The position numbers were made by a program, and so were the translations under genes. Below, piece after piece: positions 1 through 64,000 of a stretch of 64,000 bases of DNA. The stretch is from assembly GCA_005801425.1 (NCBI GenBank), contig SYDY01000085.1, positions 42,284 to 106,283 of the forward strand, written 5' to 3'. Source of the DNA: Bdellovibrionales bacterium. GTDB lineage: Bacteria > Myxococcota > XYA12-FULL-58-9 > SYDY01. Positions within the stretch are counted from its first letter, which is position 1, and the number at the start of each line of letters is the position of its first letter. The notes under the pieces were generated by a model. That model made no database searches, was not told the origin of the DNA, and was given only the letters and a program-made list of their open reading frames with translations.

Positions 1-1
1 T

Positions 2-1429
2 TTGATAGGCATCCCCGATGAATTGCTGTCCGGAAATTCGCCCGTAGGTGCTATGTGGCAAGCGATGTTACGTGCAGGGATCACGACGTCGGTGCTTGCC
101 GAGCAACTGCATTACGGGATCAGTGCGGGGTGGGGGATGGATCCCGACGAACAAGAGATTGTCGAGGAAGTATGGACCAACTGGCTGGGCTTGCACGGTG
201 CGTGGCCATCTGAACCTGCGCCCATGGTGTTACGCAAACGACCACTGCCTCCCCGAGAGAAAATACCGGGCGATAAGCCGAGCATCATTCCCCGACTGTT
301 TGATGCCATGCCGGAAAAACCTGACCGTGATCGCGAACGTATCATGCACCGTTTTGATACAGCCCATTCAGGATTTCGTGGGGCGGCCATGGCCCAAGAA
401 GTCGTGATTGCATGGCGTGGCGGATATGTGGAGCGGTTGCGTGAACCATGGGTTGAGACGGTGGTGCAAGTGATTCTGCGTGCGGCGCGTCCAGATGTCG
501 CGGTGTCGGTTTTTGGGAGCGATCTTAAGCATTACTTAGGTGCTGAACATCTTGCATTTGTGGCGGCTGTGGCAGGTACGGCACTTGCTGCTCTACTTAC
601 CAAAGAATTTGCGACGGTTGAGTCTGAGCCTGAGTCTGCGCGTGCTGCAAAAGAAGATGCCATCTTTCATGATGCCTTGGGGACAATGGTAAAGCCTGTG
701 ACCCCAGTAGGATTAGAAATGAAGGACAGGGGGATCCTTGGGGGGGCCGTTACGTCCGTTTCCGAAAAAACAAAAGATGCACTTGATGCTTCAACTTTTG
801 TACACCCTGTTTCCTCAAATGTTATTTCTGAAAAAAGTCGACGTCCCAAAGAAACGCTGGATCTCGAACTTTTATCTGGCGAAAGGATGAACAGTGATCC
901 GAGTCGTATTTTGCTGATGAAAGGCCGTGTACTTGAATATGATTTAAAGGCAGGTGATATCGAAACACGGGCGAAGGATTATTTGCTTACTGAACAACGT
1001 GATCGCCGTCGCGACATGCAATGGATGATTTTGGGTCGTCAATTGTTTTTAGAATTTGGCAATGTGCAGCCGCGCAATTTCCCCGGCAATGCAGGACTTG
1101 TGATCGATGGTATGGTGACTTTGGCGTTCGAACAACCCACATTTTCACGCTACTTGCACGATGTGGTGGTGCGATTGCCGCGTGATCCTCTCGCAAGCGC
1201 CGTGGCAGAGCGTTCGGTGAAGCACATCACCACGGCGGCGTTATCCGCACCTTGGCCTGACAGCGCTGCGTGGAGCCGTTTAACCCCCCAGATGCGTTTG
1301 GCGGTCTTTGTGATGGCTTTGGCCACGCGGTACGATGAGGCCGAACAACGTCGGTTGATGCAATTCGCAAGCCAAGTGGTGACCGGTGAGCCCCATGTCG
1401 TGAAACCCGTGTTTTTGACGCAAATTTGA
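2..1429 (+). CDS. Unrecognised protein, 5' end outside the window
   Basis: The frame is open to the left edge, so the 475 codons seen are probably not the whole gene; the TTG at position 2 need not be the true start. I do not recognise a family. The protein is mostly soluble, with one Ala-rich hydrophobic stretch (around residues 180-200), a low-complexity Ser/Thr/Glu middle (residues 200-290), and a helical C-terminus ending in an 'F-A-S-Q-V-V' segment. That C-terminal tail is repeated 3 kb downstream as a gene remnant (4473-4584), which shows that this gene belonged to a tandem paralogue pair. The 82 bp after the stop are AT-rich and lead into a lipoprotein gene on the same strand. Function unknown. 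Confidence 0.75.
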   Translation: MIGIPDELLSGNSPVGAMWQAMLRAGITTSVLAEQLHYGISAGWGMDPDEQEIVEEVWTNWLGLHGAWPSEPAPMVLRKRPLPPREKIPGDKPSIIPRLFDAMPEKPDRDRERIMHRFDTAHSGFRGAAMAQEVVIAWRGGYVERLREPWVETVVQVILRAARPDVAVSVFGSDLKHYLGAEHLAFVAAVAGTALAALLTKEFATVESEPESARAAKEDAIFHDALGTMVKPVTPVGLEMKDRGILGGAVTSVSEKTKDALDASTFVHPVSSNVISEKSRRPKETLDLELLSGERMNSDPSRILLMKGRVLEYDLKAGDIETRAKDYLLTEQRDRRRDMQWMILGRQLFLEFGNVQPRNFPGNAGLVIDGMVTLAFEQPTFSRYLHDVVVRLPRDPLASAVAERSVKHITTAALSAPWPDSAAWSRLTPQMRLAVFVMALATRYDEAEQRRLMQFASQVVTGEPHVVKPVFLTQI

Positions 1430-1511
1430 CCCATTTAACGGATGGTGCCGGGTATTCACTTTTTCATCATTTTTTTTTGCACTTTTTGATCTTTTCACTC
1501 AGAAATAGATC

Positions 1512-4475
1512 ATGATGTTACGGCGATTTACTCTTTTGGCACCCTTGATGTGTTTACTTTTTGAGACAGTTGCATGCGAAGGGGACAACACAGCAGAAAC
1601 ACGATCTTCAGATGAAGAGGCCCCATGCATTCCCGTGGATCGCCCCAACGACCACGATGGCGATGGCCTTGTCGATCACGATGACAATTGTCCCACTGTT
1701 CCCAATGCATCACAGACCCGAGCGGCACAACTCGCAGATACACAACGCACAGATCTTACCTCGCGATCCGAAGGCGATGCGTGTGCCATCAAAAGCATTG
1801 AACTCGGAGCACGCCACGGATGCTTTCTCACCTATGCGGGAGGCATGAAATGCTGGGGCCATAACGCTCATGGTCAAATTGCGACGGGCGATCCCTACTC
1901 GAGAGGTAAAGATACCATATTACTCAATGATCAACTCCCGTGGATTGATGCTGGAAGCAGCATCAAAGACATGGCATTGGGCCCGAATCATACGTGCATC
2001 GTGTTAACCAACCAAAAGATTAAATGCTGGGGAAAAGGTGACGCGGGCTTACTTGGAGACATCTCGGATGAGAAAATAGGGGATCACTATGGAGACGACT
2101 ACAGTGAAACAATCACAAAAGCACCAGCACAAGAAATTCGTGATGAAACAGCGAATGAGACAGTGATCGACATCACAGCCGGTGAGAACACCACGTGCAT
2201 GTTGATCCACAATGAAAACAATGAAGAAAACAGAATTAAATGTTTTAATGATGAAGGCGTTGCCATAGTCATCGAACAAGCACCAACAACGATTGATCGT
2301 ATCGATCTTCGAAATCAACACATATGCGCATGGTCAAGCACAGAGACGAACAATAGCAGCGTACGTTGCTGGGGTGTCAATTCAGAAGGTCAGTTGGGCA
2401 CCAATTCTAGAGACGACAAAGATGTTCCCACCGTACTCTCCGCGCATTCAATGAACAGTATCGCACAAATTATCACTGGCCGGTCCGCCAGCACATGCGC
2501 TATTTACGGTGATGGGAAAATGGGATGCTGGGGAAGCAATGCTAACGGCATCCTCGGACGCGACAATGATAATAGCGGCGTGGGCTATGAGGATGGCGAT
2601 TACAGTATGGAGAATATTATACAGATAACATTCGAGGCTGAAGGAACAACACGTGTTCTCCAGGCCAGTATTGGATCAGAACACGTTTGTTCTATTTATG
2701 ATCACACCGTAGCTACTTCGACGCTACGCAAAGTGAAATGCTGGGGGCGCAACGAAAATTTTAGAACATGGCCCAATCAGTCCACAGATAATATCGGAGA
2801 TGATGAAAATCGCTCTATTCAAGATGCGATAAGTCTTGATGCATCCATGTTGGATGGCATGATGCCGGTCCAAATCAAAACCGGCGATGGTTTCACATGC
2901 TTGCTTCGCAATGACAATCGCATCCATTGTTGGGGTTCAAACAACGAGGCACAACTTGGCGTAGGCTCTAAGCGAGATAGAGAACCAACCCTCATGCTTC
3001 AGTATGTTAAAACCGGACTTAACCCCGCACTGCCGCATGATGAGGACGATCTGGACACCGATGGTATTCCATACGTATGCGACAACTGCCCTACAGTGTA
3101 CAATCCCGATCAATCGCAAGCCATGCAAGCACAAGACACATCGCGTACCGAATTGCCTCAATTGGGGTTAGGTGATGCGTGTGCGATCAAGAAAGTTGAT
3201 GCCAATCGTGAACAAGCATGCGTCTTACTTTACAGCGGTGCTCTGAAATGTTGGGGCAATAAAGATAACGGTGCTTTAACGTATCTTGCAGAAGACCATA
3301 TAGGTTTACACCCCGAGCATATGGGCATCAACCTGCCCTTTGTGAATACAGGCGACCCCGTACGTGATATTGCACTTGGTCATGATCACACATGTGCAGT
3401 CTTTTATAATGGTAAAATCAAATGTTGGGGTGAAAATAACGATTATGCCCTAGGGCAACTCAACCCCCAACAAAGTGATATTCATGATGACAATAATTTC
3501 GGTGATAATCCTTACGATTTTGTTTCACAATTGGGTTGGATTGAAATCCGTTCAGAGCCTAGACACCAGCGGGTATCATCGATTGCGGCCGGAGAACTCG
3601 CAACATGTGCAACCGTGCAAGATACGCGCTCAGGGTACAGCAATTACGTCACATGCTGGGGAACACAAGATGAAGGCATTCTAGGACGCGGTTTCGATCA
3701 TGATGTCAGTGGCATGTTTGCAACGACATTACCCCTCGCGTTTATCTCTGAAAATGTGGATCATGTGCATCTCAAAAGGCGACATGCCTATGCATGGTCA
3801 TCAAGCACCCAAAGTGCCGATGATATCGCATGCTGGGGACGCAATGATGATTCAATACTCGCCCGAAAAACATTCCGAAGCATTCCAGGCATGCCTGAAT
3901 TTAATGTACCTCTTGATGATGTTGAAAAAATCGTCACAGGCTATTCGCACACATGTGGCATCTATGACCAAGGAAAAATTGCGTGCTGGGGCCATGATGA
4001 CCATGGAAAACTTGGCGACGACAACAATGAGACCTCGTGGCGTGATGATGATGAGTTTGTTCTTATCCCTGTCATTTTAGAGGGCGAAGGAACAACACGC
4101 GTTTGGGATGCTGCGCTGACCAATGACGCAACCTGCGCCATCTATGAACACACAACAGGCAATGCAACACAAAAGAAGATCAAATGTTGGGGAAGCAATA
4201 GTGACGAGCGTTCCTACCCATTAAGTTCCGATAAAAAATATGGGGAAGAATCTTCAGCACCTGTCCGCGATGCACCTTCACTGACATTCACCAACATCAT
4301 CGGTGATGTAGACCCCATCCACATCGCGGCCGGCGAGAGACATTATTGCGTCCTTCGAGCTGACAATCACATTTCGTGCTGGGGCGATAACAACAATGGA
4401 TCTCTTGGCCTTGGAGCCGATTTTGATTTCCTAAGGCATATTCCCTACCTGACGCTCGATCTGGGGCTTCGCTAA
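1512..4475 (+). CDS. Lipoprotein with internally duplicated TSP3 + RCC1-repeat modules
   Basis: This 987-residue protein begins with a lipoprotein signal peptide whose lipobox Cys is at about residue 22 (TVAC), so it should be lipid-anchored. It then carries two similar halves. Each half opens with an Asp-rich thrombospondin-type-3 motif (D-x-D-x-D-G ... DNCPT; about residues 45-60 and 510-535) expected to bind calcium, followed by 'GDACAIK'. A run of RCC1-like blades follows, each marked by a 'CWG' with Asn/Gly after it. The RCC1 family folds as a seven-bladed propeller used for protein binding, and each half could form one propeller. Two adjacent ATG codons open the frame (1512 and 1515). 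Function is unknown; surface binding is an inference. The stop codon lies 1 bp before a paralogue remnant. Confidence 0.85.
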   Translation: MMLRRFTLLAPLMCLLFETVACEGDNTAETRSSDEEAPCIPVDRPNDHDGDGLVDHDDNCPTVPNASQTRAAQLADTQRTDLTSRSEGDACAIKSIELGARHGCFLTYAGGMKCWGHNAHGQIATGDPYSRGKDTILLNDQLPWIDAGSSIKDMALGPNHTCIVLTNQKIKCWGKGDAGLLGDISDEKIGDHYGDDYSETITKAPAQEIRDETANETVIDITAGENTTCMLIHNENNEENRIKCFNDEGVAIVIEQAPTTIDRIDLRNQHICAWSSTETNNSSVRCWGVNSEGQLGTNSRDDKDVPTVLSAHSMNSIAQIITGRSASTCAIYGDGKMGCWGSNANGILGRDNDNSGVGYEDGDYSMENIIQITFEAEGTTRVLQASIGSEHVCSIYDHTVATSTLRKVKCWGRNENFRTWPNQSTDNIGDDENRSIQDAISLDASMLDGMMPVQIKTGDGFTCLLRNDNRIHCWGSNNEAQLGVGSKRDREPTLMLQYVKTGLNPALPHDEDDLDTDGIPYVCDNCPTVYNPDQSQAMQAQDTSRTELPQLGLGDACAIKKVDANREQACVLLYSGALKCWGNKDNGALTYLAEDHIGLHPEHMGINLPFVNTGDPVRDIALGHDHTCAVFYNGKIKCWGENNDYALGQLNPQQSDIHDDNNFGDNPYDFVSQLGWIEIRSEPRHQRVSSIAAGELATCATVQDTRSGYSNYVTCWGTQDEGILGRGFDHDVSGMFATTLPLAFISENVDHVHLKRRHAYAWSSSTQSADDIACWGRNDDSILARKTFRSIPGMPEFNVPLDDVEKIVTGYSHTCGIYDQGKIACWGHDDHGKLGDDNNETSWRDDDEFVLIPVILEGEGTTRVWDAALTNDATCAIYEHTTGNATQKKIKCWGSNSDERSYPLSSDKKYGEESSAPVRDAPSLTFTNIIGDVDPIHIAAGERHYCVLRADNHISCWGDNNNGSLGLGADFDFLRHIPYLTLDLGLR

Positions 4476-4584
4476 GGCAACGCGCTACGATGAGGCGATT
4501 CAACGCCGATTAATGCAATTCGCAAGCCAAGTGGTCATGGGGGAGCCCCATGTGGTGAAACCTGTGTATTTGACCCAGAGTTAA
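4473..4584 (+). pseudogene. 3'-terminal remnant of a paralogue of the gene at 2-1429
   Basis: From 4477 to the TAA at 4582-4584, 35 codons align with the last codons of the first gene (1318-1429). About 81% of bases match. Of the 16 differing sense codons, 12 are synonymous and 4 change the residue, so the segment evolved as coding sequence before truncation. It starts immediately after the RCC1 lipoprotein stop and lies in a different frame. No start codon or body remains. This looks like a tandem paralogue whose body was replaced by the RCC1 gene. Confidence 0.85.
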
Positions 4585-4619
4585 CCCCGATTTGTTCCAG
4601 TAATTTATGGTATTGTGGG

Positions 4620-4625
4620 TACACT
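4620..4625 (+). promoter_or_regulatory. -10-like TACACT in GGGTACACTT, 7 nt before ATG
   Basis: The same GGGTACACTT precedes the paralogous gene at 6171. The spacing would place transcription start at or next to the ATG at 4633, i.e. a leaderless mRNA. No Shine-Dalgarno is visible. Confidence 0.5.
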
Positions 4626-4632
4626 TTTCCCC

Positions 4633-6114
4633 ATGTGTGCTGCCATTTCACGCTCTGAGCCCCAGGATAGCCGCATTACACGCGCTGCCGCAGTTGTGAC
4701 CGAGGTTTCTACCGCAGCGTTCGGCGTTGGCCTTGTCAGCGTGAGCTTGCCCCAGCTGTTAGAAAAATCAGGCCGTGTTCTGTTTCATGAATTGGCCCAC
4801 TGGCGTGGTTATGGCGCGGTGTGCGGTTTCGATCCAACGCCATATCTCCATGATTTTTGTGGCCCGCGCCAAATTGTTTATCCAACGCGCCATGGACCGC
4901 CTGCCTGTTCGATCATCACCCAATTCGTTCTTTACACCAAGGAGCACGGTGCCGCCTGGAGCGTTTGGCAAGCGATGACATTTGGCAATTTGAGCACGAC
5001 GCCTATCATGGATCAATTTCCAAATGAGTATTTTGATGGTCTTGCTATGTACGGGAAGGCGGAAGAAACGTGCAATATGACAAGCAGTGCGCTTGGACGC
5101 CGATTGGGATGGGCCGATTCGAACGCTTACTATATGCTTAGCGGTGTTTTTTGCGATGCAGCTTTGTTTACTTCGACGGCTTTCTTGATGGGATATGCTT
5201 CTGGGGCGGCATTACGTTCCGCGCATTATAAAACCCCGAGCCAGCGTGCTTATGCTTACGCTGCACTCATTTCGCTTGGCGCTTCTCTCCATCTGTCCAT
5301 TGTCGGCGCATTTTCCATACACGGGAATGCTTCTACGGATTATACCGATATCCGAAGTGCTGCAAAAATTCTCGCTGTGGATCGTGGGGATGATGCGGAC
5401 GATTTGCGAAAGACATTTCTTACTTTGTTGACGCTCCCTCCATTGATTGCGCCGATACTGGGACTTGTGGCTGCATGGGGCAACAGTCCAATCAATGTGT
5501 CCGACGACCTACGGCATTCGTTGGGAATTGAAGAAAAAAACACATGGTCGCAAACGATCATTTCATTCTCCTATCCATTGGCCATGATGTTGCCTGTGTG
5601 GGGCCTTATGGAAGACACCAAAATAATCTCGCATGATGCAGGTCAAAGCGTCGATGCGCTGGCGCTTGTGGTCGGTGCTGCGACGAGCATTGCCGTATTG
5701 GCAAGCAACGGTCGTCGCCAATGCACGACAGCGATGGCTCCGGTTCCAGTGCCCACGGTGATTCGTGTTTTGCGCGGTCTTGAAGATACTTGCAATCTCA
5801 CCGCGGGGATTTCTTTTATCGCAGCGGCAGCCAGAGAGCTTCAGGGACCACCGAATAAGCAATCCGTCGAATCGGCGTTTGGATTAAATCCTGATTATCT
5901 TGTGGCCATAAGTGCCACAGCCGCAGGTTGGGTCCTGGGTGCCGCCCGTGGATTGATGGAGCGCCGTTTTGTGCGTCAGCATGCGGCTGCTTTGCGCGTG
6001 GGGCGGGTCGAAGCACCAAACCCCGCACCAGTCGTTGCGCCAAACCATGTGCCGCATCATGTGTTCGAAATCGATGTGGATGCTGTGATGTCGCGGAATG
6101 AATCCGATGTGTGA
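4633..6114 (+). CDS. Multi-pass membrane protein with HExxH motif (copy 1)
   Basis: A 493-residue integral membrane protein with about seven or eight hydrophobic segments. Near residue 52 it has 'HELAHW', an HExxH sequence of the zinc-metallopeptidase type, just after the first hydrophobic segment. A conserved block with C-G-F-D-P and R-Q-I-V-Y-P-T follows. The neighbour at 6171-7901 is a close paralogue that keeps the motif as HEMSHW. The ATG at 4633 was chosen over a GTG at 4615 because it lines up with the paralogue start and with the shared GGGTACACTT upstream. A membrane-embedded metalloprotease is possible, but no third zinc ligand motif could be assigned and the family is not recognised. 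The C-terminal 40 residues are Pro/Val-rich. Confidence 0.8.
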   Translation: MCAAISRSEPQDSRITRAAAVVTEVSTAAFGVGLVSVSLPQLLEKSGRVLFHELAHWRGYGAVCGFDPTPYLHDFCGPRQIVYPTRHGPPACSIITQFVLYTKEHGAAWSVWQAMTFGNLSTTPIMDQFPNEYFDGLAMYGKAEETCNMTSSALGRRLGWADSNAYYMLSGVFCDAALFTSTAFLMGYASGAALRSAHYKTPSQRAYAYAALISLGASLHLSIVGAFSIHGNASTDYTDIRSAAKILAVDRGDDADDLRKTFLTLLTLPPLIAPILGLVAAWGNSPINVSDDLRHSLGIEEKNTWSQTIISFSYPLAMMLPVWGLMEDTKIISHDAGQSVDALALVVGAATSIAVLASNGRRQCTTAMAPVPVPTVIRVLRGLEDTCNLTAGISFIAAAARELQGPPNKQSVESAFGLNPDYLVAISATAAGWVLGAARGLMERRFVRQHAAALRVGRVEAPNPAPVVAPNHVPHHVFEIDVDAVMSRNESDV

Positions 6115-6155
6115 TGTGCAAGTGAAGTATTCATAGCGCCGCCGCGTATCGCGGG

Positions 6156-6161
6156 TACACT
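6156..6161 (+). promoter_or_regulatory. -10-like TACACT in GGGTACACTT, 9 nt before ATG
   Basis: Same decamer as at 4617-4626, upstream of the second HExxH paralogue. The spacing implies a leaderless or near-leaderless transcript from 6171. Confidence 0.5.
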
Positions 6162-6170
6162 TAACGTTAG

Positions 6171-7901
6171 ATGTCCAGGATTGTTCGCCACCACGCCCAG
6201 GATAGCAGTGCTGCTAAAACGGTTGCCAAGGTATCCGCAGAGGTTGTGACCACGTTGGCGGGCACGGGCCTTGTGTGTGTGGGTGTGCCCCGTGTGGTCG
6301 ACAGGGCTGCGGTGATACTGTTGCACGAAATGTCCCACTGGGCGGGATATGCAGCGGTATGCGGTTTTGATCCACGCCCTTATCTCACCGATTTTTGTGA
6401 CCCGCGGCAAATTGTTTATCCCACGAGAGATGGCCCTCCCAGCTGTTCGCTGATGACCGAATTTCTTCTTTACGCCAAGGAGCATGGTGCGGGGTGGAGT
6501 ATTTGGCAAGTGATGACATATGGCTCAATCAGCGACACACCCATCAAGGATCAGTTCGCCGGTGATGTTTTTTCGGGTCTTGCTTTGTATCGTGCAGCCG
6601 GAGATCGCAATATCACCAGCAGTGCCCTTGGGTCCCGGCTGGGCGTGGTTGATGCAGAGGCTTATTACACGCTCAGCGGTGTATTTTCGGATGCCATCTT
6701 GACGACTTCCATGGCTTTTGTACTGGGACATGCTGCGGGTGTGGCATTTCGTGGAGCCAGCCGTGAAACATTGGGTGAGCGTGCACATGGCTATGCAGGC
6801 GGTATCCTGTTTTTGGCCGGTCTCCATTTTGGTATTCTTGCCGTAGAAACCACGTTCAAAAATGCATCAACAGACAGCAGCGATATTCAAAAGGCGGCAA
6901 TAGGCTTGGCTGTGGATCGTGGGGCTGATGCGGACGCTTTGAAGGGAACATTGCTCGCGATATTGCTCATTCCGCCGCTTGTTGCCCCGATGCTGGGACT
7001 TGCGGTGGCGTGGAGAAACAGCCCAGTCACTTTATCGGATCGCGGCATGTCCAGACTGCTTCTCCAGGCGGCACGGGATGAACAGCATCCTGAACATACA
7101 CGTGCACGAGAGATGCTTGATTCAGTGGGTGAGGATGTGCCGCATGAGATCTTTGTGGAGAGGGTTTCGGAACGTCTTGCAAAAAATCCGGCACTGGCGC
7201 GTGCCTTGATCGAGGCGTTACAAACTTCTTTGGGGATTGAAAATCAAAATACCTGGGCCAAAACGACCATGTCGATGACCTATCCGTTGGCCATGATGTT
7301 GCCTGCATGGCACTTTTTAGAAAATGCCAATGCCATGCCTCATGAAGTGGGTCAAACGGCTGATGTTCTGGCGATTGCAGTGGGCGGTATCACGGCTGCG
7401 AGCCTGGTGTTAAGCCATGGGCAGCGTTTCTTCGCACAAGACGTAAAGCCTCCAGCATCGATGACGGTTCGTGTTTTGCGTGGCTTGGAAGATACGTGCA
7501 TGTTAACCGCAGGGATCTCTTTTGTGGCTGCGGGAGTTCGCGGGTTGCAGGGGCCTCCCGGCGAGCAATCGGTTGAATCGGCATTGGGATGGAACCCTGA
7601 TTATGTGGTGGGTGTTGCTGCAACCGCCGCAGGATGGATTTTTGGTGCGGCCCGTGGATTCTTGGAACGCCGTTCTGTACGTGCGCACGTGGATCAGATG
7701 CGTGTGCCGAGGCGTGTGCGTGTACCGGAGCCTGAATCAGTACCAGTGCCAGTGCCTGTACCAGTACCCGTCTTAGAGTCAGCATCCGTTGTCGCTGGTG
7801 TGCCCGCTCCTATGGCGGTGAATGGTATGGTTGTGATTGATCTGGATGATGTGGTGGGCGCTACTCCTGAATTTCTTCAAGGGCATGAGTCCGAAGTGTG
7901 A
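6171..7901 (+). CDS. Multi-pass membrane protein with HExxH motif (copy 2)
   Basis: This 576-residue paralogue of the preceding gene shares the HExxH segment (HEMSHW, near residue 50), the C-G-F-D-P block, several membrane segments and the C-terminal 'RVLRGLEDTC..LTAGISF' block. It differs by an insertion of about 60 charged, helical residues (roughly 285-350) between membrane segments, and by a Pro-Val repeat tail (around residues 520-535). The tandem arrangement shows local gene duplication. A zinc-dependent membrane protease is the first hypothesis because of HExxH, but the substrate and family are unknown. It ends just before the AlkC-like gene. Confidence 0.8.
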   Translation: MSRIVRHHAQDSSAAKTVAKVSAEVVTTLAGTGLVCVGVPRVVDRAAVILLHEMSHWAGYAAVCGFDPRPYLTDFCDPRQIVYPTRDGPPSCSLMTEFLLYAKEHGAGWSIWQVMTYGSISDTPIKDQFAGDVFSGLALYRAAGDRNITSSALGSRLGVVDAEAYYTLSGVFSDAILTTSMAFVLGHAAGVAFRGASRETLGERAHGYAGGILFLAGLHFGILAVETTFKNASTDSSDIQKAAIGLAVDRGADADALKGTLLAILLIPPLVAPMLGLAVAWRNSPVTLSDRGMSRLLLQAARDEQHPEHTRAREMLDSVGEDVPHEIFVERVSERLAKNPALARALIEALQTSLGIENQNTWAKTTMSMTYPLAMMLPAWHFLENANAMPHEVGQTADVLAIAVGGITAASLVLSHGQRFFAQDVKPPASMTVRVLRGLEDTCMLTAGISFVAAGVRGLQGPPGEQSVESALGWNPDYVVGVAATAAGWIFGAARGFLERRSVRAHVDQMRVPRRVRVPEPESVPVPVPVPVPVLESASVVAGVPAPMAVNGMVVIDLDDVVGATPEFLQGHESEV

Positions 7902-7930
7902 TCTGGTCGCTTTTATGCTATTTCAAGCGC

Positions 7931-8686
7931 ATGACCAAACGCAAAGGCGCTCGTTCGCGCGCCGATGTTTCTCCTGAGATTTTGCGCGAACTCAATCAAG
8001 GCACTGTCGAAACGGCAACGTTATCAGAAGCGTTGGTTATCGATTTCGAAATTCTTGCGCGAAACGTAGGGATCTCCGTGGGATCCCTTGAAGGACTTGG
8101 TATTTTAAAACGCATGCGTGCTGTGGGTGCTGCCATTGAAAACTGGAAGATCTACGCATCACATCCCTCGGACACCGTACGAGGTTGGGCAGCTTTTGCG
8201 GTTGTCTCCGAACCGGATCTTGCCTTTATGCAAAAGCTCAAAGCCATGCGCCATTTTGCGGCCGATCCTCATTTTGGTGTGCGCGAATGGGCATGGCTTG
8301 CACTGCGTGATGACGTCGCGAAGCATCTGGTCATGGCGCTCAAACTTTTGATGCCGTGGGCCCAGGATCCTGATCCGAATATTCGTCGTTTTGCGTCGGA
8401 AGTGACAAGGCCGCGTGGTGTGTGGTGCGCACATATTGTGGCGCTTAAAAATGAACCCGAGCGTGCGCAACATATTTTAGAAACACTGCGCGCCGATGAC
8501 TCAAAATACGTGCGTGACTCGGTGGCCAATTGGCTCAACGATGCGAGCAAAACAAAATCCGAATGGGTGATTGCACTTGTGAAACGTTGGGAGCGTGAAT
8601 CGCCTTGTCCTGAAACCCACGCGATTGCAAAACGTGCGTTGCGAAGTGTGGCGCAGCTTCGTTTTACTGGAAAAGATTTCCAATAA
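7931..8686 (+). CDS. DNA alkylation repair protein, AlkC-like HEAT-repeat family
   Basis: A 251-residue all-helical protein matching the AlkC/AlkD-type HEAT-repeat DNA glycosylase group (COG4335-like). Recognisable blocks are 'VRGWAAFAV', 'ADPHFGVREWAWLAL', 'NIRRFASEVTRPRGVW' and 'YVRDSVANWLNDASK'. Members recognise alkylated bases without flipping them and excise 3-methyladenine-type lesions. The ATG at 7931 was preferred; an upstream GTG at 7898 overlaps the previous stop and would add 11 residues. Length fits the family. The gene follows the HExxH pair closely and may be cotranscribed. Confidence 0.85.
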   Translation: MTKRKGARSRADVSPEILRELNQGTVETATLSEALVIDFEILARNVGISVGSLEGLGILKRMRAVGAAIENWKIYASHPSDTVRGWAAFAVVSEPDLAFMQKLKAMRHFAADPHFGVREWAWLALRDDVAKHLVMALKLLMPWAQDPDPNIRRFASEVTRPRGVWCAHIVALKNEPERAQHILETLRADDSKYVRDSVANWLNDASKTKSEWVIALVKRWERESPCPETHAIAKRALRSVAQLRFTGKDFQ

Positions 8687-8800
8687 AAAAAATGATACAC
8701 GTATTGATGATCGCAATGAAATGGGCAACAAACCAGGAATATAACCGATTTATTAGATGTACTTATTTGCCTGGCCGCCTGTGACACGTGGAGAATTCTC

Positions 8801-9091
8801 ATGGCCAATCCAGTAGGTCCTATTGCCAATCATCAGAGTGTCAATAAAATTCCAACCCTACAAAATACGGCGGTGAATGCAACGCTATTTCAAAATGCCA
8901 ATGTAACGACGACAGGCGTGACGACACCTCTGGGTGTTCAGCTGCCGATACAAGCCACTGTCAAAGAGCGAAGTGTTCAAAATATGCCGGTGTTTGAAAC
9001 AACCGAGCATAAAGTGGGAAACGACGAGAATAACGGTTGTTGCGCTGCATTGTGTTTGTTTGCTCTTTGCGCGGCAGCGGCCAAGAAGTAA
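8801..9091 (+). CDS. Small protein with Cys-rich hydrophobic C-terminus
   Basis: A 96-residue protein with a GGAGA ribosome-binding site ten bases before the ATG. The first 75 residues are polar and rich in Asn, Thr, Val and Gln with no predicted signal peptide. The last 18 residues form a Cys-containing hydrophobic patch (GCCAALCLF) ending in Lys-Lys. Such a tail could anchor the protein in a membrane or carry acylation or metal, but no family is recognised. The 114-bp region upstream is AT-rich and could hold its promoter. Confidence 0.65.
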   Translation: MANPVGPIANHQSVNKIPTLQNTAVNATLFQNANVTTTGVTTPLGVQLPIQATVKERSVQNMPVFETTEHKVGNDENNGCCAALCLFALCAAAAKK

Positions 9092-9133
9092 TTCAATTGG
9101 CTTTTGACATAAATCGCGCTAAGCCCAGCCCCC

Positions 9134-9742
9134 ATGGGCCACCGCGCCAAAAGCCATGAACGCTGTCTTGTTTGTAAAATGCATCAAGAGCTATGCATAT
9201 GCGACGCCATACCCAAGCTTGATGTGTTAACACGGGTTGTTTTGATCATGCATCGCCGGGAATGTGCCAAAACCACCGCAACCGGTCCGCTTGCTCTGTT
9301 GGCATTGCCCAACAGTGAATTGCATATCCACGGCCACCGTGAGGCGCCTCTCAATTTTGAAAGCCTCAAGGATCCGGCCCGGCGAGCACTCCTGCTTTTT
9401 CCTGACGATGATGTTCCCGTACTAACGCCTGAGTGGCTGCGCAGCAGTACATCAATTCCCGACAGGCCGATTACCTTGGTGGTCCCTGATGGCAGTTGGC
9501 GCCAAGCCAAAAAAATGAGTGTTCGTATCCCTGGGCTTGAACATGCGGAGCGTGTGAGGCTTCCTGAGGGGCCGCCAAGCGCCTATCAATTGCGTGAGGA
9601 AACGCGCTACGAAGGCTTGGCCACGTTTGAGGCGATTGCGCGGGCATTGGGTTGCATCGAATCGAAAGACGTCCAAACCCAATTAGAAACCCTGTTCAAT
9701 TTGATGGTGAAGAGAACGCTTTCAACGCGCGGGGTTAAGTAG
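9134..9742 (+). CDS. DTW-domain tRNA-uridine aminocarboxypropyltransferase
   Basis: A 202-residue DTW-domain protein of the TapT/YfiP type. This family installs acp3U in the variable loop of tRNAs using S-adenosylmethionine. The N-terminus has the Cys cluster (C-x2-C ... C-x-C, residues 10-23). The signature Asp-Thr-Trp appears here as D-G-S-W near residue 120, a conservative Thr-to-Ser variant of DGTW. 'RLPEGPPSAYQLR' and 'YEGLATFEA' are also typical. A TTGACA at 9104 has no well-spaced -10 that I can see. The gene is followed by a palindromic repeat doublet. Confidence 0.9.
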   Translation: MGHRAKSHERCLVCKMHQELCICDAIPKLDVLTRVVLIMHRRECAKTTATGPLALLALPNSELHIHGHREAPLNFESLKDPARRALLLFPDDDVPVLTPEWLRSSTSIPDRPITLVVPDGSWRQAKKMSVRIPGLEHAERVRLPEGPPSAYQLREETRYEGLATFEAIARALGCIESKDVQTQLETLFNLMVKRTLSTRGVK

Positions 9743-9772
9743 TCGCTTGCGGTGATTTGTAAATGTTTTATT

Positions 9773-9847
9773 GTAGGGGCGGTTCGTGAACCGCCCTATA
9801 AGAATTTGATTTAAACACCGCACGGGCGCTTCGCGAAGCGCCCCTAC
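9773..9847. repeat. 75-bp palindrome doublet, copy A
   Basis: Two palindromes with matching outer ends (GTAGGGGCG ... CGCCCCTAC): the first with core GGCGGTTCGTGAACCGCC, the second with core GGGCGCTTCGCGAAGCGCCC. They are separated by an A/T-rich spacer. The same 75-bp layout recurs at 22018, 50391 and, inverted, at 51323. It lies between convergent genes and resembles REP doublets (REPINs). Confidence 0.85.
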
Positions 9848-9868
9848 ATGATAATATAGGTGGTATCG

Positions 9869-10519
9869 TCACGACAAAATAATCTCAGGTGAATTTTCCT
9901 GCCACGGCTCAACCTTGGCCATGATGGCATCAAACATGGGCGCAGCAATAAGCGCATTAAGCCACGCACGCGTTGCAGGATAGGGGGCCGTGTTGAACCA
10001 CGATCCCGCAGCACCGGCAAATTGACGCACAAACGGCATGATCGCCTGATCAGCAAGTGTTTGTGTTTTACCACACAGAAAACGCGTGGTGACCAGGCGT
10101 GTTTCGAGTTCTTCTAAAAAAATCTCGGCACACGTTCTGTGAAATACGGGATCTGCATTCTCGTTTTTGTCGGCGTATTTAAACCTGTCCAAATTGGTTT
10201 TGAATTCGCCGTCGCACTTTGAAATCAGAGCAAGCGCATCATCAAGTGTTCCCACGCTGGGCTTAAGCCAACCTTTAGGATCGGATCGTTGCAACGTCCA
10301 CAGCATGATCTCCAAGCTCTCATCGATCACGGTGCCATCGGTTAGCAAAAGAACAGGGACCGTTCCTTTTGGCGATATGGTGAGCATGTGCTCAGGTTTT
10401 TTGCTTAAAATGATTTCACGCAAGCATACCTGTTGTTCACTGACAAGAAGCGCAGCCCGTGCACGCATGGCGTAGGGACAACGTCGAAAGCTGTACAAAA
10501 TAGGGAGGTCGGTTCTCAT
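9869..10519 (-). CDS. Glutathione S-transferase-like protein
   Basis: A 216-residue protein with a thioredoxin-fold N-terminal domain, shown by 'RRCPYAMRAR' (Cys at residue 14), the cis-Pro loop 'PKGTVPVL' and the glutathione-binding-type 'VIDES'. A helical GST C-terminal domain follows. The second Cys of a CxxC redox pair is absent (CPYA), so a glutathione-dependent transferase or mixed-disulfide activity is more likely than a classical dithiol glutaredoxin. Size matches glutaredoxin-2-like GSTs. A TATAAA lies 5 nt upstream of the ATG and no Shine-Dalgarno is seen, so the mRNA may be leaderless. Confidence 0.85.
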   Translation of the reverse strand: MRTDLPILYSFRRCPYAMRARAALLVSEQQVCLREIILSKKPEHMLTISPKGTVPVLLLTDGTVIDESLEIMLWTLQRSDPKGWLKPSVGTLDDALALISKCDGEFKTNLDRFKYADKNENADPVFHRTCAEIFLEELETRLVTTRFLCGKTQTLADQAIMPFVRQFAGAAGSWFNTAPYPATRAWLNALIAAPMFDAIMAKVEPWQENSPEIILS

Positions 10520-10524
10520 GGGAC

Positions 10525-10530
10525 TTTATA
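10525..10530 (-). promoter_or_regulatory. -10-like TATAAA, 5 nt before the GST-like ATG
   Basis: Reading leftward, TATAAA is followed by five bases and then the ATG at 10519, consistent with a leaderless start. Confidence 0.45.
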
Positions 10531-10542
10531 CCATACTTGATT

Positions 10543-12012
10543 TTATTCTGGGAGCTGATCCCCAATGATACATTTCGCACCCGCAAACAGCAGCTTTTGA
10601 CGCTCGTCCAGGTGTTCTGCATTCACAAGGGTAATACCATGCATGTCAGCATCGATAAAAATCGTTTTACGTATTTTTTTGGCATCAAGGATCACGTTGT
10701 GCAATGTCGCGCCCGAAAAATCGGTGCCTGCCAGATCAACATCGCGAAGATCGGTGTTTGAAAAGTTTGCACCGACACAGCATGCATCGCGCAATGAACT
10801 TTTAAAGATGCGTGGTGATGATTCGAGTGCGTCGCCTCTGTCGTATTCTGTTTCTACAGATCCAAATTGGGCATGGGAAACATCAACGCCACGGAGATTG
10901 CAGGACCCAAGGTTTGTTCCACGAAGTATGGAACCATGCATACACGTTGTTTCAAAATTAAGTCCGCGCACATCGGAACATGTGAAGTTTGCGAAACTCA
11001 GGTCGGATCCGTGAAAATCGACTGCCTCGGTGGCCACTTTTTTTATGGGGTCATAGACGGCAAATTCTGTATTGCCACCGTCAAATCGGGCGTATTGCAA
11101 ACGCGAATCTGTGAAGCGTGCTTGCATGATACAACTTCCACGAAAATCGCCATGATCCAACGCACCGTTCGGAAACTGCGCATCACGGAGATTGGAATCG
11201 GTCAATACAACCGCACTGGCGACGATCCCATCGGCATGTGCGCCGCACAATGTGCTGTGTGCCAGATCTGAATCCGAAACAATTGCTTTTTCCAGATGAC
11301 TTTCAGGTGCGATGATGCCGCGCAAAAATAAACCTGCCAAAATCATTTCTTGAAGAGGTGCTTGAGGTGCAAAACGTGGGGGATGCAACATGTCGTTTTC
11401 TTCGCGCATTAACAATGGGCCATGCTTTTCTCTCTCGCGTCTTTGCGCATCATTGGCGCGATAGGCTTCCATGAATGACCGTGCGCTGGCCTTTTCAACG
11501 GGATTGCGTCTCTCGATGGGCGGTGAAGTCAATGTTTTCCAATGTTGATTGATGGCTCCCAAATCGTAGGAAGACGTGGTGCTTTTGGTGCTTTGTCCTG
11601 CTGAAAAAAGAATACTGCTGGCCAAGGCACCTAACGTATAAGGCGTCATGTTGAAGGACATCCAGGCGTTTTTCTTTTGTGTGAAGAGTGCAATGCGCTC
11701 TTTGCTTGGAAACTTTTTGTGCTCTTCTGCATCAAGCTGTTCATTGACTGCTTTGAGCTGCTTGGCTTGCAGTTCAGCGAAGCCCTCTGCACATTGTTTT
11801 ACATGCTCAGAAAAACGACTATCGTGCCTCGCCTGTTGAATGGCTTTTGCGAGGGGTTCAAGCTTTTGCGCGGTTGAACCTCCTCTGCGTGGATCTAGTG
11901 TGTACGCATCGGCGACAAAGCCGACCAATGCTTCATGGGGTGGAAACGATGGCGCATCCAATCGGATAGAAGGGGTCACTTGGCCTGAAGTGACAGTGGT
12001 TTTGCTTGACAA
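10543..12012 (-). CDS. Pentapeptide-repeat protein
   Basis: A 489-residue protein. The C-terminal half (about residues 225-470) is built of pentapeptide repeats of the A(D/N)LXX type, for example 'ANFTCSDVRGLNF' and 'TDLRDVDLAGTDF'. These fold as a right-handed quadrilateral beta-helix. The N-terminal half (1-225) is helical and charged with no recognised domain. It is preceded, 12 bp away on the same strand, by a kinase-like protein gene, and the two probably form one transcription unit. Pentapeptide-repeat proteins are used as scaffolds, DNA mimics or secreted factors; the role here is unknown. The gene runs toward the GST-like gene and ends 23 bp before it. Confidence 0.85.
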   Translation of the reverse strand: MSSKTTVTSGQVTPSIRLDAPSFPPHEALVGFVADAYTLDPRRGGSTAQKLEPLAKAIQQARHDSRFSEHVKQCAEGFAELQAKQLKAVNEQLDAEEHKKFPSKERIALFTQKKNAWMSFNMTPYTLGALASSILFSAGQSTKSTTSSYDLGAINQHWKTLTSPPIERRNPVEKASARSFMEAYRANDAQRREREKHGPLLMREENDMLHPPRFAPQAPLQEMILAGLFLRGIIAPESHLEKAIVSDSDLAHSTLCGAHADGIVASAVVLTDSNLRDAQFPNGALDHGDFRGSCIMQARFTDSRLQYARFDGGNTEFAVYDPIKKVATEAVDFHGSDLSFANFTCSDVRGLNFETTCMHGSILRGTNLGSCNLRGVDVSHAQFGSVETEYDRGDALESSPRIFKSSLRDACCVGANFSNTDLRDVDLAGTDFSGATLHNVILDAKKIRKTIFIDADMHGITLVNAEHLDERQKLLFAGAKCIIGDQLPE

Positions 12013-12024
12013 AAATCACCTCGT

Positions 12025-13770
12025 TTATCGAAGAACGACGTATGTTTGAGATACTTCGTGGAATGAGTCGATGGGCGTGCTGTCATCCTTTTCGACGGCA
12101 GCCTTCAGTTGTTGCGTATTTTCTTTTAAGCGCAGGACATAGGCTTGCATTTCTCCTGCCATATCGGGAAGCGATTGGGCAAGTTCAGCAATTTGGGCTT
12201 GCATGTGATGAACATTGGCATCGAGATCAATCTGTGAAATCGCTTGCTTGATGGCTGGATCCCACGTGGTACGCATTTGCGGCCAGCTGTCGCGTTTTGT
12301 GACCCAGGTTGGGCTTTTTTCAAGGGGGCCAAAGGCACCGCAACTGTTGGCATTGTCGATGGGGATGGCGATCAAATGTGTGCCATCTGGGCTTTTTGAT
12401 ACCAAAATATTTCCATCCTGCACATCGCCGGCTTGGGTCACAATATGGAATGCGGCCATGGCTTGTGCACTGCTTGTTTCGATGTGTTCTTCAATCCCGG
12501 GAAGATCGGCCACCGCACCGACATTGGTTGCAAATGCCTGCAAGCTTCCCATTTCATTGGTACGTGTGGGCGACGTGGCCATGGCGATGCTTGGCACGTG
12601 AAGGGATGGAAAACACAGGGCGCCCCAATGTGCCGTTAATACTTCCAGAGCCGCTTCTTTCTTCGATGTGACTTCTTCAGGAAGTATGGGTTTAAAAACG
12701 CCCACGGGTTTTCCGTGTTTGTTTTTCATGATGGAGGAAGGATGGGCGCCGCGTTGTTCATTGGGGATTTCCTGCAGAGTACCTTGACGCCACGATTCAG
12801 AAAGCGACCTTGCATGACCGGCCTGTTGTTGTGCTGTGGGGCTGGTACGCAAGGCAGCCGTGATATCTGTTAACGGTTTTGCTTGCAGGGCAGCATCAAG
12901 TGTCGTGATCGCAGCTTCGTAGGAGGCATTGATCTGAAGCAATTTGTCGCGAATAAATGCCGGCAATTTTGGATCTTGAAGCAGATCCGCAGGTGCGGGT
13001 GAGATCATCGCTTTTTGTATGTTGATGGCTTTATACAGGGCCATCTGTGCTTCAAATGAATCGCAAGCGAGCCATTGCTTGGCGAGGTCAGGTGCCTGTG
13101 CAATGGCAGTGATCGCGTTCTCAATACCAAGCACCATGCGTGGCGTGAGGTCATTCACTCCCGTGATCAAAGGCGTTTTAACTGGATTTGAATATGGGCC
13201 GTCAGGGTCGCGTGTACCACGTCGTGCAAAATCTAAAATCTGATCCCAAAAAGATTGGTCGGAAATCTCCTTTTTTTTGTATGCTGTTTTAAGTGCTATC
13301 AACTCCTGCGGAGGTGTGAGGGGGCGTGTTGGAGAGGATGTCCGCGTGGTTGGCGCGCTTTGCGAGAGACCCGTTGGCGATATCACCGCGCTAGGTAGGC
13401 TGCCAACCAGGCTTGCTTCTGGCAAGAGACTTTTGTGTGCAGATGTCGCATGAGGTGCGAGGGCATGATCGCCGGGTGTTGGCCTCTGTACGTGGCTTAG
13501 CGTGGCCCCGCTGCGAAAGGCTTCGGGATGGTTCTGCTGAAGATCTGACAAGGCATTAGGGGCCATGGTGCTTAAGAAGGGCAGTATCTCAAAAATAGCA
13601 CCAAGGCATTCGGCGGGAAACTGCCCTTGATTGGCGATTAAGAGGGCTTCTATCTGGCCGATCATATGCTTGGCTGCGGTGCTTTTTTGTTCGGTGCTTG
13701 TTGCGCCTGTATTGTCCAAATGGGCCGCAGTGGCTGTTCTGATGGCATCTGTAAATTGCGTGGTAATCAT
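12025..13770 (-). CDS. Protein with PI3/4-kinase-like motifs
   Basis: A 581-residue protein with a Pro/Ser/Thr-rich stretch around residues 90-160. From about residue 340 it shows a pattern seen in PI3/4-kinase and actin-fragmin-kinase-like folds: 'GKPVGVFKP' (candidate ATP-binding Lys, ~355), a catalytic-loop-like 'DVQDGNILV' (~450; compare D-R-x-x-G-N-I-L) and a metal-binding-like Asp in 'IPIDNANS' (~472). No signal peptide or membrane segment is seen. The family assignment rests on these motifs alone and is tentative. It sits directly upstream of the pentapeptide-repeat gene. Kinases of this type occur among bacterial secreted effectors, which makes that role a possibility only. Confidence 0.6.
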   Translation of the reverse strand: MITTQFTDAIRTATAAHLDNTGATSTEQKSTAAKHMIGQIEALLIANQGQFPAECLGAIFEILPFLSTMAPNALSDLQQNHPEAFRSGATLSHVQRPTPGDHALAPHATSAHKSLLPEASLVGSLPSAVISPTGLSQSAPTTRTSSPTRPLTPPQELIALKTAYKKKEISDQSFWDQILDFARRGTRDPDGPYSNPVKTPLITGVNDLTPRMVLGIENAITAIAQAPDLAKQWLACDSFEAQMALYKAINIQKAMISPAPADLLQDPKLPAFIRDKLLQINASYEAAITTLDAALQAKPLTDITAALRTSPTAQQQAGHARSLSESWRQGTLQEIPNEQRGAHPSSIMKNKHGKPVGVFKPILPEEVTSKKEAALEVLTAHWGALCFPSLHVPSIAMATSPTRTNEMGSLQAFATNVGAVADLPGIEEHIETSSAQAMAAFHIVTQAGDVQDGNILVSKSPDGTHLIAIPIDNANSCGAFGPLEKSPTWVTKRDSWPQMRTTWDPAIKQAISQIDLDANVHHMQAQIAELAQSLPDMAGEMQAYVLRLKENTQQLKAAVEKDDSTPIDSFHEVSQTYVVLR

Positions 13771-13843
13771 ACATCTCTCGCTTGTGGTTCGTATCGTATT
13801 CTATCAGAACGCACGACAAAAACTGGTGATTTCTCGTACTTGC

Positions 13844-15223
13844 TTACTTTTTTCGTAGAAGAAAATAGACCGCAAAACTCGCAAGCATGCCGGGAAGCAC
13901 TTCGTACATTGCACCTGAAAGATGTAGGACCGTTCGCCACAGAAGCACCGTAATAAGTCCCGTGGCCGACGTGGCAAGGGCCAGCGTGCTTGTGAGCGGT
14001 GCGCCGAAACATTTCAACACGACCAAGGGCCCGATGCTTGATGCCAAGATGGACCACGACAACACGACCATCGTGAAAACGTTGTCGCCATAGAGTGCAA
14101 AGGCAAGCACCACGCATGCGACACACAAGGTGCTCATTTTGAGGGCTTTGATGCTGTGCGACCATTTCGGAACCAAGTCCTGCGTAATGGCAGCAGAGCA
14201 CGATAAAATTTGTGAATCGGCGGTGGACATGGTCGCCGCAAAAAGTCCGGCCAACGTAAATCCAATTAAGATATCAGGGAGTAAATGTTGGGCGAGGGTA
14301 GGGAGCGCAAGCTCGGGATCAAAGTTCGAGATATTGGGCAATAGCGCGCGCGCACAAAGCCCAACCAAAACAGCGGAGATGACAAATAAAATGTACCAAA
14401 GAAAATAAATAAACCGCGCGGTGGGAACATCTTTTTCTGAACGCATGGTCATGAGTGACACCATGATATGGGGCTGACCAACAACACCTGCGCCTGCGGC
14501 CATCCAACCTAATGCAAACAAGAGAAATCCAAACCACGAGTCTTTGGGATTGATGGATAAAAGCGCAGGATCGATGCCGTGAAGTGCACTGATTAAGCCA
14601 ATGGGTCCACCGAGTTTCAGCATGGCCGCCGTCATGAGGCATCCCATCGAAAGAAGCATGACAAACGATTGTGTAACGTTGGTCCAAATGGAGGCTCGGA
14701 TCCCACCGGAAAAACAATAAATGGTGACGATGACAGCGCCCAATATTGCGCCTGCGGAGTCATCCCAACCAAAGAGTACATGCAAGGCTTTGCTGCCTGC
14801 TTTGAGTTGTGCGGCTGCATAGGTGCTTAAAAACAACACAGTGATCAGGGCGATCATGGCCGAGACTTTGCGTCCTTCTTTGAGGCCGTGTCCTAAAAAA
14901 CTGCCAATGGTTTCGGTATGCGTTTGCGCGGACTTGCGACGCAATGCCTGGGGAACACCCGATTTCCATGCAATGAATTCGCCGGTAACCCAGCCAATCA
15001 TGATCCACATGGCCGACACACCAACGGTATATGTTTCACCAATGAGTCCAATGAACATAAACCCCGAGCTGTTGGTTGCGATGGCGGAAAGTGCAACAAA
15101 CACAGGATGGATGTTGCGCGAGGCAAGCAAGTAATCGCTTGATGTGTTTTGTTTGACCCGTGAAGCGAGAGCGCCCACGACAACGAATGCGAGAAGAAAT
15201 GCGATGAAACTGCCTGCGATCAT
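13844..15223 (-). CDS. Sodium/solute symporter (SSS family, PutP-like)
   Basis: A 459-residue integral membrane protein with about 12-13 hydrophobic segments. The start 'SDYLLASRNIHPVFVALSAIATNSSGFMFIG' is typical of the sodium:solute symporter family, which imports proline, pantothenate, acetate and similar substrates with Na+. 'GGIRASIWTNVTQ' matches the conserved signature region, and 'AATMSTADSQILSCSAA' the helix with Na+-binding Ser/Thr. The substrate cannot be told from the sequence; the proline permease branch looks closest. It lies downstream of ilvC on the same strand, separated by one palindromic repeat and a possible TACACT promoter element of its own at about 15253. Confidence 0.88.
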   Translation of the reverse strand: MIAGSFIAFLLAFVVVGALASRVKQNTSSDYLLASRNIHPVFVALSAIATNSSGFMFIGLIGETYTVGVSAMWIMIGWVTGEFIAWKSGVPQALRRKSAQTHTETIGSFLGHGLKEGRKVSAMIALITVLFLSTYAAAQLKAGSKALHVLFGWDDSAGAILGAVIVTIYCFSGGIRASIWTNVTQSFVMLLSMGCLMTAAMLKLGGPIGLISALHGIDPALLSINPKDSWFGFLLFALGWMAAGAGVVGQPHIMVSLMTMRSEKDVPTARFIYFLWYILFVISAVLVGLCARALLPNISNFDPELALPTLAQHLLPDILIGFTLAGLFAATMSTADSQILSCSAAITQDLVPKWSHSIKALKMSTLCVACVVLAFALYGDNVFTMVVLSWSILASSIGPLVVLKCFGAPLTSTLALATSATGLITVLLWRTVLHLSGAMYEVLPGMLASFAVYFLLRKK

Positions 15224-15264
15224 ACAACCAACCTAGGTGCGGGTTGTGTGGCAGTGTACCTGAT

Positions 15265-15288
15265 GTAGGGGCGGTTCGTGAACCGCCC
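15265..15288. repeat. Single palindromic repeat (GTAGGGGCGGTTCGTGAACC type)
   Basis: One copy of the dispersed palindrome between ilvC and the symporter gene. It could form a hairpin in the ilvC 3' UTR. Confidence 0.85.
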
Positions 15289-15307
15289 GTGTGATGTGTT
15301 GGAAAAA

Positions 15308-16354
15308 TTACTTCGCGCGTTCAGGACGAAATTCGCGAAGAATGCGTCCAGCTTCCCACATTTCTTGAGAGGCAATGGCGGCGAGTTCTTTTTCAAGACC
15401 GACGCGATAATCGGATTTTGAATTGGCCTCGATGGAGATGGCCGCTTCTTTGCCCGCTTTGACGTCGGCGTAGCACTGGGCGATCACAGGCTTGATGGCG
15501 GCCTTGAAACGCGGTGCCCAATCGAGTGCGCCACGTTGCGCCGTTGTTGAACAATTCGCATACATCCAATCCATGCCATTTTCGGCAACGAGTGGGTACA
15601 GGCTCTGCAACGCTTCTTCGATGGTTTCGTTGTAGGCTTCTGTTGGTGGATGGCCATTTTCGCGAAGCACTTCGTACTGCGCCAAAAACGCACCTTGCAA
15701 CATGCCCATGAGCACGCAGCGTTCACCTGTCAGATCGCTGACCACTTCGTTTTTGAATGTGGTCTCAAACAGATGTCCAGAGCCAATGGCGATGCCAAGT
15801 GCGCGAACGCGATCAGCGGCATGGCCTGTGGCGTCTTGAAACACAGCGACGGACGCGTTGATACCGCGGCCTTCGAGGAAATGATTGCGCACGGTAAGGC
15901 CCGATCCTTTGGGCGCGCAGAGGACGACGTCAACATCTTTGGGCGGGACGATCCCTGTTTGGTCGTTGAAGACCACACCAAAGCCGTGGCTGAATACCAA
16001 GGCGTCGCCTTTTTTCAGTTTTGCTTTGAGTGTTGGCCAGTAGCCGATTTGTCCTGCATCTGAGAGCAAGAACAAAATGATGGTGCCTTTTTCGAGGGCT
16101 TCATCCATGGAGAAAAGATTGACGCCTTCTTTCCATCCATCTTTGAGTGCGTGGTCGTAGCTTGGACCTTTGCGCAAGCCTACGATGACATTGAATCCCT
16201 GATCACGGAGATTCAATCCTTGTCCGCGTCCTTGAGGCCCATACCCCAACACGGCGATGGTTTCTTTGGCAAAGCGTTCTTTTAATCCAGCAAGTGGATA
16301 ATCGCTGCGCTCGTGGATGGTTTCTGTGACACCACCGATGGTGATTGTTTTCAT
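15308..16354 (-). CDS. ilvC: Ketol-acid reductoisomerase
   Basis: A 348-residue IlvC, the NADPH- and Mg2+-dependent enzyme of valine, leucine and isoleucine synthesis. The dinucleotide-binding loop 'GYGPQGRGQG' is at residues 37-46. The metal-binding region follows in 'SDLTGERCVLMG' and 'EAYNETIEE', then 'ENGMDWMYANCSTTAQRGA'. The sequence resembles the longer Bacteroidetes/eukaryote-type KARI more than the common ~330-residue proteobacterial form. A good Shine-Dalgarno (GAGGAGA) precedes the ATG. Other ilv genes are not adjacent. A palindromic repeat sits 21 bp upstream, in the likely leader. Confidence 0.97.
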   Translation of the reverse strand: MKTITIGGVTETIHERSDYPLAGLKERFAKETIAVLGYGPQGRGQGLNLRDQGFNVIVGLRKGPSYDHALKDGWKEGVNLFSMDEALEKGTIILFLLSDAGQIGYWPTLKAKLKKGDALVFSHGFGVVFNDQTGIVPPKDVDVVLCAPKGSGLTVRNHFLEGRGINASVAVFQDATGHAADRVRALGIAIGSGHLFETTFKNEVVSDLTGERCVLMGMLQGAFLAQYEVLRENGHPPTEAYNETIEEALQSLYPLVAENGMDWMYANCSTTAQRGALDWAPRFKAAIKPVIAQCYADVKAGKEAAISIEANSKSDYRVGLEKELAAIASQEMWEAGRILREFRPERAK

Positions 16355-16375
16355 GGGGTCTCCTCATAACACATG

Positions 16376-16399
16376 GTAGGGGCGGTTCGCGAACCGCCC
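16376..16399. repeat. Single palindromic repeat upstream of ilvC
   Basis: GTAGGGGCGGTTC half-site with a perfect inverted half, followed on the + strand by a T run. It lies in the 188-bp divergent interval between ilvC and the secreted-protein gene. The rest of that interval shows no further recognisable element except the GGGAGG ribosome-binding site before 16543. Confidence 0.85.
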
Positions 16400-16542
16400 T
16401 TTTTTCGAAATCCCACGTTAACATGCCGTGCCACAAGCGGACAACGCTTGTGCCTCAAATACCCCATATTCCGACAGCTTTGTGTTATTTGCCATTAGGA
16501 CGACATTAGCATACACCACGACATCTCATTTGGGAGGTTTCT

Positions 16543-17244
16543 ATGTTCGGTAAAATTGGTACAGGCTTGATGGCCGTTTTCTGTGTAATGGTTGGAGGTT
16601 CGGTGAGTACCGCTGCGCCGATGCCCAATGTCTACACGAGCGGCAATCTTTGGAACATTACCTTTTACAACGATCCGGCGAGTGGCCATGCAGAATGGGC
16701 AACCCAAGCCATTTGCTTTTCGCCACCGACAACGGTGGGAACGAGTATTCAAGGTTTTTGGTTCTCGCTGTCATTTCCTGATTGGAACGGTCGTTATTAC
16801 CAAGAAGGTGATGAAGTCCGTATGACCGGTGATTATGCCCAGGATGTGGGCCATGATCACATGGAGTTTCGCCATGACGAAACCGATGCCGCCAAAAGGG
16901 GCGAGGGGCATGGCACGTGGGACGAATGGCGTGAAGATGGCAAGTTTGGCAGTGTGATCGGTTGGGGAAATACGCGTTTGGCCCGTAAAGGTTACTGCTT
17001 CCCCCACGGATTCACTGCGACGAGCGCCGGCCTAGTGGGTGCTTTTGAGAGTACACTACCCCAGTTTTCGGGGCGGCTCGGTGCCCGTATGCAAAGGAAC
17101 GGTCGCACAGAGGCCACTTCGCCCAATGATAAACTCTCCGAGAGTCTGGACGTCCATGCGGAACGCAATCGTCAAACCATTGGGAGTTTCTTTGATATCT
17201 TTGTGGAGGTGACGCCAGCCGCCGCCGCTTCTGACGCTGAGTAA
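16543..17244 (+). CDS. Secreted protein of unknown function
   Basis: A 233-residue protein with a classical signal peptide, cleaved probably after 'STAA' near residue 26. A strong GGGAGG ribosome-binding site precedes the ATG. The mature protein is rich in Trp, Tyr, Gly and Asp, with blocks such as 'LWNITFYNDP' and 'GWGNTRLARKGYC', and contains few Cys. This suggests a small beta-rich secreted or periplasmic domain. No family is recognised. It is convergent with the cyclophilin gene, with 15 bp between the stops. Confidence 0.75.
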   Translation: MFGKIGTGLMAVFCVMVGGSVSTAAPMPNVYTSGNLWNITFYNDPASGHAEWATQAICFSPPTTVGTSIQGFWFSLSFPDWNGRYYQEGDEVRMTGDYAQDVGHDHMEFRHDETDAAKRGEGHGTWDEWREDGKFGSVIGWGNTRLARKGYCFPHGFTATSAGLVGAFESTLPQFSGRLGARMQRNGRTEATSPNDKLSESLDVHAERNRQTIGSFFDIFVEVTPAAAASDAE

Positions 17245-17259
17245 TAATCAGCGGGCTTA

Positions 17260-17823
17260 TTATGCGCCTTGAATGCTGATGGTTTTGATATGAATCGGTT
17301 TGACGGGACGGTCTCCCGCGCCGGTTTTTGTGTTTGCAATGGCCAAAAGCACATCCATTCCTTGAATGACTTCGCCGAACACGGTGTGCTTGCCGTCAAG
17401 CCATGGGGTCGCTATTTCCGTGAGGAAAAACTGTGATCCGTTGGTGCCTGGGCCGGCATTGGCCATGGACAAAATGCCAGGCTTGTTGTGTTTGAGATGG
17501 GGTTTGCATTCGTCTTCAAAGCGATAGCCAGGGCCGCCCATGCCGGTGCCCATGGGATCACCACCTTGGAGCATGAAGTCTTTGATCACGCGGTGAAAGA
17601 TCGTGTTGTCGTAAAGCGGGGTGGTCACTGTTTCGCCTTGGGGATTGGTCCAAGGCATTTTACCCGTGGCCAAGCCCACGAAGTTGCCGCAGGTCACAGG
17701 GCAATCGTCGGTGTGAAGTTTGACCGTGATATCGCCGAGATCCGTGTGGAATATGGCGGTCACTGGGGACCCTTTTGAAAACACTGGAAGACTGCTGCGG
17801 GGCATATCGCGATCATCACGCAT
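17260..17823 (-). CDS. Cyclophilin-type peptidyl-prolyl cis-trans isomerase
   Basis: A 187-residue single-domain cyclophilin that speeds cis-trans isomerisation of X-Pro bonds. It has the family blocks '[20 protein letters not shown]' (catalytic Arg and neighbours), 'FEDE', '[18 protein letters not shown]' and '[18 protein letters not shown]'. The start at 17823 is set by an AAGGAG ribosome-binding site a few bases upstream; the open frame runs further upstream but that extension is not cyclophilin-like. No signal peptide is seen, so a cytosolic protein is expected. It is divergent from the LRR-like lipoprotein gene. Confidence 0.93.
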
Positions 17824-17894
17824 AGGGGTTCTCCTTGGTTGGAGAGCATTTACAGCATCTGCGCGGAAAATCCAACAGCGTATGGGATGGGTGG

Positions 17895-17900
17895 TACTAT
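17895..17900 (+). promoter_or_regulatory. -10-like TACTAT, 6 nt before ATG of the LRR-like lipoprotein
   Basis: GGTACTAT lies six bases before the ATG at 17907, in the 83-bp divergent interval with the cyclophilin gene. It is consistent with a leaderless transcript. Confidence 0.45.
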
Positions 17901-17906
17901 TCAAGC

Positions 17907-19391
17907 ATGCAAGTTGACGTGAGAAGTTTGTTCGTTTGTTTATCTCTCGCCGTATGGGGTTATGCGTGTGGTAAAGGAACCGATGATCCCACCATCGACC
18001 CACGGGCTGCCACATGCAGTGACGGCATACAAAATGGCGACGAAACCAGCATGGACTGCGGAGGGGCATGCGGGGGACGCACAATCCCAGGGATCTTAAA
18101 CATCACCAACGACACCGATTTAGATTCGCTTGCGGATGTTTGCGGTGTCCAAGGCAGCCTATTTATTTTCGGAACCGATTTAACAACAGTAGAACTACCG
18201 CAATTGCTCACGGTGGGCGAAAGAATCAAAATAGAACAGAACGTCTCTATGAGTGCTATCGGTTTGCCTAAACTTGAAGTGGTTGGCAATGATATGGAGA
18301 TAAGCAACAACGCAGCCCTGCTGGAAATCGTTTTGCCTGCGTTGAACACGCAAAACTATGGGATAGCGATCAAAAACAACGCCGAATTAACACGCATCAC
18401 GTTCGCAGAACTTAGCACGATTGGCGCAAACATCGACATCGAAAGTAATCCTCACTTAACGACCCTCATGCTAGATGAACTTGGTGTGATAGGTGAGGGT
18501 TTAAAGATCAGTGATAATGCGGCATTAACCAGCGTCACGTTCCCCAAACTCAGCCTGGTGGGTGGGGATATGACCATCGAGAATAACGCTGCATTAATCA
18601 CCGTCACGCTCGATCAAGTCAGCATGGTCGGCGAGGATCTATCCATCAGTCAAAACAATCAATTAACCACCGTGACGTTATCCGAACTCAGCACGGTCGC
18701 TTCCTTATTCATCACCTATAACAAGATATTAACCACCGTGACGTTATCCGAACTGCGCACGGTCCCTTACTTATCCATCGAGGATAACGACCAATTACCC
18801 ACCCTCGATCTCCCCAAAATCAGCATGGGAGGCGCGATATATATCGAGAGTAACAAGGCATTAACCACGCTCACGCTCCCTGTACTCAGTGAGGTCATCA
18901 GCATGACCATCGAATACAACGACGAATTAACGACGCTCACGCTCCCTATGCTCCGCCAGGTCGGTGTGGGGGGACTGTCCATCTCTGGCACCGCATTAAC
19001 GACGCTCACGCTCGACAAACTCAGCCAGGTCGACGGGGGCCTATCCATCGGCTCTAACGACGAATTAACGGCGCTCACGCTCGACAAACTCAGCCAGCTG
19101 GGTGGAGACTTAGACATCAGAGAGAACGCCGCATTAACGACGATCGCGCTCCCAGCACTCACTGAGGTAGGTAGGAGTCTAGCCATCGTTTCCAACGGCG
19201 CATTAACCACGCTTACGTTAGAGTTACTCAGGAAAGTAGGCATTACCCTAGGCATTGTCTCGAACGCCGGATTGGACACGATCAGCCTCCCTGCACTCAC
19301 CGAGGTAGGCGATGGCATGTACATCCAAAATAACGCCAATGGATTAAGTTGCACGGGACCATACTTTGCAGCGAACACGTGCTCGCATTAA
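17907..19391 (+). CDS. Lipoprotein with tandem leucine-rich-type repeats
   Basis: A 494-residue protein. The ATG at 17907 gives a compact lipoprotein signal peptide with lipobox 'GYAC' (Cys near residue 21). Next comes '[19 protein letters not shown]', a Cys motif common in exported proteins of Myxococcota and marine bacteria. From about residue 70 to the end, roughly seventeen 22-24-residue repeats follow the pattern '[22 protein letters not shown]', like the repeats of receptor-L-domain or BspA-type LRR proteins. This predicts a long solenoid at the cell surface. DNA repeats of about 69 bp are visible. Ligand unknown. Confidence 0.85.
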
Positions 19392-19402
19392 TTAATAAGA
19401 GC

Positions 19403-20116
19403 CTAACTGCCTGCAGCCATGCATTCGCTGAGAAATCGCCGTATTTCAGAAAACATATCAGGATGGGTGTTCAATAGATGTTGGGCAAGTTCTAGTGTGA
19501 TTTGTTTGCGAAGATCGTGGAATACCTTGATGTTGTTGCTGCGTACCGCGGAGTGCAGCACATCGCGTAGGATTTTGTCACGATGTTCGGGCGGTGCCGC
19601 AATCAGCAGGGCACGTACACAGGTATGGCTTCCGGCTTGAATACCGACAACGGCCAGGTGCCGTATATCCACCTGGTGAAGGTTGCCATTGGCGTGCATT
19701 TTGAGCCACAAATGCTCAAACACACGTGGCGTATCCCCCCGCATGGCGTCTCTCAGGTCATCGGCAGAGGCACCATAGAGAGACCGACCCAGCAATACAT
19801 CAATGGCGGGGCTGTCATCATGTTGCGAGGCTGCCTCAATGACCCGCAAAAACTGCGTGCGGGTCCCATGGTTTTTTTTGAGATGGCCTAAGGCATCGTC
19901 GGTGTTGCCCTTTTCAGCCATGAGCATCGCCACACGTGTCGCATTTTCTCCCTTGGGAGCTGTAGGCCAAAGATAGTCCGCAGTGGCCATCGCAACGCCT
20001 GTGCCTCGTTTGGTGAATGTATCCTGAAGGAAATGGCTTTTCGTGTCGTCATCAGCCTTTTTGGCCTGATCGCGTAAAACGGCAAAAGTCTTTGTTAGCT
20101 CAATACGACGTGGCAT
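19403..20116 (-). CDS. Unrecognised helical-repeat protein
   Basis: A 237-residue soluble protein with no signal peptide. The spacing of short helices ('AIDVLLGRSLYG', 'VFEHLWLKMHANG', 'CVRALLIAAP', 'NIKVFHDLRKQI') is suggestive of ankyrin-like repeats, but canonical ankyrin consensus is not clear. It is convergent with the LRR-like gene (11 bp between stops). GGTTACACT lies eight bases upstream of the ATG, with no Shine-Dalgarno. Function unknown. Confidence 0.65.
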   Translation of the reverse strand: MPRRIELTKTFAVLRDQAKKADDDTKSHFLQDTFTKRGTGVAMATADYLWPTAPKGENATRVAMLMAEKGNTDDALGHLKKNHGTRTQFLRVIEAASQHDDSPAIDVLLGRSLYGASADDLRDAMRGDTPRVFEHLWLKMHANGNLHQVDIRHLAVVGIQAGSHTCVRALLIAAPPEHRDKILRDVLHSAVRSNNIKVFHDLRKQITLELAQHLLNTHPDMFSEIRRFLSECMAAGS

Positions 20117-20124
20117 CTTCTGTT

Positions 20125-20130
20125 AGTGTA
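20125..20130 (-). promoter_or_regulatory. -10-like TACACT, 8 nt before ATG
   Basis: Reading leftward, GGTTACACT precedes the ATG at 20116 by eight bases, the same arrangement as at 4620 and 6156. Confidence 0.5.
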
Positions 20131-20228
20131 ACCTTATAAATAAGATTACGCTGTTGTATCTTATGCCTGTAAAAAAGAGTGCTTTTGCCACCTTGTGGGA
20201 GCGGTGGGGAGTGTGTCATGTGGGTTTT

Positions 20229-20753
20229 ATGTCCAACGGCGACGATAGACCCAAGAAAACCTGGCGTGAAATCGATGCGGCCCGCAGTGGCGGGAGCTCC
20301 CGTGGCTCACGCAGTGACGAAAAGCGGGGCGGACGCCCACTCGAGCAATCGCGGGAGTATCGTTCCTATAAAAGCAAGCTGGACAAGCTGTTTACGGGAT
20401 CGGCCGACGTGCTTAACGAAAAACGCCTTGAATCGGATTTCGGCGCCAAAGCCCGTGATGCAAAATCCATGGAAAAATCGGTACTTACGGCCGTAGGTGA
20501 AGAAGCCATCCGTACAAGTTTTGCGGAGTACGAAACAGCCCATGGATTTCCGACAGGCGAAGCCATGCTGATGAAGCTTCTCGATGTCACCGACGAAGAA
20601 ATCCTAGGCAAAGTTCTGTCCGCCATTTGGGCAAAATTTGAAGACAAATCCATGCAAACGTCGGTGGCGCTTCGAACACGTTTGTCTACTGTCAAAATGC
20701 TGGTGGACGACCCCGATGTGCAAGATGCGGTGGATGCGTTGTTGAAACAGTAA
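20229..20753 (+). CDS. Charged helical protein of unknown function
   Basis: A 174-residue protein starting MSNGDDRPKKTW. The first 60 residues are Arg/Ser/Gly-rich and disordered, and the remainder is helical ('SREYRSYKSKLDKLF' onward). I recall similar short proteins with this N-terminus in myxobacteria, but no function is known to me. The start is uncertain: the frame is open to a TTG at 20154 and has another ATG at 20163, but the extra N-terminal segment looks unlike the rest. The 112-bp interval upstream is shared with a divergent gene. Confidence 0.65.
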   Translation: MSNGDDRPKKTWREIDAARSGGSSRGSRSDEKRGGRPLEQSREYRSYKSKLDKLFTGSADVLNEKRLESDFGAKARDAKSMEKSVLTAVGEEAIRTSFAEYETAHGFPTGEAMLMKLLDVTDEEILGKVLSAIWAKFEDKSMQTSVALRTRLSTVKMLVDDPDVQDAVDALLKQ

Positions 20754-20823
20754 AAAAAAACGCCTGAATTTTTCGTTTTCCCCGTGTAATCTTCTGCATG
20801 GCATAATACCACCACTTTCTGGC

Positions 20824-21891
20824 ATGGATCTGCTCAAGGCGGCCTCTACAGGAACCCTTGATGGGACGCGAAGCTTTAACCCGAATGAATCGGTGACTGT
20901 TACCTACCCAGGCAAAGCCGATCAAACGGGACAGATGACGCCATTGTGTTATGCGCTCAATGGAAAACAGCTTCCGACCGTTGCGTTGCTTTTGCAGCGC
21001 GGTGCATCTCCAGCACAGCCTTGGGTTTTGAATAAACCGGGTATGCCCGCGCAGAGCAAGCCGCCTCCATTTGATAAAGCGCCGGTGCGCGAACTTGTGG
21101 GAGCGATGATTGCGGCACCTGGGCCACGTCCGAGTGTCGATATTTTATTTGACCTCATTCAGAGTTTCAGCGTTGCGCAACGCAGAGAGCTTTTGGCGTC
21201 GCCCGAAATGCATCGCGAACTTTTTAGGGACGCTGTGGCTGCCGACAAACTATTTCTGACGATGGCGTTGATGACGGGATCGTATCAGTGGACAACACGT
21301 CCCGTTGAGCTCAAAGATTTTTGGGAAGGCAAGCGTGCCCATCCACCCGCTCCGGAAGATGGCGGGATCTGTTGCTATGAAGCGGTGTTGCTCGCAGCCT
21401 ACCATGCGGGTTTAACAACACGAGATCGAATCAATGAAATACTTCCGATGAGTAAGCCTGTTGCAATGCCTGCAAGTGTAAAAACACGCGAAGATCATGC
21501 GCGTTTTAGGCTGCAGATGACCAAGCAATTGATTTGGGATCCCATTGGATGCCGTCATTTGGATGCGTTGCCGGATGCGTCATCCCAGGATGTACGGTTG
21601 TTGTGTGCGGTTTCGCGACCCCATGGGGCTAAGAAATTCGATCCCAACGATGCCATGCCTGTGCATCTGTTTTTGTGCCGTGGTGAGCATGTGCTTGAGA
21701 TCAATGGCGAGCGTTCAATGACGGGGATTCCCCTGCGCCATACAACATTGGCTCAGGTCCAAAACGAATTGAGTCAACCGAAGTTTTCGGCGACCGGTGA
21801 CGGCGCAGTCACACTTCCTGTCTATTTGGCGAGTATGGAAGCGTTGCTTGATAATTTGTGCGCGAAGAAGTTCGAGGCAATCCTGGGATGA
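20824..21891 (+). CDS. Ankyrin-like N-terminus plus possible Cys/His hydrolase domain
   Basis: A 355-residue soluble protein. Residues 35-65 ('TPLCYALNGKQLPTVALLLQRGAS') match one ankyrin repeat. In the middle, 'GGICCYEAVLLAAYHAGL' (about 178-195) places a Cys at the start of an Ala-rich helix. Further on, 'VHLFLCRGEHVLEING' (about 280-295) gives a His in a strand-like context. This order is reminiscent of papain/NlpC-type cysteine hydrolases, but no family is recognised and the call is tentative. It lacks a signal peptide. The preceding gene is on the same strand 70 bp upstream. Confidence 0.6.
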   Translation: MDLLKAASTGTLDGTRSFNPNESVTVTYPGKADQTGQMTPLCYALNGKQLPTVALLLQRGASPAQPWVLNKPGMPAQSKPPPFDKAPVRELVGAMIAAPGPRPSVDILFDLIQSFSVAQRRELLASPEMHRELFRDAVAADKLFLTMALMTGSYQWTTRPVELKDFWEGKRAHPPAPEDGGICCYEAVLLAAYHAGLTTRDRINEILPMSKPVAMPASVKTREDHARFRLQMTKQLIWDPIGCRHLDALPDASSQDVRLLCAVSRPHGAKKFDPNDAMPVHLFLCRGEHVLEINGERSMTGIPLRHTTLAQVQNELSQPKFSATGDGAVTLPVYLASMEALLDNLCAKKFEAILG

Positions 21892-21974
21892 GCGGTTTGA
21901 TTATTAACCTCTCCCGCTTGCGCTGTCTCTTGGTCATATCTGAAAACATACAGCCCAATCCTCTCAATATGTCA

Positions 21975-22092
21975 TCCCCGCCTTCCTAAGAAACTTGAAT
22001 TAGGCAGGTGTTCTCTTGTAGGGGCGGTTCGTGAACCGCCCGATAAGACTTTGATTCAAAGGCTGCACGGGCGCTTCACGAAGTGCCCCTAC
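21975..22092. repeat. 75-bp palindrome doublet, copy B, with 43-bp flank
   Basis: The doublet itself is 22018-22092. The 43 bp before it (from CCCCGCCTTCC) are also shared, in inverted orientation, with the copy at 51323-51441, so these two are copies of a longer ~118-bp unit. It occupies much of the 226-bp interval 21892-22117, which otherwise holds only a partial copy of a 'CCTCTCCCGCT' repeat near 21910. Confidence 0.85.
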
Positions 22093-22117
22093 CTCTGAAA
22101 ATAAATGGTCCGCCAAA

Positions 22118-22885
22118 TCAATTGTCTTGCTGCTCACTCCCATCACGATGTTGCACCCGAGTGAAATATTGCGAGAGTTTGAGTGCTCGACCCACACCTG
22201 CGGGACCAGCGTGCTTGTCGCGCACGACTTTTCCAGCGCCTAGAATGTGTTCGGTGCTGAGAGCAGTGTAAACACCTTCAAGAAGTGTTTCGTCGCCAAG
22301 CAACCCTGATACTGTGATTGCAGCCGATGTTGTGTTGACGGTCTTTGCGGCGAGGCTGAAGCAAGGTGTGGTAATGCACACGATGTGATTGTCGCTGACA
22401 TCATAGACTTTTCCTGTATAAGGCGTCTCTGACGCTGCTTGCCACGCTTCATAGGCTACAAGTTCTCCAAAGCGACCGAAATGCGGATATTGTTTGCTGC
22501 CGAGTACGCCGCGATACACAATTTGTCGCGTATCGTTTTGAATATTTGCCAGTTCTTCCTCGCTTAAATCTAAGCCGCTGGTTTCAATCGTTGCGACATA
22601 GCATTCGTTGCGCTCACGCCCGTCGAGACAGCGTGTTTTCTTTTTATTGAGAGCATGCACCCAATAGCCACCACACACAGGGAACAGGCACCGACGTGTG
22701 TCTAGGCGGACTGCGTAGTACAGCGGCTTTGCTGCTGTGAGTTCGTCACTGGCGGTGTTTTCATCAGCATTCCCGTTGATTGCTTCACTTTCGGTATTCT
22801 CTGTACCGCATGCGGACATGCAAAGGCCTGAAACAAGAACGAGAAGATAACGCATACCCATGATTTCCCATCTTTGATGTTGCAT
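22118..22885 (-). CDS. Lipoprotein, possibly DUF6748-like
   Basis: A 255-residue lipoprotein with lipobox 'MSAC' (Cys near residue 26) and an AGGAGA ribosome-binding site before the ATG at 22885. An alternative ATG lies eight codons in. After an acidic linker, the domain contains 'DTRRCLFPVCGGYWVHALN' and 'ERNECYVATIE', a Cys-pair pattern I associate with the DUF6748 family of myxobacterial lipoproteins. That is from memory and only moderately sure. Function unknown. Confidence 0.75.
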   Translation of the reverse strand: MQHQRWEIMGMRYLLVLVSGLCMSACGTENTESEAINGNADENTASDELTAAKPLYYAVRLDTRRCLFPVCGGYWVHALNKKKTRCLDGRERNECYVATIETSGLDLSEEELANIQNDTRQIVYRGVLGSKQYPHFGRFGELVAYEAWQAASETPYTGKVYDVSDNHIVCITTPCFSLAAKTVNTTSAAITVSGLLGDETLLEGVYTALSTEHILGAGKVVRDKHAGPAGVGRALKLSQYFTRVQHRDGSEQQDN

Positions 22886-22977
22886 GACAGATCTCCTGGC
22901 TTAAAGAGATGCTTTGCGCAGACGACCCTGCGAGTCAATGTGTTTTCTTCGCGCGCATTGACAGATAATCTGTTAAA

Positions 22978-23223
22978 TTATTCTAAAACTTGACGTCCTT
23001 TTTCGACGGCAGTCTCCGCGGCGCTTTCGGCACGTTCTACCACTTCTTCAGGGGAGTGATCGGTAAAAACCAAATAACCAATGTAGCTTGCGAATGCGAG
23101 ACCAACCCATAAAGCCAGGCTCAGCAAGCGTTTTCCGATGGCAACCAAAAAAATAAGCCCAACGACAAACACGCCGAGTGCATGTACTGGACTCGCTTTA
23201 AAAAACTCTAAAATCGATTCCAT
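22978..23223 (-). CDS. Small two-helix membrane protein
   Basis: An 81-residue protein with a GGAGG ribosome-binding site. Two adjacent hydrophobic helices (about residues 13-32 and 35-52) are followed by an acidic amphipathic tail (EEVVERAESAAETAVEKG). No family is recognised. The lipoprotein gene lies 92 bp downstream on the same strand. Confidence 0.7.
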   Translation of the reverse strand: MESILEFFKASPVHALGVFVVGLIFLVAIGKRLLSLALWVGLAFASYIGYLVFTDHSPEEVVERAESAAETAVEKGRQVLE

Positions 23224-23311
23224 GGTGTCCTCCAGGGCAACTCAACCATTGTAAACGATATCGGACGTATGTGTTTTTTTTTCTGCGCTTCGTGAAGAGT
23301 CAAGCTCCGCT

Positions 23312-23317
23312 TACACT
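23312..23317 (+). promoter_or_regulatory. -10-like TACACT upstream of the giant surface protein
   Basis: TTACACTAT lies about 30 bp before the ATG at 23348. It is the same hexamer used in front of several other genes here, but with a normal leader length. Confidence 0.4.
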
Positions 23318-23347
23318 ATAGATGCGTGGACATCCGCGCGATGCGCA

Positions 23348-26300
23348 ATGGTATTTAGCCGTTTCATAGGCGCGCCTTGGCGCGTTCTTATTGCTTTTAG
23401 CATGGCCTTGCTCATGCCTTGGGCAGCGGTGGCCGATGTGAAAGGCCAAGCGCCAAATTTTGTTAAAAGTTGGACATTGCGTGGGGGCTACTCGAGTACC
23501 GGCCGTGCACTTATGTATCCAGGCGTACAAAGCAGCGAAGTGAGCACGGTCCTTGTGAGTGCATCGGATGCACCCATTGCCAATATTCCGCTTGATGCCA
23601 CCATTGAGGCGGCGTACTTATTTTGGTCGGGATCTTCCCCACGCGATGCAGGAACGCGGTCGGGTGCACCACGCGCATGGCAAGATCAAACCGCAACATT
23701 CACGCTCCCCAACGGAAGTGTACAGCAGGTAGATGCGCTTGCTGTTGATCCCTCGGGTTTTAACACATGTTTTCTTAATACGGCGTTGGAAGGCCAAGGC
23801 GGCTTTGGCGGTTTTTACTATTGCCGTGCGGATGTCACATCACTTCTGGCAGGCCTTGGTACGGGAGGTACAGGATCCAACGGAACCTATATGCTTGGCG
23901 ATGTGGATGCCGATGCGGGCACGTTGACGCAAAGTGATCCGCAGTTTCCCTATGCACAGGCCAAGTATGCCGTATGGTCGTTGTTGATTGTGTGGAAATC
24001 ACGCAGTGCCACATCGGGGCACAATATTTCTTTGTACGATTCATTTTTGCAGTTGGATGAAAACGCAGGATTTAGCGGAAGCGATGAACTTGGGGTCACC
24101 TCCTATGGCTTAAGTGGATTTAAAGTCGATGACACACGGGTGAGTGAGCTGACGGTATTTGCCATGGAAGGCGATCAGCAACTTGGTGTTCCTCCGCAAA
24201 ATTTGATCACAGGCCTTGGGCGATGTGACACGTGCTTGGACTTTGTGGGCGTGACACCGCCAGGTGGATCTTATCAGGTGCTGTCGAACGGCGATCGCGA
24301 TCCGGGGAATGCCTTTACCGGACGTTACCGCGGCGGCCCAAGCATCGATATCAACACCTACAGCCTTAATTCCATTCTTCCCATAGGTGCAGAAAGCGTT
24401 ACGGTGCGCGTGGGAAGTGGGGATGGTAACAGCGGTGGCGGGGGCGAAAGTTTTTTCTTGGGATGGTCTTTGATTTCGACCGATCGCAAATTTCCGTTGA
24501 TTGCGGAGGGCGATGCAACCATCGTTGCAAGTTATTCCACAGCAGTGCCAGGGCAATCGCTTCGTTACACCATCGAATTCACCAACAGCGGATCGGCGCC
24601 GCTTACGGGTGCGGTTCTCACTGCGGCCATGCCTGAACATACCACGTACGTGAGTGGCTCTACCACGGTGGATGGTCTGGGCATTGCCGATGCGGGCGGC
24701 ATCCCGTTGGTGCGTGGGATCAATATTGGAACAGTGCCGGCTCAAGGCGCAGGGCGCAATCGACGTGTTGTTATTTTTGAAGTGCAGGTTGCGGGCGATG
24801 CGTGCGTGGTTGATCATTTGGAAGCAAGTGCGTTGCTGCGCAGCAATGAATTGGATCCGATCACCATTGGACCTGTCAGTACAACATTGGGTGGTGTTGT
24901 TTTTTCGCGTGTTGAAAAAAGTGTGGCATTGAATGGTTCAAGTCGATTCGAGCCGGGCGCATCGGTGCGTTATACCATCGAAATAGAAGGCGATGGTGCA
25001 CGGGATGTGCGTGGTATTGCCATCGAAGATGTTATTCCCAGTGAATTGCAGACCACGCTGATTGTTGTCAGTGGTTCGAGTTCATTCCCCGCCATACCCC
25101 CCGACGGCCATATCAATCTCACGAACCTCACAGTGCCTCTCGCGACACCGCTCACAGTGAATGTGTTTGCAACCATTCGCAGTGAAGCAAATCTTGCGAC
25201 GTTGTTCGGAAGTGTGGATGCGATCCATGGCCACGTGGTGCACAACTTGGCGCAAGCAAGTGGCAATTGCATCGCGCCGGTTGCAACCAACGACGCGACA
25301 TTTGCACTGACGTATCAGGCCGATATGGTTGTGACAAAAAGCGTGACAGACGACAATGGTGGATTGATTGAACGTGGCGATGGGATCACTTACAAAGTGC
25401 TTGTTCGCAATCAAGGCAATCGCAATGCAACCGTGCGTTTGATCGATCCGTTGAGTTCCGCGTCAATCAGCTACATTGCCAATTCAGCCACCGTGGCAGG
25501 GACAAATCTGGATTCATCGGCTTATCCCTTTGGAAGTTACGATCTCGGAAATATCATTGCAGGGGATGCGGGGCGCGAATCGGTATTTCGTGTGGCTGTC
25601 GCAGGCAATACCGCCGATGGAACCGTGATCACCAATACAGCAACCGCACTGATACAGGATGGATCGGGTCGAACGGTTCAAGCCAGCGCAACACCTTTGA
25701 CGGTGATCGCCAAACCCAATCTAAGTACTTCATCGCTAAGTGTTCAGAAAACATCAGGAAGCTCTGGGGCAAACTATCGCCCTGGCGATGTTGTCACTTA
25801 TACGTTTACGATTAACAACACGGGAAATGTTCCAGCTTCAGGTGTGCGTATTCTGACGGGTGTTGTGTCACCGTTCCTTGTGATCACAGATGGAACAACG
25901 CAAGCGCCCGACGGAAGTGTGAACTTGCTCTTGGGTGATCTCGGTGCGGGGGCTTCTGTGACACGTACGATCGTTGCACGCATTGTTTCGCCGATGAACA
26001 ACGGAACGTTGATCTCTTTAACCGCAGCCGCCACAGAAACCACACGCAATTATGATGCGACATTGCCCACGGCATCATTTACGGTAACAAGCAGTGCAAC
26101 GGTTGTATCATCGCTTGTTGCTACGCCGAGTCATACACCACCGCTTCCAGGCGACCTCATCGATATCACACTGACCATGCGTAATACCGGCGATATGGCC
26201 ATCAACAATGTGAATGCACGTATTGATGATCAACTTTTGAATGGAACCCTTGCGGGAAATGCATATTTAAAAAATTGGACTGTGCTGCAAGGCAGTGGAA

Positions 26301-29300
26301 CGGTTGAAAACAACGGTGTGAGTTTCGTGATTGGAACGTTGTCGCCTTCTTTAAGTGATACAGTGCTTCGCGTTCGCGTGCAGGTTGCCGCGGTGGTCCC
26401 ACGCAACCAGCAAATAGGCATGATTGGTCAGATCACAGGTACAGGATTTACGACAACGAATGTGGGACCTGTGCAATACACCGTCAGTTCGCAAGGCAAT
26501 GTGGTGGTGATTAAAACAGTGAGCAATGTCTCGCGCAGCGGGAGTTCATTTTTGCCCGGTGATCGCATTCGCTACACCATGACCATTCACGCAAGTGGTA
26601 ATTCACCTGTTCGCGATATTGTGGTAAATGACCCCTTGCATAGCGATTTGCGCGATGCAAACTATGACGATGGATCAGCGGTTGTTGGCAATGCGCTTCA
26701 ATGGACGTCATCGCGAAAACCCGCACTGGCCATGCTTTCTCCGGGAGATCCCGATATTTCTTTATTCTTTGAAGCAACGATCAAAGACGACGCAAGTGGT
26801 GCTTCTGCATTGGTAAATACCGTGACGGTATCAAGCACGTCAGGTGATTTGGTTGCCCCGGTATCTGCGAATGCGTCATTGCTCGTGCAGCGAGTTGCGT
26901 CGCCCGTGCTTGAATTGACGCGTCAAGGTGGGCAAGAACGAAGACCCGGCGATGCGGTGGGTTTCACATTGCGTGTGACAAATCCCGGATTTGGTGATGC
27001 GCAAAATGCGGTGGTGTCGATCACATTGCCTCGTGAATTGTCGAATGAAGTACCCAGCGTCTTGGGGGGCGCCGTTTTATCCCAGGTTCTTGTGGGGGGG
27101 GCCCAATTGTACCGTTTGACATGGTCGGGTGGACAATTTGCGGTGCTTGCCAAAGATGAAGTGATCAATTTGGCCTTTACCGCACAGGTGGCCTACCGTA
27201 TCCCCGATGGAACCAGTCTTTCCTTGGTTGCAGGTTTAAATGCCGATGGTCTTTCAAGCGAAGTGGCATCCAATGGGGCAACGCTTGTGATCCGTGCGAG
27301 TGCACGTCTTGTGATCAATAAAGTCGTAAGCAATTTAACAAGCCCAGGTGCGGGACTTCGCCCCGGTGATCGCGTGCGCTACGACATCACGGTGACCAAT
27401 CAAGGCGATGGGGTGGCGAGTGGTTTGAGCATTCAGGATCCCGTGGACAGTCGTGTTCTTATTGTGGAACGTGTTTTTAATCGGACCGACCCCATGCCGC
27501 CGGTGCCCGATGTCGATCAAATTTCGCTTGTGGAATGGGAGTGGTCTGATCCTGTGACAGGCATTGAAACGTTGCTTCCTCCCGCAACACGGGGTGGAAG
27601 TTTTGCCAGTGTTTCCGTGGCATTTGAAGCACGCATTGTCTCGCCTTTGCCAAGTGGCACGTCGATTCAGAATCGTGCTTATGTGGCAACGGGCGCTTCG
27701 GAAACAACCTTTTCAAATGTCATTATCGAAGGTGTGACAAGCGAAGTGGCCTTAACCACATCGAGCAAATTGGTAACTGTGGATGGGCAGCCCGCCATTG
27801 CGGTCGACGTGGGTACAACGCTTGTCTATGCGATCACCGTGCGCAATGCCTCGATAGCAACAGCAACCGCCACCGATGTGGTGGTCACCGATGCATTGAG
27901 TGCAGCCCTTGAGCCTGTGTTGCCTCTTGGTTCTAAAATCCAATTAACGGGTGGTCCTGTTGTTTTTCCAGAAAACAACGCATCAACCATTGGATACACC
28001 GCCACATGGTCGTTTAACGATTTCCCTGAATTGAAATCGTTGTTGCCGGGGGCTTCTGCCACGTTCTTTTTGCCGGTGAAATTGAAAGGACCCATTGATG
28101 ATCAAACCCGCGTCAATAACCAAGCGTTGATCACGGCCGTGCAAGCACCATCGGGTGCAGTCACCGATGGAGATCTCACGAATAATACGCCTGGCGATAA
28201 GACATCGATCATTGCGCGATCTCAGCCCAATCTTCGTTTGTTTTCATTGTCTGTTGTTGACCCCACAAACGGATCACGTGTTGCACAAGCCATCCCCGGG
28301 CAGCGACTTCGGATCTTGTTTCAAGTCGAAAATACAGGAACGGAACGGATACGTTCGGTACAAGTGGTTCTCGCGGGCTTAAGTGATGCACTTGAGAATA
28401 TCACGACAACCACAGGAACGTTTAATTCGTCGTCGCGTACGTTGCAATGGTTGTTTGATTCGATAAGTCCACGCGATGGCGTGAAAACGTTTTCTGCCGA
28501 TGTCCAAGTGAAGGCCGTGGTCAATGCGGGCGACGTGTCGATGCAAGCCATCATGCAAGCCGCCAACATCGCAGAGACCCTTAGTGATGATCCCATTTTG
28601 TTTGGTGTATCGGATCCAACACACTTTACGATTGTGAGCCAAGCCAAGTTTGCATCGATCCCACTCACGATTGTTAACAATCCTGCACAAGTGGCACCTT
28701 TAGAAAACCTGACGTACCAGATCCCCCTGCTGAACAGTGGTACAGCCGAGGCACAAAATACAGTGGTGACCCTCACCAACTGGCCAGACACACTTGAATT
28801 TGTTTCCGCAGGACGTGGTGGTGTTTATGATGCGAACGGCAAACGTGTGCAATGGATCCTCGGAACTGTTGCAGCCCGTGCGCCTCCCGATGTTCTTGAA
28901 GTGAACGCACGGGTCAAACGTGTGGTTTCCAATGGAACGATCATTGCACTGCAAGGGCACATTACGGCCGATGGTGTGACGGAAGATCTCACCGACAGCC
29001 CCACCGAAGGGGTTGATTTCCCAACCCGTGTGACGGTGACGGCGCATCCCGATATTTCAGGTGCACGGCTTGAAGTGGCAGATCTCGACAGTCCCGTCCC
29101 CGGTTTGGTGCGCCCAGGACATCATCTTCAATACACCTTGCGCATCGCCAATCATGGGTCGGGATCGGCCACGGGCGTTGTGGTGACCTTTCCAGTGCCT
29201 TCTGGATTGGTCGTTGACGCCAATACATTGCCCGCAGGGATGATCGTGAATGGTTCCAATCTCGTTTATACATTGGGGATCTTGGAGCCTCCCAATGAGT

Positions 29301-32300
29301 TGGGTGTGATCGCTGAGCATGTGGCCCTTTTTAATGCCGTGATCACGCCAGACGCATTGCGCGGTCGTATTATTTCAATGCAAGGAAATGTCGCATTCAC
29401 GGAAGGTGTGCCCTTTAAAACCGACGGCGATCTGATCCAAAATGGGCAGCAAACAACGGATATTTTAGTTGCCTATCCTGTTCTCTCACTGGTGCACACG
29501 GTCAATGATAACAATGGGGGTGTGATCGCGCCTGGCGATACACTGGCCTTTGCATTGACGGTGTCGAATCAAGGCAATTTCGTTGCCAATACAACCACAC
29601 TGCGTGTTCCAATCGATCCACTGCTTACTATTGCAGCACCTGGGCCCTTGGATACGTACCGCATTGAAAGTGGATTTGTTATTTTCGATGTGGGCGCGCT
29701 GCTGCCGAACGCAAGTGAAAATCGTGTTTACAATGCACAGATCCTTATTGCAGCCAAGCATCGTCAGGTGATCACAAGTCAAGCCACGGGGACAGCTACG
29801 GGGGCAGATGATGTTTTAAGCGATTGGCCAGATCTGCCGGGGCTTGTCGATCCTATAACGCTTACGGTTATTTCTCTTCCTAATCTTTCTGATCTTCACA
29901 AATCACTTGAGCGTGCCAATACGCCCTATGCGCAGGTGGGCGATCTCATCAAGTACACCATCACCTTGAGCAATACAGGGACGGGAGAAGCCCCTGCGTT
30001 GATCATTGCCGATGCACTTCCTGAATCGCTTATTTTTGATCACTCAGTTCCTGCATCCACATTGGTCGATAACGAAGTACGATGGTCACTGGGCGATTTT
30101 CAACCAGGCGATCACGCCACATTGACCGTGTGGGCCACCGTGGCGCCAACCAAGACACGTCGCTTTCGTGTATCCAATCAGGCTGTGGCACGAACACCCG
30201 TTCTTTTGCCAGCGCATGTGACATCCAATGATGTCACTTTTGATGTGATCAACGAAGCCGTATTTCAAACAAGTACACTTGTGATCACAGATATCAACGG
30301 CGGCACGGTACAACCCGGCGATATGCTGCATGTCGAAGTGGTTGTGATCAATACAGGGACAGAAAAGTCAACGGGATCCAGTATGCAGGTTCCGCTGCCC
30401 GCATTGCTTCAATATGTTCCAGGTAGCACGACGGTGAATGGTGTTGCGATCACGCAGGAACAGGGATTTCCTGCCGAATACGCACTTTCTATTCGTGGTT
30501 TGGGCAGTGTGACGCCCGGTGAAATCCCCGTGTCGACTGGGAACAATGCCGATTGGGCGCACGCCGCATTTGATGTTCGTGTTCGCGCGGGAGCGCCCAT
30601 TGGTGCACAACTTTCGTTACAGGCCATTGCAGCGTCGGACAATGGATCGACCATTGGAAGCGATGATCCCAACACCACAAGCGTTTTGGGTGATGCAACA
30701 TGGGTGATGGTTGGATCTCATACACAAATTGCATTTAGCATGCGTGCTGAAGTGATTGAGATTGCGCCGACCAATAACATGGCCGATGTGGGCGAAACCA
30801 TTCGTTATTCTCTTGTCCTTGAAAATGCAGGCGATTTTGCGGTGGGTCCAATCGACTTTGAAGATATGCTGCCTGGCAATGTTACGTATACCGAAGGGAC
30901 ATTGGTTCTCGATGGAACATCCATTCCCGATGCCATCACAGATCAATCCATTCATACCCGCATTGATCATGTGGATCCTCATACGGTTCATACGCTGACG
31001 TTTGATGTTAAACCTACCGGTGGCACGCAGGTGTCCAATCAGGCGCATGCCTATGTGACATCGGGCGCAAGTGTTTCAGAGTGGATTTCGGATGGTGATC
31101 CTCTCACGGAAGGCGTCCAAGCCACAGTCACACCCTTATCTTCTGGAAGTGGACTTGTGGTCCATTTGGGTGGCGTTGATGTCAATGGCGGCGAAGTTGT
31201 CGCTGGCGACACGTTGCGATTGTTTGTCGAAGTAGAAAACAAAGGAAACGTCTTACTTTCGGATATTTCCATTGCCTTGTTGCTGCCTGAAGGAACACAA
31301 GGCTTGGGTGGTATCTTGGGTTCTGATATTTCTCCTTCCATTGGCACATCAACATGGCTCATTCCACGCATGGAAGCCACGTCCTGGGTACGTCTCGGTT
31401 TTGATGTTCGCATCAATGCAAATATCGCAAAAGATACATCGTTGGCTTTCTCTGCGACGGCAGGGAACTCAGATAAAGTGTCACGCAGTGAAACGGTTTC
31501 TTGGAAAGTGGGTGGTGTGACAGGCCTTAGTGCGGTGATCGGTCAGGCCTATATTGAGTCGGGTGCACACACGGGCTATCAAGCGGGCGAAGATAGTATT
31601 CTTCCAAAATTATCATTGCGCGCGGTTTCTACCGCTGAAGCGTTGTCCGTGTCGCGCGGTGTTGATGATCCTCAAAAATCCAATGCGGTTTCTGGTGATG
31701 AACAAGGTCGATTTCATTTCAACAGTCTCGCACCAGGCCGCTATGTGCTTGAGGCATTAAACACCCATGGCGCCGTGTTGCAGCGGGGTGCGGCATTCCA
31801 GGTTGCAGCGGGGCAAACGACGATCATCGATCTTGCGATGACGCCCACAGGTCAGGTGTACACGATCCAAGATGCACACCGTGTACCCGTGGCGGGTGCC
31901 CGGGTGTGGTTGATTGATGCAAATACCAATCTGCCCGCTGATGCATCACTTTTGCGCGAGGGACAACAAGGTCAGACCACCGATGCCAGCGGCTGGTATG
32001 CTTTTGACATTCTTGCCGATCAAATTACCACATCACGGGATTTTCAAATTCGAATTGAGCCGGGCAGTGGTATTTTGTTTTTCCCATCGCTGACTGTGCA
32101 GTCGTATCAAGACTCGGCACAACTGGCCGGTGGCAATATCGTTCGTGCAACCGATCTATATTATTTGAACTTGCATGTGGACACAGGCGCAGGGACGTTG
32201 CTGGGCAACGATATCCCGCTTGATCATGCAAGTTCACGTATTCGTGTTGAAAAAATCGCTCAACCGCTCCAAGCGAGTATTGGCGAAATTGTGAATTACA

Positions 32301-35300
32301 CGATCCAGATCATTAACAACGGTGATGAACCGATTTCCGTGAACCAAGTGGGAACTGGCGGTATTGCACTGTTCGATGAATTTCCCGACGGTATTCGTTT
32401 TGTTGCTGACAGTGCGGTGTATCGTACCTATGCAGAGCAGGGGTTGGTCGCCTCAGGCACTTTGCCTGTTGTCGATCAGGCGGTGCGCTCTACGCGATTT
32501 GGCGCACTGTCTCTGCCGGGTCGTGGACACATCGAAGTTCGATACCGTGGTGTGGTGGGATTGCGTTCGATAGGTGCACAAAAAAATGTGGCCTATGTCG
32601 AAAACGACAACACACGTGTTTCTAATATTGCCCATGCAACCGTGGATGTTCGTCCGGATCCTGTTTTTGAACAAGGCACGATTATTGGACAGGTCACATG
32701 CACCGATGGGCGCGGCATTGCGGGTGCGCATATTGCCATGGATACGGGATTTATTGTCGATACCGATGCCAAAGGTCGTTACCATATTCAAGGCCAAAAC
32801 CCCGGGCGTCATGCTGTGAAGCTTGATCTCAATTCGCTGCTTCCATCGATGACCCCGGTAAGCGATATCCTTCGTGAAGTGCACATGACACGGGGTTTGT
32901 TGTCTAAAATCGATTTCGTGGTTGCATGTACCGATGTGGCGAGCAAGCCCGATCGCGTCGTCGTAGGGGCGGAGCTTGCTCCGCCTGTTGTTGTTGCACC
33001 TGTAGGGGCGGTTCGCGAACCGCCATTGCCGTCTCCTGTACCCGTGAAATCAGAACCCGCAATCAAAGGAACAAAATACGCGGTTGCCATCAAAGCCGAT
33101 AAAATTCTCGTGAACGGAAAAATACGAAAACTATCAAAAATTGATGTTGTGGTTGAACAAAAAGATGCACTCCATGATGAAAATAATACGGTGGCATTGA
33201 TCGACCCTGCGATCCCCATTGAATGGCATCTTGAGAGCGACGGGTTGGCCCCAGACAGTCTCTGGGAGCTTGCTGTTTATAACAAAGAAGCCAAACGTGT
33301 TTGGTACACCCAAGGGTTGGGCATTCCTCCAAAAGTATTGCCGTGGGATCCCAGAGCGAACAGTATTGTTGGCAATACGTTTTATGCCTATCGCGTAAGT
33401 GCTCGGGACAAAAACGGAAATATCTATGAAAGTGCATGGAAGTTTCTCGATACGCGCAAACATCAAATGGGACCGAACCGTGTGTATCGTGAAGAATGGT
33501 ATGGTGATTTATTTAGCAAGGACCACAAAATATCACCCTTGTTGCGTGTTCATCTTCAGGCGTTGCTATGCCAAATGAGATCGGCCCTGACACGTGGTGA
33601 TGGTCTTGAGTTTCATGTGCATCGCGAAGATGAAGTAAACGCCGCAAGAGATGCGGCCCTTGATGCGAAGGCATTGCGCAAAGCGGCCCTTGAATTAGGA
33701 TTTCCTGAAACCCATATCGATGTACGCCCCTACGGGAAACGACGGCCTTTGCGTTTGGGCGAGGGAAAAGCTGCCATACGAAGAAACAGGCGCGTGGTGG
33801 TGTGGAACCGACCGACGGTGGATATCGATGACCCTTCGGCATCACCCAAGTACGCTGCATGGAAGCGTATTGACACGGTCAATACAGATAAACGGGATGT
33901 TGTTCTTGGCGACAAGCAAGCCACAACCATCGATTTGCGCAATGAAAACGGCGTTCGGTATGTCGAACTTTTACAAGGTTCAAAACATACATTTGATGCG
34001 AAGAAACTGAATATTCCGATGCAGGGTGATCCTTTTGGTAGTGAACCCTTGTGGCTTACCAATGCTGAGAAATTCAATGAAGCCCCCGTGGTGGTTACGA
34101 AAGAAGAATCTTCGAAGGAAGAAAAGAAGCCCGAAAAGAAAGCAGAAGAAGTTGTTGTGCCTGTCGCTGCCCCTGTGGTTGTCCCTGTTGCCAGTTATGT
34201 CGGCGACAGCACGGTCACACTCCCCCAAGAAGGGGCTGTGTTGCGCGGTGAGCGCGTGACTGTTTTTGGGAAAGCACCTGAAAACAGCACGGTCACGGTT
34301 GCCGGCCAAGATGTTGCGACCTTAAGTGATGGATCCTTTTCAAAAACATTGGTGTTAAAACCAGGCGATCAACGCATTGATGTGGCTATTGCCGATGCAT
34401 CAGGGTCGCGCGCTGAATTTTCAAGAAATGTAAAGGTTCCCGATCATGAATGGTTTGGTGTGGGACTTGCCACTGCGACTTTTGGGAAAGGAAAAGCCCT
34501 GGATGGGCAAACCGAAGACTCCCATGTCAAACTGGGTGATTATTATTTCGATGGACAAATGCGTGCCTATGTTACGGGGCGATCCAGTGTGAAGTCATGG
34601 TGGAAGAAAAGCCCTTGGGAGACCGCTCGTGGTGTCTTGTTCCTCGATACATCCTTCGTGGAAAATGCCGTATTTCAACAGTATTTACTTGATATTGATA
34701 AATATAATCCCGTGTATGGTGACGCAACCGAACCAACCATTGATACGTTCACGCGACGAAAAGGCTATTTGCGATTGGAACTTGATGGTTCAAAAATTAT
34801 TGTAGGCAACGTGGCCGGTGATTTAAATGGCGGTGAGTTGTTTCGATATCGTCGATCCTTGTGGGGCCTTGATCTCAATGCAAAACATGATTTTGGCAAA
34901 ACAGGGGTGAGTGGCCTTGAAGTGATTGCCGGCGATAGTCCTTCAGGAACAGGAACGCGATCTATTGTTTTTCAAGCCACCGGCGGAAGTATGTATCAAT
35001 TGCAAGACCGTGGTGTTGAAGAAGGCAGCGAACAAATTAATTTGGTGGTTCGTGACAGCATTCACGGCGGTATTGTGACAAGCATTCCACAACGGCGTGA
35101 TATCGACTATCGCATCGATTATGCCTCGGGTCGTCTTTTCTTCATGAAGCCCATTTTGCTTACGGTGCCAGATAGCTTTGATCTTGCATTGAATCCGATG
35201 CAAAACCGCAATGGACAGCGCATGTTCGTGGAATCGACTTATCGCTATAATACCCAGCTTGCGGGCAATAGCAGTGCGTCCTACGGGTTTTACGCGGGTC

Positions 35301-37285
35301 ACGACATGCAACAAGGCAATGTGCATGTGGGCGGTGGATTTGTGCATCAGGCGGCCAGTGCCGATGGTGCAGGGGCTTTCAAGCTTGCGGCCGGTGATGT
35401 TCGTTACAAGGTACACAAAGCATTCAATGTCGTCTTTGAGGGGGCTTTTAGCCAGCACCAAGATGCGGCACTTATGTTGAGCACCGATGGTGGATTAACG
35501 TTTGCGGCAGTTGGGAAAGATTTACAGCGTGTGGTGAGTGACACGTCGGGTTATGCCATTCAAGGCCGTGTTGAAGGCGATTTGAGTGACTTTGTGAAAC
35601 CCAAAAAAGAATCACCTGGGCTTGATCCCTATCTTCGTTACATCATTACCGGGCGTCATCAAACTGATGGATTTTTTGCCTCATCGGCCTCCATGCAGCA
35701 AGGCCAGAGCCGAGGTGGTTTGGAAGTGGTCGGTGGTCCCAATGCGAAGCATCAATTGCGATTGCGGCACGATGCTGTCTTTACGGCGGTTTACGGACAG
35801 GCCGCAGAGCGAAGTCTTTTGCATCAAGAAGTGATGCAATTGGGGTACACCTACAAGCAAGAGAAATGGCAAGTCGGTGCCGAGTCGGCGTACACCATGC
35901 GCGGTTTATCGGGCGTGAACGATCACGCGGGGGTGATGCGCGTTTTTGGAACCATGCGTTTGTTCAGCAAGCTTGATGCAACCTTAAGCCAAGAAGCAAA
36001 TGTGGGCGGCAACAACAGCTTATTTAAAAATGACATCGATCGCATGCAAACGACTGTGGGTCTTGATTATAAAATGACGAAAAATCTATCACTCAATGTT
36101 CGTGAATCCATACGTTGGAATGGCGATAACAGCACGCAATTGGGGATCAATACCGATTTGGGCCATGGACTTCGCATGTACGTGAGCGAACGCATGAATA
36201 TGGGCCAATCGCTTACAACGAATTTCTCAACGGTGGTGGGCGCAGAAAGTACGGCGATCAAGGGAAGTAGATCTTACGCCGAATATCAATTGGACAACAC
36301 GGTGAGTGCACAGCGTGGTCGTGCAGTCTTTGGGATGGACAACAAATGGGACATAGGACGCGGCATCAGTTTACTTTTAACCTATGAGCGTCAGCAACTT
36401 ACCGGTGACGGTCATGCCACAGGGCTTCCTGCACTCACGCCAACATCGGCGAAAACACAAGCCTTGGGTGCAGGTGCGCTTGCCATGGATCGTCAATTCA
36501 TGGCCTCCAGTTACGTTTCAAGTGCAGTCTTCCCCACAGGTATGGCATCGCGTGATGCATTCACGGTCGGTCTGCAATATGCCTTAAAGAAAAAATTGAC
36601 AGCCAGTGCGCAGGTTGAAATTCGCTACGATAAAGCAGGGGCAAATACAGGCGGCCTGCACGACCGCTTGGTGGTCTTTGGTTCGACGGCGGCCGATTAC
36701 CGTTTCAGAGATGACTTTGTGATGCTTGCCCGTGTACGCGGTGCCACAGTACGCGATGACACGTCAGGTCTCACCGAAGGCGAATTTATGGATATCACAT
36801 TGGGTGCGGCACTTCGCCCGGAACATGGTCGGTATGGTGCTTTGCTTAAATGGACCCGGCGGTATGAAAAACAACGTCTTGATGGTGATGCGAATAATTT
36901 ACAAACCACCACCAAAGATGTGATGTCGTTTGAACCATTCTCCGAACTTGTGTGGGGATTCCAGGCGACGGGAAAAGTTGCGCTGAAAATGCAAGATGTC
37001 ATCGATTCCATTACTCCAGGGACGAAAGCGACGACACTTCTTGCGTTGCTGCGTTTAAATTATCACCTGACGAAAATGTTTGATGCAGCGGTAGAATACC
37101 GTTGGCTCTGGTCAGATCTTGCAGGACAAACCGATCAAGGTGCTTTGGTTGAGTTCGCATGGATCCCCGTTAAGTATGCATCCGTGGGTATCGGTTACAA
37201 CTGGGCGCACTTCAGCGATGACTTGCTTGCAAACCCACTTCAAAATACACATGGATTTTTCTTGCGTATGACAGGGCGGTTTTAG
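23348..37285 (+). CDS. Giant surface protein: DUF11 repeats, OmpA-like domain, outer-membrane barrel
   Basis: A 4645-residue protein with a signal peptide (cleavage near residue 29). Residues 40-370 form an N-terminal beta domain ('EAAYLFWSGSS'). About 17 DUF11-type Ig-like repeats (pattern 'pGdxvxYtixvxNxG') follow to about residue 2700, then a SdrD/Cna-B-like module (~2720), an eighteenth DUF11 repeat (~2965) and a carboxypeptidase-regulatory-like module (~3110). An OmpA-like segment ending 'RRNRRVVVW' is near 3400-3487. The last ~940 residues, ending in Phe, look like an outer-membrane beta-barrel. It is probably an adhesin or envelope-spanning stalk. Two palindromic repeats are translated in frame (residues 3206-3213 and 3219-3226). 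Its TAG stop lies in a 24-bp palindrome. Confidence 0.85.
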   Translation: MVFSRFIGAPWRVLIAFSMALLMPWAAVADVKGQAPNFVKSWTLRGGYSSTGRALMYPGVQSSEVSTVLVSASDAPIANIPLDATIEAAYLFWSGSSPRDAGTRSGAPRAWQDQTATFTLPNGSVQQVDALAVDPSGFNTCFLNTALEGQGGFGGFYYCRADVTSLLAGLGTGGTGSNGTYMLGDVDADAGTLTQSDPQFPYAQAKYAVWSLLIVWKSRSATSGHNISLYDSFLQLDENAGFSGSDELGVTSYGLSGFKVDDTRVSELTVFAMEGDQQLGVPPQNLITGLGRCDTCLDFVGVTPPGGSYQVLSNGDRDPGNAFTGRYRGGPSIDINTYSLNSILPIGAESVTVRVGSGDGNSGGGGESFFLGWSLISTDRKFPLIAEGDATIVASYSTAVPGQSLRYTIEFTNSGSAPLTGAVLTAAMPEHTTYVSGSTTVDGLGIADAGGIPLVRGINIGTVPAQGAGRNRRVVIFEVQVAGDACVVDHLEASALLRSNELDPITIGPVSTTLGGVVFSRVEKSVALNGSSRFEPGASVRYTIEIEGDGARDVRGIAIEDVIPSELQTTLIVVSGSSSFPAIPPDGHINLTNLTVPLATPLTVNVFATIRSEANLATLFGSVDAIHGHVVHNLAQASGNCIAPVATNDATFALTYQADMVVTKSVTDDNGGLIERGDGITYKVLVRNQGNRNATVRLIDPLSSASISYIANSATVAGTNLDSSAYPFGSYDLGNIIAGDAGRESVFRVAVAGNTADGTVITNTATALIQDGSGRTVQASATPLTVIAKPNLSTSSLSVQKTSGSSGANYRPGDVVTYTFTINNTGNVPASGVRILTGVVSPFLVITDGTTQAPDGSVNLLLGDLGAGASVTRTIVARIVSPMNNGTLISLTAAATETTRNYDATLPTASFTVTSSATVVSSLVATPSHTPPLPGDLIDITLTMRNTGDMAINNVNARIDDQLLNGTLAGNAYLKNWTVLQGSGTVENNGVSFVIGTLSPSLSDTVLRVRVQVAAVVPRNQQIGMIGQITGTGFTTTNVGPVQYTVSSQGNVVVIKTVSNVSRSGSSFLPGDRIRYTMTIHASGNSPVRDIVVNDPLHSDLRDANYDDGSAVVGNALQWTSSRKPALAMLSPGDPDISLFFEATIKDDASGASALVNTVTVSSTSGDLVAPVSANASLLVQRVASPVLELTRQGGQERRPGDAVGFTLRVTNPGFGDAQNAVVSITLPRELSNEVPSVLGGAVLSQVLVGGAQLYRLTWSGGQFAVLAKDEVINLAFTAQVAYRIPDGTSLSLVAGLNADGLSSEVASNGATLVIRASARLVINKVVSNLTSPGAGLRPGDRVRYDITVTNQGDGVASGLSIQDPVDSRVLIVERVFNRTDPMPPVPDVDQISLVEWEWSDPVTGIETLLPPATRGGSFASVSVAFEARIVSPLPSGTSIQNRAYVATGASETTFSNVIIEGVTSEVALTTSSKLVTVDGQPAIAVDVGTTLVYAITVRNASIATATATDVVVTDALSAALEPVLPLGSKIQLTGGPVVFPENNASTIGYTATWSFNDFPELKSLLPGASATFFLPVKLKGPIDDQTRVNNQALITAVQAPSGAVTDGDLTNNTPGDKTSIIARSQPNLRLFSLSVVDPTNGSRVAQAIPGQRLRILFQVENTGTERIRSVQVVLAGLSDALENITTTTGTFNSSSRTLQWLFDSISPRDGVKTFSADVQVKAVVNAGDVSMQAIMQAANIAETLSDDPILFGVSDPTHFTIVSQAKFASIPLTIVNNPAQVAPLENLTYQIPLLNSGTAEAQNTVVTLTNWPDTLEFVSAGRGGVYDANGKRVQWILGTVAARAPPDVLEVNARVKRVVSNGTIIALQGHITADGVTEDLTDSPTEGVDFPTRVTVTAHPDISGARLEVADLDSPVPGLVRPGHHLQYTLRIANHGSGSATGVVVTFPVPSGLVVDANTLPAGMIVNGSNLVYTLGILEPPNELGVIAEHVALFNAVITPDALRGRIISMQGNVAFTEGVPFKTDGDLIQNGQQTTDILVAYPVLSLVHTVNDNNGGVIAPGDTLAFALTVSNQGNFVANTTTLRVPIDPLLTIAAPGPLDTYRIESGFVIFDVGALLPNASENRVYNAQILIAAKHRQVITSQATGTATGADDVLSDWPDLPGLVDPITLTVISLPNLSDLHKSLERANTPYAQVGDLIKYTITLSNTGTGEAPALIIADALPESLIFDHSVPASTLVDNEVRWSLGDFQPGDHATLTVWATVAPTKTRRFRVSNQAVARTPVLLPAHVTSNDVTFDVINEAVFQTSTLVITDINGGTVQPGDMLHVEVVVINTGTEKSTGSSMQVPLPALLQYVPGSTTVNGVAITQEQGFPAEYALSIRGLGSVTPGEIPVSTGNNADWAHAAFDVRVRAGAPIGAQLSLQAIAASDNGSTIGSDDPNTTSVLGDATWVMVGSHTQIAFSMRAEVIEIAPTNNMADVGETIRYSLVLENAGDFAVGPIDFEDMLPGNVTYTEGTLVLDGTSIPDAITDQSIHTRIDHVDPHTVHTLTFDVKPTGGTQVSNQAHAYVTSGASVSEWISDGDPLTEGVQATVTPLSSGSGLVVHLGGVDVNGGEVVAGDTLRLFVEVENKGNVLLSDISIALLLPEGTQGLGGILGSDISPSIGTSTWLIPRMEATSWVRLGFDVRINANIAKDTSLAFSATAGNSDKVSRSETVSWKVGGVTGLSAVIGQAYIESGAHTGYQAGEDSILPKLSLRAVSTAEALSVSRGVDDPQKSNAVSGDEQGRFHFNSLAPGRYVLEALNTHGAVLQRGAAFQVAAGQTTIIDLAMTPTGQVYTIQDAHRVPVAGARVWLIDANTNLPADASLLREGQQGQTTDASGWYAFDILADQITTSRDFQIRIEPGSGILFFPSLTVQSYQDSAQLAGGNIVRATDLYYLNLHVDTGAGTLLGNDIPLDHASSRIRVEKIAQPLQASIGEIVNYTIQIINNGDEPISVNQVGTGGIALFDEFPDGIRFVADSAVYRTYAEQGLVASGTLPVVDQAVRSTRFGALSLPGRGHIEVRYRGVVGLRSIGAQKNVAYVENDNTRVSNIAHATVDVRPDPVFEQGTIIGQVTCTDGRGIAGAHIAMDTGFIVDTDAKGRYHIQGQNPGRHAVKLDLNSLLPSMTPVSDILREVHMTRGLLSKIDFVVACTDVASKPDRVVVGAELAPPVVVAPVGAVREPPLPSPVPVKSEPAIKGTKYAVAIKADKILVNGKIRKLSKIDVVVEQKDALHDENNTVALIDPAIPIEWHLESDGLAPDSLWELAVYNKEAKRVWYTQGLGIPPKVLPWDPRANSIVGNTFYAYRVSARDKNGNIYESAWKFLDTRKHQMGPNRVYREEWYGDLFSKDHKISPLLRVHLQALLCQMRSALTRGDGLEFHVHREDEVNAARDAALDAKALRKAALELGFPETHIDVRPYGKRRPLRLGEGKAAIRRNRRVVVWNRPTVDIDDPSASPKYAAWKRIDTVNTDKRDVVLGDKQATTIDLRNENGVRYVELLQGSKHTFDAKKLNIPMQGDPFGSEPLWLTNAEKFNEAPVVVTKEESSKEEKKPEKKAEEVVVPVAAPVVVPVASYVGDSTVTLPQEGAVLRGERVTVFGKAPENSTVTVAGQDVATLSDGSFSKTLVLKPGDQRIDVAIADASGSRAEFSRNVKVPDHEWFGVGLATATFGKGKALDGQTEDSHVKLGDYYFDGQMRAYVTGRSSVKSWWKKSPWETARGVLFLDTSFVENAVFQQYLLDIDKYNPVYGDATEPTIDTFTRRKGYLRLELDGSKIIVGNVAGDLNGGELFRYRRSLWGLDLNAKHDFGKTGVSGLEVIAGDSPSGTGTRSIVFQATGGSMYQLQDRGVEEGSEQINLVVRDSIHGGIVTSIPQRRDIDYRIDYASGRLFFMKPILLTVPDSFDLALNPMQNRNGQRMFVESTYRYNTQLAGNSSASYGFYAGHDMQQGNVHVGGGFVHQAASADGAGAFKLAAGDVRYKVHKAFNVVFEGAFSQHQDAALMLSTDGGLTFAAVGKDLQRVVSDTSGYAIQGRVEGDLSDFVKPKKESPGLDPYLRYIITGRHQTDGFFASSASMQQGQSRGGLEVVGGPNAKHQLRLRHDAVFTAVYGQAAERSLLHQEVMQLGYTYKQEKWQVGAESAYTMRGLSGVNDHAGVMRVFGTMRLFSKLDATLSQEANVGGNNSLFKNDIDRMQTTVGLDYKMTKNLSLNVRESIRWNGDNSTQLGINTDLGHGLRMYVSERMNMGQSLTTNFSTVVGAESTAIKGSRSYAEYQLDNTVSAQRGRAVFGMDNKWDIGRGISLLLTYERQQLTGDGHATGLPALTPTSAKTQALGAGALAMDRQFMASSYVSSAVFPTGMASRDAFTVGLQYALKKKLTASAQVEIRYDKAGANTGGLHDRLVVFGSTAADYRFRDDFVMLARVRGATVRDDTSGLTEGEFMDITLGAALRPEHGRYGALLKWTRRYEKQRLDGDANNLQTTTKDVMSFEPFSELVWGFQATGKVALKMQDVIDSITPGTKATTLLALLRLNYHLTKMFDAAVEYRWLWSDLAGQTDQGALVEFAWIPVKYASVGIGYNWAHFSDDLLANPLQNTHGFFLRMTGRF
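32963..33024. repeat. Two palindromic repeats inside the giant coding sequence
   Basis: 32963-32985 has core GGCGGAGCTTGCTCCGCC, and 33002-33024 has core GGCGGTTCGCGAACCGCC. Both start GTAGGGGC like the intergenic copies. They are read in frame as VGAELAPP and VGAVREPP, in a Pro/Val linker before the OmpA-like domain. Confidence 0.9.
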
Positions 37286-37306
37286 ACCGGTTTTAAAACC
37301 GGTCTA
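37283..37306. terminator. Perfect 24-bp palindrome containing the TAG stop
   Basis: Half-site TAGACCGGTTTT followed directly by its complement. The first three bases are the stop codon of the giant gene. A hairpin or palindromic repeat is clear; its use as terminator is inferred from its position. Confidence 0.6.
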
Positions 37307-37310
37307 GCAG

Positions 37311-38951
37311 ATGGGGAATAAAATGGGCTTCAAACTTTCTTCCTTGCTTTCTTGTTTTTGGCGCAAAAAAAATGAAGAACAAGAACCCTTACACATGCCA
37401 CTGACACCGACCAAACAAACATTACTACCAATAACGCATCGGGATATTTTCCATCCTGAGCAATCGGAGGGTGCATCCTCCCAGAGATATGAAACCATTA
37501 ATGTGTTACTCCCAATAGGTTCTTCTTCTCCCAAACCATGCCGCTACGAGTACCTAAGCCGTAAAGATCCTATAGATCCCACTGACTTGAGTAAACGGAT
37601 CCCGCTGGATCGTGGTATTCCGCCACTCAGGCGAACAATCCCATCTGTTCCATCGCCTTCGTCAGGTTCCGCAACAAGAGTTTATGATGTCGCTGTCATG
37701 GGCGCTGGCCCAGGGGGTCTGATGACGGCTATTGCGGCCGCACATCGTGGTGTTTCTGTATGCCTTGTTGAGCCTCGTTCAAGTTACGATCGCGGTCAGC
37801 GTGTTGTCGTTGGAGATGATACACGTGTTTTTTTGAATAATTTGGCATGCAATTTATTAGAAAAATTTGGACCGGACGCCATGTTTCAGGTGGACCCCAA
37901 TCATCCTGGAAAACAAAAATATGTGCGCGATTTCTTGGTTGAATCGATGTCAAAAATGGAGTCTCTTTCTTTGAAAGATATCGAAGGATTTTTGACACAC
38001 TACATCAGTCACGCCAATCTGGACATCACGGTGGTTCCTGGGGCGCCAAAAACTATCGATGTAAAAAGTGAAACATTTGTGGTTGGTTCTGAAGACACAC
38101 CAAGAACTTATCGCCAGCTTGTTTTTTCCGATGGTTCACGTCGACAGTGTGCACAGTTGGCTCATGAAGGCGCTGGAGATGCTTATGCATATTCGCCGAA
38201 AAAAACTGAGAAGAAAGATCCTGGATTGTATGTCTCTCAGGTGGCGGCCATGCAATTGGAGATCCCCATTGATAGGGCACCTTTGGGGAAATCTCGCTTT
38301 GATCAACCTAGATTTGGGTCTGATGCTGTAAGCCAAGAATTTCTGCAGAAATTGAAAACAGAATTTGGCTGGAAGAAAGATAGTCTCCCTTTTGGGTTTG
38401 CGGTTCCCCATGAAAATCCACGAAAAGTATATATGAATATGGAGGTTCCCGAAAGTATTGCTGCGAGATCGGATCCGATAGAACAAAAGAATGCATTAGA
38501 GCGATTTGCGCAGGTGTTGCTGGCACACATGACCCGAGAAGATAGCAATCCTCATGTGACCGATGATTTTCGAGTGCGCAGTCGTGTGGAAGTAGGAACC
38601 GAAGCTACGGATAGACAGAAACGTAAGGCAAAACTGGATGTACAAACCTGGGCCATGGAACTCAGTGCACTGCCTGTCGAACAAGCCATCCAGAAAGTCG
38701 AGGGCTCACACGTGGTGAGCATCGGTGATGCTTTTCAATCGGCTTTTTTCCCCTTTGGTCACGGTGCCAATGATGCCATGTCGTCGGCCATTGCTTACGC
38801 GGCTGGATTAACAAAAGATCACGCAAGCGGTCGCGTAGAATATGATCCGAAGAGCCTCATGCAAACCATGGAAAGTGAACGCAGAAATCTTAATTATGGC
38901 ATGGAACGGGGTTGGGCTTCTTATGAAATTCGCGAAGGGTTTTACGGTTGA
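37311..38951 (+). CDS. FAD-dependent oxidoreductase/monooxygenase-like protein
   Basis: A 546-residue protein. The first ~120 residues are Pro/Ser-rich and have no recognised fold. The flavoprotein domain then begins with 'YDVAVMGAGPGGLMTAIAAAHRG' (dinucleotide motif GxGxxG near 128) and an acidic strand end 'LVEPR'. Near residue 466, 'VVSIGDAFQSAFFPFGHGAN' matches the FAD-binding G-D motif of aromatic-hydroxylase-type enzymes. Substrate unknown. The start could be the ATG at 37311 or at 37323; the latter has a GGGGA just upstream. The long unstructured N-terminus is unusual for this family. Confidence 0.75.
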   Translation: MGNKMGFKLSSLLSCFWRKKNEEQEPLHMPLTPTKQTLLPITHRDIFHPEQSEGASSQRYETINVLLPIGSSSPKPCRYEYLSRKDPIDPTDLSKRIPLDRGIPPLRRTIPSVPSPSSGSATRVYDVAVMGAGPGGLMTAIAAAHRGVSVCLVEPRSSYDRGQRVVVGDDTRVFLNNLACNLLEKFGPDAMFQVDPNHPGKQKYVRDFLVESMSKMESLSLKDIEGFLTHYISHANLDITVVPGAPKTIDVKSETFVVGSEDTPRTYRQLVFSDGSRRQCAQLAHEGAGDAYAYSPKKTEKKDPGLYVSQVAAMQLEIPIDRAPLGKSRFDQPRFGSDAVSQEFLQKLKTEFGWKKDSLPFGFAVPHENPRKVYMNMEVPESIAARSDPIEQKNALERFAQVLLAHMTREDSNPHVTDDFRVRSRVEVGTEATDRQKRKAKLDVQTWAMELSALPVEQAIQKVEGSHVVSIGDAFQSAFFPFGHGANDAMSSAIAYAAGLTKDHASGRVEYDPKSLMQTMESERRNLNYGMERGWASYEIREGFYG

Positions 38952-38965
38952 GAAAGTTGAAGTGG

Positions 38966-39012
38966 TATTATTCCACGATCAGCCCATCGATCTCTCTTGG
39001 ATCAGTAATTAA
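38966..39012 (-). pseudogene. 3'-tail remnant of an RCC1-type gene
   Basis: Read leftward, this segment encodes 'TDPREIDGLIVE' plus stop. It matches the last codons of the intact RCC1 lipoprotein gene (39518-39564) at about 85% over 47 bp. Nothing else of the paralogue is visible. Together the two tails flank the small lipoprotein gene as direct repeats. Confidence 0.75.
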
Positions 39013-39070
39013 GCACCATTGAGCCCAGTATGTTTTTATTGTAGCCCTAGGTGTCTCCAGGAGGGATACC

Positions 39071-39517
39071 ATGAAAAATCCAATTGTGTTGATTGTTTTT
39101 TTAGCATTGTTTGGATGTTCTAATTCTTCTCATTCCAACACAGCGCATCCACTTGAACCGCAGGATGAAGTCTCGCTGAGACAACAAACATGTGAACACA
39201 TTTCGCATTGCGCTGGGACTCAAAATTCCAATGCAAATCAGGAAGCCTGTGTTGATCTTATCATGTGGGACACAGCTTATATAGGCAATAGTTGTCGCAA
39301 TACAGAAGCGGTGGTTGAAACATACTATGGTGTTTTAAGGGCCATGAATGGGTTGCAGTGCGAAGTAGGGCCTGATGGTGATCGCTCTCTTAAAGTGGCC
39401 TTTAAAGCGTATGAAGAGATGGCCGCCTATAACCGCTTTCCTGAAGATGGCGAACCCTGTGAAGCACGATGCAGTGTTTGTCCACGGGCTTCTGAAAATA
39501 CAACAGATATCGAATAA
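39071..39517 (+). CDS. Small Cys-rich lipoprotein
   Basis: A 148-residue lipoprotein with lipobox 'LFGC' (Cys at residue 16) and an excellent AGGAGGG ribosome-binding site. The mature part has about seven Cys ('TCEHISHCAG', 'ACVDLI', 'SCRN', 'QCEVG', 'PCEARCSVCP'), suggesting a disulfide-stabilised periplasmic or surface domain. No family is recognised. It is convergent with the RCC1 lipoprotein gene, with stops 2 bp apart, and sits between two copies of that gene's 3' tail. Confidence 0.75.
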   Translation: MKNPIVLIVFLALFGCSNSSHSNTAHPLEPQDEVSLRQQTCEHISHCAGTQNSNANQEACVDLIMWDTAYIGNSCRNTEAVVETYYGVLRAMNGLQCEVGPDGDRSLKVAFKAYEEMAAYNRFPEDGEPCEARCSVCPRASENTTDIE

Positions 39518-39519
39518 TA

Positions 39520-40797
39520 TTATTCCACGATAAGCCCACCAACCTCTCTCGGATCAATACTGAATCCTAGATCGATAAGTTCACCATGCAATCCTAATTT
39601 GCCTGCGGTGTTGTTTCCCCAGCACATGGGTGCGTGATCGACGATGGCACAGAGATGATCACCACTGGAGGCGATGCGGGTGATGCCGTGCACTTCAGGG
39701 ATCATGATCGGGGGTGTGTTGAAAGGGCGGAGTGCAAGGGCGCTGCGTCCGGCGAAGAGGGTGTTTCCAAAACAAAATGCGTCACGTCCTGACATCGCGC
39801 ATGTGTAGTCTTGTCCAAGGGCAAATTGTCTAACACCGCCTAGGGATAAAAGAATGGAGGGTCCCAGATGATTTGTATCAAGAGCACCCAATTGAAGATG
39901 GTCATTTTTGCCCCAACAGCGTAACGTGCCATTTGAAAATGCCGCACACGTATGTGCAGAGCCTGCGCCGAGTTGTGTGGCCGTCGCATTAAGTGCAGGC
40001 CCCGTGCTTACGTTGGCAATATTCCCTGCGCACGATGCACCAGGATTGCTTTGGCAGTCTGTGTTGTTTCCCCAGCAGCGTACCACATCATTGGCAATGG
40101 CGCAGGTATGGGTACTGCCTGCGGCCATGGCAGTGACACCCGTAAGTCCTAACAATGCAGTAGGGGTGTTGATGGACGCGCTTGCACTGACGGGGTTCGC
40201 TTGGCGATTGCTGTTGTTGCCCCAACATGCCGCTTTGCCGAGATCAGTCCACACGCATGCATGTGAACCACCCAATGTCATGCCGATGATCACGTCGTCA
40301 CTGTTTGCACCAAATGTGTTGGTAAAAAGAACTTCGACAAGATCGACAGCGGTCACCGGTGTTGTGCCTTGGCCGAGTTGTCCGTTGCTGTTCTGTCCCC
40401 AACATATAATTTTAGGTGTTCCAGCGGTTGTTCCTTGGGCGCATGTAAAATGATCACCGGCTTGTAAATCGACAAACTTAAAATTCACAAAGGCGGTGCT
40501 TCCAACACGCTCGGATGTGCCATAATTCTCACCCCAGCAGTACACGCGTTGATTGCTGTACGCGGCGCATGTGTGTGATGCCCCTGTGGCCATGGCGGTG
40601 ACTGCATAGGCGCATTGACTGCGGTCCGATCCGGTCGGGTAAGCCAAGGGTTCGTCTTCGATGGTGTTGCAGGTGGCTTGTGTTGCAAGTTCACCTAAGT
40701 TTTGCGTGACGCCGTCGTCTTGGGCACAGGCGGTTATACCTAGAATGAAACATAGTGTAGGGGCGGTTCGCGAACCGCCCTTAAAATACTGCGTCAT
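39520..40797 (-). CDS. RCC1-repeat lipoprotein
   Basis: A 425-residue lipoprotein with lipobox 'ITAC' (Cys near residue 24). About six or seven RCC1-type blades follow, each marked by 'C(W/F)G.N' and often 'GQLG', which predicts a single beta-propeller on the cell surface. It resembles one half of the protein at 1512-4475 but lacks the TSP3 motif. The region before the hydrophobic core of the signal peptide (residues 6-14, KGGSRTAPT) is encoded by a dispersed palindromic repeat. TATCAT lies six bases before the ATG. Confidence 0.85.
   Translation of the reverse strand: MTQYFKGGSRTAPTLCFILGITACAQDDGVTQNLGELATQATCNTIEDEPLAYPTGSDRSQCAYAVTAMATGASHTCAAYSNQRVYCWGENYGTSERVGSTAFVNFKFVDLQAGDHFTCAQGTTAGTPKIICWGQNSNGQLGQGTTPVTAVDLVEVLFTNTFGANSDDVIIGMTLGGSHACVWTDLGKAACWGNNSNRQANPVSASASINTPTALLGLTGVTAMAAGSTHTCAIANDVVRCWGNNTDCQSNPGASCAGNIANVSTGPALNATATQLGAGSAHTCAAFSNGTLRCWGKNDHLQLGALDTNHLGPSILLSLGGVRQFALGQDYTCAMSGRDAFCFGNTLFAGRSALALRPFNTPPIMIPEVHGITRIASSGDHLCAIVDHAPMCWGNNTAGKLGLHGELIDLGFSIDPREVGGLIVE
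40757..40780. repeat. Palindromic repeat inside a signal-peptide coding region
   Basis: A perfect GTAGGGGCGGTTC-type palindrome within codons 6-14 of the RCC1 lipoprotein, translated on the reverse strand as GGSRTAP. Confidence 0.9.
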
Positions 40798-40803
40798 GCT
40801 TCA

Positions 40804-40809
40804 ATGATA
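40804..40809 (-). promoter_or_regulatory. -10-like TATCAT, 6 nt before ATG of the RCC1 lipoprotein
   Basis: Reading leftward, TATCAT, six bases, then the ATG at 40797. Consistent with a leaderless mRNA. Confidence 0.4.
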
Positions 40810-40835
40810 CGGTTGTGATCGTGTGCCATCAACAA

Positions 40836-41738
40836 TCAAGCGTTTCGTATGACCCTGCGAGGCAGTGAAGCCTGATGACTGATAAATCGCTGAAGTGCAT
40901 GTCGTGGATCTTCATGGGTTTCGGTGCGTGAAAAAATAACGCCTGCGCCGTGCAAAACACGCTGTGTTTTGTCAAGAAAAGTATGCATCGCTTTTAAATA
41001 CGCGGCTTTGATCGTTCGCGGATGTGAAAACAATTTTTGATCCGATTCCATGGACAAAAAAGTGCTTGGTTGTTCAAAGGGAAATGTGATTTCTGCAGGA
41101 TCCAAAATCTGTAAAATACGCAGATCACCGAGTTTGTTCGCGAGCAATCGCAATTCGTCAAAAACACTGGGATTGGGATCAAACAGATCGGATAGCATGA
41201 TGGTTACGGTATTTTTGTTGCGGGAGAGATCAAGAGCACGTTGCCCAAGTTGGATGAGATCCGTTTTTCCTGTGGGCTCAAGGCTTGCGAGGCATGCAAG
41301 CAATGTTTGTAAATGGGTGACACCGCGGGCAACAGGGACGTTGCTGATGTTCGTGCCTTGTCCTGCAATCAGTCCCACAGAATCCCCTTGGGCGAGGGTG
41401 AGATAAGCGATAGCCGCTGCAAGTTCTGAAGCACGCCCAAGTTTGCTTATTTTATCGCTTGCGAATCCCATGGAGCCGGAGGCATCGACAAGCAAGATCA
41501 CACGCAAACTTGTTTCATCTTCGTAACGTTTGATGTGCAAACGTTGTGTTTTGGCGTAGGCGCGCCAATCGATGTGTTTGATCTCATCGCCGGGAAAATA
41601 GGCGCGATGTTCGAGAAATTCGGTGGATGTTCCGTGACGGCTGCCCGCGTGAATGCCCATCGTACCGCTGGACACAATGGTTCGTGCCACAAGATGCAGA
41701 TTTGCGATGGCTGCAATAAGTTCAGATGATACCGTCAC
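40836..41738 (-). CDS. DUF58-domain protein with vWA-like fold
   Basis: A 300-residue cytosolic protein. The DUF58 hallmark is 'FLEHRAYFPGDEIKHIDWRAYAKTQRLHIKRYEDE' (R-x-Y-x-P-G-D ... I-D-W). A von-Willebrand-A-type metal site follows in 'LLVDASGSMGF' (DxSxS). Such proteins are almost always paired with MoxR ATPases and act in metalloprotein maturation or stress-related complex assembly. Here the gene starts within the last four bases of the moxR-like gene (ATGA overlap at 41735-41738). The membrane/vWA genes that often follow in such operons are not present. Confidence 0.92.
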   Translation of the reverse strand: MTVSSELIAAIANLHLVARTIVSSGTMGIHAGSRHGTSTEFLEHRAYFPGDEIKHIDWRAYAKTQRLHIKRYEDETSLRVILLVDASGSMGFASDKISKLGRASELAAAIAYLTLAQGDSVGLIAGQGTNISNVPVARGVTHLQTLLACLASLEPTGKTDLIQLGQRALDLSRNKNTVTIMLSDLFDPNPSVFDELRLLANKLGDLRILQILDPAEITFPFEQPSTFLSMESDQKLFSHPRTIKAAYLKAMHTFLDKTQRVLHGAGVIFSRTETHEDPRHALQRFISHQASLPRRVIRNA

Positions 41739-42736
41739 GGCATTTCAACGTGCGCGAGTACACGCGCAAGCAAGTGGTCCACGGTGATGCCTTGGGCTTC
41801 TGCACTGAAATTGCGTATAATGCGATGGCACAATACGGGTTCTAGCAATGCCCGTATATCGGATTTGTCGACGGCATAGCGTCCTTGCAAAAGAGCGCGC
41901 GCTTTGGCGGCTAAAATGAGAAATTGCGCACCTCGGGGGCCTGCACCGTAGGTTACAAATTCTTTGATTTCAGTGGGCGCTGTGGCTTCACCAGGACGCG
42001 TGGCGCGGGTGAGGGCGACCGCATATTCGACCATGGCCACGGTGACAGGAACTTGTCGTACCAAGGCTTGATATTCAATAATTTCGGCAGGGTTGAGTAC
42101 CACATCCACAGGCGTATTGTCGTTGCTTGTGGTTCGGGTAACAATCGCAATTTCTTCTTCGGCAGTTGGGTAATCCACTTTGAGTGCGAGCATAAAGCGA
42201 TCGAGTTGTGCTTCGGGGAGCGGATAGGTACCTTCTTGTTCGATGGGATTTTGCGTTGCGAAAACGTGGAACGGGGGTGCAAGAGGATAGGTTTTTCCAC
42301 CGGCGGTCACTTGGCGTTCTTGCATGGCTTGCAAGAGTGCGGCCTGTGTTTTGGGTGGTGTTCGGTTGATTTCGTCGGCCAGCAAAATATGCGCGAACAC
42401 GGGGCCCTGAACAAAACGAAAGCTGTGTTCCCCCCGGGCGGATGTATCAATGATTTCGGTACCCGTAATATCAGACGGCATGAGATCGGGTGTAAATTGA
42501 ATGCGCCTGAATGATAAATCGAGGACATCCGCAAGTGTTTGAATAAGAAGTGTTTTGGCAAGGCCTGGAACACCTTCAAACAGGGCATGGCCTCCTGCAA
42601 ACAAACAGGTGAGCAAATGCTGGATGATTTCGTTTTGCCCTACCACCCGTTTGGCGATTTGGGTTTGAATATGGGTCGCGGCTTGGTGCATGGCACTTGC
42701 GCGTTCTTGGTCGATATTGCGGGCGGTTGATGCCAT
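41735..42736 (-). CDS. MoxR-family AAA+ ATPase
   Basis: A 333-residue AAA_3-type ATPase. Walker A is 'GGHALFEGVPGLAKT' (near residue 50) and Walker B 'ILLADEINRTPPKTQAALLQAMQE'. 'ATQNPIEQEGTYPLPEAQLDRF' holds the sensor and arginine-finger region. MoxR proteins work as chaperone-like ATPases together with DUF58/vWA partners, and the overlapping downstream DUF58 gene fits this. TAGGCT lies seven bases before the ATG, with no Shine-Dalgarno. It is divergent from the ExeA-like ATPase gene. Confidence 0.95.
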   Translation of the reverse strand: MASTARNIDQERASAMHQAATHIQTQIAKRVVGQNEIIQHLLTCLFAGGHALFEGVPGLAKTLLIQTLADVLDLSFRRIQFTPDLMPSDITGTEIIDTSARGEHSFRFVQGPVFAHILLADEINRTPPKTQAALLQAMQERQVTAGGKTYPLAPPFHVFATQNPIEQEGTYPLPEAQLDRFMLALKVDYPTAEEEIAIVTRTTSNDNTPVDVVLNPAEIIEYQALVRQVPVTVAMVEYAVALTRATRPGEATAPTEIKEFVTYGAGPRGAQFLILAAKARALLQGRYAVDKSDIRALLEPVLCHRIIRNFSAEAQGITVDHLLARVLAHVEMP

Positions 42737-42743
42737 GTTGGGC

Positions 42744-42749
42744 AGCCTA
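42744..42749 (-). promoter_or_regulatory. Weak -10-like TAGGCT, 7 nt before the moxR-like ATG
   Basis: It fits TAnnnT at leaderless spacing but is a weak match. Confidence 0.3.
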
Positions 42750-42785
42750 TCACATGGACACGCTTACGTAAAACTCCTTGGGAGC

Positions 42786-42802
42786 GCGGGCATCCTGCCC
42801 GC
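42786..42802. repeat. Short palindromic repeat GCGGGCATCCTGCCCGC
   Basis: A 7-bp stem with TCC loop, followed by a T run on the + strand. A variant (CGCAGGCATCCTGCCTGCG) is in the coding sequence at 48576. It lies in the interval between divergent ATPase genes. Confidence 0.75.
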
Positions 42803-42843
42803 ATTTTTTGTGAATGTTCAGCGATCAGCTCACTATGGTCTGC

Positions 42844-43626
42844 ATGGACCTGCTCACTTATTTTGGATTGTCGGAGCGGCCCTTTGTCTTGGCGCCGCTT
42901 TCCTCGCATTATGTTGCGCCTGATCCTGATCCGGCGCAGGTGTTATTGGATGTCATTCGGCAGCGCCGGGGATTGGCCGTGTGCACCGGCGTTCGTGGTT
43001 CCGGAAAATCCATACTCGCGCGTGCGGTGCTTTCTCAATTACCTACGGACACCAGTGTTGCGATGTTGCTGGTTCCTGTTCGGACGCAACCTGATCCCGA
43101 TAGGCTGGTGATGCGTGTGGCATCGGGGCTTGGGGTATCAAACATTGAAAATCCAGGCCAAGCCCTCGATGCCTTGATTGCGGCGATGCATGACGCAGCT
43201 TTGCAACAAAAACAAATCGCGGTGTTGATTGACGACGCCCATATTTTGTTGTCCGATCCAGGATGCTATTCCCAGGTGCGTGGATTTCTTAATCTTGACG
43301 ATCCCCATCGCGGTGGACATTTACTGAACATCCTGCTGTTTGGCGACATTCTATTGAATGATCCTTCGCTGAACTCGCGTGTTGCAGAACGCGTTGTTCT
43401 CGCGCCATGGCGCATGTCTGAAACACGGCGATTTATTGAAACGCGTTTGAAAAATACCCACGCCCGTGATGGCATGTTTAACCCGGATGTGATCCACATG
43501 ATCCATGATTTCTCAGGCGGGATCCCTTCTGAAGTGGTGCGTTATGCCGATGCGCTCATGCGTTTGATGTTTGAACGCAAAGCGGGTGTGGCGAATCTCG
43601 CCATGCTCGATGATGTGATGGTCTGA
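42844..43626 (+). CDS. ExeA/GspA-like AAA ATPase
   Basis: A 260-residue ATPase starting 'MDLLTYFGLSERPF', the usual opening of ExeA-type proteins; ATGs at 42814 and 42835 are less likely. Walker A 'GVRGSGKS' is near residue 46 and Walker B 'VLIDDAHILL' near 125. ExeA helps assemble the type II secretion secretin by handling peptidoglycan, but this copy lacks the peptidoglycan-binding C-terminal domain, so the role is open. Transposition-regulator ATPases (TniB-like) share the fold, but no transposase is nearby. A palindromic repeat follows the stop. Confidence 0.85.
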   Translation: MDLLTYFGLSERPFVLAPLSSHYVAPDPDPAQVLLDVIRQRRGLAVCTGVRGSGKSILARAVLSQLPTDTSVAMLLVPVRTQPDPDRLVMRVASGLGVSNIENPGQALDALIAAMHDAALQQKQIAVLIDDAHILLSDPGCYSQVRGFLNLDDPHRGGHLLNILLFGDILLNDPSLNSRVAERVVLAPWRMSETRRFIETRLKNTHARDGMFNPDVIHMIHDFSGGIPSEVVRYADALMRLMFERKAGVANLAMLDDVMV

Positions 43627-43658
43627 TGTTTGTTTGAGCATGCGGTCTTTGTTCTCTT

Positions 43659-43682
43659 GTAGGGGCGGTTCGCGAACCGCCC
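43659..43682. repeat. Single palindromic repeat between convergent genes
   Basis: GTAGGGGCGGTTC half-site with perfect inverted half, between the ATPase stop (43626) and the stop of the pseudo-receiver gene (43688). A bidirectional terminator-like position. Confidence 0.88.
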
Positions 43683-43687
43683 TTGGG

Positions 43688-44275
43688 CTACCCCGCCTTT
43701 TTCTTGTGCATCTCTTCTTTGATCAACGCTTCAGCAAGGGCAGGGACGACCTCCCAAACCACACGTTCAATGATCTCACGCATCATTGTCAGCATCTCGG
43801 GCGTCATCTCTGGTGTGGGCTTGGGTGTATCGCCAAAGTCCACATCAATCACAACGGCTTCATGGGCTTCGATAGGCGGAGGCGGCGGCTCCATGACGGG
43901 CAACCTCGGCTGCATGGGACGACTCTCGTTGGCGGCACGTCGCAGTGCGGGGGAGATACGAAACAGTGTTTCTTGCAAATGCTCACATCGGAAGGGACGC
44001 TCCACATGGGGGCTTGTGTCACCTTTGGGCGGGACGCCTATCCAAACCACGGGGATGTGTACTTCTCCACGCAGGCGTTTGGCCAAAAATGTGATGTCGT
44101 CTTGGGGTGATAGTTTACCGAGAAGCGCCACGATAGGGAGCTCTGCACGTGCATGTTGGTAGGCCGTGGCTGTATCAGTCACCACGTGGAGATCGATCCC
44201 CAAAGGGGCTAGGGCAATCTCCACGGCGCGGCGCATCACCGTACTTGTTTCAGCGAGTAAGATGGAAGGCATCAT
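43688..44275 (-). CDS. Pseudo-receiver (response-regulator-like) protein
   Basis: A 195-residue protein. Residues 4-115 follow the receiver fold ('ILLAETSTVMRRAVEIAL', 'IPVVWIG', 'VERPF'), but key residues are changed. The acidic pair is reduced to a single Glu, the phospho-acceptor Asp at the end of beta-3 is replaced by Gly ('VALLGKLS'), and the conserved Lys before Pro-Phe is Arg. It should not be phosphorylated. A Pro-rich linker leads to a C-terminal helix 'REIIERVVWEVVPALAEALIKEE', found in some deltaproteobacterial response regulators. It is probably cotranscribed with the membrane protein 13 bp upstream. Confidence 0.8.
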   Translation of the reverse strand: MMPSILLAETSTVMRRAVEIALAPLGIDLHVVTDTATAYQHARAELPIVALLGKLSPQDDITFLAKRLRGEVHIPVVWIGVPPKGDTSPHVERPFRCEHLQETLFRISPALRRAANESRPMQPRLPVMEPPPPPIEAHEAVVIDVDFGDTPKPTPEMTPEMLTMMREIIERVVWEVVPALAEALIKEEMHKKKAG

Positions 44276-44288
44276 AGTTTTTCTTTAA

Positions 44289-45326
44289 TCACATCCATCG
44301 CATATGTGCGATTAAAGACCAGACAGAATAGAATAAAAGTCCGACTGCGAAAGCGGCACCGGCAAGTGGAAGAATTGTCATACCACCGGTCAGTGACGCG
44401 GGATGGGCATCGCCCGGTTGATTGAGTACATGTCCCAAGAGAGATCGCGTTTTCACGGTGCGCCAAATCATCCATAGGGCGAGCAGGGTGCTTCCTAAGC
44501 CACTTGTTGCAATAAGCAGTATCCAAAGCCTATGGCGTTGTTTGGCGACCCATGCATTCAATTCATTGCGCCGTGGTGCCGTTGTGTCGATGCGTAGAGG
44601 CGCTGCGACGCTTCCTGGGTGATAATAGGTTTCATCAATCGTGTGGAGCAATCCATCGCCTTTCCACACAAGTCCAGTGGCACCGTCGTCTCCGCCCACA
44701 AGATGGCTGTACACATGAATGGCCGAAAGACCTTGTGGCAACATTTCAGATACGTTTTGGGTGATCGATGTTTGCGTGTTGTCCCATGTTTTTCCTGCGA
44801 TGAAACAGCCATCGTGCCAAACATCCAGATTGACTGCGCCATGAAAGGGAAGCGTTTCTATGGTGGCTTGGTGTGCATCGTGTGATGTGATGCGAACGCC
44901 TGCTGTGTACAAAAACAATTCGGGATGTTCCAGTTGCTCTTTGCTGGGTTTTGGTGGTGGCGACAGAGGAAGTTTCCAGTCATGTGGATCCTGCCATGCA
45001 ATGGCAACATCTTCATTTCCCCATGGGGTTGCAATGTGGAGCGCTGCATGTTTGGGAGATGGCACGCCAAAACACACCAGACTTTCGCCATGGTGTGCAG
45101 TTACCGTTGCTTCCTCCGCTGTCACGCGGACATCCTCAATGATTTCTGACGTCACAGGTTCAATGACAGCCACGCGTACGCACGTCGGGAGATCCACGCA
45201 TCGTTGGGGACTTCCAAAAACAAGAACGCCGTAATTAAGTCCCAAGGTGCTGAGATGGATTTGACCCATGACGGCGAAAAGGATCACCGCCAAAAATGCG
45301 ATCACGAGATTGCGTGGGTGGGGCAT
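44289..45326 (-). CDS. Membrane protein with large periplasmic domain, unknown function
   Basis: A 345-residue protein with one N-terminal hydrophobic helix (about 8-30), a beta-rich extracytoplasmic domain (35-265), and two C-terminal helices (around 270-290 and 318-340). No family is recognised. It is the middle gene of a leftward set: lipoprotein (45409-46473), this protein, then the pseudo-receiver. The 82-bp gap upstream holds a palindromic repeat. Confidence 0.7.
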   Translation of the reverse strand: MPHPRNLVIAFLAVILFAVMGQIHLSTLGLNYGVLVFGSPQRCVDLPTCVRVAVIEPVTSEIIEDVRVTAEEATVTAHHGESLVCFGVPSPKHAALHIATPWGNEDVAIAWQDPHDWKLPLSPPPKPSKEQLEHPELFLYTAGVRITSHDAHQATIETLPFHGAVNLDVWHDGCFIAGKTWDNTQTSITQNVSEMLPQGLSAIHVYSHLVGGDDGATGLVWKGDGLLHTIDETYYHPGSVAAPLRIDTTAPRRNELNAWVAKQRHRLWILLIATSGLGSTLLALWMIWRTVKTRSLLGHVLNQPGDAHPASLTGGMTILPLAGAAFAVGLLFYSVWSLIAHMRWM

Positions 45327-45339
45327 TCTTACCCTTATC

Positions 45340-45391
45340 CACCTCTCCCGCTGGCGGGGGAGGTCGTCGCGCAGCGACGGGTGAGGGAGGT
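45340..45391. repeat. Palindromic repeat with CACCTCTCCCGC ends
   Basis: CACCTCTCCCGC ... GGTCGTCGCGCAGCGACG ... GTGAGGGAGGTG forms a hairpin-capable unit in the gap 45327-45408. A degenerate relative is at 46541-46598 and a partial one near 21910. Confidence 0.75.
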
Positions 45392-45408
45392 GGGAGTTTC
45401 AATAAAAG

Positions 45409-46473
45409 TCAAAACGAACATGGCGCATCAGACGCACTTGTTTCCCATGAACCCCAGTTGCTCACGCCTGCACTCATGCATACGTCGGCGCATGAGGTGA
45501 TCCCGCTGGGGAGCACGTCATCGACCCATTGATCTTTCTCGATAATTTCATTGGCAGAAAACAAAATACCGCGTTGATCGTACATAAGTTCGAGCATGTG
45601 CACCACAGGCCCTGCGAGTTCAATGGGGGCTGCCATGTTTTCGCGCCACAAAACACGCAATGTGTACAGGCTCATGCATTGGCTTTGATTTCCGCCTGGT
45701 GGTGTTGTCCATGTGCAGCCTTCGGTAGGGCAATGTTGGACATCGGTGGCGGTACTGCATGTGCTTGAGGGGGTTACTTTACGCATGCGAAATTTATGAC
45801 TGTCGAGAAAAAACGCTTGCCCATAGGGGGGTTCAAGAAAATACTGTAAAAATGTATTGAGGAAGTTTTTTGTAAGTTTCTCATCAATCGATTCCCATCC
45901 ACCCCAGTTTTTGTTGGCAAGTTCGCGTGGATCAAAAAATAACAATTGTTGCAAACCTTTGTCGGGCAAAGGGGGTGATTGGGTGTCGAAGGTGGTTGCA
46001 TAGGGCCGTTCAAATCCGTGCCGCGTGGACGAAGGCATCATCCGTTTGAGCCACAAGGGCTGAAGCAGGGCGTCCACTTCATAGGGTGTTGCATTGGGAT
46101 TGTTTTGATCGCTTGCATCGAGATCTGAGGCGCCCGACGTGCTTGTCGCTTTCACCCGTGCGATGATCAGTGTTTCATTAGCGTCTTTGTACGCGCTGAT
46201 GGACGTGTCTTTGATTTCATCCACGCGCAAGCACAATGCACCACCGGTTTGTGCTTCCCCTTGGGTGGCGCCTTGGGCATCGGAACCTTCACGGCGAAAT
46301 ACGGACTGCAAATTGTACCAAAGTCGCGTGTCTTTTTGCACGGGGGACAATGGACCTAGATCGCCCCCTTGGGGTGTTGGCGGCGGGACATATTCTTGGC
46401 CAAGACCTGTGGATCCTCCACACCCCGCGCAAAACAAAAAAGTCACCCACCCCAAACGTCGCATGATCATCAT
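45409..46473 (-). CDS. Lipoprotein of unknown function
   Basis: A 354-residue lipoprotein with lipobox 'CAGC' (Cys near residue 18) followed by a Gly/Pro-rich linker. The domain contains scattered Trp and four to six Cys, including 'CSTATDVQHCPTEGC'. No family is recognised. The start is ambiguous between three nearby Met codons (residues 1, 2 and 4). It is divergent from the nucleotidase gene, and the shared 113-bp interval holds a degenerate palindromic repeat. Confidence 0.7.
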   Translation of the reverse strand: MMIMRRLGWVTFLFCAGCGGSTGLGQEYVPPPTPQGGDLGPLSPVQKDTRLWYNLQSVFRREGSDAQGATQGEAQTGGALCLRVDEIKDTSISAYKDANETLIIARVKATSTSGASDLDASDQNNPNATPYEVDALLQPLWLKRMMPSSTRHGFERPYATTFDTQSPPLPDKGLQQLLFFDPRELANKNWGGWESIDEKLTKNFLNTFLQYFLEPPYGQAFFLDSHKFRMRKVTPSSTCSTATDVQHCPTEGCTWTTPPGGNQSQCMSLYTLRVLWRENMAAPIELAGPVVHMLELMYDQRGILFSANEIIEKDQWVDDVLPSGITSCADVCMSAGVSNWGSWETSASDAPCSF

Positions 46474-46540
46474 GTCTTTCTTTTCGCTCTTTCTGTGTGT
46501 ATGTCAACAGGCGACATAGGAAGCTCCGCATCTGATGCAC

Positions 46541-46598
46541 CTCTCTCACTTGTGGGGGAGGTTGGCACGAAGTGCCGGGTGGTGGAATGGTGGGGGTG
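46541..46598. repeat. Degenerate CACCTCTC-type repeat overlapping a gene start
   Basis: It resembles the 45340 unit (CACCTCTCTCACTTGTGGG ... GGCACGAAGTGCC). It covers the likely ATG of the nucleotidase-like gene at 46587. Confidence 0.55.
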
Positions 46599-48536
46599 CA
46601 TGTGTATTGGCGACTGGCGTTCATTTTTCTTTTAACAGCCTGCGACTGGTCGGGATCACCCGTCAATTTGCATGGTGTCGACACGCGCCTTACTATTTTG
46701 CATACCGGCGATATTCACTCGCGACTTTTTCCATACGAACTTGATCCCAACGCCGCCGATCAAAGCCTCGGTATGAACGCCGCCAATGCGCCTTTTGGAG
46801 GTGCTGCGCGTTTAGGGGCTTTGATTAGGCGGCAACGTGCCCGTGCCGATCGCGTGTTGCATTTGGATTCGGGCGATTGCTTTCAAGGTGCTCCCGTTTT
46901 TAATCTCAAAAGTGGTGAGGCCGAACTTCGATTTCTTTCAGAAATCGGTCTTGATGCCATGACCATTGGCAATCACGAATTTGACTCAGGCGTCAATAAT
47001 TTGGTGCAACAATTGGGCAAGTGGGCATCGTTTGATGTGCTTGCGGCCAATTTTGTTCAGCCCGATCCGACCGTTGTAGGAAATCATCAACTTGGACAAA
47101 TCGCGCGGGCTTACGCCATTTATAATTTGCGCGGTCTTAAAGTTGCGGTGATTGGTATGGCTAATATTTCGTCGCTTACGTCCATCGGTGAAGGTGGAAA
47201 TTCATTGGGAATTACGCCTCTTGAACAAAACGAAGTGGTGCGAACGCTGGTGAATTATCTGCATCCCATGGTGGATTTGGTGATTGTGTTAACGCATTTG
47301 GGCCTTGTCGAAGATGCCGAATTGGTGCGCGGCTATGAAACGGTGGTTTGGAAAGATCGTCGGCCTAAAAACTGGACGGAAACCATTGAAGATTTGGGCG
47401 ACGGTCGTATCGAAGTCAAAGTTCCTGGGATTGAAAATATTGACCTGATTGTGGGCGGTCACTTGCATACGGTGACCAATCCACCTCAACTCATTGTATC
47501 TCCAAGTGGGCGTGAAACCATTCTGATGCATTCAGGTGCATTTGCCAAATATTTAGGCCGCATTGATCTTGCGCTTCGCGATGACGTGGAGCGTGGCGGA
47601 AAGCGTATTGTAAGCCATAAATATCAAGTATTCCCTGTGGATGAACGCTTGGCAGCCTACGCCGATAGCCGTGTTCTTGAAATGATGGAGCCCTACGCCA
47701 TTGAAATGCATCAAAAATTGGATTTGCGCAGGGTCATCGGTTTTGCGCCCGCGTCGGTTTTGCGTCGAAGTGCCAAAGGCAATGGCGATAGCGCGCTTGG
47801 TAATATGGTGACCGAAGCCATGCGTGCACGCCGCAGGGTCGAAACACAATTTGCGCTGACCAATAGCCTTGGCATTCGTGATAATATTTACGCAGGGCCT
47901 GTCACACTTGAAGACATGTACAATGTCTTTCCATTCGAAAATACAGTGACCGTGATTTATCTCTCAGGCCTCGAAGTCCAAGACATGCTTGATTTTGTGG
48001 CAAGCAAAAGCGCAACGCGTGGATGCGCATCACAGGCAGAAGTGGCAGGGATCCGGTGGACCCTCGATTGTGGGCAAGTTGTTTTGAATCGCGCAAACAA
48101 TGCGGATGCATTTGTTTCGCCTGCCAAAGAGATCACTATTTTGGGTGTGCCATTGCAAGAAAACGAAAGTTACAAAGTTGCTGTGAATGATTATATCGCA
48201 GCGGGTGGTTCTGGATTTAGGATGCTTAAACGCAATACCACAAAATTGAACACAGGTTTATCATTGCGTGATGCATTGATCGATTACATGGGGACGCTTC
48301 CTTTGTGTGGCGACTATGAACAAAAAAATAATATTTGCGGTGCGGATGACACAACCTCGGTCAAGCTATGCAAGGAAATAGGACGTCGCGGACGGATCCC
48401 AGGGGATCCGCATCGAACCGGTCCTTACGCAGAAACACCCTGTATTCTTGCTCTTGAAGACGGACGGACCAAACTGAAAACACAATCAGGTCCAAGCATC
48501 TCGGATGATGATGACCATGACGGAGATGATCTATGA
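46587..48536 (+). CDS. 5'-nucleotidase/UshA-like lipoprotein phosphoesterase
   Basis: A 649-residue enzyme with a lipoprotein signal (lipobox 'LTAC'). The metallophosphoesterase domain shows 'LHTGDIHSR' (D, H), 'LDSGD', 'IGNHEFD' and 'VGGHLHT', the usual dinuclear-metal ligands. A 5'-nucleotidase C-terminal domain follows ('GNMVTEAMR', 'YNVFPFENTVTVIYLSG'). It likely hydrolyses nucleotides or related phosphoesters at the envelope. ATG 46587 was chosen; GTG codons at 46572 and 46602 are alternatives. The next gene overlaps by four bases (ATGA), so they form an operon. Confidence 0.9.
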   Translation: MVGVHVYWRLAFIFLLTACDWSGSPVNLHGVDTRLTILHTGDIHSRLFPYELDPNAADQSLGMNAANAPFGGAARLGALIRRQRARADRVLHLDSGDCFQGAPVFNLKSGEAELRFLSEIGLDAMTIGNHEFDSGVNNLVQQLGKWASFDVLAANFVQPDPTVVGNHQLGQIARAYAIYNLRGLKVAVIGMANISSLTSIGEGGNSLGITPLEQNEVVRTLVNYLHPMVDLVIVLTHLGLVEDAELVRGYETVVWKDRRPKNWTETIEDLGDGRIEVKVPGIENIDLIVGGHLHTVTNPPQLIVSPSGRETILMHSGAFAKYLGRIDLALRDDVERGGKRIVSHKYQVFPVDERLAAYADSRVLEMMEPYAIEMHQKLDLRRVIGFAPASVLRRSAKGNGDSALGNMVTEAMRARRRVETQFALTNSLGIRDNIYAGPVTLEDMYNVFPFENTVTVIYLSGLEVQDMLDFVASKSATRGCASQAEVAGIRWTLDCGQVVLNRANNADAFVSPAKEITILGVPLQENESYKVAVNDYIAAGGSGFRMLKRNTTKLNTGLSLRDALIDYMGTLPLCGDYEQKNNICGADDTTSVKLCKEIGRRGRIPGDPHRTGPYAETPCILALEDGRTKLKTQSGPSISDDDDHDGDDL

Positions 48537-50362
48537 GCCAGGGACCGCAGCTATTTGGGTCGCGGCTATTTGGAGCGCAGGCATCCTGCCTGCGTGGTCT
48601 TTTTCTTCTTATACTTTTTTCATGCAACAATTTTGAAGCACGGCATATTGTGTCCCAGCATGGTCTTTCAAGTTTTCGTGTGCGCATTGACGGTGTGACA
48701 AACAATGCCATTACATCGCAAACGTGCGCTATAGGCGCAGTTCCAGGAACGGCCACGTGTCCTTATCCGTTCCCCACAGAGGCCGATCCTGCATTGATAG
48801 CACTCACTGTGGAGGCTTTGGACGATCAAGGCGTGCGCATGCAAAATTACCAAGGTATGCCAACGCTTGATGTTCGACCGGGTCGTTGGTTGGGAAGCCC
48901 CCCCACGGGATTGCCTGTGCAATTTGTGAATGGTGTTGCAGTTGTTTCTGCAGGCAGCATTGCAAAACTTATTTTCGGTCGTGGTGCGGTACGTGTATGG
49001 GTTGAGGATTGTGGAAGTGGCGCGACGCCCGGAACATTTGCAACAGGCGCAAGTGATCCCATTTGGTTCGATAATCCCACGATTACCGATCTCAATCGTG
49101 TGAGCGAAGACAATGCAACAAGCCCGTTATCACCCCAACCGAACAATGGCTGTGCTATCGGCGGCGATCCGCGCTTTGGTATCGAAGGCAATCATTGGGT
49201 TGGAAAATCCCATGGGGGTTCGGTGGATGCACCTCCAGCGGCCATGGGTGAGTATGTGGTACTCGAAGGATGTTCGCGTGCGTCCTATGATGCGGGGACA
49301 TGCAAAAAAGGTCCGCTTGTGGTGACAGCGATGAGCAAAGACGGCTTCTATGTTTCGGATGTGAACCCAGCGAGCGTTGCGGCTGGTTTTAATCACATGT
49401 ACGTTTTTTCATTTGGCTATGCCAGCGGTATTGATGTGGGCGATATGCTGCTTGAGATCCGCGGAACGCCCGTTGAATTTACGGGGACCACGCAACTTGG
49501 GAATCCTTTATGGGTAAGCGATCCTACACCAAATGCTGGGCACGATTTGCTGCCGAAAATGTGTCGTATCACCGCCTCTGATTTTGATCTCTACAAACAA
49601 GTGGTTGATCAATATGGACGCAATCAAAAAGACACTGCACCTGCATTGGCCATGGAGGCTTGGGAAGGCGCGGTGGTGTGCGTAGATAGCCTTGCGCCCG
49701 GCACAACGCTCAATAATTGTGATACCAATATTTCGGGTTCGGTAGAGCGTATGGGATGCTTTATTTGCAATGGCACCGACCCCGAATGTTTCCCGCAAGC
49801 CCAAGTTCCACCTCTTTGTGAGAGTGGGCAGCCCAAAGTGAATGCGCCTGTGCCACCGTATTGTCGCACCGATGAACTGACGCCGACCTGCTTGGATATC
49901 AGCGCATCCTTGTTGGATGCATGTCATTTGAGTGGGACGTCCGGCGGATCGGAAGTCTCATTTTTTATGCCAGGGAGTATCAGTGAATATTGCTGCGAGC
50001 GTGCGTGTGCCCTTGATCGTGATTGTGTCGAATCCAATGCATATACCCAGTATGGACAGTGGGTTGCCGATTTACGTGGAAGCTATGCGCCATGGCTTCC
50101 AAGTGCCTACAAAGATGTACGTAAAATAGCATTGCTTACCCGCGATGCACGTCCTGATTTCGATGCGTTAAAATTTGCCCAAGAACAAAAAGAAAAACCA
50201 CTTGGTGAGCGCAAAACGTTGCGTGTGATCGGTAATTTGCGTCAAGTGGTGGCATCGCGTCCCAGTTGGCTTGTGGTGTCACGCACCCGCGAAGATATCA
50301 AATCGGGCGTATTGTGCACTGATCTTGATCCATCTATGCCAAGTTGCCTTGTCGCGCCGTGA
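48533..50362 (+). CDS. Large Cys-containing lipoprotein of unknown function
   Basis: A 609-residue lipoprotein translationally coupled to the nucleotidase (ATGA). The signal has lipobox 'LFSC' (Cys near residue 31), but the region before its hydrophobic core (FGAQASCLRGL, residues 13-23) is encoded by a dispersed palindromic repeat. The mature part has many Cys and blocks such as 'VRVWVEDCG' and 'GDMLLEIRGTPVEFTGTTQL', resembling surface lipoproteins of myxobacteria. No enzymatic motif is seen. Because it is cotranscribed, it may work with the nucleotidase. Confidence 0.75.
   Translation: MSQGPQLFGSRLFGAQASCLRGLFLLILFSCNNFEARHIVSQHGLSSFRVRIDGVTNNAITSQTCAIGAVPGTATCPYPFPTEADPALIALTVEALDDQGVRMQNYQGMPTLDVRPGRWLGSPPTGLPVQFVNGVAVVSAGSIAKLIFGRGAVRVWVEDCGSGATPGTFATGASDPIWFDNPTITDLNRVSEDNATSPLSPQPNNGCAIGGDPRFGIEGNHWVGKSHGGSVDAPPAAMGEYVVLEGCSRASYDAGTCKKGPLVVTAMSKDGFYVSDVNPASVAAGFNHMYVFSFGYASGIDVGDMLLEIRGTPVEFTGTTQLGNPLWVSDPTPNAGHDLLPKMCRITASDFDLYKQVVDQYGRNQKDTAPALAMEAWEGAVVCVDSLAPGTTLNNCDTNISGSVERMGCFICNGTDPECFPQAQVPPLCESGQPKVNAPVPPYCRTDELTPTCLDISASLLDACHLSGTSGGSEVSFFMPGSISEYCCERACALDRDCVESNAYTQYGQWVADLRGSYAPWLPSAYKDVRKIALLTRDARPDFDALKFAQEQKEKPLGERKTLRVIGNLRQVVASRPSWLVVSRTREDIKSGVLCTDLDPSMPSCLVAP
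48576..48594. repeat. Palindromic repeat inside a signal-peptide coding region
   Basis: CGCAGGCATCCTGCCTGCG, 8-bp stem with TCC loop; variant of 42786-42802. Read in frame as part of the lipoprotein N-terminus. Confidence 0.8.
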
Positions 50363-50390
50363 TACTGGACACTCAATGTAATGTTCTCAT

Positions 50391-50465
50391 GTAGGGGCGG
50401 TTCGTGAACCGCCCGATAAAACTTTGATTCAAAATCGGCAAGGGCGCTTCGCGAAGCGCCCCTAC
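50391..50465. repeat. 75-bp palindrome doublet, copy C
   Basis: Same two-palindrome layout and length as 9773-9847. It occupies most of the 129-bp gap between the lipoprotein and DUF975-like genes, ending just before the latter's ribosome-binding site. Confidence 0.88.
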
Positions 50466-50491
50466 AATTAGAACAAAAGAGGAGAAATCTC

Positions 50492-51271
50492 ATGGAAAAT
50501 TCTGAACCTACAAGCAACGCCGAACTCATGTCCCGCGCCCGCGCATCTTTAAAAGGAAAATGGGGTTTGGCAATTGCGACCCATGTGGTTGGCACGTTTT
50601 TAAGTTTGGGCCTTCAAAGCATCTCTAAATCGGGATTTGTTATTTCTTGCTTGATTGCAGGCCCCTTAAGTTTGGGCTTTGCGCTGTTTGGGTTATCGCT
50701 ATCGCGCCATGAAGATGCAAAGCTTACCCAAATTTTTCAAGGATTTAAACGCTTTGGCGTTGCATTTGGTGCGTATGTTCTGATTGCCTTGATTGTATTT
50801 CTTTGGGCACTTTTTGGGATTATTATTTTTATCGCAGCTGCGATTGTTGTCGGACTATTTTATTTCGATTTGAGCTCTTTTTCTATGATGACGCATGAAT
50901 TTGAGGGCTATGGTTTTCAAGAATATATCGCCTTGCTGGGGGATGGATCCCAGGGCCTCATGATCATTTCTCTTGGGCTTATTGGGTTTCTTCTCCTTCT
51001 GACCCCTTCGATGATGGTAGCGCTTGGATACTCCCAAACTTTTTTTGTGATTGCCGAAAACAGCAGGATTGATTCTCTGGAAGCACTTCAGGCAAGCAAG
51101 ACGATGATGAAAGGGCACCTATGGCGATATGCCTATTTGGTGAGCCGTTTTATCGGATGGATGATCCTCGGCGTTTTATCACTTGGCATCGGTTTTTTGT
51201 GGATTTTGCCCTACATGAATATTTCGTATGCGCACTTTTATGACGATTTGAAAAATATTCAGACGACGTAG
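50492..51271 (+). CDS. DUF975-like integral membrane protein
   Basis: A 259-residue protein with about five to six hydrophobic segments and a GAGGAG ribosome-binding site. It starts with a polar helix 'ELMSRARASLKGKWGLAI'. The C-terminal block 'ALQASKTMMKGHLWRYAYLVSRFIGWMILGVLSLGIGFLWILPYM' is typical of DUF975 proteins. Molecular function unknown. The gene is framed by two palindrome doublets (50391-50465 and 51323-51397). Confidence 0.85.
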   Translation: MENSEPTSNAELMSRARASLKGKWGLAIATHVVGTFLSLGLQSISKSGFVISCLIAGPLSLGFALFGLSLSRHEDAKLTQIFQGFKRFGVAFGAYVLIALIVFLWALFGIIIFIAAAIVVGLFYFDLSSFSMMTHEFEGYGFQEYIALLGDGSQGLMIISLGLIGFLLLLTPSMMVALGYSQTFFVIAENSRIDSLEALQASKTMMKGHLWRYAYLVSRFIGWMILGVLSLGIGFLWILPYMNISYAHFYDDLKNIQTT

Positions 51272-51322
51272 GGGTGCTCGTCCTTAAATACGTCATCCCT
51301 ACGATCCCATTATTTTTCTGAT

Positions 51323-51441
51323 GTAGGGGCGCTTCGCGAAGCGCCCGTGCGGCCTTTGATTCAAAGTTTTATCGGTCGGTTCACGAACCGCCCCTACAAA
51401 AGAACGCCTGCTCAATTCAAGTTTCTTAGGAAGGCGGGGAT
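51323..51441. repeat. 75-bp palindrome doublet, copy D (inverted), with flank
   Basis: The doublet is 51323-51397, in the opposite orientation to copies A-C. The following 44 bp (to CGGGGAT) match the flank of copy B. It lies in the 180-bp gap between two convergent genes. Confidence 0.87.
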
Positions 51442-51451
51442 CCAGAGGCCT

Positions 51452-52288
51452 TTACCCCATTAGCATTTCGATGATTTCAACATCGTGTGCTTCCAATTGA
51501 AAGTCACAGACCGATAAATCTTGCGCCATGTGATCCGCGGAGGTTGTGCCTGTAAGGGGGATCATGTGGGCTTGCATGGCAAAACGAAAAACGACCTGTG
51601 CAATTGTTTGTTCCATGCGCGATGCGATCGCCTGCACGTGTGGGTGCTGCATGATTTCAGGATTTGCGGTGAGCAGTGAAAATCCTTGATAGATAATGCC
51701 ATTGTCATGACAAAATAATCGTACATCGCGATCCCAGCCCATGGATGCAAAACAGCGATTTTGCACAATTGTAGGTTTGATGTTTGCATGGTCGTAAAGC
51801 TGTTCCAACTGGTCGATGCCCACATTAGATATGCCGAGAAAACGCGTTTTATTTTCCTTGTGCAGTTTTTCCATGGCACGCCATGTTTCCCAATCGGTGT
51901 CGCTCAGACCATAGCGCATGGACGGCCCATGCAAGACATACGAATCAAGATAACTGACACCAAGATGCTCACGTGATTTTTCAAACGACTGTTCAACTTG
52001 TGTGCCAAATGGCGCGTGGGGATCATAGGGAAGGCGATGATCTTGTCCATTCACATAGGTAAATTTGGTTTGAATAAAAACTTCTTCGCGTTGCACGAGG
52101 TTTTCTTCAAAGGCCTGTTTGAGTGCTTCGCCCACACCTGCTTCAACATAATGACGCCGCTGATTTGCTGTATCGATACCGCGAAATCCAGCATTCAGCG
52201 CCATGTGCGTGAGTCGTTTCGTTTCCTGCTCTTTCCATGCGGTGCCGTAAATAAAAGGTGGAATATTCATTGTTTGTAAGTCTTTCAT
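51452..52288 (-). CDS. Aldo/keto reductase family protein
   Basis: A 278-residue NAD(P)H-dependent reductase of the (beta/alpha)8 barrel type. Visible are 'GFRGIDTANQRRHY' (catalytic Asp and Tyr region), 'FIQTKFTY', 'YLDSYVLHGP' (His-Gly-Pro) and 'FLGISNVG'. 'VFRFAMQAHMIPLTGTTSADHM' matches the cofactor phosphate site. The ATG at 52288 was chosen because it overlaps the upstream stop by four bases (ATGA); longer starts lie inside the upstream gene. Substrate unknown. It is cotranscribed with the HI0933-family flavoprotein. Confidence 0.9.
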   Translation of the reverse strand: MKDLQTMNIPPFIYGTAWKEQETKRLTHMALNAGFRGIDTANQRRHYVEAGVGEALKQAFEENLVQREEVFIQTKFTYVNGQDHRLPYDPHAPFGTQVEQSFEKSREHLGVSYLDSYVLHGPSMRYGLSDTDWETWRAMEKLHKENKTRFLGISNVGIDQLEQLYDHANIKPTIVQNRCFASMGWDRDVRLFCHDNGIIYQGFSLLTANPEIMQHPHVQAIASRMEQTIAQVVFRFAMQAHMIPLTGTTSADHMAQDLSVCDFQLEAHDVEIIEMLMG

Positions 52289-53613
52289 GATAACAATTTT
52301 CCAATGGCTGTTCCTGCAACATATCCCGTCGCCCATGCCCATTGAAAATTAAATCCGCCAATGCGGCCTTCGCAATCAAGAATTTCACCGGTCAAAAATA
52401 AACCAGGAACATGGTTGGATGCCATGGTGCGAAAATTGACTTCTTCAAGGGGAACGCCCCCTGCGGTCACTTCGGCATGATTCCATCCTCGGTCACCAGT
52501 AATGGGCAATACCAGCGCAGTGAATGCATGCACCAATTGACGACGATGCTCACGTGTGAGTTGGCCCATCTCTTTCGCCGGATCTATGTTGCAGTATTCT
52601 ATCAGATGCGTCGCCACATTTTTTGGCAAACGCTCTGAAGCACATCGCAGGATGCTGCGTTGAGGATTTCCAGCGGCTTGTTGCAACAACCATTTTTCGA
52701 CTGCGGCAAAATCTTCGCCAGGAAAAAAGTTACAACGTACTTCAGGGGCTTCACCATGGGCGCGTGCAATGATCCAAAACCGACTGGCATCCATGGCCAC
52801 GGGGCCACTGATGCCGGTATGGGTAAAGAGCATTTCACCGGTGCGTTGATCACGCCTGCTTTTTGGGCCGGCGGCTTGGTTGTTGCCTTGGGTTGCACAA
52901 ACCCACGTGGACAATTCAACAGGCAACGAAACACCCGACAAATGCGTATGAAAGAAACCGTTTTGCAGCACCAAGGCAACCAGTGCAGGATAGGTGTTTG
53001 TCACTGTATGGCCGAGTTTTTTGACCATCTCCCATCCCGCGCCATCGCTGCCTGATTTGGGCAATGACTTTCCACCTGTGGCCATCACCATAATTTTGGC
53101 GCGCATGGTTCCATGGCTATGGGTGATCACAAAATCGCCGTCATGTTTGATGTCAATAACACGATGCTGTGTGTAGAGTTGTACACCCAATTCACCCATG
53201 CGCGAGAGCAATGCATTGAGCACTGTTTTGGCATCATCGGTGACAGGAAATAATTTCCCCGTGTCTTCTTCTTTAAGCAAGACACTCATGGATGCAAACC
53301 ATGCGCGTGCATCTTCGATACCAAAAGAACGCAGAATATTGCGCACAAAATGGGATGATCCTTGGAAGTCCGATTCAGAGGCACAAAGATGGGTGACATT
53401 GCATCGGCCACCGCCCGCCACCAATATTTTTGCGCCCACAACGCGGGCACCATCTAAAATACAAATGCGTGGTTTGCGAATGCCCAGTTCCTGGGCCGTT
53501 TGTGCCGTAAAAATCGCGGTGGCCAAACCGGCTGCGCCAGAACCGATAATGACCACATCGGCGGACGAGGGTGCGTGTTGGGAAGCGGGCGACATGCAGG
53601 GTGTATAATCCAT
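52285..53613 (-). CDS. HI0933/BaiN-family NAD(P)/FAD-dependent oxidoreductase
   Basis: A 442-residue flavoprotein. It has the N-terminal dinucleotide motif 'VVIIGSGAAGLATAIF' (residues ~20-35) and the family hallmark 'LVAGGGRCNVTH'. The end block 'GLFLTGEILDCEGRIGGFNFQWAWATGYVAG' is typical of HI0933/YhiN/BaiN proteins, which reduce unsaturated ketones or related substrates. TAAAAT lies eight bases before the ATG at 53613, which suggests a leaderless mRNA. A second ATG six codons in is possible. Its upstream region carries the paired long hairpins. Confidence 0.92.
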   Translation of the reverse strand: MDYTPCMSPASQHAPSSADVVIIGSGAAGLATAIFTAQTAQELGIRKPRICILDGARVVGAKILVAGGGRCNVTHLCASESDFQGSSHFVRNILRSFGIEDARAWFASMSVLLKEEDTGKLFPVTDDAKTVLNALLSRMGELGVQLYTQHRVIDIKHDGDFVITHSHGTMRAKIMVMATGGKSLPKSGSDGAGWEMVKKLGHTVTNTYPALVALVLQNGFFHTHLSGVSLPVELSTWVCATQGNNQAAGPKSRRDQRTGEMLFTHTGISGPVAMDASRFWIIARAHGEAPEVRCNFFPGEDFAAVEKWLLQQAAGNPQRSILRCASERLPKNVATHLIEYCNIDPAKEMGQLTREHRRQLVHAFTALVLPITGDRGWNHAEVTAGGVPLEEVNFRTMASNHVPGLFLTGEILDCEGRIGGFNFQWAWATGYVAGTAIGKLLS

Positions 53614-53621
53614 AAATCATA

Positions 53622-53627
53622 ATTTTA
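53622..53627 (-). promoter_or_regulatory. -10-like TAAAAT, 8 nt before ATG of the flavoprotein
   Basis: Reading leftward from the hairpin region, TAAAAT, eight bases, then ATG at 53613. A close match to the -10 consensus at leaderless spacing. Confidence 0.5.
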
Positions 53628-53648
53628 CCATGCATCCTACTCTTTTTG

Positions 53649-53802
53649 CAGTGTCTCGCCATCCGCGTGCAGGTCCTCGCACGTCCACAAAAGCCACGTG
53701 ACGCGCATGAATTATATACTTGCGATGTTGCTTATTAAACGCGTCACAACGCTTTTGTGTCTTGTGCTCCGGTCCGTTCACACGGCCAGTGGCGAGACAC
53801 TG
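53649..53802. repeat. Long imperfect hairpin element L
   Basis: A 154-bp unit that folds on itself. The outer stem CAGTGTCTCGCCA pairs perfectly with TGGCGAGACACTG, and an inner stem with GTGACGCG and CACAAAAGC pairs with its complement. A 31-nt loop (53708-53738) is at the centre. The stem contains conserved mismatches. It is an inverted near-copy of element R. It lies in the 503-bp gene-free interval 53614-54116, where I see no convincing coding sequence. Confidence 0.85.
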
Positions 53803-53917
53803 TTTGCTGTCATTTCATACGAATCACGTTTGTCAAAACAAAGAAGATTACATCCACAAAGAGGTTTCCCCCGCGATCCAGTGGTATGGCTTGGGCAGTT
53901 TTTCGGCGTGTCCTAAG

Positions 53918-54074
53918 CAATGTTGCCTTGCCACTCGCCGTGTGAACGGACCGGAGCACAAGACACAAAAGCGTTGTGACGCGCTCAAGAAACACACATC
54001 CAAGTCAAAAAGTTATGCGCGTCACGTGGCTTTTGTGGACGTGCGAGGACCTGCACGCGGATGGCAAGGCAATG
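53918..54074. repeat. Long imperfect hairpin element R (inverted copy of L)
   Basis: Its 51-nt and 47-nt stem arms are identical to those of L, but the 31-nt loop differs. The outer stem is TTGCCTTGCCA with TGGCAAGGCAA instead of the L version, so pairing is kept by compensating changes at three positions. It is separated from L by about 115 bp with no recognised content. The remaining 42 bp to the tssC stop show nothing. Confidence 0.85.
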
Positions 54075-54116
54075 ATAACGAGATGCTATAGCTCTGACGC
54101 AGCTACCGGTCCATGG

Positions 54117-55553
54117 TCAATCCCTTTCCAGCCGTCCCACCAGAGACAAACTAAACGACGCCCCCATGTATTTCATGTGGGGTTGCACCTGAAGATGGCA
54201 ACGGTACCATCCCGGCTCATCGGCGATATCTTCCACATGCACTTGGGCTGCGCGCAAAGGCCTGCGTGCACGTACCGATGGCGTGGGATTTTCCATGTCA
54301 GCCACGTATTGCTTAAGCCACACATTGAGTTCTCGTTCGATATCGCTTCGCTCTTTCCACCGGCCTATTTCTTCCCGTTGCAAAACTTTAAGATAATGCG
54401 CAAGACGCGAAATAATAAACATATACGGCAGCTGTGCGCCAAGGCGCGCATTCATCGACGCCGCGTTGCCTTCGGGGGTATTGGCAAACATTTCGGGTTT
54501 GTGGGCCGACGTCGCCGAAAAGAAGCAGGCACTGGCCGAGTTTTGTTTGGCGGTCATGGGGATAAATCCCGCTTCGCTCAACACAAATTCACGGCGATCG
54601 GTGAGCGACCATTCAATAGGACATATAGGCTCAAGCGTTGCGCTATCAAGCACCGAAGGCACGGGAAGTTGTTCTACCGCGCCGCCCGCATGAGGACCTA
54701 TGATATGCAAGCACCATCGATACATTGAAAAAGAACGTGTCAAACATGCGGCCAAGGCCATGGAGGCAGATCCCCATAAATTTTCTTCGGGCTTTCTGAA
54801 TGACTCCCAATAGGTGATGGTCTGTTTTTTGGGGCTGTGGGGACTGTACGGTTCACGCAATCGAAAACGCGGTAAACACAAACCCACGTAGCGCGTATCA
54901 TCGTTTTCGCGAAATGCACGCCATGAGGCATATTCGGGTCCCTGAAAGAGTGCTTCGAGATCGGTGTCTGTATCAAATTCGGCAAGGTCATTTACCCCTA
55001 AAAATCGTGGATCTGCATTGGTTAAAAAAGGTGCGTGGGCCGCACGTGCCACGCGTGCACATTGCCCAAGCAAACGCATGTCGCCGTAAGAAGGTGTGAA
55101 CCCAAAAGTCGTGCACAATGCAGCAAAAGGCTCACCTCCGTAGGTTCCATAGGCATCCGCATAAACAGTACGGTACAAAAAGGATGTTTCCATGCTTCCC
55201 GAGTCGTCAAAATCCTCAGCAATTTCATTTTTGGAAACATCAAGAACAGCAACGCGAATATTTTGTGATGGATCAGATCGTTCCATGAGAAACGCAATGG
55301 ATCGCCACGCCGATTCCAAGGCTTGAAATTTGGGATGATGCAAAATTGCGTCAAGTTGTTGGCTTAAACGTGTATCAATTTCGGCAATGATCCCATCCAA
55401 CGTTTCTTTGTTGATGCAAACAGGTGTGGGTGATTGTTCAACGTGGGCGGCCATGGCGCGAAGACCATGCATGACCATGTTGGCGGCTCCGCTATCCGAC
55501 GGCAGCAAGGGTTCAAAGCAGGCCATGTGATTTTCTGTAACCACGGGGTTCAT
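54117..55553 (-). CDS. tssC: Type VI secretion sheath large subunit TssC (VipB)
   Basis: A 478-residue TssC. With TssB it forms the contractile sheath around the Hcp tube. Matching blocks are 'LDGIIAEIDTRLSQQLDAILHHPKFQALESAWRSI', 'DPSQNIRVAVLDVSKNEIAEDF', 'PFLTNADP' and 'RLAHYLKVLQREEIG'. The ATG overlaps the tssB stop by four bases (ATGA). It is the last gene of the leftward operon; hcp, tssE, tssF, tssG, clpV and vgrG do not follow in the window. Length is close to the family norm (~490). Confidence 0.97.
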   Translation of the reverse strand: MNPVVTENHMACFEPLLPSDSGAANMVMHGLRAMAAHVEQSPTPVCINKETLDGIIAEIDTRLSQQLDAILHHPKFQALESAWRSIAFLMERSDPSQNIRVAVLDVSKNEIAEDFDDSGSMETSFLYRTVYADAYGTYGGEPFAALCTTFGFTPSYGDMRLLGQCARVARAAHAPFLTNADPRFLGVNDLAEFDTDTDLEALFQGPEYASWRAFRENDDTRYVGLCLPRFRLREPYSPHSPKKQTITYWESFRKPEENLWGSASMALAACLTRSFSMYRWCLHIIGPHAGGAVEQLPVPSVLDSATLEPICPIEWSLTDRREFVLSEAGFIPMTAKQNSASACFFSATSAHKPEMFANTPEGNAASMNARLGAQLPYMFIISRLAHYLKVLQREEIGRWKERSDIERELNVWLKQYVADMENPTPSVRARRPLRAAQVHVEDIADEPGWYRCHLQVQPHMKYMGASFSLSLVGRLERD

Positions 55554-56020
55554 GACGCACCTCCTTCGATCAAGACACGTCGTGTGTTGGGATCCTCCAA
55601 GTGCGCTTGCAATTCACGTCGAAAAGTTGGCTTGCTTCCCACAGCCGATCGTACGGCCATAAGGCCATTGCGAAGTGTGACCAAGGTTTTCATCGCTTCA
55701 ATCGATGAAAGTAAATGCTCAGGTTCAAAATCACGAAGCGAGGCAAACGAAAGCGATAGGCTTAGTTCGCTCCCATCGTTGTTGATATGATTTGGGATCT
55801 CCATGGACAACGTCGGTTTGATCGTGCCGATGGCATCATCGATGCCAGCCTTGCCCAATGCGATTGATTTTCGATCGCGAAGTGGTGTCGCAGGCGTGTC
55901 ACCCCGCAAATCACCCATGACCAAAAGCTTGAGCGGAATTTCAACATCCCGTGCGGCACCGTCGGTTTGGGTGCTGTAAACAATATTAACCCGTTCCCGG
56001 GGCTGTTCATGATGGCTCAT
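55550..56020 (-). CDS. tssB: Type VI secretion sheath small subunit TssB (VipA)
   Basis: A 156-residue TssB. The family start 'RVNIVYSTQTDGAARDVEIPLKLLVMGDL' is clear, followed by 'LSLSFASLRDFEPEHLL' and a C-terminal helix that pairs with TssC. The ATG at 56020 was chosen because it overlaps the upstream stop (ATGA); the frame extends 12 codons further into the tssM-like gene. Ends overlapping tssC. Length is typical (~165). Confidence 0.96.
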   Translation of the reverse strand: MSHHEQPRERVNIVYSTQTDGAARDVEIPLKLLVMGDLRGDTPATPLRDRKSIALGKAGIDDAIGTIKPTLSMEIPNHINNDGSELSLSLSFASLRDFEPEHLLSSIEAMKTLVTLRNGLMAVRSAVGSKPTFRRELQAHLEDPNTRRVLIEGGAS

Positions 56021-57918
56021 TGTGTTTCCTTGATCTGCGCAAAAAGAGATCGCCACGGATGCTTTGCGCTTGAAGTCATCCGAAGTTGAAAATCGATACT
56101 GATGTCTTGCCAGGTGATCCGCACGCCCTCGTCAATGGCAGAGGCATGACCGCGATCGACAAGTCGTAAAAAACTCCATGGACCCGTGCCTTCCATGCGT
56201 TTTGTGTGTTGGTTGCGTCCTTTAACAACTATCACTGCCGGGCTCCCAGCACGCCAATGCCATTGCATCCATCGTTCAGGACCCCCGCGATAGGTATGCA
56301 TGATGTTGCCATCGCCCAAAGAAATTTCCCCGTAGTGTGGCGAGGCCACGGGACGAAATGTTAACGCAATGCCTAAGCTTCCACCCGTAAGAAAAACGTT
56401 CTTCAATACATTTAACCGTTTGCGAAACATGGTCTTTTCGCTCGATTTTGGATGGGACTTTTCCCATTGTGAAACATTATTGAATAATTGAGACAATGCA
56501 TTGGGATCGCTGTCTGCTATCGAAGAAATAAACGGGTATCCTGAAACGATCGATGAAAGTTGGGGTGCAATCGATGTTTCCCAAGAATTTCTTTCTGTTT
56601 GTGTTTTCGCATTATCCACGGGCGTTTGTGAAAATGTTGCAATCAAATCCCCAAACACGCCGCATAAATGCGTGTCCAATAAAGCCACGCCTTTATTCGC
56701 AATCGCTTGCTCATACGCAGGCAATGCCTCAATCACTTGGGGCAAACATCGCACGAGGGGTGCAATGTCTTCTGGGACCGCCTTCGCCTCGTTTCCTAGT
56801 GATTGTTGCAAAAGCACAAGATTTTTTCTCAAAGGCGATGTGGACGCATTGCCATAACTCTCCCATGGATCTTTAGGCACGCCGAGAAGCATGCGTATGG
56901 CATGTCGCATGTCATCGGCATGGCGAGATCCAAATGCAGAATGTTCGGTTCGCACAAAACGATGGTCTTTCCCTCCTAAAAACGTCAATGCATGAATTTC
57001 CTCAGGAACATCATGCTTTTGAAAGATTGAGAAATAGAGATCTTCGTTTGTAATTTTCAGTAACGAATAGGATGCAGGCGCTGGCAACGGCTGCTTTAAG
57101 AAATCGAACACGTGGGGCGAACCCCAGTTTTTGGCATAGGCCTGTGCCCGATGATTGGGGGCATAGGCTTCATGCAATTGATGCAGACGCCATGCTTTTA
57201 ACACACGCTCTGCGAAATATTGCGAAGGCATGTGCAAGGATTCTTGAATGCGTTGCTCACCTATCGCGATGCGCTCTTGCAAAATATTTTCTTGCACACG
57301 TGTTGCCAATTTTTCACGAAGCTTGGGGAGCTGTGCGCCAAATACCATATGTGTCCAAAGGCTTGGTTGTGTGCCACCAGCGGCTTCCACGGCCAATCGC
57401 CAATGTCTCGGGTGGGTTGCATATTCAATATTTCGTACAAGCGCGATTTGTATCGCCGCAACAGCCACAAGCACCAAAACAATAAAAATAAAAGGAAGCA
57501 AGAAACGTTGCTTGGGATGATTTCTTGTTTCGTATGCCATGGCGGCCATGTGGATCCATAGAATACGTCGTGATCCATTTTCATCGATGGCATGTGTGAG
57601 CGCCCACTGCCAGAGAGGATCTGATATTTTTTCTTTCATGGGCAAGCGAAGACTTATATGCAACACGCGCATCGCATGCGATGACCAAGCCTGGGGTTCT
57701 ACAAAAAGCACACGTTGCGTGGTCGCAAGAACAAGACCGTCACGGCATTGATCAAGGATCACAATGCGATAGGTGAGCAATCGCCAAATGCCGACCATGG
57801 AAAGAAGGGTTGCGACAGATTTCTTTGTGTCGCCGTTCTGGCGTGATCTTGCGCGCATCGTTCTTTTGAAGATTACCCAAAAGCAGGCGAGACTTACCAC
57901 CGAAATCGCTGGATTCAT
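56017..57918 (-). CDS. tssM: Short TssM/IcmF-like type VI membrane-complex protein
   Basis: A 633-residue protein whose C-terminal block matches the IcmF/TssM end: 'MHTYRGGPERWMQWHWRAGSP ...' and then 'EGTGPWSFLRLVDRG' (GPW-x-L-R-L). One strong transmembrane helix (about residues 140-165) follows a ~135-residue N-terminal part with a weaker hydrophobic start. Typical TssM proteins are about 1100-1200 residues and have a GTPase-like domain with a Walker A. No GxxGxGK(S/T) is visible here, so this looks like a reduced TssM. The start at 57918 was set by ATGA overlap with the upstream gene, and the end overlaps tssB. The call rests on the C-terminus and context. Confidence 0.82.
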   Translation of the reverse strand: MNPAISVVSLACFWVIFKRTMRARSRQNGDTKKSVATLLSMVGIWRLLTYRIVILDQCRDGLVLATTQRVLFVEPQAWSSHAMRVLHISLRLPMKEKISDPLWQWALTHAIDENGSRRILWIHMAAMAYETRNHPKQRFLLPFIFIVLVLVAVAAIQIALVRNIEYATHPRHWRLAVEAAGGTQPSLWTHMVFGAQLPKLREKLATRVQENILQERIAIGEQRIQESLHMPSQYFAERVLKAWRLHQLHEAYAPNHRAQAYAKNWGSPHVFDFLKQPLPAPASYSLLKITNEDLYFSIFQKHDVPEEIHALTFLGGKDHRFVRTEHSAFGSRHADDMRHAIRMLLGVPKDPWESYGNASTSPLRKNLVLLQQSLGNEAKAVPEDIAPLVRCLPQVIEALPAYEQAIANKGVALLDTHLCGVFGDLIATFSQTPVDNAKTQTERNSWETSIAPQLSSIVSGYPFISSIADSDPNALSQLFNNVSQWEKSHPKSSEKTMFRKRLNVLKNVFLTGGSLGIALTFRPVASPHYGEISLGDGNIMHTYRGGPERWMQWHWRAGSPAVIVVKGRNQHTKRMEGTGPWSFLRLVDRGHASAIDEGVRITWQDISIDFQLRMTSSAKHPWRSLFAQIKETQ

Positions 57919-58280
57919 GGTTTTCTCTCGTTGAGGAATAAAGAGGCCAAAGAGACATTGCGTGGCAATTGCAATCCTCCAGCGAGTGCAACGGCCAGAG
58001 CATGGCGTTCGATGGCGCATGCGCTGGGGATCAGTGCAAGAAGCTCAGCCCCTGCGTTGAGTGTATTGCACCAGGCAAGTTGATGCGGGATACTGTTTTG
58101 CGCTGCATTATTGTGTTGGTCGGCAAGCGCAGTCATTGCAAGCAATATGTTGCGCTCGGCACTTTCTGTGATACGCGCATTTTCCATCTTTCTTTTTAAT
58201 TCGGATAAATGCGCGTGGGTGTTTTCCGGAGTTTCCAAAAGTGAAATCACGGTACGTGTAATAGACTCAAACATCATCAT
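57915..58280 (-). CDS. Small helical protein in the T6SS operon
   Basis: A 121-residue all-helical, soluble protein starting with three consecutive Met codons after a CGGAG; the third ATG (58274) may be the real start. It occupies the place between tssK and tssM where tssL usually lies. 'ERNILLAMTALADQ' has a faint likeness to the TssL segment 'ryaLcAllDE', but the TssL transmembrane helix and most of its ~220 residues are missing. It could be a degenerate or minimal TssL cytoplasmic domain, or an unrelated subunit. Not recognised with confidence. Confidence 0.65.
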   Translation of the reverse strand: MMMFESITRTVISLLETPENTHAHLSELKRKMENARITESAERNILLAMTALADQHNNAAQNSIPHQLAWCNTLNAGAELLALIPSACAIERHALAVALAGGLQLPRNVSLASLFLNERKP

Positions 58281-58286
58281 CTCCGA

Positions 58287-58468
58287 TGGGCTCGGAAGAC
58301 AATAATCTGTTCGCTACGAACGCATCTGATGGTGCATCTTGCGGCTTACGTCCTCGCTCCCTTTCTCGCCGTAGCGCTGCTACGACTCGGTCGGTCGCTG
58401 TGGGCGCACTCGCAATCTGCACCATCATATACGTTCTCGCATGAACATTTTATTGTCTTCCGAGCCCA
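58287..58468. repeat. 182-bp palindromic element at the tssK 3' end
   Basis: The outer arms TGGGCTCGGAAGACAATAA and its complement are perfect, and similarity continues inward through 'GTTC', 'GAACG' and 'TGATGGTGCA'. A small central hairpin CGTAGC-GCT-GCTACG is present. The right arm encodes the last ~14 residues and stop of tssK; the left arm fills the gap before the next gene. MITE-like in structure. Confidence 0.8.
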
Positions 58469-59621
58469 ATTGAATTTCAAGATCCCACGATAAATGGCTG
58501 TGCATGGGCGCGTATAATGCGAGTGTTCCTTGCGTGCGCGCCGCATGCCAAAGTGCTGATGTGGTGTCGATTAAAAAACGAAATTCATGAGGTGTCTGTG
58601 ATGGCATGCTCTGAATGGCGATGCCGGGTTGGCCTTGGCGTCGCAATCGTTCCATGGCGTCGGGTGGCGCCAATTTGATGGCATAAAGTGTGGGCTCGCA
58701 TGCTTGCGTCGAATTGCGCTGACATACCGCAAAAATGTGGGCGTCATCGGCGATATTTTTTGGAATGCGCGCATGCAATGTTCCGTCAGGGGTTGCAACA
58801 AAAGCCTCAGGCGTGGGCCTCGCTGTGCGTGCCCGCGTGATGTGATGATGAAGCATTGACATCATGCTTTCTAATGCAATGCCTGCCTGTCGATCATCCC
58901 AAGCCTGCAATATGCTATGTTCCCCCAGGACACCGAGTTCTGCGGCCAAGCGCATCAAATCAAAATACACATCCCTTGGAGGAATGTGTGTGTTTTGAAG
59001 TCGATGGATAAGAACTGCCACGGTGGGCCATGCACAACGTACCTGGCGCAGTTGCGCCAGAATGCTTAATAGTTTTTGTTTGAAGTGCGGGACTGCATTG
59101 ATACATATAATGGGCGGAATAAACGCTGTATCCAACGTATGATTTCCTGCAACACCCAAAATCCGAACAAGGGGCAATGCGTTGGGCTCACAAGGCGTTG
59201 CATGAACAATGAGTTTTGTCTTCGGTGTGTGGATGGGAACTGGGATGGCATTTTCGGGTGTTGCGAAACGATCAACCACTGCCACATCGCGAACATGCAT
59301 GCTTTCTTCAAGCGTGAGCGCAATCACAGCATTGGACGTATTTTTCAATGTCAGTGGGGCAGGGGTGAGTGAACTTCCACGGTCGATCACCAGAGGTATT
59401 CCACCTGGCAAAATAGCCCGCAGATGGGTGAGTACCAAAACACCACGTTGCAACGCTTCGTGATCAAAAGCGACTGCCGCAATCCCGGTCGCATGGGGAT
59501 GGGCTACATGATGTAAGCAAGCCATGCGTTCGCGAATGAGCCGCTGCGCAGTTTGAAAATGTTGGGGCATGAGCATCATGCCATCGCACCATGCAACTTC
59601 GGATAAACACGTCATGTTCAT
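58425..59621 (-). CDS. tssK: Type VI secretion baseplate-adaptor protein TssK
   Basis: A 398-residue TssK, linking baseplate and membrane complex. The family opening 'VAWCDGMMLMPQHFQTAQR' is clear. The ATG at 59621 overlaps the tssJ stop (ATGA); the open frame continues further upstream but that part lies in tssJ. The protein is shorter than usual (~445). The normal-looking end 'SWDLEIQL' is followed by 'GSEDNKMFMRERI', encoded by the palindromic element, so the native C-terminus was probably replaced. Confidence 0.93.
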   Translation of the reverse strand: MNMTCLSEVAWCDGMMLMPQHFQTAQRLIRERMACLHHVAHPHATGIAAVAFDHEALQRGVLVLTHLRAILPGGIPLVIDRGSSLTPAPLTLKNTSNAVIALTLEESMHVRDVAVVDRFATPENAIPVPIHTPKTKLIVHATPCEPNALPLVRILGVAGNHTLDTAFIPPIICINAVPHFKQKLLSILAQLRQVRCAWPTVAVLIHRLQNTHIPPRDVYFDLMRLAAELGVLGEHSILQAWDDRQAGIALESMMSMLHHHITRARTARPTPEAFVATPDGTLHARIPKNIADDAHIFAVCQRNSTQACEPTLYAIKLAPPDAMERLRRQGQPGIAIQSMPSQTPHEFRFLIDTTSALWHAARTQGTLALYAPMHSHLSWDLEIQLGSEDNKMFMRERI

Positions 59622-60052
59622 GGTGCTGTTTCCATACGCAACGACGGCCCTTGCACCCCAAGCACGCCTGTTAAGGTCTGACCACACGTTGTTATTTGCT
59701 GCACGGCAAGCCATCGAAAGCGTCCTGGTTTGCGTAGGAGTGCAGCCATCACCACACGATGGTGTTCGGAGGTTATCGCAAGTGTCGTCGTGTGATTTTC
59801 TTCGGGATACATTTGGTGCTCAACACCCTCGTGTAAAATACTGTCCCAAAAGGTATCGAAATCCAGAGGTATGGGATCGTGATCTGGGAGGGCCCAAAGT
59901 CGTACCACCGTGGGGGTGGGACGTCCTTGGGCGCTCGGGTTGATCATCGGGTCCGCGCGAAGGCGTACGTGGGCAGTGCAGGAGCCTTGAACACGTGGTA
60001 TGCAGGCCGAAGCACAAAAGAGGGCCACGACAGTAAGCCATATTCGAATCAT
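59618..60052 (-). CDS. tssJ: Type VI secretion lipoprotein TssJ
   Basis: A 144-residue outer-membrane lipoprotein with lipobox 'SAC' (Cys near residue 17). The TssJ-type beta-sandwich opening is 'TVVRLWALPDHDPIPLDFDTFWD', followed by later strands 'HHRVVMAALLRKPGRFRWLAV'. TssJ anchors TssM at the outer membrane. It is the first gene of the operon. No clear promoter was found in the 155-bp divergent interval shared with infA. Length fits the family. Confidence 0.9.
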   Translation of the reverse strand: MIRIWLTVVALFCASACIPRVQGSCTAHVRLRADPMINPSAQGRPTPTVVRLWALPDHDPIPLDFDTFWDSILHEGVEHQMYPEENHTTTLAITSEHHRVVMAALLRKPGRFRWLAVQQITTCGQTLTGVLGVQGPSLRMETAP

Positions 60053-60167
60053 GGGAAGGCGATATGCACATTGCGTGCCTATCGTTTTTTTGTCTTCTGG
60101 GGGTTTGCTGTCGCATATTGACGCGCTTCTGTGCTAGACAGCGACACGTTCACGGTTTTACGTGTGT

Positions 60168-60187
60168 GGCAGGTTCATGAACCGCCC
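60168..60187. repeat. Degenerate palindromic repeat in the infA leader
   Basis: GGCAGGTTCATGAACCGCCC resembles a decayed copy of the dispersed palindrome, 20 bp upstream of the infA start. Confidence 0.55.
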
Positions 60188-60207
60188 TCATCATTTCTGG
60201 AGGTTCT

Positions 60208-60426
60208 ATGTCAAAGGAAGACGGCATTCCGGTTGAAGGCACAGTGATGGAGCCGCTGCCCAATGCTATGTTTCGTGTAAAGCTTGAGAATGGCCATGTT
60301 GTTTTGGCGCATGTGTCTGGAAAAATGCGAAAGTTTTTTATTCGTATTATTCCAGGCGATCGCGTGACCGTGGAACTCTCTCCCTATGATTTGAGCCGTG
60401 GACGCATTGTCTATCGCGCCAAGTAG
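60208..60426 (+). CDS. infA: Translation initiation factor IF-1
   Basis: A 72-residue IF-1, exactly the usual length. It has an OB fold with '[33 protein letters not shown]' and '[21 protein letters not shown]'. It binds the 30S A site during initiation. A GGAGG ribosome-binding site precedes the ATG. A DMT-type transporter follows 9 bp downstream, unusual for infA, which more often lies with ribosomal-protein genes or alone. Confidence 0.98.
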
Positions 60427-60435
60427 AGTTCTCCC

Positions 60436-60876
60436 ATGAATTCAGGCATCGTGTGGGCAGTGCTCTTGGGCTTTGCTGCGGTATTGCAGGGCATTAGCAA
60501 TCGTTATGTCTCTATTGCCTGGGGTCATGCCAATGCAACGATGCTGAATATGACCATCACGGTGGTGCTGGCAGGGCTTTATGTCATGGCTGTCCGCACG
60601 GGCACTGTGGTGGAACTTGGATTTGCTGCGTCCGACCGGACGGTGTCATTTTCATGGTGGTGGCTTATCCCTGGCTTGTTAGGCTTTTTTATTGTCGCGG
60701 GCATTCCCTATGCCATTGAAAAAATTGGTGCGGGCACTGCGTTTATTCTCATGGTGGCAGGGCAGGTTATTTTTAGCATCGGTTGGGATTGGTTTCGCGG
60801 AGAAGCAGATCTTAGCCCCTCTAAAATTGTCGCTGCGGTTCTTGTGATCGTAGCGGCGCTGCTTGCTGCGCCCTAA
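60436..60876 (+). CDS. DMT-superfamily (YdcZ/DUF606-like) membrane transporter
   Basis: A 146-residue protein with five hydrophobic segments, opening 'WAVLLGFAAVLQGISNRYVSIAWGHANATM'. It matches the half-length DMT (DUF606/YdcZ) type, which works as a dimer to move small metabolites; substrate unknown. It probably shares the infA transcript. It ends overlapping, by four bases, the 3' end of the convergent outer-membrane protein gene. Confidence 0.8.
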   Translation: MNSGIVWAVLLGFAAVLQGISNRYVSIAWGHANATMLNMTITVVLAGLYVMAVRTGTVVELGFAASDRTVSFSWWWLIPGLLGFFIVAGIPYAIEKIGAGTAFILMVAGQVIFSIGWDWFRGEADLSPSKIVAAVLVIVAALLAAP

Positions 60877-62837
60877 AACAAATACTTCATCGCAAACACG
60901 GCTTGATCATGATCCGTCAGTGCGACGTATCTTCCAATATCCCGACCGGGTAAAACACCGACATAACCGAGGGTGATGGCGAGGTTGGGCACGGGATAGC
61001 CTGTGAGCTCAAGTCGTGCAACGCCGCCTTGACGTACCGTTGCGCCGATGGCTTTCAAAGAAAACCCAAGGATCAATCGATTTTTTAACCATCCCCAACG
61101 TACGCTTGTGCCATATTGCAATTCGTTGACGTTGTAGAGGATTTGGTCGCGATCGCCCCCTACAGGAATGCCGTATTGCAGCTCAAGTGCCGCCGAAAAC
61201 GACGATTTCTCAAAGCCTGCGCCAAGCACACCAATGAGATTGTGTGAGGTCCCGGTTTTGAATACGAATTCATCGGTCCCTGCCTCTAACGCATCTTTGT
61301 CGGGAATATGGACAATATTAACGGGCTGAAAGAGTTGGGCCATGGCTTGCCAACGCAGGCTGAAATTCCATGCGTGAACACGCCAATTGAGATCGCCACT
61401 GTGCCCAAGAACATAGTAGCGTGGATGACTGATTTCAATCTGCGGCGTTTTGGAATTCACCAAAGTTGCGCCATCGGGTCTAATCACAATGCCTTGGCGA
61501 TGCAGTGTTTCTGCGGCAAAAAAGCCTAGGCGTGTCCATCCACCATCGCGGCGTTGCTGGCGCATGCTCCAGCGCAAATAAGCCTGGGGAATTTTGAGAT
61601 TCTGAACACTGTAATCGCTGACTTGGTCGTGCCACGAGGGCTTGATATCTTTGATCCCAAAATAGCTCAGCAAACCGGTGTAGCCCTGTTCATCGATAAG
61701 GGGAGGATACACGCTAAATATCCCAAAAGGTGCGTCTTTTCGGCCATAGCCGCCTTGGTGAACCAAACTTAACTCAATGTCATGCTTGCCGCGTGTGTAT
61801 GCCGCGACGGTTGAAAGTACAGGAAGCCGTGATGCACCGTTGGTGGTGTGAAACGGATAGCGATAGTCCACGGCGCTGACGATATCCAGCGGATTGAGTA
61901 TTTTTGTGCTGCCCCACACGATGTATTGATTGCCGACCCCAAGGTGAAAATGGCGGCTATGATACGCGATAAAGCTTTCACGGGGCTGCACGAGCCAGTG
62001 GTAGGCGTCCACCGCTGCTTTTCCGCCTGCCCGTGACTCGGTCATGAGATCATAGGCAGCATCCCATTCAGCATGGACGCTTCCACGGATCACCAATGCA
62101 CGATGGCCTGAAAATGTCTGCTGGTAGGTGATTCCCATATCCATGGACTGGCGGGCCATCGCAACGCGTTCACGCAAAATCATTTCGGGATTTTTAAGAT
62201 CAAAACGGTACGCTTCATTGCGTGTCCACATGGCATTTTCGGACCGCAATTGCCCATGAACAAAAAGCCGACTTCCCAGTGGCATTTTTTGGCTGATCCA
62301 TTGATTGATCGGATGGTATATCTGCTCATCATCAATCGACATGGCAAGACTGCTGCGCTCGGCGTAGGGCAATGTCCATAGTGTGTCGGGAAGACGCAAC
62401 GCGTATAGGGGCGGAACGATCGGTATCGTTTCAGGTATTTCTTCGGCACGGCCGATGCCTGTGCCTGGTGGCAAAAACTCGCCCTGTGCGGGAGTCGCTT
62501 GCGCAAAAACTCCCCCTTTGGAAAACTCCCCCTCTGGGGGAGTCGCACGCGAAGCGGGCGGTGGGGGTGTGACTACGGATGCCAGTACGGGATTATTTCT
62601 CGTCATTCCCGCGTACGCGGGAACCCAGGGCGCTTTTTTCGATGGTTCCGTTTTATCTTTTGTCATCCCCGCGAATGCGGGGATCCTGCCGTCATCCTCG
62701 CGCAGGCTGGGAGCCATGTGTCGGTCGTCATCCTCGCGCAGACGGGGATCCCGTGTGCTGAGCGCCACAAACAACACCGCAGAACCCGCGATAGTTAACG
62801 CATAGATCGTTTTACGGGACTTATTTCTTATGTCCAA
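60873..62837 (-). CDS. Outer-membrane beta-barrel protein with repeat-derived N-terminal linker
   Basis: A 654-residue protein with an N-terminal signal helix (about 9-27). Residues about 29-122 are encoded by stacked dispersed repeats, giving tell-tale peptides 'IPAFAGMT', 'VPAYAGMT' and 'PPPASRATPPEGE'. From about residue 130 the sequence is a barrel with alternating aromatic strands. 'HFHLGVGNQYIVWGS' resembles DUF1302-like outer-membrane proteins ('Q.V.WG'), and it ends in 'MKYLF', a C-terminal Phe typical of Bam substrates. Function unknown; possibly a porin-like protein. Confidence 0.78.
   Translation of the reverse strand: MDIRNKSRKTIYALTIAGSAVLFVALSTRDPRLREDDDRHMAPSLREDDGRIPAFAGMTKDKTEPSKKAPWVPAYAGMTRNNPVLASVVTPPPPASRATPPEGEFSKGGVFAQATPAQGEFLPPGTGIGRAEEIPETIPIVPPLYALRLPDTLWTLPYAERSSLAMSIDDEQIYHPINQWISQKMPLGSRLFVHGQLRSENAMWTRNEAYRFDLKNPEMILRERVAMARQSMDMGITYQQTFSGHRALVIRGSVHAEWDAAYDLMTESRAGGKAAVDAYHWLVQPRESFIAYHSRHFHLGVGNQYIVWGSTKILNPLDIVSAVDYRYPFHTTNGASRLPVLSTVAAYTRGKHDIELSLVHQGGYGRKDAPFGIFSVYPPLIDEQGYTGLLSYFGIKDIKPSWHDQVSDYSVQNLKIPQAYLRWSMRQQRRDGGWTRLGFFAAETLHRQGIVIRPDGATLVNSKTPQIEISHPRYYVLGHSGDLNWRVHAWNFSLRWQAMAQLFQPVNIVHIPDKDALEAGTDEFVFKTGTSHNLIGVLGAGFEKSSFSAALELQYGIPVGGDRDQILYNVNELQYGTSVRWGWLKNRLILGFSLKAIGATVRQGGVARLELTGYPVPNLAITLGYVGVLPGRDIGRYVALTDHDQAVFAMKYLF
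62471..62571. repeat. Two stacked ACTCCCCCT-type repeats in a coding sequence
   Basis: Two successive units with 'ACTC(G/C)CCCTNTG(G/C)GGGAGTCGC', the second extended by GAAGCGGGCGGTGGGGGTG. They lie in frame in the linker of the outer-membrane protein. Confidence 0.75.
62601..62752. repeat. Four REP-like GTCATCCCCGCG units in a coding sequence
   Basis: Units at 62601-62628, 62662-62686, 62691-62712 and 62727-62752, of the form GTCAT(C/T)C(C/T)CGCG ... CGGG(G/A)ATCC. This palindromic family is well known in many Proteobacteria. Here it is translated as 'AFAGMT'-like peptides. Confidence 0.85.
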
Positions 62838-62939
62838 AGTCGGCGGCTCGCGGCTAGAATTAATTCGAAAACCAATAGCAACAAATCAGTTGATTTACAA
62901 AGCTGCAACGCGTGATATTATGAGTTTTTAGATGTATTT

Positions 62940-64000
62940 TTATTGATTTTCAGACAGTTTCGCCCAGCGCTCTATTTTGGTTTCAAGGCGCGCTTCGAGG
63001 TCGGCAATTTCTTGAACCAACTGGGTCGCTTTGCGATTGTCTTGCATATAAATGAGTGGATCTGCGGCCTGGGTTTGAAGCATTGTTATGTGTTGTTCAA
63101 GCGCAGAAATTTCCCCAGGCAAACCATCAAGCTCGCGTTGTTCTTTAAATGACAATTTTTTGATTTTCTCAGGTGCCGCCGCCCTTGGGGCTTCTTGGAT
63201 TGCTTTGATGGGCTCTTCTTCGCTCATCGGCGCAAGTCGTCCGCCTTGATGCAGCCAATCGGTAAATCCACCGACAAATGATTTCACCACGCCGTTGCCT
63301 TCAAAAACCAAGGTCGATGTGACGACATTGTCTAAGAATTTACGATCATGGCTTACGAGGAGCACTGTGCCAGGAAATTCGACCACGGCGTTTTCGAGCA
63401 AATCAAGGGTGTCGGCGTCCAAATCATTGGTGGGTTCATCGAGCACCAACACATTGGCCGGTTTGCTAAATAGTTTGGCCAAGAGAAGACGATTGCGTTC
63501 GCCGCCCGACAACGCCTTGACGGGTGTGCGGCATCGGTCGGGCGAAAACAGAAAGTCCCCAAGGTAGCCAATGATGTGTCGGCTCGATCCTGCGATATCG
63601 ATGCGTTCGCGGCCATCGGCCACGTTATCGATGACGGTTTTTTCGAGGTCGAGTTGTTCGCGCGTTTGGTCAAAATAGGCGACGTCCAGTTTGGTGCCAT
63701 GGTGAACCATGCCCGAATCGGGTTCGGTGTCGCCTAATATCAAACGTAGCAATGTGGTTTTACCAATCCCGTTGGGACCGATGAGCCCGATTTTGTCGCC
63801 GCGCGAAAGTGTTAAACTGAAATTGCCGATCACGGTTTCATCACCGTAATGCTTCGACACATCTTTAAGCTCGGCGATGATTTTTCCAGAGAGCCCCGCG
63901 TTGTCGATGCGAATATTGGCACTTCCTTGCACTTCGCGACGCTGACTGCGTTCGCGGCGCAAAGCTTCCAAAGCGCGTACGCGGCCTTCGTTGCGGGTTC
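62940..64000 (-). CDS. uup: ABC-F ATPase Uup, C-terminal part (5' end outside window)
   Basis: The frame is open to the right edge; the visible ~353 codons begin in the inter-domain linker 'TRNEGRVRALEALRRERSQRR', so the first ATPase domain lies beyond the window. The second ATPase domain has Walker A 'GPNGIGKTTLL', signature 'LSGGERNRLLLAK', Walker B 'VLVLDEPTNDLD' and 'LVSHDRKFLD'. A C-terminal charged coiled-coil follows, as in Uup, which binds DNA/ribosomes and affects precise transposon excision. ABC-F proteins act on ribosomes and have no membrane domain. Confidence 0.93.
   Translation of the reverse strand, partial: TRNEGRVRALEALRRERSQRREVQGSANIRIDNAGLSGKIIAELKDVSKHYGDETVIGNFSLTLSRGDKIGLIGPNGIGKTTLLRLILGDTEPDSGMVHHGTKLDVAYFDQTREQLDLEKTVIDNVADGRERIDIAGSSRHIIGYLGDFLFSPDRCRTPVKALSGGERNRLLLAKLFSKPANVLVLDEPTNDLDADTLDLLENAVVEFPGTVLLVSHDRKFLDNVVTSTLVFEGNGVVKSFVGGFTDWLHQGGRLAPMSEEEPIKAIQEAPRAAAPEKIKKLSFKEQRELDGLPGEISALEQHITMLQTQAADPLIYMQDNRKATQLVQEIADLEARLETKIERWAKLSENQ

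Follow-up and report, generated by a model that had tools for sequence, protein, structure and literature searches.

A double-hairpin repeat in a Bdellovibrionales genome as a probable MITE family with two kinds of terminal repeats and conserved stems

Most MITEs are regarded as passive filler between transposase-binding ends. CIR elements of Caulobacter and Brucella consist of two independent stem-loop arms and a linker, and are intergenic and multi-copy (PMC2229807). In REPINs, the arms are conserved, the spacers are less so, and compensatory changes occur (PMC3116915). Here, we analyzed a pair of long hairpins in a 64,000-nucleotide stretch of DNA (the window) from a Bdellovibrionales bacterium. 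Judging from its sequence and that of its relatives in the same genome, we propose, with a probability of about 0.87, that the pair is one copy of a non-autonomous MITE family whose core comprises two inverted imperfect hairpins.

A sequence-only reading of the window had described two elements, L and R, as inverted copies that are each a long imperfect hairpin. Both descriptions hold. The 151-nt arms are 86% complementary (89% by BLASTN), the L:R match (BLASTN E ~4e-51) is far beyond chance, and both elements fold better than shuffled sequence. As RNA, hairpin L reaches -70.8 kcal/mol, compared with -43.8 ± 3.9 in shuffles (z = -6.85), and hairpin R folded as DNA gives z = -4.2. Exact measurement returned identical arm runs of 51 and 47 nt, as reported, and confirmed the three compensated outer pairs (columns 9/152, C-G to T-A; 6/155, T-A to C-G; 3/158, G-C to T-A). 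The two hairpins as then delimited are only the core of a larger element (Table 1), which has about 32 further copies in the genome. The loops of L and R, previously called mostly different in sequence, are both 31 nt long; across the family, loop sequences are not wholly unrelated and fall into a few classes common to several elements. In the C5 copy, the loop of the second hairpin is ~40 nt longer and contains an extra palindrome, CACCCGGCACTTCGTGCCGACCTCCCCCTCGCTACCGCG, apparently a loop insertion.

The window copy is flanked by the VipB stop codon and the start of a flavoprotein gene, with both genes on the minus strand. Only its right terminal repeat is clear and no target duplication is recognizable. 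The decayed left repeat and the unreadable duplication mark this copy as old or damaged. A promoter-like TTAATA-16-TATAAT in the L loop (53711-53738, minus strand) is directed at the flavoprotein gene; a scan places it at chance level.

Table 1. Features of the window copy and its immediate neighbors
Feature	Position	Strand	Details
Full unit	~53,624-54,096		Order: terminal repeat, hairpin, spacer, inverted hairpin, terminal repeat
Left terminal repeat, decayed	53624..53639	+	ACCAT-GCATCCTA, compared with GGCTATCGCATCTAA in intact copies; boundary approximate; by eye, from positional comparison with the intact C15 copy
Hairpin L	53649..53802	+	5' arm 53658-53708; loop 53709-53739; 3' arm 53740-53786
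Outer stem of hairpin L	53649-53657 with 53787-53802		Outermost 13 nt of each end fully complementary
Inter-hairpin spacer	53803..53917	.	Related in other copies, poorly conserved
Hairpin R, inverted copy	53918..54074	-	5' arm 54015-54065; loop 53984-54014; 3' arm 53937-53983
Outer stem of hairpin R			Three compensated differences from L
Right terminal inverted repeat	54081..54096	-	CAGAGCTATAGCATCT; 2 mismatches to the ISAs1-like consensus CAGGGCYATCGCATCT
Neighbor: VipB/TssC, T6SS sheath protein	54117..55553	-	Stop codon 21 bp from the element; context, outside the element
Neighbor: HI0933-like flavoprotein	52285..53613	-	Start ~10 bp from the element; context, outside the element

Hairpin L gave 52 BLASTN matches in its own genome (3.38 Mb, 121 contigs), down to E = 1.4e-4, and these matches, read with their flanks, resolve to ~33 dispersed loci. 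Two-hairpin copies occupy ~10 loci, with the hairpins always head-to-head and at variable spacing, and one-hairpin copies occupy another ~10. Four minimal copies consist of a basal stem of 45-90 bp alone, including one that was read directly (C80:21k). The remaining loci are fragments or contig-end copies, where the repeat broke the assembly. The units are 250-560 bp long and contain no plausible gene; they are thus short, non-coding, multi-copy, and dispersed, as is characteristic of MITEs. The one-hairpin and minimal forms look as if the sequence between direct copies of CACAAAAGC, or between those of the basal stem, had been deleted.

The family appears confined to this genome. Of the genome and its relatives, both of which the sequence-only reading had suggested searching by BLASTN, only the former yielded copies: a sequence search of 194 other genomes of the phylum found none, and a covariance-model search of 57 genomes of the phylum matched only the genome of origin. 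A gapped pattern of the inner hairpin found nothing in 84,980 prokaryote species genomes or in viral contigs, where a 20-mer likewise found nothing, and BLASTN against plasmids and phages returned no copy.

To set the element ends, we took the points at which similarity between the flanks of copies stops. Two subfamilies emerge. Type 1, which includes the window copy, ends in CAGGGCYATCGCATCTAA, an ISAs1-family terminal repeat, and type 2 ends in CTGAYSTTACGCGG; several copies have terminal inverted repeats (CAGGGCYATCGCATCT / CTGAYSTTACGCGG) at both ends. Target duplications of 7 bp are present in five of the six two-ended type-2 copies. Four are perfect (TTAGGAA at C65, ATTGTAA at C112, GTTTTAA at C87, and TTACGAA at C55), the fifth, (T)TATGTAA at C18, is offset by one base, and C7 is without a clean duplication. 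For type 1, the cleanest copy is C15, where the target duplication is 10 bp long and identical at 9/10 positions (ATAGATGCCA/ATAGATCCCA). Type-1 and type-2 ends lie side by side at the left end of C91 and at the right end of C48, and the copy at C5:21k has one end of each type, indicating that the core has been combined with both sets of ends. At C76, a lone type-1 end (CAGGGCCATTGCATCT...CTATCTCGCCA) has no hairpin behind it and could stem from the truncation of a copy or belong to a different element that shares this end.

The two kinds of terminal repeats and the target duplications are the basis for assigning these sequences to a MITE family, and its mobility is well supported. Among the possibilities raised by the sequence-only reading (a folded RNA, a hairpin recognized as single-stranded DNA, or an unknown mobile element), the mobile element is now the best supported, given ~33 dispersed copies, two terminal-repeat sets, and target duplications.

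The link to ISAs1 comes from the type-1 ends. Two Gloeothece plasmids gave a weak match to them (E = 4), which lies a short distance upstream of annotated ISAs1 transposases. Each of these Gloeothece elements carries the same 18 bases (CAGGGCAAACGCATCTAA) inverted at its other end, and CAGGGCYATCGCATCTAA agrees at 16/18 positions with ISAs1 elements read at both ends. Additionally, a genome of the same phylum contains two intact ISAs1 copies, with ends CAGGGCGAGCGCATCTAA and CAGGGCAAACGCATCTCA, each with the 9-bp duplication CCCTCTGGG. Type 1 therefore combines an ISAs1 terminal repeat (16/18 identity) with a duplication of ~10 bp at C15, within the 8-10 bp expected of an ISAs1-derived element. 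The two different ISAs1 elements of the same-phylum genome (CAGGGCGAGCGCATCTAA and CAGGGCAAACGCATCTCA) sit in one target, with CCCTCTGGG lying within TCTCCCTCTGGGAGA, as if they preferred one repeated palindrome. We found no fitting transposase in the genome that carries the hairpins: PF01609, PF13808, and NF033564 gave nothing above cut-off, in an assembly that may miss short contigs. Because ISAs1-family ends are present and no such transposase is found in this assembly, type-1 elements would be moved in trans by an ISAs1 transposase. The type-2 ends had no match among plasmids.

With respect to the core, the earlier suggestion of selection on structure is supported by the arms: within the same copies, the remaining sequence is several-fold less conserved (Fisher p from 0.007 to 4e-14). 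Arm divergence between dispersed copies is 2-8%, compared with 10-30% in the spacer, ends, and loops. The window copy and C4 differ at 4/211 arm positions and at 64/259 positions in the rest (p = 4e-14, Fisher); their divergence is 2% in the arms and 27% in the spacer. For C87 and C48, the values are 6/211 and 38/305 (p = 8e-5), and for a further pair they are 6/211 and 30/219; three more pairs behave alike, and the weakest p among the six is 0.007. The apical 20+20 nt are almost invariant, with mean pairwise divergences of 0.4% and 4.5%, compared with 39% in the loop. Stems that change so little suggest that the folded shape matters.

Covariation also extends past the two window copies. Five stem pairs are changed on both sides, including 33/124, which occurs as G-C, C-G, and A-T. 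Cells changed on both sides number 32, compared with 11.1 ± 2.1 in shuffles, and 95.7% of cells are paired, compared with 28-50% after sliding. We regard this covariation as support rather than proof, because the number of covarying pairs (5) is not above that in shuffles (4.2) and because the copies are paralogues from few lineages, with few independent events. Still, with ~33 loci and five covarying pairs, the further copies and the covariation beyond L and R on which the sequence-only reading depended are both present.

The target duplications bear on when the copies diverged. Spacers of type-2 copies differ by ~11% and their duplications are nearly perfect; under equal decay, 0 differences at 35 sites would have p = 0.017 and 1 at 42 sites p = 0.046, a weak test, as duplications are recognized by their match. 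This suggests that part of the divergence is older than insertion and that the copies that spread had retained their stems.

Several other explanations were weighed against a MITE family with a selected fold. DNA mechanics could produce paired changes without selection, if template switching in quasi-palindromes and conversion between inverted arms copied changes and homogenized the copies. This is possible, although we consider it rather unlikely. L has no mismatch in its outermost stems, the one-hairpin elements form almost perfect palindromes whose basal stems share paired changes (e.g., CGGCAT/ATGCCG at C94), as strand-switch copying would give, both hairpins of C87 have the same loop, and the direct repeats CACAAAAGC account for the deletion derivatives. 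However, all 24 aligned hairpins carry the identical CAC/AAC mismatch as an internal loop in the apical stem. It has never been corrected, which is not what a mere palindrome-perfecting process would leave. The hybrid elements C15 and C80 likewise retain two hairpins with different arms (15-18% apart), each still self-complementary, and conversion between copies would not obviously spare the loops that sit between the arms. Also doubtful is the idea that the element serves the host as a folded RNA (e.g., a 3' UTR element or a small RNA) that was dispersed by transposition and retained at many loci. The RNA fold of L (z = -6.85), the stem constraint, and the covariation would agree with it, and there are precedents of MITE transcripts processed by RNase III or RNase E (PMC10969869). 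Insertions also adjoin stop codons: by simple ORF calls, ~35/51 scored flanks face one (p = 0.011) and 10 elements lie between convergent genes, a placement that fits a transcript-end role or mere promoter avoidance. Arguing against a host RNA, the window has no Rfam match above the gathering threshold, G-U and A-C tolerances show no clear preference for one strand, copies occur in both orientations, and scans of the elements found intrinsic terminator matches not above chance and no good promoter signal.

Movement of a single-stranded hairpin by a Y1/RAYT (HUH) transposase, as in REPINs, is very improbable. Y1 transposase genes do exist in the genome, and REPINs likewise show compensatory changes and conserved arms around a spacer that is less so (PMC3116915). 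On the other hand, the four Y1 genes have no hairpin nearby, and the units are 250-560 bp long. Terminal inverted repeats with target duplications of this kind are hallmarks of DDE-type transposition, and HUH insertion gives none; the ends found here, with their 7- and 10-bp duplications, are DDE-type. We therefore rejected a REPIN on end type, target duplications, and distance from the Y1 genes. The Y1/RAYT-like matches are located on C68, C110, C118, and C1, and the genome also contains REP-like palindromes (GTCATTCCCGCG...CGCGGGAA) that are unrelated to the hairpin family. A long hairpin with a variable loop might recall a retron, a group II intron, or a diversity-generating element, a reading to which we give almost no credence: there is no Rfam match, and the genome has no reverse transcriptase (PF00078), which rules out a retron or intron encoded in this assembly. 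An integron attC site was also rejected, as inspection by eye found no GTTRRRY/RYYYAAC ends.

For the MITE family favored here, the hairpins would be retained through better persistence or spread of copies in which the fold is intact. We ranked the guesses about how. The leading one, which we hold only tentatively, is that the fold renders insertions near stop codons tolerable, with a structured transcript 3' end that may block read-through or exonucleases at convergent gene pairs. Next, and somewhat less probable, the fold may act in transposition as single-stranded or cruciform DNA; the remainder is left to other roles or DNA-level copying. More speculatively, and in our view unlikely, the double hairpin could be a structured element with a function of its own, as RNA or as single-stranded DNA. 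Two or more unrelated sets of transposon ends would have carried it, and selection would have held its stems and internal mismatch fixed and left its loops free. If so, it would be a structured passenger and not transposon filler. Because the core is more conserved than the rest and common to two sets of ends, the family offers a direct test of whether the fold of a MITE is selected, and of what any such selection would favor: transposition, harmless insertion at gene ends, or a role in the host. Its ~33 copies, with their natural one-hairpin and no-hairpin derivatives, form a ready allelic series.

Compared with known systems, the family resembles MITEs with ISAs1-family ends in its terminal repeat, its ~10-bp duplication, and its short, non-coding, intergenic nature. 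It differs from them in that its core consists of two covarying hairpins, in that no related transposase gene was found in this assembly, and in having a second subfamily in which the same core has unrelated ends and 7-bp duplications. Correia/NEMIS and ERIC elements also place stable hairpins near genes, and their transcripts are processed by RNase III or RNase E; their ends pair into one stem-loop, whereas here, as far as sequence tells, each half folds alone. The closest precedents in our comparison are CIR elements, for the two arms, and REPINs, for the conserved stems and compensatory changes. CIR elements share the two-arm, intergenic, multi-copy organization, but they are ~110 bp long, with a conserved GANTC motif and a partial likeness to MITEs, whereas the present elements have ~150 bp per arm, clear ends, and target duplications. 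REPINs and BIMEs share the conserved inverted arms, the less conserved spacer, and the compensatory changes; in contrast to these, the present elements are much longer, carry DDE-type ends with duplications, and have no link to a RAYT gene. The present family, filed as a MITE family, joins a two-arm structure, two kinds of DDE-type ends, and a measured constraint on the stems.
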